NCBI RefSeq assembly: GCF_028858725.1
Contig: NC_084772.1
Location: forward strand, 22,669,548-22,733,547
Reading direction: 5' to 3'
Length of the DNA: 64,000 nt
DNA from: Colius striatus
Lineage: Eukaryota > Chordata > Aves > Coliiformes > Coliidae
A model generated the notes under the pieces. It made no database searches. It saw only the letters and a program-made list of their open reading frames with translations, and was not told where the DNA came from. The position numbers and the translations under genes were made by a program. Numbering within the stretch: the stretch's first letter is position 1; each line of letters opens with the position of its first letter. This document shows positions 1 to 64,000 of the stretch, piece by piece.

Positions 1-1800
1 ATGTGTGTCTGTGTGTCCAAACGCACACTGTTCTGTGTGCACACACAGGCATCTCTCACTGCACCGATAAACATTCCCTCTCCTCCCAGCAGAGGCTGTA
101 TGCAGCTGTGATCCTGCCCTATAAAGCTTTAGTGGTATTCCTTCCTTCCTTCCTTCTTTCCTTCCTTCCTTCCTTCCTCCCTTCAGCGTGCTACCCGGAG
201 ACTTTCATGCTCCCTTCTCAGAGTCTCTCCTGAGCTGCAGAATTGGCATCTTTCCCTGAGGTTGTCCAAATGGCAAATGGCACCGTCTGTAGCTCGCATT
301 CTCTTGCAGCTTCTTATGGCATTTCTCTCTTGATGTCGGCTACTCCCTTTTGTTTGTTGTTGACTGGGCTGGGTGTGGTTGGGGGCTTTTTTTGGAGCTA
401 ATTGCAAAGGAACCCGAATGGCAAAATCCCGCCAACAGCTTGCGGAAAAAACAGAAAGAAAGGAAAAAAAAAAAGCCCACACAAACGCCTTCTGCTGCGA
501 CAGATGCCCATGTTGCCCCTGGCATGGAGAATGGGCACAAGGGGGTTGTTGTCGAGGTTTTTTTCTGTTGCTGTTTTTATTGTTCGCGTTTCCCTTTTCC
601 CTTTATTTTTCAAGACTCCAAGATGCCGGCCTCGGCGTGGAACGCAGCGGTGTCATGGCGGAGACGACGGCCTTTGTCTCCCAGGGTGTGAAAGCATCCG
701 TTGTGCTGGCTCCACTGCGGCAGAGCGACGCTTAAAGGGGGGAAAAGTGCGGAAAGTCCGAGTTGTGCGGAGCTGGCGGGGGAGCCTCCGGCCCCACGAC
801 GCCGTGCGTCCGAGGAAGGGCTCGCAGCGGAGGAGCTTGGTCTGTAATCCTGGCACTCGTGCCTCCAGTCGCTGCCTGCCGTTTGCTCCTGGGGGTCTGG
901 ATAATCTCCCTTGGCTTTACCGCACTGTCTGGCCCGCGCACAGGGCCCCCGTAACATATACCCGCTGCCGCGATCGCAGGGAGCTGTGGCGTTGCCACTG
1001 AATGGATGGCACTGTGCCAACTCCGCTGCCATCCGCCCTTGCAGCTCTTTTCCTCCCTCCTCCCTCCTGCTCTCCCCTCCTCCTCCTCCTCCCGTCGACT
1101 TGATGTTAATTAACACACGGGTTAATTGATTTTAAAAGCTGAAGAATTACAGTTAACTTTTCCCAGAGGGTCCGGCCGCCAGCCGCCTGGCACGGCACAG
1201 CCGCCCGCGCCGGGGCAGGGGGCAGGGGACAGCCCGCAGCAAAGCCAGCGGCCGCAGAGGGCCAGTGGCTGGGCGCCTGTTGGAGTGCGGCTGGGTGCTC
1301 CCGACGCGTCCTCCCGGCGTGTCACCACTATATTTTGCTATAAACAATCAAAGCCACCCCTCCTCTCGCCTCTCCCACCCACCCTCCTTTCAGACAGGCA
1401 AGCTCTGTCGAAGTTTCAGCGGTGAAGCCGTCCTCCCAAAGGCTTCTCACGACACGTCCATGAGCAGCTGGTCGCGGGGCTCCCCAGCCCAAGCACCCCA
1501 CCACCGCTGACGCGGGGCATCGCGGGACCGCTGCCCGTCACGGACTCCTCCTGTCTGCCAGGGCTCCCTTTCGTTTCCTTAATTGGCTCAGATGCGTCGC
1601 TTGGGGTAAAGCATCTCAACTAGGGGAAAGTTAGTTCACTGCAATTAGGAGAGAAATAAACCATATGAGAGCTTTGTTTTTGTGCTTTCGCTCCCCCTCG
1701 CCCCGAGCCCTGCTGCCAGCGAGGGCGAGTGGCGGTGCGGCGGGGAGGAGGCGCAGCGGCGCTGGGAACTTGCTGCTTCCACCTTCTTGTGCTTTCATTT
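1..1800. other. Noncoding left flank with a CpG-rich stretch
   Basis: No protein gene is recognisable. A TTCC microsatellite sits at 138-185. From about 620 to 1,520 and again at 1,690-1,770 CpG density rises (for example AGACGACGG at 662-670 and ACGACGCCGTGCGTCCGAG near 797), suggesting a weak or decayed CpG island. A palindromic homeobox-type TTAATTAA lies near 1,107. Confidence 0.5.
138..185. repeat. (TTCC)n microsatellite
   Basis: Eleven to twelve TTCC units with two interruptions. The plus strand is pure pyrimidine. Confidence 0.95.
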
Positions 1801-1819
1801 TATTTCATTTTGTTTTTTG

Positions 1820-1965
1820 AAAGCATGAAGCAAGTGAAGCGACGAGAGGAATCCATTATGCAAATCAGGTCACATTTGCATAATGTCTCATGACTGGAAT
1901 ATGCAAATGAGCTGTATAATTTATGAGTGCCAGTGTCTGTCTAAAAGTGTTTCCCAGAATTTATA
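1820..1965. promoter_or_regulatory. Probable conserved enhancer with three POU octamer sites
   Basis: Exact octamers occur at 1858-1865 (ATGCAAAT), 1874-1881 (ATTTGCAT) and 1901-1908 (ATGCAAAT), in alternating orientation within 51 bp, followed by TTTATGAG-type sites. The surrounding 140 bp has the even, low-CpG, AT-leaning texture of conserved noncoding elements near developmental genes. ZFHX3, a homeobox gene rich in such elements, is the expected neighbour. Octamers are seen; enhancer function is inferred. Confidence 0.5.
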
Positions 1966-2737
1966 AGAAGTGAGCCGTGGGGAGGGCAGCTGGGCTGGCT
2001 GCCCTGCCAGGAGGGCTCCGCGCTGGCTTTTCAAAGTGTTCCTTGAGACCAACAGCTCAAACGCTCGTTAATGAGAAACAAGCTCCCCTTCCTCCCCGTC
2101 CCCTCGGTTTATTTGCTGTTTCTCCCTCTGCCAAGCCCCCACCTGCTTCCCCCGAACTTCTCCAGGAGGCATGTGGCTGGTGCAGGGGAGCTGGAGCTGT
2201 GGCAGCCAGGCAGCCTCCGTGCAGGCTGGCTCAGCTCCGCGTGCCTCCGAGGCTCTTCCAGCAGGACAGACCCTGCCCCCAGGCACGCCAGCGCCGTGGG
2301 CACAGCGTGCGGCAGGAGCGGCGTTGAGGCGCTTGCCTTCCACAGGCATGGTGGGATTACTGCTCTTTTGCAGTGTGCCACACTCTCAGTGTGCTCTGAA
2401 TCAGACACCCATGCCTGACCTTCAGAAGAGCTGCAAGGTCGGGGCAGGGGTGGCAGTGCCAGTCGAGAGAGACTTTGAGTTTCGTGCCCAGAGCCGGCAG
2501 TGTTCAGCTTCAGCACTGGAGAGGTCTCTGGAATATCTGGAAATGCAGGACAGGTATCAAGACTCTTCGTTCTCTTTTTGTTTGTATTTTTTTCCCTCTT
2601 CTCTGCGTGTTTGGAGATCTTGGTTGGGAGCATCGGGACAATGCAGGTAGGCTGTGTGACACTGCGACAATGCCGCTCGGAACCGTCTGCACGGGGAGAG
2701 GGTAAATAACAGAAACTGGCACACGGAAAGCGGCGAC

Positions 2738-3090
2738 GTGGCTGCGGTGTGGCTCTGGTGCGTGGCTGTGGCTGCGGTGTGGCTCTGGTGCGTGGCTGTG
2801 GCTGCGGTGTGGCTCTGGTGCGTGGCTGTGGCTGCAGCATGGCTCTGGTGCGTGGCTGTGGCTGCGGTGTGGCTCTGGTGCGTGGCTGTGGCTGCGGTGT
2901 GGCTCTGGTGCGTGGCTGTGGCTGCGGTGTGGCTCTGGTGCGTGGCTGTGGCTGCGGTGTGGCTCTGGTGCGTGGCTGTGGCTGCGGTGTGGCTCTGGTG
3001 CGTGGCTGTGGCTGCAGCATGGCTCTGGTGCGTGGCTGTGGCTGCGGTGTGGCTCTGGTGCGTGGCTGTGGCTGCAGCGTGGCTCAGGCG
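2738..3090. repeat. 30-bp minisatellite, about 12 copies
   Basis: Unit CGTGGCTGTGGCTGCGGTGT followed by GGCTCTGGTG, with one partial copy (2738-2760) and eleven full copies to 3090. Most copies are identical. Units starting at 2821 and 3001 carry GCAGCAT in place of GCGGTGT, and the last (3061) is more divergent. Because 30 is a multiple of three it is open in several frames on both strands, but nothing supports translation. Confidence 0.97.
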
Positions 3091-6000
3091 TGTGGCTCCC
3101 AGCCTGCCTGCACCAGGCAGGGTCAGTGAGGGAGCAGTGTGGTGGGTGAGCCCAGGGGTCAGGCAGCTCAGCGTCACCCTTCCTCAGCTCTGGGAGGTTC
3201 CCAAAAGGGCTTTTGGGCAACAAAGTGTAATTTGCCTTTTTGAGAATCTGCATTTCAATTGTACAAACACTACCTGTTTCTGGTTTCGAAACAAGGCTTT
3301 TGGTGTTAGTTACCATTGAAGCTGATGAATCTCTCACTTTCAATCAGTTTCGAAATAGTGTGAGTCTTTGTATGGTTTATTTAGTAGATGAGGTCTTTGC
3401 TCTGACAGTGCTGTCACACTGAATGTCTCCAGTACACAGCAGTGAATTCATAAACTGTGCTTTTACCTGCAACTTGAGGATTCCAGGTGTGGGAATATAC
3501 AAGGACCCTCTGCATTAGGTATAAGGAAGACGAAACTGGCCTGACTTCTGTCGTGACAAGTGAGAGGCAGTAGCACATCTGGACTCCAAAGAGTGTTTTG
3601 GTTATGACTGCTCAGCTTTGGTGGCTCTCTCCTGCACTGAGGGGTGGCTGTCCCCATGCTGCTCGCCAGTGCAGTTAGCAGAGGAGTAGCTGAGTCTGAC
3701 CTGAAGCCTGTGTAGGATCAGGGCCACTGGGAGTGACCGGTGTGTCTGCCGAGGGCAGTGGGAGCCATGGTGCTGTGAGGGAGCAGTGGGGTTGCAGCAG
3801 CAAGGGCCAAGGGCAGCTCCACAGAATGTCCTGCAGCTCAGTGTCAGGAGTCAGGGCCAGTTTTGACCTCCAGGCAAAGCACCCTGCTTTGCTTGTAACA
3901 AAGCTCCAGCAAGCTGGGAAGAACTTGTTTGGGTGTTTGGTGTAGCGTCAGCAGATCCTGTGACAGGAGTGGAGCCGATTCCCTGGACAGTGCCTGTGAG
4001 GAGCAGCCCTGCCAGGACTGAGGCCTGGGGCCGTGGGCTGGGGGGGCACCACTGGCCATGGAGCCATTCACAGGCAGCAGAGGGAACTCGGTCTCCATCT
4101 AGGGAGAACCCATAGTGCTGGAGCTCACCCCTCCATGCTATGGTCTGCACAGGGTGCTGGTCTCGGTGCCTCCTCCCTGGCGCTGCTTCTAACCCACATG
4201 GTAGGGACAGAAGCAACAGCAGAGCTCTTTTCTCCTCAGAGCACAGTGCACTGTTCATGTTCCCCTGCTATCTCCCCTTCTCTCTCCAAGGTACAGGGCT
4301 TCCTGAGAGCCCTGCCATGCCATCCTCCTCTGTCCTGATGTCCTCCCAGAGGGCTGCCTGCTGAAGGACTCCTTCCCTTCCAATGGGCAGTGCTTTCTAT
4401 CTGTGTTGCACCTTTTGGTGTTTTTATAAAACCACCAAAACTTATGAGTGTTCTCTTGTGGTTTTGATGCTGCATTGAGGACTGGTGAATGTCCTGAGCT
4501 CTATATTTAGGGATGAAACAGCTTGTTTGGAATGGGAGAATGAAGGCTCGTCCAGCACATGCTCTGAAACTTCTTCATCTGCCAGACAAGATTTTCTGGT
4601 CTTTGTAGATCAAGTAACAAGGGACAGTGGCATGGGGAATCCCTCACACAGTGTTGCTCATTTATTGTCTGTGTTTCTGCTGAGGTGGTGTGTTTTGCCA
4701 GCTGAACAGAGTGCACCTGACAGACTTCTGTTGCTTTCTTCCACTGTTCTCCTGTGCTTGGCCTCCATGATTCCCCACCTGAGCTATTGGAAGAATTCCC
4801 TGCAGCAACATCCTTGAGACTTCCCAGGGGGCTTTGTCTGCAGTTCTTGCTTTCTGTACCTCAGTGGAGGTAAGACATCAGAAACACTAATCCAGCAGAC
4901 TTGTGAGCTGAGGCTTCTCTGCAGGTGGGGGCTTGCCTAACAGAGCATAGCTTAGCCATGTGCCTACTAACATCGCCAGTCATAATTTCCACCAAGATTT
5001 TCCCCCTTCCCACGAAGTGTCCTTGGTTTAAAGAATCATGTCACCTCTGCCACCTTCCTTTCCCCAAGTAGCAATGCTGGTTTAAGCAATGTGATACAGT
5101 AATAGGTAATCATCAGGACCTCCAGTTCCCTCCCCACCTCTCTTGGGTAAGGCATGTAACATCAGACAGTGCTACCCAGGGTTGGATGCATGCGCCTGAC
5201 TTTCCACTCCTACCAGCGTCAGGCTCCGTGACAGTGTGAGTTGTCGATGCCAACCAGTAACACACTTTCTTTGGGTTTCTTTGTTCCACTCTTCAGTTTT
5301 GCAGAGTAAGGGCAAGGTGCAGGCAGGGGTCTGAGCATAGCTTGCTGAACAGGTCCATGAATGCACTAGTCTATGAGCAACAGGTATTGGCCATCAGCCT
5401 TGGCACACCAGATGGATGTGCCTGACATGAAGAACAGCTTGTCTGCATGGGGTTTCTTGCCTGATGGTTGTAGATAACAACAGTTCTAAGCAAAGTGTGT
5501 AAAATCTTTAAATCTTTAACAAATCTCTCATTAATCCCAGCTAAGTAGATTAAAGCTGACTGCAGGCTTTAAAAGGAAGCAAGCTGATCACTTGTAGGAC
5601 AGAGAAAACATATACAATGAAAAACAGACAGATAGGCTGTAATGTGCAGTTTCTTGTTTCCTGGTCTAGATAGCAGTCAGACCACCAGACCTCGGTTCAG
5701 TGGACCCAAAGATTCAATGAGATGAGACTGTGCAGTGTGATTCTGTATTGCATGAGTCAGACATGTCAAAGATGCTCCAGGCAGATCCTGTCTCTGTGCT
5801 ACAGACTCGGGAACCAAAGCGGCTCTGTATGAATGTTTTTCTTCAGAAAAAACAAGACAGAATGCTGAAGTCCCAGATGAAAATCAGGATCCTTCTCAAG
5901 GTTCAGCCTGATGTTAAGGTCTTGAACATCAGAAGGGCCTCTGGTACTCTCCCTACGGTAGTTACTGGGACTGATCTGTATTTGTAGACATAACTCTGAT

Positions 6001-9000
6001 TGGCAGTGAATTGGTTAAATAGCAAAGTGAAATCCAACCAGATATTTATATTTTGCTTCAGTAACTGAAGGAGTGGATTTTGTAGGATTAGACTCTGAGC
6101 TGGAGTGATTTGGAGTTTCTTTTCCCTAGAACCAAGTGTTCCTTTTCTAAATGTATATTCTGAGGTGTGAAGTACATAAACAGGGAAAAAGTTCTTCCTC
6201 AGCTCCAATCTGAACCTCCCCTGGGGCAACTTGAGGCCATTTCCACTGTTTGCCCTTTTGAGAGCCGTTGAAATCTGAGGGTGCTTTGTGAGCAGGGCAG
6301 GTGGTCATCTCCCTCTTCTCCACCTCATCCTGCGAGATGGGCAGAAAACCAGACGGTAAAGGTGATTCAGACCAGGCAGTCACCATGCAGTCAGATCCTT
6401 AGGGGTAGAAGGAAGAAGCTAGCTGAAGGTTTCAAACCTGCTGTAGCACTTCTGTTAATATATTAAGTTTCGCTTTGTCTAATCATATAAGGAGAGGGCC
6501 CTGCTTCTCCCTCTACCAAAATGATGAGAGATTCCTACTATTGTTCTCAGGTTATCACAGGATATTGTACTTAAAGGCTGATCTCCTCACCTTGCTCCCC
6601 AAACAGGCAGCTTCCTCACCCTGTAAACTGCCCAAGGGCACAGTAAGTAGGTTAATGCTTGCTTTAGGGTTAGCCTGAGGGTGAGAGTCCCCCACAGGAA
6701 TAGCAGAGTTGTGTTTGCTCTGTGTGTATGAGAGTTCACGCTCAGGGAAGCCTTCAAGGTGAATGAATACCTACTGCTCCCATTTCCTTATTGTGTGCCC
6801 TTCCCTCCTTACTTCTGCCCCGTTAGTGGAAACCTCTGTAGCCTTGTGGCTGATCACCACTGGTCACTTTGCATAACAGGCCTGCTTTTTGCCTTGATTC
6901 TGTGCTCACTGATGCCTTGAGTCATTCTTTATGGTTTCGACTCCCTTGTTTGGGAGCAAGTGCAAAGCCCAAGGACAGAGAAACAAAAGCAATGTAAAAG
7001 GTAGAGGTTATATTCTTGGGTATGGTTTGCGTGCTGCAGTCATTAATATATTACAGCATGGAGAAATGGCTATTGCTGTGTTTCCTGTTTCCAAGATACA
7101 GCCTCTGTGCTGGGTTCCCTCATTGTTCTCTGCACTCAGAATCTGGAGCACGATTCACAAGTAGCTGAACATCTTGAAGAGGGTCAAGACAGCCCAAGGC
7201 GCCTCTTTGGGCTTTGAAGCCAAGTAGCTCAGGCCAAAGCAAGCAGCACTAATGTAGCTCCTGTGTGTCATCCTCCCTCCTAGGCAGGGAATCCCCTGTG
7301 CTGCTCTCTAGGGATGAGGAGATGCCCATGTGCCCTGCACTGCAGCAAGCACAGCTGCTATGAAGAGCAGCGGGCGAGGCAAACTCAGCTGCACAGCTCA
7401 AAGGCTGGGTGGCTTGCTTGCTGCTTGCCTCGTGCTCGGAGAGAAGAGCTGCCAGCTGCACAGGGCAGAAGCCCCACAGGTCAGACACTTACTGAGATCT
7501 AGAAACAAGATCTCTTCATGCTTTGTGTTTGCTCACCACCTCCTATTTAGACAGGCATTTACCTGGAGTAGCCAAGTACCCAGCTCTTCCTTGGTATCTT
7601 GTTTTTCTCAGAAACTCTTTGTTGAAAGAGATGGGCCTGACGTCTGTCCTCTCCACAGAAGCTTCTTACATTAGGGCAGACAAGCATGAGGAGGATCAGG
7701 TTGTTGCATCTTTTCCTTCCAGCTGTTTCTTATGAATCTCAAGGATGCTCATTTTTAATTTCTGTGAGGACTGTGGCCCTCATGCTGGTGCCTCTGGAGA
7801 ATGTATGGTTATCTCCTCGGCCCAGGACTTGCAGCCTGGATTCAGCTCTCTGCGAGACCAGGCAGGGTGAGGCAATTAAGGAATAAGATTTTCCTTGAGA
7901 TGGTGATATACTGAACATTTCAAACAGGTTTGGGAGTTGTTTGTGACCGGGAGCTGGCTGTTTTGCTGAAGATCAGAGACTGTTCAGCTGCAGAAAAGGA
8001 ATGTGACTAGAGACTTGAGTCTGTGTTTTGTCACATGAGTCCTTTGTGTAACCCAGCACGTTACACTGGGCATCCTTTCCATCAGCATGTGCCCAGCTGC
8101 CGTTTGAGGCAAAGGGGCAGAACATTGGGTGCCCACAAGGCACCTGTGGGTATTGGGCTGGTCAGGGCCAGGAGCACAGAGAAGGGATGGGAATGCAACA
8201 GAGTTCACTCAAGTTACTTTGGTCATGCCTCACCCATCAGTTTGCCCCAATTTCTCTTACTGACAGACAAATTCCAAAAAAGGAAACCAAACCAAAATAT
8301 GGCAGTGATTTTGAATTGCAAATCTGGGTGTTCAAGAGCCATGAAATGAGAAATTTAAGGTGCTTACTGCAACATGAATCCTCCCATGTTGGACATGAGC
8401 AGCATTCCCTATTCCTACTCAGAGTCCTAAATACTTATCTCAGTTAAAACAGATGCCCAGGCAGCTATGTCTGGCAGAAACAGGATCAGGAAGGAAAACA
8501 GGAAGGGTGTTAGATGTTCATTATGACAAGACACAGACTGTGGCAAGGTAAGGTTAAAAGTGTAGAACTGTGTATTCAAAGTTAATTTGCTATTTAAATG
8601 TTAATGTTTGAAGTTCTTGTGTTTAATTTCCATGTAGATATTAACTTGTATTTTAACATAAAGGTAGCATTGACATTTTCTATTAAAAGATTCTGGTTTT
8701 GGTTGCTCACCACTTCTTTACCAACTTTAACCTGACATTTCCTGCATTCATGTCTGGCTTGTCACAACTTTAATATTTTCTTTAATATTTCTGGAAAAAA
8801 AAAGGCCAAAAATTATTTTAACAGAAAAAAGCAAACAGGGCTTGTCCAGATTTGGGAGCAGAACCTTGCAGATGTTTCCTTGAAAAACACAAAATCCTCT
8901 GTGTGTTAATGTAAAGATCTCTGTATTCTTGCCAGAAATATTTTAGCAATGTCCCGCACTTGCTTTCAGAATTAGCCTTAACTTCTGACTTTCCTCACCC

Positions 9001-12000
9001 TCCAGCCACGCTGGCAGTGCCTGGGACTCTCTCCCACCCCCCTTCCCTGGGTGAGGACACTACTCAGTTCCACGCTCTGGCTGTATTCCCAAACTGCGAC
9101 AATCAGCCCAGTGGGGCAGCTTCAGCTCAGGTGGGTGGTTGCTGTTCATGTTTCTCATGAATGACGGGCAGTGGTTTGGGAATTGTCTCGGTGGGGAGTT
9201 GCTTTTAGTGATGGGCACAGCTGAGGGTTTGTTACATTACCCTGGATAAGCCAGGACCCTCGTAGACAGCTCCAGTTGTCCTTATCTTCAAAGGTTTCTG
9301 TGTGGAACACCAAGGTGTTTCTTTGTAGAATTGCTGCGCACTCACAGTTTTGCTTGAAACATATGAAATGCTATAAAGTTGTTAAGTGCGTCATAAATCA
9401 GAAGTAGACACCTCGAATCAAGCTTCTAAAATTAGAGGACACATCTAGTGCCTGGATGTCTCTCTCTGCCTCTATTTGGCGTTTGCAAAGTGTGGATAAT
9501 AAAACTCTTTCCTCGCAGGGTGCTGAGATGAGCTGATGCTCTTGGAGAATTCAGGTAGTGATGGATGTCGTAGAAATTAGCGACAATGTTCTGCACGGGG
9601 TGGGAAGAGTGTACACTAGGTGCAAGTTGGAGCCATGCAGTAAGTTGTGCAAGAGAAAAGGAACTGACTGATTATTACTTTTTCTGTGTACATTATCCAC
9701 CCTGTGAATGAGTAAGCCCAGGATACTACAGCACCACGTGATGGAGTCCAAATTATATGCTTACACAGAAGGGCCCAAATTATGCTGGCAACCTTAACTC
9801 TGTCGTAGCCATTGTTCTAATAGTTTCTTGTAATTGTGGTATTTTTCTAAAATAGTTCTACTGTAGGTACTATCTTGGAATTAAGGAATCACTTCTGTCC
9901 TGGTGCATGTTTCTGTACTTCGTCTGGCTAATGCGAACTGCAAGGGTTTGGCATTCTTTGAAAGCCTTCCTCAGTGGTAAATGTTAACGGAGACACCAGA
10001 GCGTTTTCCTGGCTATTAATCTACAGATAATAGAAGGTCCATTTCCTAAGTACACACAGAAAAGGAGAAGAAGAAATACTGGCTATGACACAAAATGAAT
10101 TGTCTTCCTCTATGCCCTTGTAACCTAGGGCATGTAGTGCAGGCTGCCAGCCATTGCGTTACAGATTTAAAAGTGCTGGAATCTCTCAGTTCTTTTGCAG
10201 GTTGCCTGATGGATTGGTGAGTAATGTACTTGAAGAGTGCATTACTAAGCCCCAGACTAATGGCTAGCTCTTGCCCATGGCTTTTGCTATAGATCATTCA
10301 TCGTGCTATTCATAAGCTCACTGCCAGTCTGTGTCTGGCACTTGTGCTGCTGCTGCTAACACTATTTGCCTGATGAATTCTGTGCAAACATCCCCCTTGT
10401 TTTCAGAAGGCAAGTGTTAAATGAGACGAAAAGAGTGAGCCACAGTTCTTCAGCAGTCCACTTCATGCTCTTTTGGAGGCCATGGTAAGGATAAAGTTAT
10501 GGACAGTATAGTCACTCACCCAGGATTACTAGCACAGCAGCCTATAAAAAACATCAGAGGTTTCTACACAGTGCAGAGCACCTTCCTATCACTTTCTAAT
10601 GAATTTATGCCTAGGAACTTTGCTTTCCTAGGAAGACTGATTTTACAGGCCATGGTAAGGTAGAATGGGGATGGAGAGGTGGCTGGGTTGCTGAGTATGG
10701 CTCTTCAAAAAGAAACTAATTAGTTCCTCTGATGCCCAGATGTAGTTATGGAATTGGGCTCTTATATGACCTAGAGAGGTGTAGGACCAGGCTTGACTTC
10801 TGAGCTGGCTCTGGTGGACAGGGCAGATGTGTGGACAGATGAATGAGCTGCCCTGCTTCCAGTCCCTAGCTGACTCTGAAGGTTTTCCTCTTTCTTTAGA
10901 CTCCATGACATTAACAGGATTCCAGGGCAACTGCGCAGGAGTTGTGGCTCCCTGGTGTGACAGAGACTATCTGGATCCCTCTCTGTTCCTTTGATTTGGA
11001 ATGCTGCACTCCCATGAGAAAAGAGCCATCCAGTCAACTATCCCACTTCCAGTTGTTTGAGCCATCCAGGACCCTTTCCAGTTCCTGAGTTCAGTCTGTT
11101 AGCTCTGCCAGTTAGAGAAGGTTTAAGCCTTGCTCTGCTATTCTGTGCTCTCTAGCTTTCTATTTTTGCAATTTCTGCAGTTCTTCATTAACATATTCCT
11201 GATGAACTTGTAAAAAAGATGAAGACCTCATCCAAAGGAATTTCCTCTGCAGCACTCATAGTAAAGATTGCTGCTAAAACTAGACAGCAGAACCAAAACT
11301 GTAAAAACAAGGCAAGTTCCTCAGTTCCAGTAGTTGTATGGAGCCAGAAATAGCCCAAACTGAGCAACAGACACTTTAAATAGTCTAGAAATGGTGTGTA
11401 TTCTGAGGGGACAGTAGTTATGACATCAGTGTACTTGGGGTGCTGGATGTTGTACTCGCTTAGAGAAAGACCTCATTTTACTGGGGCTGTTTGTGCACTT
11501 TAAATACGGCTCAGGCACCTTTTCATTGCCACAAGCAGACAGCAAATTCTGGTTCTACAGCCAAAGACTGAGGGTATTTTGGATACAGAAGCAGTCTGAA
11601 GATGCAGATGGCTGCAGACAAAGACAATGCTGCTAAAAAGGCATGTGTCATAAAGCCAGACATTCCCAGTGAGTATTGTCAACTGGTTTATTTGCGTGCT
11701 CTTTTGGAAGATGTTTCTGGTAATAAAGCGTCATCAACCTATTATTTATTTTGACCAATCTTTCTCGGCCTGCCTGTATAAAACCTTACAGTGGCCTGTA
11801 TTTAACAGAGAACATCCTCTGCTTGTTTCCTGTCTTGTAGCCTGAGTTTTCTTTCTTTAACAAGCACAACAGCATGCGACTCCATCTTCAAAGAGGAAAT
11901 TAATTCCGTCCGCAAAAGGGTCAAGTGCTAGAAAGTGCATAGCAATGCAGTTTGCGTGGCAGGATCCAGGAGATATGATGCTAATAAGATTCTAAGATGA

Positions 12001-14629
12001 GAACAGCAGACTGGCTCTGGGGATTCAGATGAAGGGTTCTGTAAATTTTAAAAGAAATGGTCTCCAAAAACTAATGATGTCTGCTTTCCAATTCATTAAT
12101 AATGTGGAGCGGGGAGATGGGAGTGAGAAGCAGGCCATGCTTTGAAATATCAAAATGTAACAAGGAAAAAAACGACGAGAGCTCATCTCATTGGGGTCAT
12201 AAAGCTGGGAGAAAGCAGCAGGCTGCAGGGGAACACAGTGTCAGTGCCCAGAGGGAAGGAAATTGCACTGTATGTTCTGCTGCATGTAATTTATGTACAG
12301 ACTCTTTGCCAATGTTGATGTAAAATGTCTGTGCTGAAAAAGATGTTGCTGTATTGACAGAGCTCTTTCAGTGTTTTTGTTTAAGGTGACTTACTACACA
12401 GGATGTCTGATGGATTTTTAAAACAGATCTGAATTGTCTTAGCATATTTATAAATGACTCTTGTTAAACCTTCCCCTTCACGTTTCGCATTGCATGCACA
12501 AAACTGAGTAACAAGAACCTGAACCTTGCCTGTAGTTAATAGTAGAAGAAAACCCCTCAGGCAAGGCCTAATGAACGAAGAGCAATTCTGAGCTTTCATC
12601 TGTAATATCTGGAGAGACTGTGCCGTTCCAAGGGCTGCCTGGACACATCGTGTGACCTTGCTGCTTTACATCGTGACGATTTCCCATTACGGGGATGCTG
12701 TTTGCATGGAGGTGCTATTGTGCAGATATTATGTGAGTCTCTGCCTTGTGTGTGCAGAGCTTGCAGTTAATAAAAGATGTCTGTGCTTGGAAGAGTTTCC
12801 AGAGCAGGAAGGTGGGCAGCGGGAGGATTTAGCTCTGCCTTTTATTTTGACAAAGCTGTTAGATTTTCAAAGTGAGGTTACGGTTTTCCTCCTATCTTCT
12901 CCTTTTATTTGTGTGATATTTTCTCATCTCAGCTCAAAACCTGCCGTCAGTGATGACTGGTGAGGCTCTGGGGAGCAGCCTGTGCTGCTGCCAACCTGTA
13001 GCTGGCTGGCACTGCCAACTGTGCAGCTAGCACTTGGCCAGAGAGAGCTGGGCACAGGGCAGGGGCTCTGGTACAGGCACTGGCATGAGCACAGACACTG
13101 ACACGGGCACTGGCAGGCTCTAACTGTACCCGCATGTGCCAGGTGCAGCGAAGGGCACTGGCCACAGCGACTGCACCAGCCCTCCCATCCCGGGCCCTCG
13201 GTTTGGCCCAGTGTTTGGCAGAGTATGTTTTAGCCCCAGTAGGACCAAGGACCTGTCTCTGCTGCATTGTGCTACCCTGAAGGGATGTTTTTCATGGCCT
13301 GCTTTCACCATCTGCAGGTCTCCTCTGTTTTCTTCAGCTTGAGTCACATCACCTCAGCAGCAAGTTGTACTCAAGCCAAGTAACTTCTCTTGGATATGGG
13401 AGCAGGGGGTTCAAAGGAGCGTTTAGTAAGTGGCAGCGTGTGCTTGGGGTAGCCTTTTCTCTCAGAAGAGCTGTTTTCATGAGGGCTTCTGCTGAGTTGC
13501 AGAATCAGGAGTGTCTGGGATGTGGTGAGTGATTTTTGGGCCAGGAGGCTTGACCTGAGTTTTGTTTTCTTGCTAAAGCCACAGCCGTGGTAGTGGGTGA
13601 AGGGGGACTCTGCATCATGTTTGCAATGTGTTCACAAAACAGGTTTCTCTTACAGCATTGTAAATGCTGTGCATTTCTTCACCGAGGTGCCACGGGGTCC
13701 TCAGTACTCACAGGTATGCCTCAGTTGCCCCTAGAGCAAACCACAAATGCACTGGCACCATCTTCTAAAGCCGCAGCCTTCACCTGTGGGTGTTTTCTGC
13801 GTGTTCCTGGTCTCCAGTGAATGTAACCAGCCTGCATTTACAGACCTTCCCATGAACGGCAGCAATGATATAGCCATGTGTATCAAATCTTCCACTTTCC
13901 TCATGTTTGTGTCTTAAATGTTTCCTTGGAGAAGAGCTGGGGAATTTGTTTCCTCAGGAAATCTCAAGATAGATTGATAAGAATTTTCTTGAAGGTTTTC
14001 CAGTGAAGTTGCTGGTTGTTATTCTGTTTCTCTGCACAAGGTTATGGAATGACTTGCCTGCAGCCACGTAGTTGGTCAGTGGAGCAGACAACAGTTCACA
14101 GCTGCTTCAGTGGAGATGCAGTTGTGTGCATAAGGACTGTCTTATGGAATCAGTAAAGATATGAGAGCCGACTGATCTGTGAAGGCCATTTTCATGGATG
14201 CTCTTCACCGAGCTACTTGGCAACTGAGTTGATTTTTGTGTCCGTGATCTTCCAGCAGGAATCATTCTGTCTTGGAGCTTGGCAGTAACATTACTGTAGC
14301 CACCAAGACCTTGGCATGAGCTGTTATATTTTTAAGGTCTTTGCTGTTGGTGACAGGGAAATGAGCCAGCATTCCAGTGTAAAATATAAAGATTCCATAA
14401 ACCCAAATTTCCTGAGTGCTGTGCCCCAGGTAGACTGACTGAAGCGTGATGACTGACTCAAAGAAGTTATGCATTCCTTTCTGATTTGCATCAGTTTGCT
14501 GCTGATTGCTTTTCCAAACTTTTATCTAAAAGATGAAAACAAAAAAAGGTTTTGCTGGAGGAGCAAAAAGTTGTCCCCAGGTTGGACACTGTGCTCCAGC
14601 TGAGGGTCAGGCCTGCAGCTCACCTCGCG
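3091..14629. other. Intergenic, no gene recognised
   Basis: About 11.5 kb of mixed-composition sequence with only short chance open frames. I recognise no exon, RNA gene or clear transposon. AT-rich parts at 8,560-8,900 and 11,700-12,100 could hold conserved noncoding elements but carry no diagnostic motif cluster. Confidence 0.6.
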
Positions 14630-14932
14630 TGTCCCGAGGCTAGGGCATCGCTTTTTTCTGTTGTATCTAGTGACAGGACAAGGGGTAATGGAAGAAAGCT
14701 GGAACACAAAAAGTTCCATTTAAATACAAGGAAAAACTGTTTCACTGTGAGGTGAGGGAGCCCTGGCCCGGGCTGCCCAGGGAGGTTGGGGAGGCTCCTT
14801 CTCAGGAGGTTTCCAAACCCGCCTGGACACGTCCCTGTGTGACCTGATCTAGGTGGGACTTGCTTTGGCAGGGGGGTTGGACCACATGATCTCTAAAGGT
14901 CCCTTCCAACCCCTACCACTCTGTGACTGTGA
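14630..14932 (+). mobile_element. CR1 LINE, 5'-truncated 3' end
   Basis: Plus-oriented CR1 tail. The end of ORF2 is readable as [20 protein letters not shown] and then [15 protein letters not shown]. Next comes the typical CR1 3' region with GGGCTGCCCAGGGAGG, GACCTGATCTAGGTGG and GATCTCTAAAGGTCCCTTCC. It ends in a degenerate terminal repeat (CTCTGTGACTGTGA) at 14,932. Confidence 0.93.
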
Positions 14933-15329
14933 TTTTCCTTTGTCACAACAGTGCCACATCCCTGCCTGGCATCCGCACAGGTCCACAGTAGCGCCAGCCC
15001 CATTCCCGCTTGGGAACGGCAGATTCTCGGTGCTTCCTGCCTGCAGACCTTGCACTCACCTCTATGGAATTTCACTTCATTCCCCCAGCTCATTTCTCCC
15101 ATTTATGAATTTTAACTCCTATCTTTCTTGCAGTTCCACCTAGATTTGTTATTTGCAGGTGTAGCTAACATTCCCTGTTCCTGCACGACACATATTCCAC
15201 AGCACAAAAATGGAATAAAGCCTTTCAAAAGCTCTAGGTACACCCTTCCATTCCACAGAGAATCATTGAGAACTACTCATGTGATGGGGCTCTTCAACAA
15301 GTTCTGTACCTAAGTTACCTTTGCATATT

Positions 15330-15660
15330 TTCTATTGTAGTTTTATGTACATCACGTTTCTTTAGCTTGCTTACAAGCAGACTATGTGAGACAGCATCAG
15401 GAACTGCTGTAAGGTCGACATATATGACACGTGTTCTATCTCTTCTATCTTTTTACCATTTTGTGGAAGGAACTTAGAGATTTGCTCTTGGCAAATCAGT
15501 GTTGGTTGTTACCTATCTTCTCGTTATCTTTCAGGTGCTTACAAATTGATTAATTACTGGTTTTCCAGAAACTGGAGCTAAGCTGGCTGATCTATAATGC
15601 TCTGACTTCTCTTTCCTCTACCCTCTTTTTATAGGCAGACACTATGTTTGCTGTTGGTTG
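15330..15660 (-). mobile_element. Old CR1-like LINE fragment (reverse transcriptase part)
   Basis: Read on the minus strand, the fragment matches the CR1 RT block around the catalytic region: VIYVDLTAVPDAVSHSLLVS corresponds to the usual VIYLDLCKAFDTVPHNILVS. A further match lies upstream (NYRSASLAPVSGK). Several stops show it is an old, dead copy. Ends are approximate. Confidence 0.65.
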
Positions 15661-16231
15661 GTCTTCCAGTAGTTCATGAGGTCTTAAATGCTCTTAAACT
15701 GCTTCAGTCAGTTCTTTACATACCCTACACTGGGATTCCTGGGACCTTTCCTCAGTAGCCATCATTTTGTAAGCCCAAGTGATGCTGATGGGAGCTGCAC
15801 AGATCCATCGCCTCTGAAAGCCAGACCCTGCGCCTGTCACGACTGTGTTTCAGGTGTCATCACCTGGAACACTGGTTGGAGGTGAGAAGCTGCAGTAAGA
15901 GCATATGAATGGTGGGAGGAACATGTCTGTACCCTTCATCTGGTGCATCAGGCTGCAGGAATGCCTGGCAGGGAAGATTTCTGTATTTTGAGCTGCCTGC
16001 TTGTAGATTTCTTGTTTCATCACAAAACCTTGATTTTTCCACTGAGGAGGAAATTCAGAGATCTGCCAGAGGGATTGTGTCTCGGTGGTGTTCAGGTATT
16101 GCCTGACCATCCTTTTCCCACTCCTTTTCACACATGCAGCATCTCCCTAGCAGTTCCCTTTCCAGCACTTCACACCAAACGTGGCTGGCTGAAGATTCCT
16201 TGCAACGGGTGTGAAAATGCCCAGATCCATG

Positions 16232-16287
16232 AAAAAATCTCCTGTGAAGAGTCCAGAAAATCCAGAAAAATCTCCTGTGAAGAGTGA
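16232..16287 (+). repeat. 33-bp direct duplication
   Basis: AAAATCTCCTGTGAAGAGT occurs twice, 33 bp apart. It reads as KKSPVKSPENPEKSPVKS in one frame, but there is no splice or length support for a gene. Confidence 0.7.
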
Positions 16288-19200
16288 GCTCTCATTTCAG
16301 ATAACGAGCCAGATTTCGGTGGGAGCCTGTGCTGGGCTGCCTGGGCATCGGGCTTGCTTGCCAAAGGGACTGTGCCAGGCACCCGGCCCCGAGGGCAGGC
16401 GCTGCGGCACAGGACGTGCCAGATGACCCAGCCCCGTCTGGCCCTTTGCAGATCCGAGATAGGCCATGGATTCCACAGCAGGGCTCTGTTCTCATGACAG
16501 ATACCCAAAGGCAGATTTTCTTTTAATTAAATGTGAAAATCTATAATGCAGTCAGCATGATGCCTCTTGGTATGTTTATTTTTATACCCTATTTATTTGC
16601 TTTTGTTCTCAACATATGCTTTCATTATGAGGGGGATTTTTATGCTGACCATCTGTGCATTATGAATGAATTTCAGATAGGACTTGAAGGACTTGAGGAG
16701 CTGGATAGAGGTCAGCTGAGTTTTGTAATATCTGAGTGGAAATGGGTGTCGTTTACACTTGTGGAATAAACACCAACTAATCTTTTTCTTAAAATAATAT
16801 TGAAGTTGCAAAGTCGACATTTTTAAGCTGTTGTCTCCACGCTCCAGGATTACCAGGCTTTGGAGATTAGTGTTCATGTAGTTAGAGTTTCACTTTCTGT
16901 CTCTACACTCAGGAAAAAGAATTTATTGTTTCAATAATAGTCTGCCTACATTTTAGGGCAAAAAGCATTGAATTTCCCTAGCACTGGAGGTGATGGCAGT
17001 TGTCTGTGTGTTTGTGTGACTGTAACTGTAGTTCTGTACCCTGTCCAGTTTCAAGTCTTGGGGAACAGGTTGGATAACCCCAGGCACAGCTCTGTGGATT
17101 GTCAGCAAGAAAGCAAGAAGGGAGCATGCCAAGCTCTGGCTGACGTAGTACCTAGATCTGTGCTTGTCTGCCAAGACAGGGATTTGCTGCTCTCTCCAGT
17201 CCTTCCTCTACCTGTCCTCTTGGCACGGTTTAAAATGATGAAACATCCCTCATGTGCATCTCCCTGCTGAACACTCACTGCCCATGTGAGCCCCACAGCC
17301 TGTGTTTGTAACACAAGAAGTGGAAGCCCTCAGTGCCTCTGGATCCTTGCACAGAATTGGAAAGCACTGTCCAGCTCTGCCCCTTCTGCCAAGGAGCAGC
17401 TTTAGTGACTCTCACCAGGAGGAGCAGCACCAGCAACATGGGCAGGCAGAGGGGAGAACCGGTCTTGCCATGGGTCCCAGCTCTGCTGGAAGGAGCTCTT
17501 TGGCAGGAGTGCTGCAGGAGTAGTGACTCCTTCAAGCTTTTAATTCCTCTGAGTCTACCAGCTTTCAGCCCTCCTTCCTCTTTGCCTTGTTATTTTCCCT
17601 TTTGACCCCTTTTCTGTGCTCCGAGGTCAAGGTTGAGGGTCTGTCCTCTGCAGAAGATGGGTACTGTGCCTGTCAGTGGTGCACTGCATGGGAGAGATGA
17701 GCAGAATGCCCAGGCAGGGACCTCGCCGGTGCCAGCACCCTCCGTGCCGGGGCAGGCGCCGCGCTGTGTCCGCGCTGCTGCGGGACGGGGCTGGCACAGG
17801 GCTGGCACAGAGAGCTGTCGGGAGCCTGTCCTGGTGCTGGTATTTCACAGCTGAAGCTGAGTGAGGCAGAGACAATGTGCTTGAGCATTCTGTCTGAGGG
17901 GAGATTGGGGAGGGGGAGAGGGAAAAGGGCTGTTAGATCTATCGCTGGCAATTTAGATTCAGAGACATTTCATCTGCAGTTCCCTCAAGTGTTGAATTGA
18001 ATAAAACCAGCAGCAGCAGTGGAAGAGGAGGTGGGGGAAGGGCTCTGAGCACTCTCGGCTAAACAAAAAGAGACAGGCAGCTCATAAAAAAAAGGAATTG
18101 CATCCTTGGGCTCCAGAGGCAGCAGGAAGGGAGGAGAACGCGTGGCAGAGCCCACCCGGCAGGCAGGGAGGCCCTGGGCAGACGCTGCCAAAGGCTCCCA
18201 GTGTTTTGGCAGCCTGAGCAGATCACAGGGTTTACTTCTGGGTGTCGTGATTTTCTGTGGGTTTTTTGAAGCTCCAGTTGTAGAATCAAGCAGAAGGAAC
18301 AGAGTTCTAGGCTTCATTTGTGGTATTAAAACAAATTCTACTTCAGTTTCTAGTGCTCCGGGAGAAAAGTGCAAAAGTGAAACCCTCAAGGGTCAAAAAT
18401 CCATCAGAAAGAGCAACTTAGCACACACAGTTTTATAAACACTGGGTGTCAGGGGCCTGACTCGTGGTTCCCAGTGCAGTCATGAGATGGCAGAACTGTG
18501 CTCATCGGGAGGTGTTTCTGTTCATCTGCCTTTGAGAGGGGATTGTTGCAGGTTTTTGTTCTGGCTGTGTGTCGCAGCACTTGTTTTTCTCTGGGTCTGG
18601 CCTTCATTCCACAGGCGTTAGGTGAGGACAGCTCTCACAGAGCCGCTCAGCCCAGCCCTGCCTGAAAAGAGTGGCAGCCATTTGAGAGAATTAGATTACA
18701 GCAGAAAATAGATGATGGGGGTGTCTCTGGCCGTGCGCGAGTGTGGGGGCACTGCTCAGTCACAGAGACGCATTGGGTGTCTCAGGGCAGCTGGGACCCT
18801 CACAGCACCCCATGACCCTGATGTAACCTGCAACAGCGTGGGGTAACAGGGGCCTGATGCTGCCAGAGCAGGCACCGGGTGCTGGAGCGGGGCCTGTTCA
18901 CACTGCCCAAGTCCCACCCCTCTGGCTGGGACTCAGGAGGGTGCTGGCTGATGCTGCTTGGGCATAAGCTTCTCCAAAACGTGTTCCTGCCACAAGGGGA
19001 AATGTAGGTCTTTTGTTTTCCTCCCATCTTCTTTATTGACCTCCTTGCCCCCTTGTAACACCACAGTGAGAGCCGAGACCCCACTGCGCTCCCGGGGACT
19101 CACACTGGCAGGTGCTGTGTGCAGCCTCGGGCAGGGGACAGGCTGGGGGCAGGAGGGAGGATGGCAGTCAGGGAGGCAGCCAGTGGTGCAGCTCTCCATG

Positions 19201-19929
19201 CTTCACAGAGAGGAGCTATCTGCATGAGGAGCACGTGAAGTCAGGACCTGGCACTGAGGTCTGGCCAGCACCGCGTTACCCGGCAGCGGGACGGCTCGGG
19301 CTGCTCTCTGAAACCCTGCTGGTTGTGACTCAGTCAAGTGCTGGGCTTGCCTTTAAATGTCCCCTGCCTTTGCTGGTGCTCATGAGGAAGGGCATGTGCA
19401 GTACAAAGGGTGAGGAGTCTCAGGGCAGGCAGTGGTACCTTTCTTTCAAGTCATTTCAGCTGTAAAACAGGGGTCACAATTCTTACCTACGTCACAAGGA
19501 TTTGGTAGCCTGATTATCTACGGCCTGTAAAAGACTGAAGAAGTCTTACTGTGAACCTAGGACCAAAGAGCAAAGAATGAGAGAGGCTGTCTTATGGGCA
19601 TGTATTATGCTGCCCTGATTTTCTCCCTGTGTTATCGATCCAGCAGCTTGCTAGCATCCAGCCCTGCCTACTGCAGTGGTTTGATTCATTTCTAAGCATC
19701 ATTATTTTTCATGTTGTGGTCTTCCCCTGCTTGGGGTGCTTCTTACTGCCCATCCCCAAAAACGTCCGTTCCTGTCTGTGTTTTATGGCATGCGCTGCTC
19801 CCACACGTGTGTGTGTGCACACCAGGGAGATGGAGAGGCAGCTTCAGCTACACTAAGCAATTAAACTCCGGTAGCTCAGGGATGAGCAGGAGGCCGTGAT
19901 TTTCTTTTCCTTTGCAGTAATTGCCTCTG

Positions 19930-20260
19930 CAATCAGCTTTGATCACCCGAGAGCAAAGGAGATGAGTGCTGCAAGTTGACATCAGTGGTTTTAATATATC
20001 CATTTACATATACAGGAGCAGTGCAGCATACAGCTTTCCACAGCGCCTCTGACCTGAAACCATCGCCGCTCCATAGACACCTCATTTAATTTAATACTTC
20101 ACCGCCACTGCGGAAGCCACAGGATGGGGATGGGAGGGGGGATAATCAAACCCTCACTCTCTCGCTCTCTGTGAATGTCTCTAGAAATGACATGAAAGTA
20201 ATTGCTTTTGAAAAGCAAAGCAGAAATGGCACAATTGATTCCACTTAAATGAGAGGAGAA
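19930..20260. promoter_or_regulatory. Candidate conserved noncoding element with TCF/LEF-type site
   Basis: This block has even composition, a TCF/LEF-like CTTTGATC at 19,937-19,944, TTTAATTTAATA near 20,085 and AAGTAATTGCTTTTGAAAAG near 20,197. No coding frame is seen. The call rests on texture and motifs only. Confidence 0.3.
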
Positions 20261-22877
20261 GGGGTGGGGGTGGGGGATATTCACCCTAAACATGCCATCT
20301 TCTTTCCTGCTGCAAGCAAATCGCTTTGTGGGACTGTGTGGGGACGAAGGAAAGGTGGGTTCGTCTCTGAACAGCAAGGCAGGGGAAGGAGCAAGCTCAG
20401 ACAGGCAGTGCTGCTTTGAGCTGGATGCAGCGTCTCACAGACCCAGATAGACACTGCTTCATGAAGCCATATGACATCCCCTGTCGTCACAGGCATGTCT
20501 GTTGCTGGGGAGCTGGTAGGAAGCTTCATTGCATTGAAAATCCTAGAATCGTTCTGCCTCTAAAGCACACTCATTCGCCTTGCAGCTGGGGGAAGGGGGC
20601 ATTTATCCTGCATGCGAGGAGACAGCAGTTGCTCTCCATCTCCCATCCATCTCAGATTATCCCTGTGGGTAACGCTGTGTGAGCCCAAGGCTTCGGAAGC
20701 CATGCAGCCCCACGCCCATCCTTCCACCAGGCCCTGTGCCTAGCAGCCCCCTGCCACAGCCAGAGCTGCTCCGTGCTTTGCCTGGTTGGGCTGCCACTGC
20801 CTTAGGGGTTTGCTGTGCCCTGGTCCAGAGTGCTGCCGGGCTGAGGGGCTTCCTGGGGGCGCTGTGCAGACAGAAGTCCTGGAATTGATTTTAAGTGTGT
20901 TGCTTGCTCTTTGTCTCAGAGAGGGAGAGCAAGCAGTCCCTAGGTCTTTGCTACTTTATTATCTCTTTGTTCTTCATCTTAACCTGCACGGTGGCCGGCT
21001 GGTTGCTGCCCAAGTCCAGCCACAGCCAATGTCTGGCTTTGCCATTTTCCCAGCAGCCAGGAATCAAGGGCTGCTGTGGAAACGCAGTGTCTGGGGTTGA
21101 AAGGAGGAGGTAGCACCTGCCCGGCAGCCTTACACAGCAGAGAGGGAGGAGGAAGACAGAGTTCTGTTTGCACCAGGCTGAATGAGGTGGCAAGTGGAAA
21201 GTCCTTCATGCTCTGGTGCTTGTTTTGTTCTCTGGCAAATACAGGAAGAAACCACCTCATGGGAGCCTTGGATGTTCTTCCTTGGGCAGACTCAGGTAGC
21301 TTTGTACCTAGGCAGAGCTGAGGATTTGCAGACCATCTCTCACACTTGGTTCAGCCCGTGCTCATGTTGTGATGGACGCTGCTGTCGCTGCCAGCAGCTG
21401 GACTCTGGCAGGCTCTCAGCCCAGTTTGGCAGTGTGTCCTGGGCTCTGCAGAGCACACAGTGTTCACTGCTGCATCCTGTATTCAGCACAGAGGCTGTCC
21501 CCAGTGCTGCAGTGTACAGGCCCGGGAGCACACATGCACACACTCAGAGCCACTCATAACTTAGAGGTTTTCTTTCCTTTTGGTGGGCGTTTTGCTGGAC
21601 AGCTATAACCTTTTCCACTGTGGGTCTGAAGGGGATACGTGCTCACAGAATACAGCTTGGAGGAATAGAGGCCACTGTGCTAATAACAATGTCTCCAATA
21701 CCTCTGTAATGTAGATGTTAACATCATTTTATGTTAATTGCATGCAAATTGATTATTAATGCATTTCTTGAATGTTGACAGCTGGGTGACTATCTTCAGT
21801 AAATATGTTTTACTAATCAGTTGGCATTTAATTAATATCCAGATTCTCTCCAGGTTTAGTGAGACAGCTAATGAACCCTTCAGGCCCTTCAGTTGCTGCG
21901 TATGATGCAGGAGGTCCATGGTGCTGCTGACAGGCCTCTGCAGGGCACAGGCAGGTGGGCTGGGGACTGCAACAGTGCCAGCAGGACAGACAGACACGTG
22001 CCCAGGAGAAGATTCTGGGAGATGTCCTGAGCTGGAGCAGAGCTAGAGATGGCTGGGCACATCCTGCCTTTGTGCGTGACACTGCAGTCGTGGGAGTGTG
22101 TTTGCACCCATGAGATGCAGCTTCTCTCACCTGTCAGAGGTGGTGAGCAGCATCCCTGAGACATCCATCATAAAAGCCATGGTGGCCAGTGGCCAGCAGC
22201 TGCTTCATGCGGGGCTGCTGCAGCACTGCTGGCTCCAGCAGATCGATACTTTAGTCTTGTCATGCTAATTGCTCCTCGGTGGACATTCATGATCCTTTCC
22301 TACTCCCTCCCTGTGTAAACTCTTTACAGCTGGGATGTCAAGAAGTGAAAATGCTGAGCCCTCAAAGCCTGCTCCTGTTGGCACAGGACAAGAGGGTTGG
22401 TTGACCAAGCTGCAGGGTACCAGGGCTCCCCTTCCCCTCTGCTCCACGGACGGTGACCTGGCTGTGTCCTTGGTGCACAGAGCCCCAAAATACACACAGA
22501 TCAGGAGCTGGTTGTTTAGTCACTACTTAGGATTACTTTTGTTTTGCTCAGTTGCTCTTTGTGTCCCTCAGCCATTCTCTGACACCCTCTGTGAGCAGAG
22601 GAGGCAGGTACCCTGGTGCAGCAGAGTCCCTGCCTTCCCAGAGTTGGACACACGGCTGCTGCCGCGGGCGAGCGTGTCAGATCACACCTACCATATTGGC
22701 TTCCTGTCCCCAGAACATCAGGTTTTTGCAGCTAACGTGTGCAGGGGGGGTGTCTCCTCCCGACAATCCCCACCCCCAGCAGCATCAGGCCTGTGCTGTT
22801 CGGGGTTTTGTTAAGCCGTTTAGTATTAATTGATTTTTTTTTCCATTTTTTCTTTCTTTCCCTGGGCGGGTCAATAG

Positions 22878-23024
22878 CTGGATGCTCAAGAGCAGAGGAT
22901 CTATCAACTGCAGACCAAGCAGAGGGAGAGGCAGGCAGAACTGGAGCAGAAATGCAGCCGGATCCAGCAGCTCAGCCAGGACCTGGAGGGCGGCCACCAG
23001 CTGCAGGAGGAAGCTCAGCAGCAG
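22878..23024 (+). CDS. Coiled-coil exon, possible PMFBP1 ortholog fragment
   Basis: A 147-bp, 49-codon open stretch flanked by a long pyrimidine tract with AG acceptor (CAATAG) and a GTAGGAG donor; both borders are phase 0. The peptide is strongly coiled-coil: it opens LDAQEQRIYQLQTKQRERQA and ends QLQEEAQQQ, rich in Q/E/R with leucines at heptad spacing. In human the gene beside DHX38, facing it tail to tail, is the sperm coiled-coil gene PMFBP1. Here that predicts a plus-strand gene to the left of DHX38, as seen. I could not find a second convincing exon between 23 and 42 kb, so the gene may be fast-evolving, decayed, or made of exons too short to see. Exon status is better supported than gene identity. 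Confidence 0.5.
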
Positions 23025-26000
23025 GTAGGAGAAGATGCCAGGGCACTCCGGCTTGGCAGCCCAGGCTGAGAATTTAATCCATTGAATTCATTCACAGAAA
23101 GAGCAATGATCTACTGTCCTTGTTTGCATGGCAGCAGAAGGGCTAAAGATGCCAAAGTAGAGCCTGTCAGCTCCCAGTGAGGAGAGGGAAGTCTGTGGAG
23201 GTGGAGGACAGCTCTGGCTGTGCCGGCTGTGCATAGGCGCCGAGATTGCGCTGGACTGGAGGGAGTGGCTGCAGGGCACAGATGTCTTGATGCTGCTCCT
23301 GCTGCTGACCTCCCTGGAGAAAAGGGAATAGGGTGGCTGGCAGAGACAATGCCTCCTAGGACAGTGCTGCCCTAGCTGTTGGTAATGACGTGTAGTGAGA
23401 CAGGAGACAAAGCTCGTTCGGGTTTGGTGCCATAGAGGAAATGCTCAGTTTGCTCCAGGACATGTAGACAGTTTGGGTGGGAGCACTCTCATCACCCTGC
23501 AGACCTGACAGAGGCCTGCTGGGCAGCGCTCCTGCCAGTCCCCTCTGTGCCAGCTCTGTTTGCCCCTGCCCAGCTGCAGCTCCTCTCTTCCCGTCCCCCT
23601 GTTTCAGAAGCTGCCAGGAGCCCATCGGTTTGCTCTCTGCATTCCTCCTGCTGTGAGTCTGCTGGGCAGAGCATGCTGCTCTCCCTCTCCTCAGCCTCAG
23701 TGAGGATTCTGACTCATGTCCACTCAGGCACCTGTAGCCATGAGCAGATTTTGACCACTTAATCATTCAGATCTGTATCACAACCAGAGGTAGAGAGCTC
23801 ATCCTCACAATCTCTGCAGCTGCTGCTGCTGCACGCTGCAGGGCTGCTTGCTTAACCTGCGCCTGTCCTCCATGGCACTTCTCATCCCTCTCAGCACACA
23901 GGGCAGAAAAATTACCTCTGTTTTAACAACTTGATAGTTAAATATTCTCAGTATACTGGAGGACTAAACCAAGTACTCTCAATACCAGAGTATGAGATCC
24001 CAGCCTGCTGGGTAGCAGCACTAAGCTCAGCACAGCTGGTTTGTCTGAGCAGCAGCTCACAGGCAGCAGATTCCAGTCAGGGAGGGGGGGTGTCCTCTCA
24101 TAATTCACTGTGTTTTACTTAATTTGGTGATGATGAATATGTTCATTGGAATAGGAACATATATGAACATCTATATTGCATCATATATGAAGATGATGCA
24201 ATGTTTATGTTCATTGCATTTGAAGGAAAATAATAAGATATTATTCTGTCTACTGCCAAGTTGTCCGCTGGAGGGGGTGGGTGTGTGTGAAGAGACAGCA
24301 CAGCATGGGGGCTGAACTGCACGCTGTGGCCCTGTTTTCCAGTTGCCCACTAGTGAGGGTTGGGTGTGGGAAGCTTGTGTGCCTTTGTCTGTGTGCTTGA
24401 ATAGCAGAGGACAAATGAACCTACCAGTGCGTCAGGCACATCTGCGCTTTGTCTGTGCGAGGATCCAGGTGACCACGTGTGCATCTGTGCAGGGACAGTG
24501 GGAATCACACTTCTGACTCTCCATCTCATTCCTCCATCCATTGATATTGAGTTCAGCAAAGCCTAGCTGCTTGGTTTGGGTGTGAGAGTGGCAGATAAAC
24601 CAGCCCAGCTCTAAACTTTCTCTTACAAAACTCCCAATTAAAGCACTGAACATCAAGCCCTGTTACATAAAAACACAACACTGCTCTGGGTCAGGACAGT
24701 GTTCTACCCAGCTCTGTGCCTGGCAGCAGCTTATGCCCATGCCTGGGAAGAGCTCTGGGAAAAAACAGGGGAAGCTTGTGACACTGCTCCAGGATGCTCA
24801 CCCACCTTCTGTGGGGAAGATGCTTCCTGAGCCCAAGTGGGAGCCACTGGGTTTAACAGCCCTCGAGGAACTGTCATCCATAACTTGTCAAACTGATTTT
24901 GTCACTCAGGTATTATCTGGCTTCTGCAATGTCTTGTAGGTAGCAGTGTTGGGATGCAGAGCCACTTCCTTTTGTTTTGAGCCTGTTTCCTGACAATTGA
25001 TCTTGCTTTATTGCAGGAGACCGTGAATAGCCATTCCTTAGTCATTTCCCTGTAACACTTCTGATTTTATAGATCTCTGTCATTTTTCCTTTCCATCATC
25101 CTTCTTCCAGACAGAAGGGCCCCCATCTTTTTCTGGTTTTTTGAGTCAGATGTGGTTGCTGATACAACCCCTGGTTTGGGGCTTCAGGCTCCCACTGCTG
25201 GCAGCCCCAGGGTACCAGTATCAGGCTGCACAGACCAGAAGCCCTCTGCAAGGAGTGTCAGGTGTAATTTAGCACTGGGAGCATGAGTTACGGTCCTGCC
25301 CTTTAAGGAAAGGCTAGTAGCACAGCCCTGCCTGTCAGCTGAGTCCCCACCTGATCATGAGCTCTCCTGGTGAATGAATCAGGATTTGGCATATCGTTGT
25401 TTAATATAGCCCCCATGCTAATGTCTTTTTGAAATGAAACCGAGAAAGCTGTTAACCTCAGTTAGCCAGCTGTCCTCCCCATGACCCGGGTAAATCATCA
25501 GAGCAGGAGCTCTGCAGAGCACCACTCTCGCTGCTGTGGAAAACAGAGCTGGAAGGGAATGACTGTGCTTCCAGCTCAGGCCAGGAAGGCTTCTCTGCAC
25601 CAGGGCTGTGCAACCAAAGGACTGCGGTGTCCTTGTACCAGGGACTCTGCCAGGGCTGGGTGTCAGGTCCTGGGTGCTTGCAGAGTCTGGAGAGTCCCCT
25701 GCACGGTCCCTGCCTCGGCACGAGGCGTCACACATTACGCTGCGGGAGGGAAAGAGGCAAGGTGGTATGTCTGGGAGAGGAGAGTGCAGTCCCACAGGGA
25801 CCCCAGGGACTGGCTTCCTCAGCCACCAGGCATGTCTCACCATCCAACCCCTGCTCCTGCTGATTTTCCCCTCAGCTGGAGGCTGGAGTTTCTCCAGTGC
25901 CATCTCCTTCACCACATCTGAAGGCAGAAAGCCTTGAGCTGCCTGCCTCTGCGGTGGGAAAAGATATCAAGAGGACAATCTGGTGGCTACCACAAGGAGA

Positions 26001-29000
26001 TCTAGATCTACTGGAGCAGGGCATTTTCCTCCACAAAGCTGTTTTGACTCTGGGAGCTGTTATCTTTATAAAGGCCTCATTACCTTATCTGTTCTCACAG
26101 GACACTTACAGCTGCTGTCTCTGTGTGGCAGTGAGCTCCACCAGACACGTTTTCTTTTGTTGTTTCAGAGCTGGATATTTTGTTGTGGGTTCTTTTTCTC
26201 CATGAGTCTGAGGAAAATCACACCACCAGCTGCATGTGAGAAACTCCTGGAAAGAGGAACAAAGCTATCTGTTCTCTATGTCCATGAGGGCACACACAAG
26301 AACAGGCAAACTCAGCGTCAAGAAAGATTCAGGTTAGGAACACTTTTCTAATGGGGAGGAGAACAAAGCACAAGATCAGACTGCCAGGGGCCTGAGGCTT
26401 CTGCATCACAGGAGATCTTTAAGGACAGATAAATATAAGACAGGGTGTTTGTCTGCTGCCCTGTCCTAGAACTGGAAGACGGGCTATAGGCCTCTTGAGG
26501 TTCATGCCAGCCTTGCTCATTTCCTAAATCTGTCCTTGCTCTTACCTTGAAACCCAGCTCTGCCTTCTTCCGAGCTCCACTACCACCTCCTTCAGTGTTC
26601 CTGTGACACCGACACAGCATTTCCCAGGCTGATTCCCCTTTCTAGCAAAGGGATTCCACCTGAGTCATGGAAGCGAGCTCCTGTCCTGCTGTGGTTCACT
26701 TGATCTTCGCCAGTCAGAGTCCCAGCTCTGTGCTTCAGCCGTGTCCCAGCCCGAGCTGTGCTGACCGCACCCTGTGCTTTAGTGGCGCCGTTTGCTTGTG
26801 GGGCCATTCTCTCACCTCACTGCCACGCTCCTGCAGGCTTTGTGACAGGAGAGACTGGCTGGGGAGTACAGGGTAGCATTTTCTCATGCAAATTTATCCT
26901 TGGGTGTCTTCCTCATTAGTGGTATTCCTTCAGCTGTCTTCTCAAGGAACAGGATTCTCTCTTCTGAGTGCTGTGGGCTGGAGGTCTCTGCACACACAGA
27001 GATTCTCCCCTGCCAGTGCTCTTCAAGGACAAGTGAACCTGCCTCATCTCTCTAGCGGCACCTTAGTGCTCACTTGACCAAAGTGAGCTGCTGAGCTGAT
27101 GCTCCTTCAGACATTCCAGAGGAGCCTGGTGTCCTGGCTGCTCCTGGGAAGAGACAAGCTCTGCGGGGCAAGCAGAGGCCTGGTGCTGGGGCCTTGATTG
27201 AAGCAGACATGGATGGGGCAACAGTGCTGCAGCAAGAGATAGAACTGTACGGCTGACAGCCTCCAAGCCCCATATCCAGCAGCTGGAGCTGGTAGGTGCC
27301 TTGTTTGCTGAGCTGTACCTTCCCACTGGCATGTGGGAAGAAGGATGAATTTTGCCCCTTTTACTACCTACTTACCTGCCAAAGGTTACCCAGTAGCCAG
27401 ACCATGTGCTGTAGACCATGAGAACATGAGAAAAGAGCAAGCAGAGCCTGGGGGATGTCAGTGGTGACAAAGGTTCTGATACCACCATCTGTATGACACG
27501 TGCTGCTGCGCCTCAGGCTTTGGCCTGAGCACTGCAGTTCCACCCTTGTTTGTAAGCATAGGAGTGGCTGAGGCAGAGATGGGAGCGTAGATTTGCTATC
27601 AGAACTTTTGGATTCAATTTGCATTCTCAGTGGAATAGCTGTGTGCAGTTTCTTACATGTGCTGCTTTGTAACTCAATTGTTTAGGACACGACTATGAGT
27701 CAGAGACCACCTGGACAGTAAGGACAGCTTGGTGCCATGTAGCAGGGCTGACACAGGCAACATGCAGGTCAGGGTCTGACTGATGGAAAAGTCTCACCTC
27801 ATCTCCTAGATGGCTGTAGGAGACTTATCTACCTCCTACTGTTTGCAGTCATGAAGCTTCAGTAGCTGCAGAGGTGGAATGCCAGCACCAGAGAGGCAGG
27901 GCTAAAACACACAACCCCTACAGCCAGGGGCAACTGCGAGGGAATGTGAACTCTGCTGTTTGTGTAGACACTGGTGAGGAACCCCACCGGGTACCTGGGC
28001 ATGAGAGCCAGTTCTACAACACAGACATTAAAGAGGGGATCAAGAAAATAATAGAACATTGACTAAAATGGTCTGCAAGGCTGATTTCTCTCCATGCAGC
28101 CTCTGAAGGAGCAGTCTTCAGGGCTGTGGAGAAATAGGCAGCCTCCAGGCTGTGAGGCTAATGCAGAGCCACGGCTGTTTGTATAGCTGTAGAGCCTTTA
28201 AGAGAGACTTGGGAAAACTAGCTTGGATTCCAATGAATATTTACAATTACACTGCTCCAAAGCTGAATCCAATCACAGCACTGCAGTATGTAGGCTTTGT
28301 GCATCAAAAGAAAATGAGAGGAAAGCAGGAAAGATGGAGTTGCCTTTGGAGAGACTTATAAACACAGATCTCTCTGCTTGTGGCAGAACTAAAACGCTTT
28401 ATTTCTGATAGGAGCAATTTATTCTTCAGGCATTTTGCTTGATATTAGAAAGTGCCTGGCTGTTTTTTTGAAGTGAAAGTCTTCAGTAGATGGTCTATAA
28501 CTCAGAATGAAAAAAAAAGGAATGGAAAGTGTGGTATTCCATAATTTTGATATTGTACTAACAAACTCCAGAAGTGGGGGAACAGGGGCCCCTCTCGCTG
28601 AGCTCTTGCTTACCACGTGGAAGCGAGCTGGGCAGAGCTGCTTTGTTAAAACCATGCTTCTAATGCACTATTTTGCTGATTATCATGCTCTGCTACTGAA
28701 CAGGATGACCTAACAGAGACAGGAAAGGGAAATGCTGGCTGAACACTCATTGCAGCTCAGCACTGGCCTCTTAATTTTTGCAGTGGAAGGTACACAAAAA
28801 CAATGATGTCAGGGGATCACTGCCTGGTAAAAAGATGGAGGATTTGTGACTGCAAGATGACTGCAGAGAGCTGTGTGTGGCAGAAGATGAAGTGTGTGAC
28901 AAAGCAGAGGCACCGCTGGAAGTGCCAACAGATGCAGCTCACCTCCAAGAGCTGCCCATACTGCCTACTGAGCAACTCTTCCACACTGTACCAAGGAAAA

Positions 29001-29329
29001 TCATCTTGGACTCCCTTCTGTTGGTAGTTGGGAGAGGTGTGGGGAAGGGCTTGGCTCACGGGGCACCCATCTGGATGGTTTAGGAAGATCTACAATGGGT
29101 CCCATCAATTCCATATCTTGGGAGTTTTGATGGAGCTCTGACACTGAAGCAGCTGAGGAAGAAGGAGGCGTGAGCAGGGACCAGGGCAGGGGGAGGGCTC
29201 GGGACACACACCAGCAGTCACACCCCTCACTGCGACATGGTACACACAGGACATCAGTCTCAGTGCTGCCAGAGCACTGAGTGCTGCCTGCTGCTCTCAC
29301 ACAGGGGGCTGTGAGTGCCCTGGGGCCAT
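23025..29329. other. Region expected to hold further PMFBP1 exons; none confirmed
   Basis: Several short stretches look briefly exon-like. One at 27,240-27,292 could read LTASKPHIQQLEL before GTAGGTG, and one at 26,222-26,335 ends CAG|GTTAGG. None has both a good acceptor and a clear coiled-coil reading. I therefore call no gene here. Confidence 0.4.
24175..24202. other. Perfect 10-bp inverted repeat, hairpin
   Basis: ATTGCATCAT and ATGATGCAAT flank an 8-base loop. It sits in an AT-rich stretch with ATGTTCATTG repeated on either side, about 70 bp apart. No known RNA family was recognised. Confidence 0.6.
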
Positions 29330-29740
29330 GGTGTGGTCCTTGTGGTTTCACCCCAGCCAGCCTGGCAGCCCCACACAGCCCTTCCCTCCTCCTGCTGCCC
29401 GGTGGGATGGGGGAGCTGGGAGGAAAGGAAATCTCATGGGCTAAGAACAGTGTGATAACAGAAATGAAATGTAATAATAGTTATAATAATAACAACTCCA
29501 CTTTCTATGCTGGGCACAATGTTCTTTGCCCAGCTGGCCAGCCCCTTTGGCTAGCCCAGCTCCTCCTCACTAGCAGAGCGCTTATCCCTTAGGATGTGCT
29601 ACTCAGCAATGACTAAACCATCAGTGTGTGACTGACATTATTCTCACACTAAATCCACAACACAGCCCTGTACCAGCTACCAGGGAGAAAATTAACTCTA
29701 TCCCAGGCAAAACTAGGACATCCTACAGCACCGAAACACC
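29330..29740 (+). mobile_element. Solo LTR fossil, avian endogenous retrovirus type
   Basis: This matches, from memory, a common avian ERV LTR: an A/T-rich TAATAATAGTTATAATAATA stretch, then TATGCTGGGCACAATG, CTACTCAGCAATGACTAAAC, CTCACACTAAATCC and GAAAATTAACTCTATCCCAG. Its 3' part is shared with the fragment at 56.0 kb. No internal viral genes are seen beside it, so it is probably a solo LTR. It is worn and clearly old. Ends are approximate. Confidence 0.6.
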
Positions 29741-31799
29741 ACTGTTCGTAATTAATTACAAATATTGAAGATCTCTCATCCCACTTGCAGACATTCCCTG
29801 GTACCATGGCAGCATGACAGCAGCTGCTTTGACAGAAGTGAGGTTAGGATTTACACTGCAAGAATGTGCAATGACTTTGTCATGGTGTGCCCCGAAGCAC
29901 ACCTGAGCTGGGACAGCAGATGAGCCTCCTCATCCCCCAGCCACAGCATCAGCACGCCTGCGCCCCCAAGCAGGGGGCAGCATGGTGCTGCCAATCCCTT
30001 TCTGTGTTTTGAAGATGCTGTTGTTCCCTGGTGCATTTCTCCTTCTGGCTGCACAGATCTCTTCTGCTGGATGGCAACCTTAGAGGATGCTGATGGGGAA
30101 TCCCAGGAAGCTGGTCTCTGATCTGAGTCCCATTGCTGGTGCAGGGAGCACTCTCACGTGCAGGAATGGCACAGAGTGTTCCCTGCAGCTTGGCACGTGT
30201 TGAAGTCAATAGCCCTCAGCAGGAACTTGCATTCAGGATCACACTAAGGCTTAAGATTGACTGAAGTTTCAGTATAGCTACAAAACCTGTTGTCAGTTTC
30301 TCCACTGGTCACTTGCTGCAGAAGGAGATGGTGCAACTTGGTGACTGACTGAGTATGGCTACTGCATCTGCACTGGGGTATTTGGAATCATGCAGTGTAG
30401 TATGAAAAACACATTAATTTGAAGTTGTCCTGCAGGAATGGCAGCTGCCCAGACAAACTCCACTTGAGGATGAGAAATGTAACAAGAGAGACCCAGAACT
30501 GTGGGCAGCAAATAACTGCAGTTTTGCACTCACCAGGAAGCCACTGTGATCCATCTCGCTCTCCCCAGGTTATTGTAGGTTCTTACACCAGTTCCTGACA
30601 GACACCGGTTGCCATGGCCAAAACCAGCGCTCCAGCTGACCCAAGGAGGAGTGCTATGCTTGTCCAGATCTGCTGAACCCACAGCCTGCAGGAAAACTAC
30701 CAAATAGTTGCCAATGTTAGAAGCAGGTTAAAGCCCAAAGCAGCAAATGCTGAACAGGACATAACAGTCTACAGGAGCCACTGGCCCAAGAGCTGGAGTG
30801 GCTGTGGAAGTCTCCTTTTGCCCACACAGTGTATCTCCTCTTCAGGTTGTCTGTGTGAGAGTGTTCTGAGCTCAGTGTGCCTGGAGGGCAGACTCGGAAC
30901 AGCAAGCATGATGATAAAGACAACTGGAGTCCTGAGGCATCACCCTGCTGCTGGCAAAGCTCCACAGCTAACCCGAATCCCCAGCTGGGCAGCACAGGGC
31001 CCCTGTTGCTGTGGAGCTGTTTGGCTCTGCCCACGGCTCCCAGCACCCAGCCCCTCACCACTGGCCTCACGCCGTGGCATCTGGCCGAACGCTCTCCAGG
31101 ACTGGCCCTGTGCCTCCTCCTTCCAAGCCCTACACCAGGCTCTTGTGTTTCTGTATCAGGAACTCGTGCAGTGAGGCTGGCGCTGGCTCTGCCCTGCTCC
31201 ATTGTCTGAGAAGGTAAGAACTGTGTGGAGAGGCAGAGTGGGGAAAGGGCTGACAGCCTGATCTGTGTTAGCTGTAGAGCCCAGGGGTTAAGAGTGCCAG
31301 CCGTGCCAGTACTCTGGTAACACTGCCTGTGCAGACAGCCCTGGCAGCCACTGCAGCTACTCTGCTGGTAAGCTTGGAGCAATGAAGGAAAGAGAACTCT
31401 GCAATCAGCTGAAGGTCTGTCTAGCTCCCTGTCTCTTCTCTGACAGCAGCCAAGAAAAATGCTCTCGGTCAGTGCAGGAAGAGGGCCTCAGTGCCACGGT
31501 CTGCCCAGAACACTCGGCCAGCCTCAGGGACCTGCAGCTCGGAGGCTTCAGAAGAAAAAGTGGAGCCCTGTATTTAATCAATGTAAGTCCATTTTTCTCT
31601 CCCATCCAAATTAATGATTTCTTTTTGAATGCATGTAAACTTTGGGAGCCCACCATATCCTGTGTGAAGCAGTCTGACACGAGGCACGACACTAAAAAAG
31701 CACTGGGTTTTGTCGTGGGGCTGCCACCTGCTAACTTATGGGGTGCTGCCAGTTCTTCTATTGGAGGGACAATGAGAAATTATACTGCAGACAACTTCT
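29741..31799. other. Intergenic, nothing recognised
   Basis: Open frames here are short or lack splice and codon support, including one of about 220 codons on the minus strand near 30.7-31.4 kb. No repeat family was recognised. Confidence 0.5.
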
Positions 31800-32130
31800 A
31801 CATGCCAAACTTGCTTTTATAATCCTCTTCAGTCATTTCTTTTCTAGGCTAAAGAGACTATCTACTTTTTCCTCACATGGAAAATATTCTTTGTATTTGA
31901 TCATCCTTGTTGCTCATCTCAAGAAAAAGAGAGTTGGAAGCACTTCAGAGAGGCAGACCAGAGCTGCATATGGTAATCACAGTGCAGCTTCCACTACAGA
32001 TCTGTTCAGTGGCATAACTGTGATCTGCTCTCCATTATTTTCCTAATAATTCCTAACAGTCAGCTTGCATTTTGGGCTGCTCCTGGGCACTGAGCAAACA
32101 TTTCCATAGAACCATCTCTCCCTTCATCTG
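31800..32130 (-). mobile_element. Old CR1/L3-like LINE fragment, 3' part
   Basis: Read left to right, the complement of an old CR1-type element is visible: TTGATCATCCTTGTTGCTCA, AGACCAGAGCTGCATATGGT, ATCTGTTCAGTGGCATAACT and AATAATTCCTAACAGTCAGC follow in the order expected for the family. It is heavily diverged; ends are approximate. Confidence 0.55.
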
Positions 32131-34470
32131 GTTTTATCTATCGTGCAGCCCCAAGCCCTCACTCCTGAGGAGGGAATGGAGCTACAGCAGCTGGGGCTGC
32201 AAGTGAAGTGTTGTAAGAAAGGTAAAATGCCCCACAACTTTTGGAGGGTTAACACCACCTGGCTCTGCCTCGTACCTTCAAGATCAGGGAGAGCTGCTAA
32301 ACATCTGTAAGCTCAGTCCCACAACACTGCAGCCCTGTACTCCTGCAGGCACGTCCATCCCCAAGCACCAGCCCTGCCCAAGACACTGTGGAAGAGCTCG
32401 GGAGGCTTCTTGTCAGTGAAGCAGAACTCAAGGATGGCTCAGGCAGGAGTGCCAGGAATGGCCCCTGTTTGCCCCACACTTGGCCTCCACAAACAAAACA
32501 CTCATGCCTGCTGAATGTGGCCACTTGCAGCTTTGCTGCAAGGATTCCCTCTGAGATGCCCCAGCACAGCACAAAGCCCAGGCGGTTGCTGCGCAGGGTG
32601 CTGGGCACATTGGCCGGTGTCCCGCTGAGCACCCAGCCCCAGCAGACACGGCTGCAGCCCTGCAGACCCACACTGACATTTGACACGCAAAGAGCACAGC
32701 AATGGCCTGTTCTCATCGCTCCCCACATCTCCTCTGCATCTTACAGCACATAGGGAAGGATCTGCAGCCTGACCCCACCTGCAGCCCCGTGTTACTGCTG
32801 AGTGCAGTCACTCGTGTGACAAAGGCAGCTTTGGAAGGGCATTCAGCTGGACTCAAAGACATCAAGAGATGGCAAGTGCCCTCCCCCTCCCTTGGCAGTT
32901 AGTCCCTTTGCATCATTGCTACCGACTGGGTTTTATCTGATTATTGCTGTGCCACTGGGGCTAAGGAAGCTTCCCACACAGCAGCAGTAGGGTCTCAACT
33001 TTGTTTCTCCAGGGTTTTATGCTTTATCTTTTCTATATCTTAGAATACTCCTTTCTTTTTGGACAGAGACTTAAGGTTAAACATCAGGAAAGGCATGAGG
33101 GTCCTCTTTCTGCCCTCCCATTCCTGCTTCCCCAGTGGAGACTCTTCCAGGGCTCCACACAAGAGTCTTTTTCCACATACCAAACTCCCTCTGGTTTCTG
33201 TTTACCCTCAGTCTCTGTGTTTCCCTCGTACCTCTTCCCCCCTACTGTTGCCATCACTGCTGGTTTGGGAGGAAGCCCAGAGCCAATGCTCATGCAGCTG
33301 CTGAGGGGGCAGCATCCCTCTCCCAGCAGCTCAGTGGCTGTAACTAAAAGAACCACGAAGACATTGTGTTCTGTGACCACACCTGAGCAGCACTGCTCTT
33401 CCTTTGCTCACTCCTTCCATCCTAAAGGAGGATCTCTTCTGCTGACTGTCAGCCAAGAGCACTGACTGCTTCTCATGGTTCCTTACAGAAATACAAGGCA
33501 GCTGATGGATATCCTTAACCCACAAGCACAAGAAACAAGACAGGACAGAGAGGCACTGCCAGCACACAGGCTGGTGCACAACTCTGTGCCTGCAGTCCCT
33601 CCCACCCATGCCTGTGTTCCCCAAACCCAGGGAGACACAGCCCTGGGCCGCCTGCCCCTGCTGCCCCTGCCTGGGCAGACTGAGACGATGCCAGGAGGCC
33701 CCTGTTCTGTGCTTGTGTGACACTGGGCCTGTTCCCTCCAGGGAACTGGAAAGGCATGGAGAGCAGCAGCCGCTGTGCCCTCAGCCAAGCCCCCGGCCTT
33801 CCTCTGCTGCCAGCATCTGTGTCATCCAGCCAGGGACCAGTCGAGATAGCTGATGTTTGAGCAGCAAAGGTTGGCTTCTGTGTGACTGGGCCTCCACGAG
33901 CACCACCAACCTCAAACACCTACCTCCTATCCCTGCCACGACTGTAAGGCTGGAGGGACGAAGGAGGCACAGAGTGCTTCTGTCTGCTCCAGGATCTAGC
34001 TTGGGCTCTCTGCCTGTGCTGGAAAGGCGGCAGGGCAGGCTCTCGCCTATTTTTGCCATTACAGCCATTTCCTTCTACTCTATTTTTACGCATCCAGTTC
34101 TTTCTTTCTCCCTTCTCTGGAGGGGATCTCTCTCCCAAGAGCTGCAATGTTTTTTTAATAAGCATTTTTCAAGTAGCTGGCTGAGCCCCTGCAAAGGATA
34201 ATGAGATCATTTCCATCGCAGAATGCAAAGCCGTGCAAGGCTTTCCTGTTTGTTATTTCTCCCCTGTAGACTCTGACCACGCTACCGGTAATTTATGTTT
34301 GTTGATATTCCTTCACCAGCCAAACATACAGCGTGTGCCCCAGACAGTACCCAGATGTGATTAGACCAGAGGTACCAGCTCCCTACACACACACAGAGCT
34401 GGAAATTATCACAGGGACCGCACAGAAATAACCTTTAAGGCTCATTAAAATTCCACGACCGCAAACTCCC
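32131..34470. other. Intergenic, nothing recognised
   Basis: No gene or clear repeat. A purine-poor stretch at 33,000-33,250 and an AT-rich flank at 34,060-34,470 lead into the CpG island. Confidence 0.5.
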
Positions 34471-34479
34471 CGCTTTCCC

Positions 34480-34870
34480 TCCCATGAGCGCAGACGGCTG
34501 CCGGGCGCTGGGGCACGGACCCGCCGGGGGCCCCTTCGGCCCGCACCCCGCGGGCTGTCACGCCAAGGGAAACGGCAGCGGGCCGAGGCGCGGCGGGACC
34601 GGACCGGACCGGACCGAACCGGCTGCGCCCGGCCGCCCGGAGCCGCCCCGGCGCGCGCTGCGGCTGCGGGAGAACAAAGGTGCGGGAGGAGCCGCCGCGC
34701 GCGGCGCAGCGCGGGCCGAGGGCGACCCCTGGCGGGCGGCGGGGCCGGGGCCGGCCACAGCGGCCGCGCCCGCCCCGGGGCTCTGCAGCGGCAAAAGCCC
34801 CTGGAGCGGCCGAGTCCCAGTCCTGGCCTCACCCTGCCGCGGCCAGCGCTGACCCACGGCCCCTCAGCGC
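34480..34870. promoter_or_regulatory. Orphan CpG island
   Basis: Very CpG-dense, about 390 bp, with GGACC repeated in tandem near 34,598-34,620 and many GCGC and CCGG steps. No protein gene starts here on either strand. A possible donor, CAAAG|GTGCGG, lies at about 34,680. It could be the promoter of a noncoding RNA or a developmental CpG island; the sequence alone does not decide. Confidence 0.7.
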
Positions 34871-34899
34871 CACGGCGTCGGGATCTCGCCAGGGCTGGG

Positions 34900-35400
34900 C
34901 ACTCCCCCAGCTCCCTGGGCAGCCTGGCGCAGGGCTCACACCCCTCTCAGGGACACAGTTCTGCCTCAGCTCCAGCCTCAGCCCCAGTCAAGGAGCGTCA
35001 GAGAGTGCTGCTGTCTGCCCTCAGCCTCCTCTTCTCCAGGCTCAACACCCCCATTCCCTCAGCCCCTCCCCAGCCCCTTGTGCTCCAGCCCCTTCCCCAG
35101 CTCTGTGCCCGGCTCTGGCCACGCTGCAGCCCCTCAGTGTCCCTGTGGCAGTGAGTGAGGGGCCCAGCACTGACACAGCCCTGGAGCTGCAGCCCCTCAG
35201 TGTCCCTGTGGCAGTGAGTGAGGGGCCCAGCACTGACACAGCCCTGGAGCTGCAGCCCCTCAGTGTCCCTGTGGCAGTGAGTGAGGGGCCCAGCACTGAC
35301 ACAGCCCTGGAGCTGCAGCCTCCCCAGGGCCCAGCACAGGGGACAATCCCTGCCCTGGGGCTGCTGCCACAGTGCTGATACAGGCCAGGATGCCCCAAGA
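34900..35400 (-). mobile_element. CR1 LINE with an internal 63-bp tandem amplification
   Basis: Minus-oriented CR1. Read left to right it shows CTCAGCCTCCTCTTCTCCAG and CCCTCAGCCCC, then GAGGGGCCCAGCACTGACAC, then GATACAGGCCAGGATGCCCC, the usual order of the ORF2 C-terminal region. A 63-bp segment is present three times (35126-35188, 35189-35251, 35252-35314), followed by a diverged partial copy. The copies are nearly identical, so the amplification is younger than the insertion. Confidence 0.85.
35126..35314. repeat. 63-bp repeat, three copies, inside CR1
   Basis: Each copy starts GCAGCCCCTCAGTGTCCCTG and ends ACACAGCCCTGGAGCT. The period of 63 keeps the reading frame. Confidence 0.95.
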
Positions 35401-36797
35401 CAACACTCGGGTTCTGCTGCACTGCGTTAGTGGGTGGAGGCCACACGTGTGCTTGGGACAGACATCTCTTGTACCCTCTCTGGTCTCGGTCACACACACG
35501 GTACAGCTACAAAAACACAGAACAAGAAAAAAGCCATAAAACCTCCAAGTTCTAGGTGCCACTACCGCTGCCGCTTCCTCCTGGTTTCGGGCCTTCGGCA
35601 TGTGTTTGACATCTGTGGACTATAAGGAGGGGACAGGGGGTCTGTTTAACATTGCCTTTAAATCTGTTTTACAAGTGACATCCACAGATCACCCCACGGG
35701 CTGAGGGAGCTGGCAGCATTAGACTCAGGTTCCCTTAGTTTTTACTCTTTTGTTTTTTTCCCCTTCCCTTCGTTCTCGCCCCTCATCCCCCCCGTGCCCC
35801 CACGGGCTCAGCACACCCCCATGAACATGCTCCAAAGCGTTTATGTTGCATTTGCAAGTGTTTGCTTCTCGGGAAGCAGTTAGGCCACACCAGGATGACG
35901 TCTGTTTAAGCTAAAAAATGCAGCAATTTTTCCCATGGTTAGAATTATTTTTAACACTTGGGGTTTTTTATATGCAAGTATTTTTTCCATAACTCAGTAG
36001 AAAGAAGGTTAATCAAACATTCTAATTGAATGTATTGTCGCACAAAGACTCAGCATGGAGCGTTTTAGCTGCCAAACAAGCTCACGAGCAGGAGTTCAGG
36101 CCACAAGGTGATTGTGCCCATATCCCCTCTGCCTGTGATCACTGCTGCACAGGTCACTGCAGCTCAGCTGCTGCACAGGACTAAAAGACTGAATGAAGCT
36201 TTTGGCCAAGGATCTCAGCCATTCTGCAACAGCACACCCAGAGCCTGCATCACTCCCTTCTGCACAAGCCCAGCAATAGGGCCCCGAGCAGCCCAGGGGT
36301 GGGAGCATCTGGCTCAGGACACCCAAGGAGCAGTGAGGACCCATCACAGTGGGTCCCACTCGTCACAGGGCCACCAGAACCAATGTCTGCTTTGGAATCA
36401 GTACCTGGGTGGCAAGAGGTGGAAAGAAGCTCTCTGAGCTGTGTCAAATGTCCACTGACGGCACATCTGCAGCACTCAGTTGACTCTGCCAGGAGTTAAC
36501 TGCTGATGCCACTGCTACATTTCCAGTTTGTTTGGCTGGTTTCCTCTCAACAGCCCTCACACTGAGATGTACTTTCACCTGCTAGATCTGAGAGCCTTCT
36601 GTTACCAACTCGGCTCTACACAAAAACACTCCACTCCTCACTGTCCACTACGCTCTGCACACAGCGTCACTCAGGTCACACCGGCTGTGGCAAAGCCTGT
36701 GGCTCTCCTTGGATCCCTCAGCAGAGCTGCAGCAGCCCCCTGCACCAAGAGCACCTCAGCTCTGTCAGCCCCCATGGAGTTGTGCCTGTTGCTGACA

Positions 36798-36857
36798 CAG
36801 CACCATCATCAGCCCACAGCACCATCATCAGCCCACAGCACCATCATCAGCCCACAG
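36798..36857. repeat. 19-bp tandem repeat, three copies
   Basis: CAGCACCATCATCAGCCCA is repeated three times without change, followed by a partial copy. Confidence 0.95.
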
Positions 36858-37930
36858 CTTCCACCGAGCACCCACCAGCCACTGATTGACCTCAGACACC
36901 CCCAAGCACTCACCCAGAACAGGCTCCTGCGCTGCTGGAGGGTTTTGCCCTGTGTAGGGCCCTGGTGTCACCTGCCAGGGCCTGGCAGATCACCACAAAC
37001 AGAGTTCTGCAACAGTGGGACACCTCTGCTCTCCCCCATCCCTGTATGGAGGGGGCTGTCATTAATGATTTAATCAGCAACAGCTTCCCCTTGTTAGGTA
37101 AAACTACCACCACCTGCTTTGGCAGAGGTGTGTCTCGGTTGTTGGAAGGTGATCCCAGCTGGGTTCTGCTCCAAACTGGTTTTCTCTTTCCATTTGCTCA
37201 GTTGCAGTATGTTGCACAGTGGTGCTGAGCCCACCAAGTCTGGGGGGCCTGTGTGGGGGGAGTGAGGCTGTGTTTGGTGTGGGAGTGGGGATGGCACAAG
37301 CACAAACATGCAGGATCACAGTGGGGGAAGGTAGAAGGACCTTATGTTAAAAGGTGCTTGCAGTAGAAATCCCACACTGGCAAAAAAAACCCCAACCAAA
37401 ACCATCCCTTCAGTGGGCTTGGCCCACACTGGTGTAGAGAGGGATCTGGTTGAAATCAGACAGGACTGTAGGGAGGGACTGTGCGTGTAACATGCACACT
37501 GAAATGCAGGTGACCTGCTGCACAGAGCCAGCCGTCCCTCCCTTCAGCAAAGGCAGCTGAAATGCAGGAGGAGACTTGTAAGCTATGAAACAATTTGTGT
37601 ACTTGGAGTGTTCTCCTTTTAAAATGCCACCCAAACCCATCAGCTCTATGACAGGGCTGGACTTTGGGAGCATCAGAAACGTTCACACAACTGAGACAAG
37701 AAACCAGAGACAACACAGATGTAAAGTCAGCCCTGTCCAGGGGACGTCTTTCCTGTGTACAAAATCACAATCGTTGCTTTCTGCACACTGGTCCTTTGGG
37801 GCAGCTGCTGGGCAATGACATCCAGGCACAGAGGAGCCTGGCACCAGCAGAACACCTGGCAGCAGCCCCTCTGCGACTCACCGGCCCCCGGCAGTGGCTC
37901 CACGGGGAGAGAAGACGCGGCATCTGGGTT

Positions 37931-38050
37931 GGGTTTGCTGGTGGCAGGGTGCTGCTGCTGGGCTTGCTGGTGGCCGGGGGCTGTTGGTCTGGGTTTGCTG
38001 GTGGCTGGGGGCTGTTGGTCTGGGTTTTCCTGGTGGCCATGGGCTGTGCC
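37931..38050. repeat. 29-31 bp tandem repeat, about four copies
   Basis: Copies begin at 37931, 37960, 37991 and 38022 with GGG(T/C)TTGCTGGTGGC or a close variant. The middle two are almost identical. Confidence 0.85.
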
Positions 38051-38689
38051 TGGCACTGCCGGGGTTGCGAGCACCATGGCTGCCACTGTACCAGCTGCTT
38101 GTGCATTCACAGTTACAAACAAGACCTTAAATTATCTGTGCCTCAGCTCCCTGTGCAAAACAGGGATAATAATAACACTTGCTCATTTTGCAAAAGGGCT
38201 CTGTGGTCCAGTTCATGAATATAAAGTAGTTTGAGATCCTGTGATGGAAGGTGCTGGGGCTGGACAAAGGGGTAGCGGTGGCACAAAGCTGACACAGTCC
38301 CAAGCAGCGCAGTCGCCCGGCTGCACTGTGCGCCAATCCACGCGTGTAATCGGCGTTGGCTCAGGCGGTGACACACGGCGACTTCCAAGGCTGTCCCTGC
38401 CAGCTCCCGCTCCCAGAGGCGGTGCCGCGGCCACAACAGCAACACGCGGAGGGAAGCCCAGAGCTGCCCGAGAGCGTGAGCAGGAGACAGGTGCACACCT
38501 CAACACAGACACCGTGCTGCTCCTCGGAACGGAAAACATCTGAATCTCCTCCCTGCCCACCTCTGCCTGACGGCTCTGCTGAACCAAGTCCCAGCTTTGT
38601 TTTCCTGATTTCCATTTTGTATCCTAAAATATTCACTCCGAGTTCCGCTTGACAGACATCCCTAATCTAATCTCCATGTCTGCTTTCTA

Positions 38690-38925
38690 ATTTTCGCAGT
38701 CAGGATAAAACAAATTGGCTGGCGTTAATTGCCTGTGCAGCGGCCTGGAGCTCGGAGCCGTGATTTACGAGCTCAGAGCAGGCACTCTGCAACACATTTT
38801 TCTTAATTTATTTTTAATGAGTCTCTCAATTAATTTTCTTGGAAACATCTTAATGATGTTGGAGGCGGGTGTTAATGAGGTTTGTACCAGTGCCTCATTT
38901 TGCATATTTTAAAGTACTGAATGGC
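38690..38925. promoter_or_regulatory. Candidate conserved element, homeobox-site cluster
   Basis: Many TAAT/ATTA cores lie within 170 bp: GCGTTAATTGCC near 38,723, TCTTAATTTATTTTTAATGA near 38,800, CAATTAATTTTC near 38,828, CTTAATGATG near 38,849 and GTTAATGAGG near 38,871. It is flanked by a non-repetitive GC-balanced segment. No open frame is supported. Texture is that of a developmental enhancer; conservation is not tested. Confidence 0.4.
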
Positions 38926-39264
38926 ATTGCAAGCAACCTCCTCATCCTAAAACAGAAAAGCAGCTGAACGCTGGGGAGAGATCTCAGCCAACACCGATGC
39001 CTCAGCTCAGGCTTTCAGGGACTTTAAACGGGGACGGGACAACCCCAGCGTGGGAGGGTGGAGGGGGCCACGCTGGGGCACAGCTGGAGGACAGACACTT
39101 CTTAACAGACGATTTTAAAGCCAGGACTCAGCTCCTGAGCATCCTGTCCCCTACCAAGACCCTCGGGGCTGTGTTGCCTGGGGCTGGTGGCTGTGGGAGG
39201 CTCTGGGGCATCTCTGCCAGCTCACAGGGTCCCTGGTAATTGCTGATGTGTGTGCCAGCGAGAG

Positions 39265-39430
39265 GCAGCAGCTGGATTACCTTTGTTTTCTCTCAGCACG
39301 TCAGTCTTCATTAAACCAGAGGGGAATGAAAAAGGATTCACTTTTGTCCCAGCCAGACCGTGGCAGCTGTTTAATTTCAATTAATGTGGCACTGAAAAGA
39401 ATAACATTACAGCAGTAATTAAAGTGAGAC
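39265..39430. promoter_or_regulatory. Candidate conserved element with SOX/TCF and homeobox motifs
   Basis: TACCTTTGTTTTC near 39,278 (SOX/TCF-like), CTTCATTAAACC near 39,307, TTTCAATTAATG near 39,375 and GCAGTAATTAAAG near 39,412. No gene or transposon similarity is seen. Confidence 0.35.
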
Positions 39431-42400
39431 AACTCCCACCCCAGCACTGCGTGCTGCCAGCTCACCTGGCAGAGGGTCCAGTTTGGGTCCCCCCATCCTC
39501 CCAGCATGGGATGAGCTCTGTGGGGCTGCCTCACAGGCGCCAGAGCAGGGCTGAGCCCTGAGGCAGGCACTGCCCACAGCAGCAGAGCCGCAGCACATCG
39601 GCCGCAGGCAAGGACGGGCCTGGCAGCAGCTGCGACATGCCCAGGCTGGAAGCTGCATTGCCTTTGCTGGATTGGGTTGGGAACACTGGCCCAACATGCT
39701 GGCCCACAGCTCCAGAAGCAGGTGGGTAGGTCCATGCTGCACAGCTCAGTGTGGTGCTGCATGCATGGCCCAGAGCAGCACAGCATTGCACGTGGCACGA
39801 TGCAGCGTGGCATGGCAGAATGCAGCACACATGGCACAGCAGTGCAGGCCCTCACAGCACCTGCAGTAACAGCCTGACACAGCCAGGGCTTCAGTGTGCA
39901 ATAACAGCACAAATGGGGTGGCAAAGGCCTGCTGAAGTGGGGCTGCAAGGGGGCTGCAGAGGTGCAGGCCTGGGTGCATGCTGCTGCAGGCCTGGGTCCG
40001 TGCTGCTGCAGAGCAGAGTGACGCTGAGCTGCTGTGATGCCAGGCTGAGCTGTGCCACACAGAACTGTGTGGGCTACCCTGGGCCTGCTCCAGAGTGTTC
40101 ATGGGCATAGCGCTACCACAGAGGGCAACCAGCTCTAATGACAGCAGCACTGAGGGTGTGATGGAGCAGCGAGGCCAAGGGAGGCTGGCTGCCATGAAGG
40201 CCCTGCAGAGCCCTGTGCCCAGCCCACCGCTGCCTGAACGAGACCACAACCTGCAGGGAAATGTTCCCTTGCACGGGCAGAATTAAATTCGATTGTGTTC
40301 TGCAGGTGGGGGAGTTAAAGCAGCCCTGCGCAGGACCGTGGTGCTGCAGCCTCAGTGCAGCAGGTCGTCATGGCAACCCATCATTTCTGTTATGGTACAT
40401 CTGCATTCAGCTTCTGGGCCCAGCTTGGCCTTGGAAATTTCCAGTTAAATCCTCACCTGTGAAGCTGCACAGAGGGCCCCCGGGCTGCTGCCAGGCACGG
40501 CAGCCACACGCTGCCCAGAGCTGAGCTGGGGCAGCCCCATCCACCCCTGCAGCCAGCACAGGGCTCAGGGCTGCCCCAGCACCCCCAGCTCAGGCACCAC
40601 ACACCCCATTTCACCAGGGAGGCCCATCCTCACCAGCATTTTGCCCCCATGGGCTGGTTTTCATATGTCAGCACTGCTGCACGCTGAGCTACACTGACCC
40701 GGCACTGCCTGTCTGGTCCATGTCTCACATGGTCCTGCATCAGGTTGGGAAATGGCAGCTGCTGCAGGTGGCCTGATGGGATAGGGCTGGTCTCCTGTGC
40801 CCCAGGAATGGGCTGGAAATCACTGCCTGACAAGGCTGGGCACTGATTGCTCCTGCCAGCACCAGCTCATGTCCTGTGAGCTGGCTGATTGTCCTCCCGA
40901 GAGCCCCACATGCAGGTTCCCTGCGGGGCTTCACAGCAGCATTCCCCTTTGCTTGCCCTCCCTCAGCAGATCCTGTTGCCCACATACCTGTTGAGTTTCT
41001 GTGGCTCCTGCAGCAGCAGCCAGGCTCACCTCACCTTCAGGGCTTCTCCTTGCCCCCAGGCACAGCTCTCACAGCCAGACACACGCACCTGGGGCCCAGG
41101 CAGCCTCCCCAGGGCCGTGGCCTGCAGCCCTGCCAGGATGTGCCCCTGCGGTGGGTCCTGCCGGCCGTGCTGCGGGTGTGGGGCGCACAGCAGAGGGGCC
41201 ACAGGCAGCCCCCAGCCCCAGCTGCTGCCATCACACCGCTCGGGCAGCCCTGGGCCCGCTCTGGTCACGCTACAGCTCACACAGAGGCAGGAGGTTTGTT
41301 TTGGGTTTGGTTTTTTCACTGCTATTGATCTGGTGCTTTAAGAGGGGAAAAAAATTCTCCTTGGCTGTCTAAACAGTATTGATCTGTGCTGGAAGCTGCA
41401 CAGACAGGCGAGGGCGTGGGGAAATTGAAATTTCATTTCCGACAACTTGTTCCTGTTATTTTTATCCCTTTGGACAGGGAGAAACACGGAGCAGCAGCCT
41501 CAGGCAGTGTGGTCAATAGCTCCGCTGAGAGCTCGGCACAGCTCGGGGGGAGCATCCCAGGGAGCCACAGGCCAGCACCAGGGAGGCAGCTGCACCAGGG
41601 GACAGGGCAAAGGCAGCGTGGGGCTGGTGAGGCTCAGCCACGGCACCACGATGGCACCAGGTGCTCCTGTGATGGGGACAGGGGTAAGGCCTGTCCCACG
41701 TTCTGGTGCCTCCAGCAGCAAGGGGCCAAAATGTGGCATGTCCAGGGAGGTTCCTGCACCTTTGGGACAGCCTGAGGGTCCCTGTGGAGGGCTGCCAGGA
41801 GTGGAGGAGGCAACATCAGAACTGAGCAGCTCCATCCAGCAGCTTCAGCAGGAAACAAACAGCCCAAGCTGAGCAGTGTTGACCCCGCTCCCACCCCAGG
41901 TGCACCCTGGAGGTGCTTCTGCAAGGCCAGAGATCAGGAACCCACTGCACCACTCCCTGTCCTCTGCCTTTCCTCCCGACACATGGGGCAGGATGAAAAC
42001 ACGTATCTCACGGTCAGGACGCAGAAGCACAAGTGTGAGCAGAATTCCTGTCATAGCCTGGGCTGTGGTGTTGAGTCCAGGGAGAGCTGGGCTCAGGCTG
42101 CCTGCCCAGGGCACAGGCTCCCTTTGCAACAGTAGGGGCCAGGACTAGGGATGGGCTGCCTTCGCCCTCTATGTCTGTGCAATTCTGTGCCTTACCCCGG
42201 GCTCTCAAGAGCAACAATGTGACAGTGCCAGCCCTGCAGGGTTCTGCAGGGCTGCCTCCACCCAACACTCCCCTCCAGGATGAGAACAGTGGGTAACAAA
42301 GCAAGGACTAGACTGACAACCTTTACACAAATAGAATTCTTTCTGTTCTGTAGCAAAATTGGTGCAAAGCACCTCAGCCTTCCTGGGCCCCAAGCTGTGA

Positions 42401-42496
42401 AATACCTCAGTGCAGAGATCAGAAGAGCTGAGCACTCTCCCAAGACTCATCTGCTCCTGGAAATCTTTAAGCCCCAAAGCAACAGGCACTGCTTTC

Positions 42497-51413
<8,917 letters not shown>

Positions 51414-51544
51414 GGCCCGCTGCCGCGCCGGGAAGGGAGAGGAGGGAGAGTGTCGGCGGGGGGAGGGCGCGAGGCGCTCCCCGGCCCGGCTCCGCTCCGC
51501 TCGGCCTCAGCGGCCGCGCCCCAGCCGCCCCAGCACCGCCATGT

Positions 51545-51635
51545 CCGCGCCGGCCGCCGCCATAGAGACTAGCGCCGCGAGCCCCCGACTTCCGGTGCCG
51601 CGTCACGTGACTGTGGCAGCACTTCCGGCCGGGCA
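51545..51635 (-). promoter_or_regulatory. DHX38 TATA-less promoter with ETS, E-box and YY1 sites
   Basis: This GC-rich stretch lies just upstream of the DHX38 start codon. It holds ETS-type ACTTCCGG at 51588-51595 and 51621-51628, a palindromic E-box GTCACGTGAC at 51602-51611 and a YY1-like GCCGCCAT at 51556-51563. There is no TATA box. This mix is typical of housekeeping and often bidirectional promoters. In mammals the other arm drives TXNL4B, but no plus-strand partner is visible here. Activity is inferred. Confidence 0.6.
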
Positions 51636-51679
51636 GGGAAAGACTTGGGGGGGGGGGAGACGGAACAGGGCGGAGCTGC

Positions 51680-51875
51680 GGGACCCGCGCGGAGAGAGAC
51701 CCGCACGGAGAGAGACCCCCGCGGAGAGAGAGAGACCCCCACGGAGAGAGAGAGACCCCCGCGGAGAGAGAGAGACCCCCACGGAGACCCGCGCGGAGAG
51801 AGACCCGCACAGAGACCCCCGCGGAGAGAGACCCGCGCGGAGAGAGACCCCCGCGGAGACCCTTACAGAGACCCC
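51680..51875. repeat. Purine-rich tandem repeat, GAGAGACCCCCGCGGA type
   Basis: Short, uneven units of (GAGA)n followed by CCC(G/A)C(G/A)CGGA are repeated a dozen or more times just outside the DHX38 promoter. The strand bias (long GA runs) and embedded CpGs stand out. The repeat creates open frames in several phases, which explains long spurious reading frames here. Confidence 0.8.
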
Positions 51876-51954
51876 CGGGGCGGGCAGGGGACACCCGAGC
51901 TGCATCAGCCGTTGCAGATGAGCACCGCCCCCCCCTTCCCTGGGACAGCCGCGT

Positions 51955-51985
51955 ACACAGACACACACTCGCACAGCCCCGCGCA

Positions 51986-52027
<42 letters not shown>

Positions 52028-52125
52028 TACACACACAGACACACACTCGCACAGCCCCGCGCACTCACACACACACACACACACAGATACACACACAGAC
52101 ACACACTCGCACAGCCCCGCACACT

Positions 52126-52161
<36 letters not shown>

Positions 52162-52553
52162 TACACACACAGACACACACTCGCACAGCCCCGCGCACTC
52201 ACACACACACACACACACAGATACACACACAGACACACACTCGCACAGCCCCGCGCACTCACACACACACACACACACAGATACACACACAGACACACAC
52301 TCGCACAGCCCCGCGCACTCACACACACACACACACACAGATACACACACAGACACACACTCGCACAGCCCCGCGCACTCACACACACACACACACACAG
52401 ATACACACACAGACACACACTCGCACAGCCCCGCACACTCTCACACACACACACAGATACACACACAGACACACACTCGCACAGCCCCGCGCACTCACAC
52501 ACACACACACACACAGATACACACACAGACACACACTCGCACAGCCCCGCGCA

Positions 52554-52592
<39 letters not shown>

Positions 52593-53234
52593 ACACACAG
52601 ACACACACTCGCACAGCCCCGCACACTCTCACACACACACACAGATACACACACAGACACACACTCGCACAGCCCCGCGCACTCTCACACACACACACAG
52701 ATACACACACAGACACACACTCGCACAGCCCCGCGCACTCTCACACACACACAGACACACAGATACACACACAGACACACACTCGCACAGCCCCGCGCAC
52801 TCTCACACACACACAGACACACAGATACACACACAGACACACACTCGCACAGCCCCGCGCACTCACACACACACACAGACACACAGATACACACACAGAC
52901 ACACACTCGCACAGCCCCGCACACTCTCACACACACACACACACACAGATACACACACAGACACACACTCGCACAGCCCCGCGCACTCTCACACACACAC
53001 AGACACACACAGATACACACACAGACACACACTCGCACAGCCCCGCGCACTCACACACACACACAGACACACAGATACACACACAGACACACACTCGCAC
53101 AGCCCCGCACACTCTCACACACACACACACACAGATACACACACAGACACACACTCGCACAGCCCCGCGCACTCACACACACACAGACACACAGATACAC
53201 ACAGAGATACACACAGACACAGATACACACACAT
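51955..53234. repeat. 20-copy satellite-like array of a ~60-bp (CA)-rich unit
   Basis: A tandem array in which each unit has a (CA)n run of variable length, a fixed core reading CAGATACACACACAGACACA, then ACTCGCACAGCCCCGC(G/A)CACT. I count 20 occurrences of the CTCGCACAGCCCC core, near 51969, 52047, 52107, 52181, 52241, 52301, 52361, 52421, 52477, 52537, 52608, 52665, 52721, 52785, 52845, 52907, 52971, 53032, 53094 and 53154. Spacing is 56-78 bp, with a run of exactly 60. The array fills the whole space between the DHX38 promoter side and the 3' end of HP. Length changes come mostly from the (CA)n part. Confidence 0.95.
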
Positions 53235-53269
53235 CGTGTGTCAGGGCCCGCAGGCAGGTGTGCGGCGGT

Positions 53270-53275
53270 TTTATT
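53270..53275 (-). terminator. HP polyadenylation signal AATAAA
   Basis: AATAAA on the minus strand begins 12 bp beyond the HP stop codon, so the 3' UTR is very short. The tandem array starts about 35 bp further on. Confidence 0.8.
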
Positions 53276-53286
53276 CCCCGGCCTCC

Positions 53287-54996
53287 TCAGCCAGCCGCCA
53301 TGGTGGCCGTGAGCCAGGCCAGCACGCGCGGCACGGACACGTACACGCCGAACTTGGCGGCCGCACACGTCTTGTCGTAGCTGAGGATCCCGGCCGCGTA
53401 CCAGGCGCCGTCGTCGGGGTCCTGCACGACGAAGGCGCCGCCGGCGTCCCCGTAGCACGTGTCCTCGCGCAGCTCGCTCATGCCCACGCAGAAGGTGTGG
53501 TTGCTGAGGAGGGGCTGCACCCAGACGGAGCCGTTCCGGGCCCCGTAGTACTGCCGGCAGCGCTCGTCCTCTGCCACGGGCAGCTGCACGTACCTCAGCA
53601 TGTCGGCGAAGGCGAAGGAGGCGCCACGGCCCCAGCCCGACACGTATCCCACCCGCCCCGGCTGCGCGTAGTCCTTCTGTGGCAGGCAGACGGGCATCAC
53701 CTCCTCCCCGAGGGGCACCTTCTCCTTCAGCTTCAGCAGCGCCAGGTCCACGTCGTGAGGGTAGCCGGGGTGCAGTACCACACGCTCGATGGCCGCAGCC
53801 AGCTGCCCACGGCCGCCCAGGAACAGCCGCAGCGTCGCGGCGAGCTCCTCGGGGCTGGTGCCCTCGCTGTGGTTCAGGTAGACGTTCCTGCCCGTGGTCA
53901 ACAGCCACTGGTCACTGATGAGCGTGGCTCCCACGGTGAGGTTGTGGCGGGTCACCAGCCGGCCCTGCCACGGGAAGCTGCCCTTCCTCGCCAGCAGGCC
54001 CCCAATGATGCGCTGCATCTGCTGAGGGGGGTTCTTCGGCCTCCCACACACTGCAAAGGGGAGGGAGAACAGGGTGAGCCCCTGAGGCTGGCAGGGGCCG
54101 GGTGTCTCCTGGCCCACAGCAGCCTGGAGCAGTGCTGACGATGGGGCTGTAAGAAGCCTCTGCGGCCCTTTGGCTGCCCAGACTGATGGCTCCCAGCACC
54201 CCCCCCGCCGAGCCCCTGCTGCTCTGCTCTCACCTGGCTCACACACAGGCACCTCTGCCACACCTTCAGGACTCACCCACTTTGTGTCACACTTGTACGT
54301 GCCTTTGAAGGGAAACCAGAGTCAGCCAGGGGAAAGAAGGACTCCACAGCCAGGCAAGCACAGGGGCACTGCTACCTCCACAGGGCTTGGGCGAGCAGGG
54401 GAGGCTGCTTGTGCCCCTGAGGGAGGCAGGGCAGGGGGCTGCATCCTCTGGCATCAGGACAGCCCTGTGCCCGGTGCTGTGCCATGCAGCAGGCCTCACC
54501 ATTCCCAGAGCCACGCAGCTGGTAGTGTGGGTTGCAGTGGTACTTGATAAGGTGCTCCACGTAGCCATGTTCAATCTCTGCAGGCTTTGCACAGCTCCAC
54601 TCTGCAGGCACAGGACGTTTAGTTGGAACACAAGATCCAGCCCGGGACGGTTTCCCCACCTCCAGCAGGTCCCTCCCAAGTCCACTCTTCCCTGCCCCAC
54701 GCCTGCTCCCTGCCAAGCTGCCCCTGGTTTCACCCAAACCTCCAGCACTCCCACCTCCACTCTGCAAAGTACCAGTGGCAGTTGCAGTCTCCAGCATCAT
54801 CCAGGCCAGACCAGCAACCAGCAGCACAGCAGCTCTGCAGGGAACAGAGGGCACACTCAGGCAGAAGCTCCCAGCCTGTGGCTTCAGGACTGACAGGCTC
54901 AGCTCCTGCCTGTGCCCCTGGGGCTGCCCATCAGCCACGGCCCTGTAGCAGACAAGGCTGCAGTGTTGGGGCCCTCAGCAGCCCCACTCACCCCAT
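53287..54996 (-). CDS. HP: Haptoglobin, single-CCP type, complete
   Basis: Secreted plasma glycoprotein that captures free haemoglobin for CD163-mediated uptake. Coding exons: 54992-54996, 54755-54834, 54500-54601, 54234-54302, 53287-54050; all phase-1 joins fit, giving 1,020 bp and 339 aa (human HP1 is 347). Exon 1 supplies only ATGGG. Order: signal peptide (about 1-20), one CCP/sushi domain (from Cys32, with motif HGYVEH), processing site MQR|IIGG at Arg99, then a chymotrypsin-like domain. The protease triad is dead as in haptoglobins: His replaced by Arg140, Asp187 kept, Ser replaced by Ala288 (GDAGG). The CD163-contact loop [13 protein letters not shown] (about 203-215) is almost the human sequence. 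Four N-glycosylation sequons lie at N122, N145, N258 and N269; the first two match human sites. It lies between DHX38 and DHODH, on the same strand as both, as in human. The second exon end was chosen for the better donor and human-like length. Confidence 0.96.
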
Positions 54997-55059
54997 GTTC
55001 ACGGCTCCCTCTCCTCACAGCGGTCTCCTGCAGGTAGATGCTCCTCAGGGCTCCCTCCT

Positions 55060-55250
55060 CGCCCCTTTTATTGCCACATCTCTCCCTGTGTGCTGCAGAC
55101 CTCCTGACCCTGCTGTGTGCAGCCAGCATCTTTCCCAGCAGGAGGAGCACAAAAAGCCCCATCTGGCCAGGCCCCAGGGACACCTGCCAGGCCACACACA
55201 AGGCCAGTGTGCCAAAAGATTCCGGGATTTTGCAGCTATAAACACTGGCT
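55060..55250 (-). promoter_or_regulatory. Candidate HP promoter with TATA-like, C/EBP and FOXA motifs
   Basis: Upstream of HP exon 1, the minus strand has ATAAAAGG (55064-55071), overlapping TGTGGCAAT (55070-55078), which fits the C/EBP consensus TKNNGYAAK. Further up lies TGTTTATA (55237-55244), a FOXA/HNF3-like site. C/EBP and STAT3 control of haptoglobin in the liver acute phase is established in mammals; use of these particular sites is inference. Confidence 0.4.
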
Positions 55251-55259
55251 GCAGATGCT

Positions 55260-56020
55260 GTTGTGACACCAGCCGAGGTTCACAGAAAGCAGTGCCAGCC
55301 CTTGCTCGGGAAGGACCATCCCATTTCCCCTAAGCAGCCCCTGGGGAGGCACCGGGCACAGGTCCCAAGTCCTGTCCCATCCCGTCCTGGCTGTGCCTGG
55401 GGCCGGGGCACGCGGGGGACAGCGGCCCAGTGCCGGGCAGCCCCAGCAGCACCGTGTCCCACACCAGCTGCCAGGGACCATGGCCAGGTCAGCTCTGCCC
55501 ACAGCACCCGCCATCCTGCCAGCAGCCGGGCCCTCGGTGCGGGTCGCTGGCAGCACCGGCCTGGCACAAGAACCCACAGCCCATCGCTGGCCAGGGCCCA
55601 GCTGGACATGGCCACAGCCGGGCCACGGACACAGCACAGCAGGTATGGCCTTGGGCGGCACGGAGGGGAGGGACTGGCACCAGCCCTCACCTACCCCAGA
55701 GTGCCAGTGAGGCCACTCCAAAACCATCTGGGCCAGCCCCAGCCCTGAGCCACTGAAACCTGTCCTGTCCTGCCAGGGGTCCCACCAACACCCCTCCTGC
55801 CCAATGGTTGCTCCAGTCCTTCAGGCTCAGGAGGGACATCTGTCTGGTCCCAGACACCCCAGAGAGGGCTTTCCCATCCTGTGCAAGCTTCTTCCCATCT
55901 TACAAGGTGCCTGTACCCTAAACAACACAGGTCTTGACATCTCTGTCCCAGCTCCAGCCACACTCATTGAACAGCTCCTGAACAGGGGCTGGAGCCCAGC
56001 ACAGGCCCATGCATGAGTAG
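55260..56020. other. GC-rich spacer upstream of HP, no gene
   Basis: Open frames are present on both strands because of GC content. None has family similarity or splice support. Confidence 0.5.
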
Positions 56021-56049
56021 CCCTGAAGCCCTGTGCATCCTGTGCTAGG

Positions 56050-56235
56050 GCATGGAATGGCCCTCTAGATAGCTGGGGTCAGCAGAGCATGGGAAAACAA
56101 AAGTCCTTCCCTTAGGATAAGTGCTACTTAGCCATGACTAAACCAGTGTGTGACCAACAACTCACACTAAATCCCAAACACAGCCCTGAACCAGCTACTA
56201 TGAAGAATAACTCCACACCAGCTGACACCAGGACA
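56050..56235 (+). mobile_element. LTR fossil fragment, same family as at 29.3 kb
   Basis: It shares in order GCTACTTAGCCATGACTAAA, CCAGTGTGTGACC, CTCACACTAAATCCC, CACAGCCCTGAACCAGCTAC and AGCTGACACCAGGACA with the copy at 29.5-29.74 kb. Only the 3' portion is present and no viral genes flank it. It is worn, so an old insertion. Confidence 0.6.
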
Positions 56236-57250
56236 ATGTCTCAGGGCTCGACAGCCCCAGTCCCTGAACCACGGAGGGTGCTGAGGCATTTGATGACAAG
56301 CTCAGACAGCACTGTCCCCCTGCCACAGGCTTGTCCCTCCCAGGAGACTGACATGCTCTGGCATAGGGAAAAAAGCAGCAGAGTACTGTGTTTGGTGCTC
56401 ACTTGGCAACCTCCAGGAACTACCTGCAGGACGGAGGGGACAACTAGCCCATGCTGCGTGGGGCCTGGAACGCAGCCCATGCACCAGGCTGAGGCACTGC
56501 TGCCAGGGACTGCCATGTCGCTACAAGGCACTCAAGGCGCTCTCCCACAGGCAGGACAGCCACCTTCAGACTAGGAGAGCAAGAGCCTCCCAGGCCCTCT
56601 CCAGAGACAGCACATTGAAACCTTGGCCAACAGCCCAGGCCACATCCATGTCAGAGCAGCAATAAGCACCACTGTCTGAAGCAGGGAGTCTAGGACACAA
56701 ACAGGCTGGTGCAGCGAGGGGCTGCAGGAGTCGGGGAGCCAGAGGACAGTGCATGGAGGGGCACAGACAGCAGGGTCAGCAGCTCAGCTGCTCCTGTAAA
56801 CAAGTTTGGTGAAGTCCTGTGATGCAATCCTGCGCTGCAGGGTGGATTGCGAGATGGAATGTGGCACCAGGTCAAGGTCAAGCCCTGTTGCTCAAGGACC
56901 ACAGGGAGTAAATCAGCAGTGAACACTAGGCCCCAGAGACAAATCTGACAGCCTCAGAGACGTGAATGACACAGCAAAGGACAGGGTGTAACCACAGCCA
57001 TCTCCAAACTTCCATGTACTGGCAGCAAAGGGAGAAACTGCCCAGCACCTCCCGGGGCCCAGAGGCAGAGATCTCTGTGAGGGGAGCCCTGGTGAGATGT
57101 GTGGATCCATCCCAGAGCCAAGCTGCCCTGCAGCTCCTACCACCAGAAGACGCATTGACTGGGAACAGCAACAAAGGAACTGGTCACACTCAACTGTGGG
57201 GCTGCATCCCACCGACCTAAGGGCTGTCCCCAAGAGCAGCAGCACACAGG
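56236..57250. other. Spacer between the LTR fragment and DHODH, no gene
   Basis: Nothing is recognised. The right end runs into the DHODH polyadenylation region. Confidence 0.5.
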
Positions 57251-57267
57251 ACCAGGCAAGGCAAACG

Positions 57268-57273
57268 TTTATT
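57268..57273 (-). terminator. DHODH polyadenylation signal AATAAA
   Basis: AATAAA on the minus strand lies about 570 bp beyond the DHODH stop codon. It gives a 3' UTR of ordinary length and is the first canonical signal after the stop. Confidence 0.65.
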
Positions 57274-57841
57274 GACCCTTGGGCAGGACCCAGGGCTTGC
57301 AGGTTTGTTACAGGACCACGTGCCGAGGAGGGTGAGGGGGGCAGAGCCTCTGCAGAGGCTGCGGTGTGGGAGGGCCCAGCGCCAGCGAGAGCAGGCGGCA
57401 CGGGCTGCGGGGTCCCTGGCAGAAGGGACATCCACAACACTGCCTGGCTCCCAGCCCTGGGCAGAAGAGCTGGGAAGGTGTTTCCTCCATGGGGAAGTGC
57501 TGCAGCAGGAGCTCGGGCACAAGGCTGCCCGCAGCCTGCGGCTGTTTCCCCAGGAGCCTTCCTCACCACCCAGCAGAGCCTTCCCCAGCGCTGGTTTCTG
57601 CTGCGGAGCCCAACCCACAGAAAAGCCAAAATACAGCCTTGGAGAGTGGCAGCAGTGTGGAGAGCTGCTCCTGCTCTCCACCAGTGCAGCCTCAGTCTCA
57701 CTTGTCACCGACTCTTCTCCAGGGCTGGGACGAGGACCAGGACCTCGCTGAGTTCCGGCCCACCCAGCACTGGAAGCGTTGGTTGGGCCTGTTCCTGCTC
57801 AGCCATGGCTCCTCCCAGCCTGACCCTGGTTCTGCAGCAAA

Positions 57842-60800
57842 TCAGCACCGGTGATCTGCTCCAATCGCCTCCATAATGTTGTTGAACCCTTGCTCCCTGA
57901 CCAGGGACAGGGTGCTGTGGCTGGGCTGGGCTGGCATTGCCCCACGGTGCTGCTGCTCCTGCACCAGCACGTGGCTTGGCCCAGGGGCTCCCTGGGGAAG
58001 GTTCCTGGCCCTTCACTCACCTCAGCAGCTCCTCCAGCTCTCGCTTCACTGCTCCCACCACCATCGGCCCGTGATACACGAGTGCTGTGTACATCTGCAC
58101 AAGTGAGGCTCCAGCACGGATCTTCTCCAGGGCATCACGCCCACTGCTCACACCACCTACCCCGATGATGGGCACCTGGCCTGTGGGCAGGCACCGACTC
58201 AGGATGGCACGGGTGATGCCAGCATGTGCCCCACGCCTTGCGCTGCCCCTACCTCGAGTGAGGGAATACATCTCCCTGATGGTCTGTGTGGAGAGCTCCC
58301 GCAGGGGCTTCCCGCTGAGACCCCCGAGCTCTGTGCGCTGCGGGCTCCGGAGGCTGCTGGGGCGGCTCTCAGTTGTGTTACTGACAATCAATCCATCCAC
58401 ACCCAGCTGAGGAGGGCAGCAGCCTGAGGACATAGCCAGCACCAGCAGCCCCCACTCTCATCCCCAGGCTGCCAGGCCAAGACTCGCACCCAGCGATGTG
58501 CCCAGGGACAAAGCAGCTGCCACTCGCTGCCTGGGCTGGTCCCAAGGTCTCTGTGACACAGACCCTCATAGACTCAAGAGCTACCCAGGACACCACCCCT
58601 ATGGCAGCCAGAGAGCTGCAGGTCTGCCTGTCCCTTCAGAGGTGACATGCCAGGAACACCACCATCCTGCCCTCACGCTGTGCGAGCTGAGGCGGGAGGC
58701 AGCCAGCCCAGCTCCTCCCAGCCTCCCCTTCCCTCCTCACCTCACAGACAACAATAGCAATGTCCTGCTTGTCCCGCGTGCTGAGATCAGGGGAAATCTT
58801 CACCAGCACAGCTGGCTTGCGCTCACAGGGGAGCGCATCCCTCTCCGCCAGCACCTGTGAGACGCACCGGGCACAGAGTGGTGTGTGCTGGGGACACCCC
58901 CACGCCCCGGCACAGGCAGACGCGGCACCCGCGGCCACAGGCAGCGCTGGCACTGGCCCTGCCCTCCCTACATGGGATGCTGATGGGATGAGCCCCTATG
59001 GCACAGGGCCTGGGACCCACACAGCAACTCCAGATGCAGCAGTGCAGGTGCGTTGCTGCAGTGGAGTGCAGTGCCCCACTGAACCCTGTGCCAGCAGCTC
59101 TCAGGGGGCATTTCAGTGGCTCTGCCCACTGCTCTGTGGAGCCACTGCACTGTTCCCTGTACTGGGGCAAATCCTGAGCCGATACTGCCAGCAGGTGGGA
59201 TGCATCCAGGGCTGGCTGTGAGGGTCACCCACCTTGGTCAGCAGGTCCTGCAGCTTAGCCTTGCCCTGCAGGTCCCGCAGCCCTGGGGTGTTCGGGCTGG
59301 ACACATTCACAACCAGGTAGTCAGCCAAAGGGCCAAGCACCCGGACCCCAGCCACGTAGTCATCTGCAGCATCAGCAGAGCTCTTGTTCTTGCCCAGGTT
59401 GACTCCAAGGGGCATCCCCGCTAGAACACAGACATGGCTGAACCGGGGCAGCAGGACCAACCGTAACCCAAGGGGCCAAAGTGCCCAACAAGGGAGGCCC
59501 CAGGACGAGATAAGATCAAAATAGGCATATGCAGCACAGATGTTTCATGGGGTGGTCTTGTCCCACAGCCACAGGGCCATCATAACCCCTGCCCTGGTCA
59601 GTGCCTCCCAGCACTGCAGCCTCTGGCCTGGACAACCAGCGAGGCTGCCTTCACAAACTGCCTGCCTGGGGCCCTATTTGCTTTGTCTGCTCTCAGCAGA
59701 TACAGCCCTGCCCAAAGCCGCAGGCAGAGCCTCTACTGCAGAGAAAATGGCAGAAGAAAGGTGCTTGGTCCCAGTCCCCAGACAGTGGCTACAGCCCCAA
59801 GAGGGTTCCTGCAGTCTGAATGCCTGGACACTGGTGTTACACATCTTTCTTGGCCTACAGCTGCCCGAGACGCTCAAACCCACCCTGTAGACCCCAACAA
59901 GAAAAGCTCACAAGCTTCTCACCACCAGTGAGCCTGAGCTGTGTCTCCTGGCGGGCCCGCAGCCTACGCTCCACTGCCACGTGGCCATGGCTATTGAATC
60001 CATACCTGCACCAGAGCACACAAGGTTCAGAGCTGAGCTGGTATCCACACCCCCTGTGCAGGACACAGGGGAAACACAGGGAAGGCATCTGGCCTCTGCA
60101 GCTTTGCTGAGCACATCCAAACCAAGAGCCCCCACAGCGCAGACCACACAGCTGAGACCACCCACACAACCACCCTCCGTGCGGGTGGGCAGCGCACAGC
60201 AGCCGCCCCCAGAGCCCACCTGTTAATGACCGCCTCATCCTCCGCCAGCCTGAACACCCTGGGCCTGGGATTCCCCTCCTGGGGCTGGGGTGTGACAGTC
60301 CCCACTTCCACAAAGCCAAAGCCCATCTTGTACAGCCCATCCACAGCCTCGCCCTGCTTGTCGAAGCCTGCCGCCAGGCCCACGGGGTTGCGGAAGCGCT
60401 GCCCGAGGACTCGCACCTCCTGCGGGGCGGAGCCCGGGTCACACGCAGCCAGTCGGCACGGCCGGAGCCCACCGACACCGGGAGCCACAGCCAGGCCCTC
60501 GCTCCGGTCCCCTCCCGCCGGGGCCACGCCCGGGACCCGGCAGCGCCGCTGGGCACCCCGCGGGCCGAGCTCACCCCCCGCCCCCCCACGTAACGAGAGA
60601 GGGCACCTGGGGCCCCGGCCCCTGCCCGCCATCGCCCTCCGGTCCCCGAACGCCCCGCGGTCCCGCCCCCCCGCACAGAGCCGCACCAGCTCGGGGCCGT
60701 CGGGACGGGCGGACGGCAGCAGCCCGAGGGCGGCGGCGCGCAGAGCCAGCCCGTGCGCGGTCTCGGCGGGCAGGGCGCGGAGCGCGGGCAGAACGGCCGC

Positions 60801-61189
60801 GTACAGCCGCTCGTCGCCCGCCGCCAGCGCGGCGCCCAGCAGCAGCCCGCAGCCTCCCAGCGCCGCCGGCAGCGCCCGCAGCAGCCCCTGCAACGGCCGG
60901 TCAGCAGCGCGCCCGACCCCTCCGGGACCCCCAAGCCCGCCCCAGCTCCGCTCCTCCCGCCGCCCCCGGCCCGGCCCCGGCCCCGCTCCTCCCGCTGCCC
61001 CCGGCCCGGCCCCGGCCCCGCTCCTCCCGCCGCCCCCGGCCCGGCTCCGGCTCCGGTCCTCCCGCCGGCCCGGCCCCGGCCCCGGTCCTCCCGCCGCCCC
61101 CGGCCCGGCCCCGGCCCCGGCCCCGCTCCTCCCGCCGCCCCCGGCCCGGCCCCGGCCCGGCGGCCGCTCACGCGCAGCGGCGCCGCCAT
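57842..61189 (-). CDS. DHODH: DHODH, mitochondrial dihydroorotate dehydrogenase (class 2), complete
   Basis: Oxidises dihydroorotate to orotate, passing electrons to ubiquinone at the inner mitochondrial membrane: the fourth step of pyrimidine synthesis. Nine coding exons: 61172-61189, 60687-60887, 60220-60419, 59923-60005, 59233-59420, 58741-58854, 58253-58406, 58021-58180, 57842-57896. They total 1,173 bp and 390 aa (human is 395) with matching phases. Exon 1 encodes only MAAPLR. The N-terminus has the expected basic plus hydrophobic targeting/anchor segment ([20 protein letters not shown]). Landmarks: [23 protein letters not shown]/substrate loop GVNLGKNK (about 173-180), VNVSSPNT with the class 2 catalytic base as Ser209, SNTT, and [20 protein letters not shown] near the end. 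The C-terminus ends IGADHRC. The first segment is alanine/leucine-rich and least like human, but keeps the GDERLYA motif. Confidence 0.97.
60945..61165. repeat. GC-rich minisatellite in DHODH intron 1
   Basis: About five tandem copies of a roughly 35-40 bp unit built from CCCGGCCCGGCCCCGGCCCC and CGCTCCTCCCGCCGCC fill most of intron 1. Units differ mainly in the number of GGCCCC steps. On the minus strand it is G-rich and could form G-quadruplexes. Confidence 0.85.
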
Positions 61190-61194
61190 TCGCT

Positions 61195-61260
61195 GCGCCC
61201 GACACGTGGAGCCGCACTTCCGAGGCCCCGCCCCCTCCCGCCCCAGCCAATGGGGGCGCA
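61195..61260 (-). promoter_or_regulatory. DHODH promoter: CpG island with E-box, GC boxes and CCAAT
   Basis: Directly upstream of the DHODH ATG are CACGTG at 61203-61208, an ETS-like CACTTCCG near 61215, C-rich Sp1-type boxes at 61226-61244, and CCAAT at 61247-61251. No TATA box is seen. The surrounding 60.4-61.45 kb is very CpG-rich. Confidence 0.6.
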
Positions 61261-61324
61261 GCAGCGCTCGGCCCGGCCCCGGCCCCCCACGGCCGCGCTT
61301 CACTCGGGACCGAAGCGCAGGGTG

Positions 61325-61430
61325 CGGACCGGCCCCAGTGCCCGGCACGGCGCCGCCGGAGCCCGGGGCAGGCTGCGGACCGGCCCCAGTGCCCGGCACG
61401 GCGCCGCCGGAGCCCGGAGCGGGGTGCGGC
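61325..61430. repeat. 51-bp direct duplication upstream of DHODH
   Basis: Two near-identical 51-bp copies carrying GGACCGGCCCCAGTGCCCGG and CACGGCGCCGCCGGAGCCC. It is CpG-rich and lies within the DHODH island, between the promoter and the IST1 3' end. Confidence 0.85.
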
Positions 61431-62178
61431 AGCCCCAGTGCCGGGCGGAGAACCCTGGGCAGAGGGTACAGATCGCCCCCAGACTCACGAGCGCAACGCT
61501 GCCGGAGGACCCTGTGCAGAGGCTGCCCCATGCTCAGGACTGGCCTCTCCCTCGCTCTTGCCCAGGGAGCGAACACCCCCGGGGACTGCGGGCAAACACA
61601 CCCCTGAACCGGCACGTACACAGAGGCGCGATCCTGGGCCCAGAAGATGCGCCAGGAAAAAGAACAGGAGGCAAACTTCAAACAGTGATAGCTGGAACCA
61701 GGGATAGGCAGAATGCCAGGGCCGGCACAGGTCCCAGAGCAAGGCCCCTTGAGAACTCTGAACAAAGGGACTCCATCACTGTCACCATACCAGGCGCCAG
61801 AGCCGAGGGTGCTGCTGCTGGGAGGAGGAGAAAGCGCCATCCAGCTCTCACCTCCCTCCCCTGCAGGAGTGGGCACAGAGGCATGGTAGAGGCAGTCAGG
61901 AATGGCACCTGCAACACCCGGCACAATTTCCCCCACCAGCTGCCTTTACAGGGGTTGACCCCTGCTCCGGCCTCACAGGAGTCCCCAAAGTTCCCTTCCC
62001 GGAGCAACAAAGGTCAGGAAAGCAGCAGCACTTGGTTTAAGTGCAGTAGGAAGAGAGTGCAAAAAAGAGTGTGTTCATCGGAGGTTAACAGAGAAAAACA
62101 GCTTCAAGGGGAGCGTTTCAGAGGGATGAAGCTGTCACAGCTCCTGCCCCTCACACCAGGGCCACAGCCCACTCAGTT

Positions 62179-62378
62179 TTATGTCTTCTTCTTTAGCTCC
62201 TCAAATCTCCGAGAAAGATCATCAAAGTCGATGTCTTCAGAGGCAGAAGAGTTGGCGCCAGCAGATGCTGTTGGCAGCGTATCTGGCACAGATGGTAATT
62301 CAGGCAGCACAAAGTTATCAAAGGTATGAGGAACCTCAGCTTTTGGTTTAGGAGAAGCTTCTGGATTAGGCCCAGGCC
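62179..62378 (-). CDS. IST1: IST1, last coding exon (partial gene)
   Basis: IST1 is an ESCRT-III-like regulator that recruits VPS4 and spastin in cytokinesis and endosomal tubule scission. Only the final coding exon is in the window: acceptor AAACAG at its 5' side, two bases completing a split codon, then 66 codons and TAA. It carries both C-terminal MIT-interacting motifs: the proline-rich MIM2 (FVLPELPSVPDTLP) and, at the very end, the helical MIM1 (DDLSRRFEELKKKT), which matches the human C-terminus. The rest of the gene would lie beyond 64,000 on the minus strand. Its 3' end is under 1 kb from the DHODH start. Confidence 0.96.
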
Positions 62379-62959
62379 CTGTTTAGAAGAAGAGAAATAT
62401 GATTTCACCTCACCATCATCTCACCCACACCAGGTCAAACAAACCACACAAAGGCCATTCTAACAAAAAGCAGTACCAAGTACCCTGGGGGCTCAAAGTC
62501 AGAGTTTTCTCCAGTCCAACACCTCCTAAAGACACATGCAGGGTATCACTGCTGTCACATAGCCGTCACACTGAGGCACGCAGCCACGTGCAGTGCACCC
62601 ACAGGCCTATCTTCAGCGTGCACCACCAGCGCTGCCAGAGCACTCCAGCAGGACATCAGAAATCCTCGCTGGGGCTGGCCAAGGGCTACAGAGCAGAATC
62701 ATTTTGTACAAGGCAGAACTTTGTTATAATCCAATTTTGACACATGAAGCACCTCGTAAGCCCTTAGGCAGATGCATCAAGGGGTAACAGCTATCCCTGC
62801 CAGTCCTGTGCAGCTGTACGTAGCCCCAACACCGACATTAACACAACCCATCTACCCTCTTAGTGGTTACTTCTTTCATTCTGTTGCTGCAGAACAATAT
62901 TATTTACACCACAGGAGAATACATTGTCACTTGGAGCCATTGATTCCTCATTTGCAAGA

Positions 62960-63260
62960 GGATGGGGTGATGCTTTTTGCCTGTAATGTCCCATAATAGG
63001 ACAAGAGGTAAACACACAAAAGCTGGAACATAGAGAGTTCCACTTAAACTTAAGGAAAAACTTCTTTCCTGGTGAGGTGAGGGAGCCCTGGCCCAGGCTG
63101 CCCAGGGAGGTTGGGGAAGCTCCTGCTCTGGAGGCTTCCAAACCCACCTGGACACATTCCTGAGTGACCTGATCTAGGTGGACATGCTAGAGCGGGGGTG
63201 TTGGACTAGATGATCTCTAAAGGTCCCTTCCAACCACTACCATTCTGTGATTCTGTGATT
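62960..63260 (+). mobile_element. CR1 LINE 3' end with terminal ATTCTGTG repeats
   Basis: Plus-oriented CR1 tail with GGGAGCCCTGGCCCAGGCTG, GACCTGATCTAGGTGG and GATCTCTAAAGGTCCCTTCC, ending ATTCTGTGATTCTGTGATT, the family's terminal repeat. It is similar to the copy at 14.6 kb. It lies between exons or in the intron of IST1. Confidence 0.95.
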
Positions 63261-63343
63261 TCACCCTGCAACATACTGGAGAGACAGCTTAAGCTGGAGA
63301 CCCAGTACTGACTCCAAAGTCAGACTCCATTTCTTCCCAAGGG

Positions 63344-64000
63344 GAATCATAGAATGGCAGGGTTAGAAGGGACCTTTAGAGCTCATCTAGTCAAACCCCC
63401 CTGCTGCAGAAGCAGGTTCACCTAGATCAGGTTGCATAGGAACATGTCCAGTCAGGTCTTGAAGACCTCCAAGGAAGGAGCCTCCACAACCCCTCTGGGC
63501 AGCCTGTGCCACTGCTGTCACCCTGACAGTGAAATAGTTTTGTCTTATATTTAAGTGGAACTTTTTGTGTTCCAGCTTCATCCCATCATCCCTTGTCCTG
63601 CTACTATCTAATATAGAAAAGAGGGATGTCCCAACCTCCTGACACCCACCCTTTAGATATTTATAAATGTTAATAAGATCTCCCCTCAGTCTCCTCTTCT
63701 CCAGACTAAACAGTCCCAGTTCCCGCAGCCTTTCCTCGTATGAAAGATGTTCCAGTCCCCTGATCATCTTGGTGGCCCTGCGCTGGACTCTCTCCAGAAG
63801 TTCCCTGTCCCTCTTGAACTGAGGAGCCCAGAACTGGACACAGGACTCCAGATGAGGCCTCACCAGGGCAGAGTAGAGGGGGAGCAGAACCTCCCTTGAC
63901 CTGCTGGCCACACTCTTCTTGATTCATCCCAGGATGCCATTGGCCTTCCTGGCCACGAGGGAACATTGCTGGCTCATGGTCAGTTTATTATCAATCAGGA
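63344..64000 (-). mobile_element. CR1 LINE, minus-oriented, cut by window edge
   Basis: Its 3' end at 63,344 reads ATTCTATGATTC on the minus strand. ORF2 C-terminal coding is well kept: [40 protein letters not shown] and [20 protein letters not shown] are in one open frame of about 175 codons (63387-63911). A stop interrupts the frame just upstream (the codon after GILG). It is 5'-incomplete only because the window ends. This is the youngest-looking CR1 here. Confidence 0.96.

What the first reader, a model, noticed from the sequence alone, without database searches (positions are those of the whole stretch)
53287..54996. Intact haptoglobin gene in a bird
All five coding exons, the signal peptide, CCP domain, Arg99 processing site, dead-triad substitutions (Arg140, Ala288) and the CD163-contact loop are kept, and the gene sits between DHX38 and DHODH as in human. 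Published work reported that chicken lacks haptoglobin and uses PIT54 instead. An intact copy here means loss was lineage-restricted, or this lineage carries both scavengers. Bird identity is inferred from CR1/LTR content and compactness.
Basis: partly seen in the sequence, partly recalled or inferred. Interest (0 to 1): 0.75.

Follow-up and report, generated by a model that had tools for sequence, protein, structure and literature searches.

The report
Intact haptoglobin gene in a mousebird
This is an intact gene for haptoglobin, a blood protein that binds leaked hemoglobin, in the speckled mousebird; it was already annotated, many other bird groups have it too, and the bird protein lacks the loop by which mammalian haptoglobin docks on its macrophage receptor.

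Summary
The gene is real and intact. Five exons (minus strand, 54996 to 53287) with GT/AG borders encode 339 residues, followed by AATAAA. The 333-residue alternative-donor isoform is letter for letter NCBI's 'haptoglobin-like isoform X2 [Colius striatus]', so the window is speckled mousebird and the gene was already annotated. Best PDB matches are haptoglobins (9e-128; next C1r, 1e-50); a tree separates haptoglobins from C1r/C1s/MASP2. DHX38 and DHODH flank it. Named haptoglobin rows came from about 20 bird orders (recalled), none galliform (best 120 of 223, all 94), which supports lineage-restricted loss. One claim is wrong: the CD163-contact loop is not kept. It is 18 residues in 49 of 49 named mammals, 10 here, 6-10 in 42 bird and 8 reptile rows. 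Birds also keep a CCP cysteine that mammals lack, so covalent dimers are unlikely, and 34 of 37 Neoaves rows carry a glycosylation sequon at the short loop. Inferred: it binds hemoglobin but is not cleared through the mammalian CD163 contact. Hemoglobin binding, expression and PIT54 in this species are untested.

The parts
54992..54996 (-). HP exon 1, coding part (ATGGG)
   Evidence: donor gtgagt
54755..54834 (-). HP exon 2 (leader); an alternative donor ACTG|GTACTT 18 nt before its end gives isoform X2
   Evidence: X2 identical to P0001
54500..54601 (-). HP exon 3 (first part of CCP, C32 and C51)
54234..54302 (-). HP exon 4 (second part of CCP, C67 and C83)
53287..54050 (-). HP exon 5 (C87, processing site Arg99, protease-like domain with Arg140, Asp187, Ala288; short loop at residues 255-264 with sequon N258-G-S), stop
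53270..53275 (-). AATAAA, 11 nt after the stop
   Evidence: sequence after the stop
42500..51510 (-). DHX38 (PRP16 helicase), next gene downstream of HP; matches 42500-48491, 5' end placed from an ORF recognised from recall
   Evidence: ORF
58023..58457 (-). DHODH exons (C-terminal part), gene upstream of HP; the rest of DHODH was not mapped
52006..53214 (.). 60-bp minisatellite, 19.7 copies, between HP and DHX38

Best explanation
An intact copy of haptoglobin in Colius striatus, orthologous to mammalian HP. SHOWN: gene structure, orthology, dead catalytic triad, kept processing Arg, kept inter-chain Cys pair (C87, C207), neighbours DHODH and DHX38, missing mammalian CD163 loop, four-cysteine CCP. 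INFERRED: it is secreted (probably by liver), cut after Arg99 into two chains held by a disulfide, and its protease-like domain binds hemoglobin in plasma. Because all four CCP cysteines can pair within the domain (C32-C67, C51-C83, the standard CCP pattern, recalled), none is left for the mammalian alpha-alpha bond, so it should be a covalent monomer. Because the Lys262 loop is absent, the complex should not dock on a CD163 in the mammalian way; clearance would use another receptor or another contact. The confidence given is for 'intact haptoglobin ortholog'; the inferred steps are each less sure.
Against: No transcript, protein or binding data. The hemoglobin contact residues of human Hp were not compared one by one. 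Pig too has Gln at the Arg252 position, so that residue alone tells nothing. Absence of the loop does not prove that no SRCR receptor binds the complex: CD163 also touches hemoglobin itself (PMC12273918). Fish and shark haptoglobins were not compared, so whether the short loop is ancestral is inferred. In the tree crocodile falls with ostrich and emu on a long branch and the other reptiles group with mammals (81/97), and the bootstrap had not settled, so relations within haptoglobin are unsure. The Sushi match is just below Pfam's cut-off. Parts of the leader, the chain junction and residues 221-225 of the model have pLDDT under 50.
Confidence: 0.9

Rival explanations
1. Haptoglobin ortholog that no longer scavenges hemoglobin, PIT54 doing that in birds. 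This competes only with the inferred function of the best explanation, not with its identity.
For: The CD163 loop and the free dimerising cysteine of mammals are absent; in two corvoid songbirds and in fragments from others the gene looks decayed, so it is dispensable in some birds.
Against: Reptiles also lack the loop (8 of 8) and mostly keep the third CCP cysteine (6 of 7 with exon 4), so these look ancestral rather than decayed; 38 of 42 bird rows keep the processing Arg (2 gaps, 2 changed) and 42 of 42 keep Ala at the Ser195 site. That fish haptoglobin binds hemoglobin is recalled from Wicher and Fries 2006, which is not held.
Confidence: 0.2
2. A pseudogene or silent relic that happens to be open.
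For: No expression data; exon 1 holds only five coding bases; a 1.2-kb minisatellite lies close to the 3' end.
Against: Every splice site, the stop, an AATAAA and ten cysteines are in place; the other mousebird, Urocolius, has 227 of 240 identical residues in the protease-like domain; NCBI models it as a protein with an isoform called X2.
Confidence: 0.04
3. Another CCP-protease such as C1r, C1s or MASP.
For: Same domain order; next best PDB matches after haptoglobin are C1r, C1s, MASP2.
Against: 254-bit gap between the best haptoglobin and C1r; tree 100/99; dead triad; DHODH neighbour.
Confidence: 0.01

Closest known systems
Colius striatus haptoglobin-like isoform X2 (NCBI, P0001)
   Same: Identical over 333 residues when the earlier exon-2 donor is used
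   Different: Nothing; it is the same gene. The window's 339-residue reading uses the later donor
Human and pig haptoglobin (PDB 8xmp, 9fhb, 4f4o)
   Same: CCP plus inactive protease-like domain, processing Arg, dead triad, inter-chain Cys pair; 50-55% identity in the structural alignments. DHODH and DHX38 as neighbours in human is recalled
   Different: Window lacks eight residues of the CD163 loop, keeps the third CCP cysteine, has Arg instead of Lys at the His57 site, carries a sequon at residue 258, and has no TXNL4B in the window
Other bird haptoglobins (ostrich, emu, goose, screamer, pigeon, owls, cuckoos, parrots, suboscines and more)
   Same: 66-82% identity in the 12 bird rows; short loop in 42 of 42 rows; third CCP cysteine in 27 of 28 rows with exon 4
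   Different: The loop sequon is in 34 of 37 Neoaves rows and 0 of 5 goose, screamer, ostrich and emu rows, one of which (P0035) is truncated there; two corvoid copies lost the processing Arg
PIT54 (PDB 9h0m chain E; species not shown in the output)
   Same: PIT54 is given as the hemoglobin-binding chaperone of chicken (PMC8081666, passage)
   Different: It matches CD163 SRCR domains, not a protease-like domain; an analogue, not a relative

Membership tests
Haptoglobin | CCP domain followed by a serine-protease-like domain | tested here: met
   Pfam Trypsin 140 bits, Sushi 20.4 against a cut-off of 20.7
Haptoglobin | Catalytic His and Ser replaced (Lys/Arg; Ala) | tested here: met
   Arg140 and Ala288
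Haptoglobin | Arg processing site between alpha and beta chains, with inter-chain disulfide cysteines | tested here: met
   Arg99, C87, C207 present; cleavage and bonding themselves not testable
Haptoglobin | Groups with haptoglobins, not with C1r/C1s/MASP | tested here: met
   100/99; bootstrap not fully settled
Haptoglobin | Locus next to DHODH and DHX38 | tested here: met
   goose model P0015 fuses DHODH residues to HP
Haptoglobin | Binds hemoglobin | not testable with these tools
   needs protein
Mammalian haptoglobin-CD163 clearance system | Protruding loop with Lys262 that docks on CD163 | tested here: not met
Mammalian haptoglobin-CD163 clearance system | Unpaired alpha-chain cysteine for covalent dimers | tested here: not met
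   third CCP cysteine present; pairing inferred from the CCP pattern, not measured
Mammalian haptoglobin-CD163 clearance system | CD163 ortholog in the genome | not tested
   the Colius genome search did not complete; for chicken a paper says no ortholog (PMC12032555, passage)
PIT54 system | PIT54 gene in the same species | tested here: inconclusive
   one search showed only the best 120 of 5062 SRCR proteins, none named PIT54, many bird ones named DMBT1; on one such row (whole-chain scores, CD163 941 bits, PIT54 636) does not decide what it is

The most novel reading that the evidence does not exclude
Haptoglobin is the ancestral bird hemoglobin scavenger, kept in most orders and lost or broken independently in Galliformes and in much of the oscine songbirds. 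Bird haptoglobin is a covalent monomer cleared without the mammalian CD163 contact, and Neoaves placed a glycan where mammals have the CD163-docking loop. Calling the wild-bird plasma activity 'PIT54' would then be wrong for most bird orders.
Probability: 0.4. Interest if true: 0.55.

Novelty: already known. Interest (0 to 1): 0.35.

Why it matters
Wild-bird studies measure 'haptoglobin' with a heme-binding assay and call it PIT54, or a functional equivalent identified as PIT54 in chickens (PMC7329054 and PMC5468148, passages). If most bird orders have a real haptoglobin gene, that label rests on a lineage without it (though the crossbill of PMC7329054 is an oscine, where haptoglobin may be broken and the label may be right). 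The comparison also suggests that the CD163 loop and the free dimerising cysteine arose in the mammal line, if the short loop is ancestral (fish not compared); that fits the title of Redmond 2018, seen only in the reference list of PMC8081666 (paper not held).

Tried and rejected
Rejected: another protease family. Rejected: pseudogene in this species. Not relied on: the grouping of lizards, tuatara and turtles with mammals and of crocodile with ratites (long or weakly supported branches).

Led nowhere: PIT54 in Colius. Human CD163 domains 1-4 as query gave 5062 SRCR proteins, 120 shown, none named PIT54; a megapode 'DMBT1' row scored 941 bits with CD163 and 636 with PIT54, whole-chain scores that do not decide. 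dN/dS was not computed because no other bird DNA was at hand. Rfam at gathering thresholds found nothing in the window. One search held 10 proteins: P0001, one DHX38 ORF (weak AAA matches below cut-off) and eight other ORFs without a match, seven outside DHX38 and one antisense within it; most of the 1-42 kb stretch was not annotated. Papers: nine searches; their listings (8 to 20 papers each, most of them capped) show no title reporting haptoglobin genes across birds, which is all I can say. Passages looked at without use: PMC2906472, PMC4889325 (no occurrence), PMC12274614, PMC3678498, PMC7299368, PMC7733965. Recalled, unverified: a 2010 review by Wicher and Fries reporting haptoglobin in ratites. 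Bird orders, the human place of TXNL4B, and the CCP and alpha-alpha disulfide patterns are from recall.

Full report
WHAT IS THERE. On the minus strand, 54996 to 53287, five exons with canonical borders encode 339 residues: exon 1 54992-54996, exon 2 54755-54834, exon 3 54500-54601, exon 4 54234-54302, exon 5 53287-54050; the CDS is 1020 nt and AATAAA follows 11 nt after the stop. A second donor inside exon 2 gives a 333-residue isoform that is letter for letter NCBI's 'haptoglobin-like isoform X2 [Colius striatus]' (P0001). The window is therefore speckled mousebird, order Coliiformes, Neoaves.

NEIGHBOURS. DHODH exons for its C-terminal part lie at 58.0-58.5 kb and DHX38 matches at 42.5-48.5 kb with its likely first exon near 51.5 kb, all on the minus strand, so HP follows DHODH and precedes DHX38. 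A goose haptoglobin model (P0015) begins with residues of DHODH fused to HP, one letter different from the mousebird DHODH stretch, which shows the same order in goose. Human TXNL4B (letters verified) has no match in the window at E<=1; a 60-bp minisatellite of 19.7 copies fills most of the gap.

Human Lys262, in the loop EGSTVPEKKTPKSPVG, pairs with an acidic cluster of CD163 (PMC12273918, passage). In the alignment of the window with the 120 proteins the stretch that is 10 residues here (255-264) is 18 in 61 of 61 mammal-like rows, 49 of 49 named mammals, and 6 to 10 in 42 of 42 bird rows (one is P0001 itself), 8 of 8 named reptile rows and 9 of 9 unnamed rows. The loop is most simply a mammalian insertion; fish and sharks were not compared. 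A 2025 nomenclature paper states that the chicken genes named CD163 and CD163L are not orthologs of the human genes (PMC12032555, passage), which fits.

TWO FURTHER DIFFERENCES. (1) The CCP domain keeps its third cysteine (C67). None of 61 mammal-like rows has it. In the raw alignment 31 of 42 bird rows have a Cys there, but some models read intron instead of exon 4; of the 28 bird rows that hold exon 4, 27 have it (one, P0035, through a mis-spliced stretch; the exception is Anna's hummingbird), and 6 of 7 such reptile rows; 14 bird rows and one reptile row say nothing. In a CCP domain these four cysteines pair within the domain, so the cysteine that mammals use to join two alpha chains (recalled; present in 44 of 49 named mammals) should be occupied. 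A covalent monomer is predicted, not shown. (2) A sequon (N258-G-S here) sits at the short loop in 34 of 37 Neoaves rows (exceptions P0034, P0036, P0040; the 37 include P0001 and two rows of Leptosomus), 0 of 5 goose, screamer, ostrich and emu rows (P0035 is truncated there), 0 of 8 reptile rows, and 6 of 61 mammal-like rows within their longer loop.

DISTRIBUTION. Named haptoglobin rows came from about 20 bird orders (recalled), including ostrich, emu, goose and screamer; no row was named as a galliform (best 120 of 223 shown) or (all 94 shown). Rows are 90% clusters under one name and some are unnamed, so a hidden galliform cannot be fully excluded, and genes missing from assemblies would not show. 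Chicken's lack of haptoglobin and use of PIT54 is stated in PMC8081666 (passages). In blue jay (P0038) and Australian magpie (P0054) the processing Arg is Gly or Cys and residues are missing; an unnamed relative (P0241) and a fragment from Prinia (P0253) look worse. That hints at a second, songbird loss; it was not followed in DNA. Suboscines (Corapipo, Sakesphorus) and the treecreeper Climacteris keep the processing Arg and Ala in the parts modelled.

HOW IT LIKELY WORKS. Shown: structure, orthology, dead triad, processing Arg, cysteines, short loop. Inferred from haptoglobin biology: secretion, cleavage after Arg99, hemoglobin capture by the protease-like domain. Inferred from the differences: covalent monomer, clearance not through the mammalian CD163 contact. 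Untested: hemoglobin affinity, expression, PIT54 in this species.

VERDICT. A correct gene call with one wrong detail. The gene is already in public annotation, so novelty is low; the interest lies in the mismatch between widespread bird haptoglobin and the habit of labelling bird 'haptoglobin' as PIT54 (PMC7329054, PMC5468148, passages), with the caveat that in oscines the label may be right.

Noticed in passing
P0038, P0054, P0241, P0253 (relatives, not in the window): Songbird haptoglobins of blue jay and Australian magpie have lost the processing Arg and some residues, and an unnamed relative and a Prinia fragment look worse; this looks like a separate decay in oscines.
   Followed up: partly
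window 51600-53240: TXNL4B, expected between HP and DHX38 from human, has no tblastn match in the window; the gap is mostly minisatellite.
   Followed up: partly
window 52006-53214: 60-bp minisatellite of 19.7 copies built on AC repeats, close to the 3' end of HP and upstream of DHX38.
   Followed up: no
P0020 and P0247 (hummingbirds): Anna's hummingbird lacks the third CCP cysteine and a hermit's copy is marked low quality; hummingbird haptoglobin may be loosening too.
   Followed up: no
P0248 (Amazona collaria): A parrot protein with a garbled haptoglobin-like stretch, beside intact-looking parrot rows such as P0026; possibly a broken second copy.
   Followed up: no
window 63390-63923, minus strand: ORF that reads like the end of a CR1 reverse transcriptase (recalled motif); Pfam gave no match.
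   Followed up: partly
P0078, P0095: Mammal-like haptoglobins filed under Klebsiella and Salmonella, probably host DNA contamination in bacterial assemblies.
   Followed up: no
window 2738-3097: 30-bp tandem repeat, 12 copies, 94% matches.
   Followed up: no
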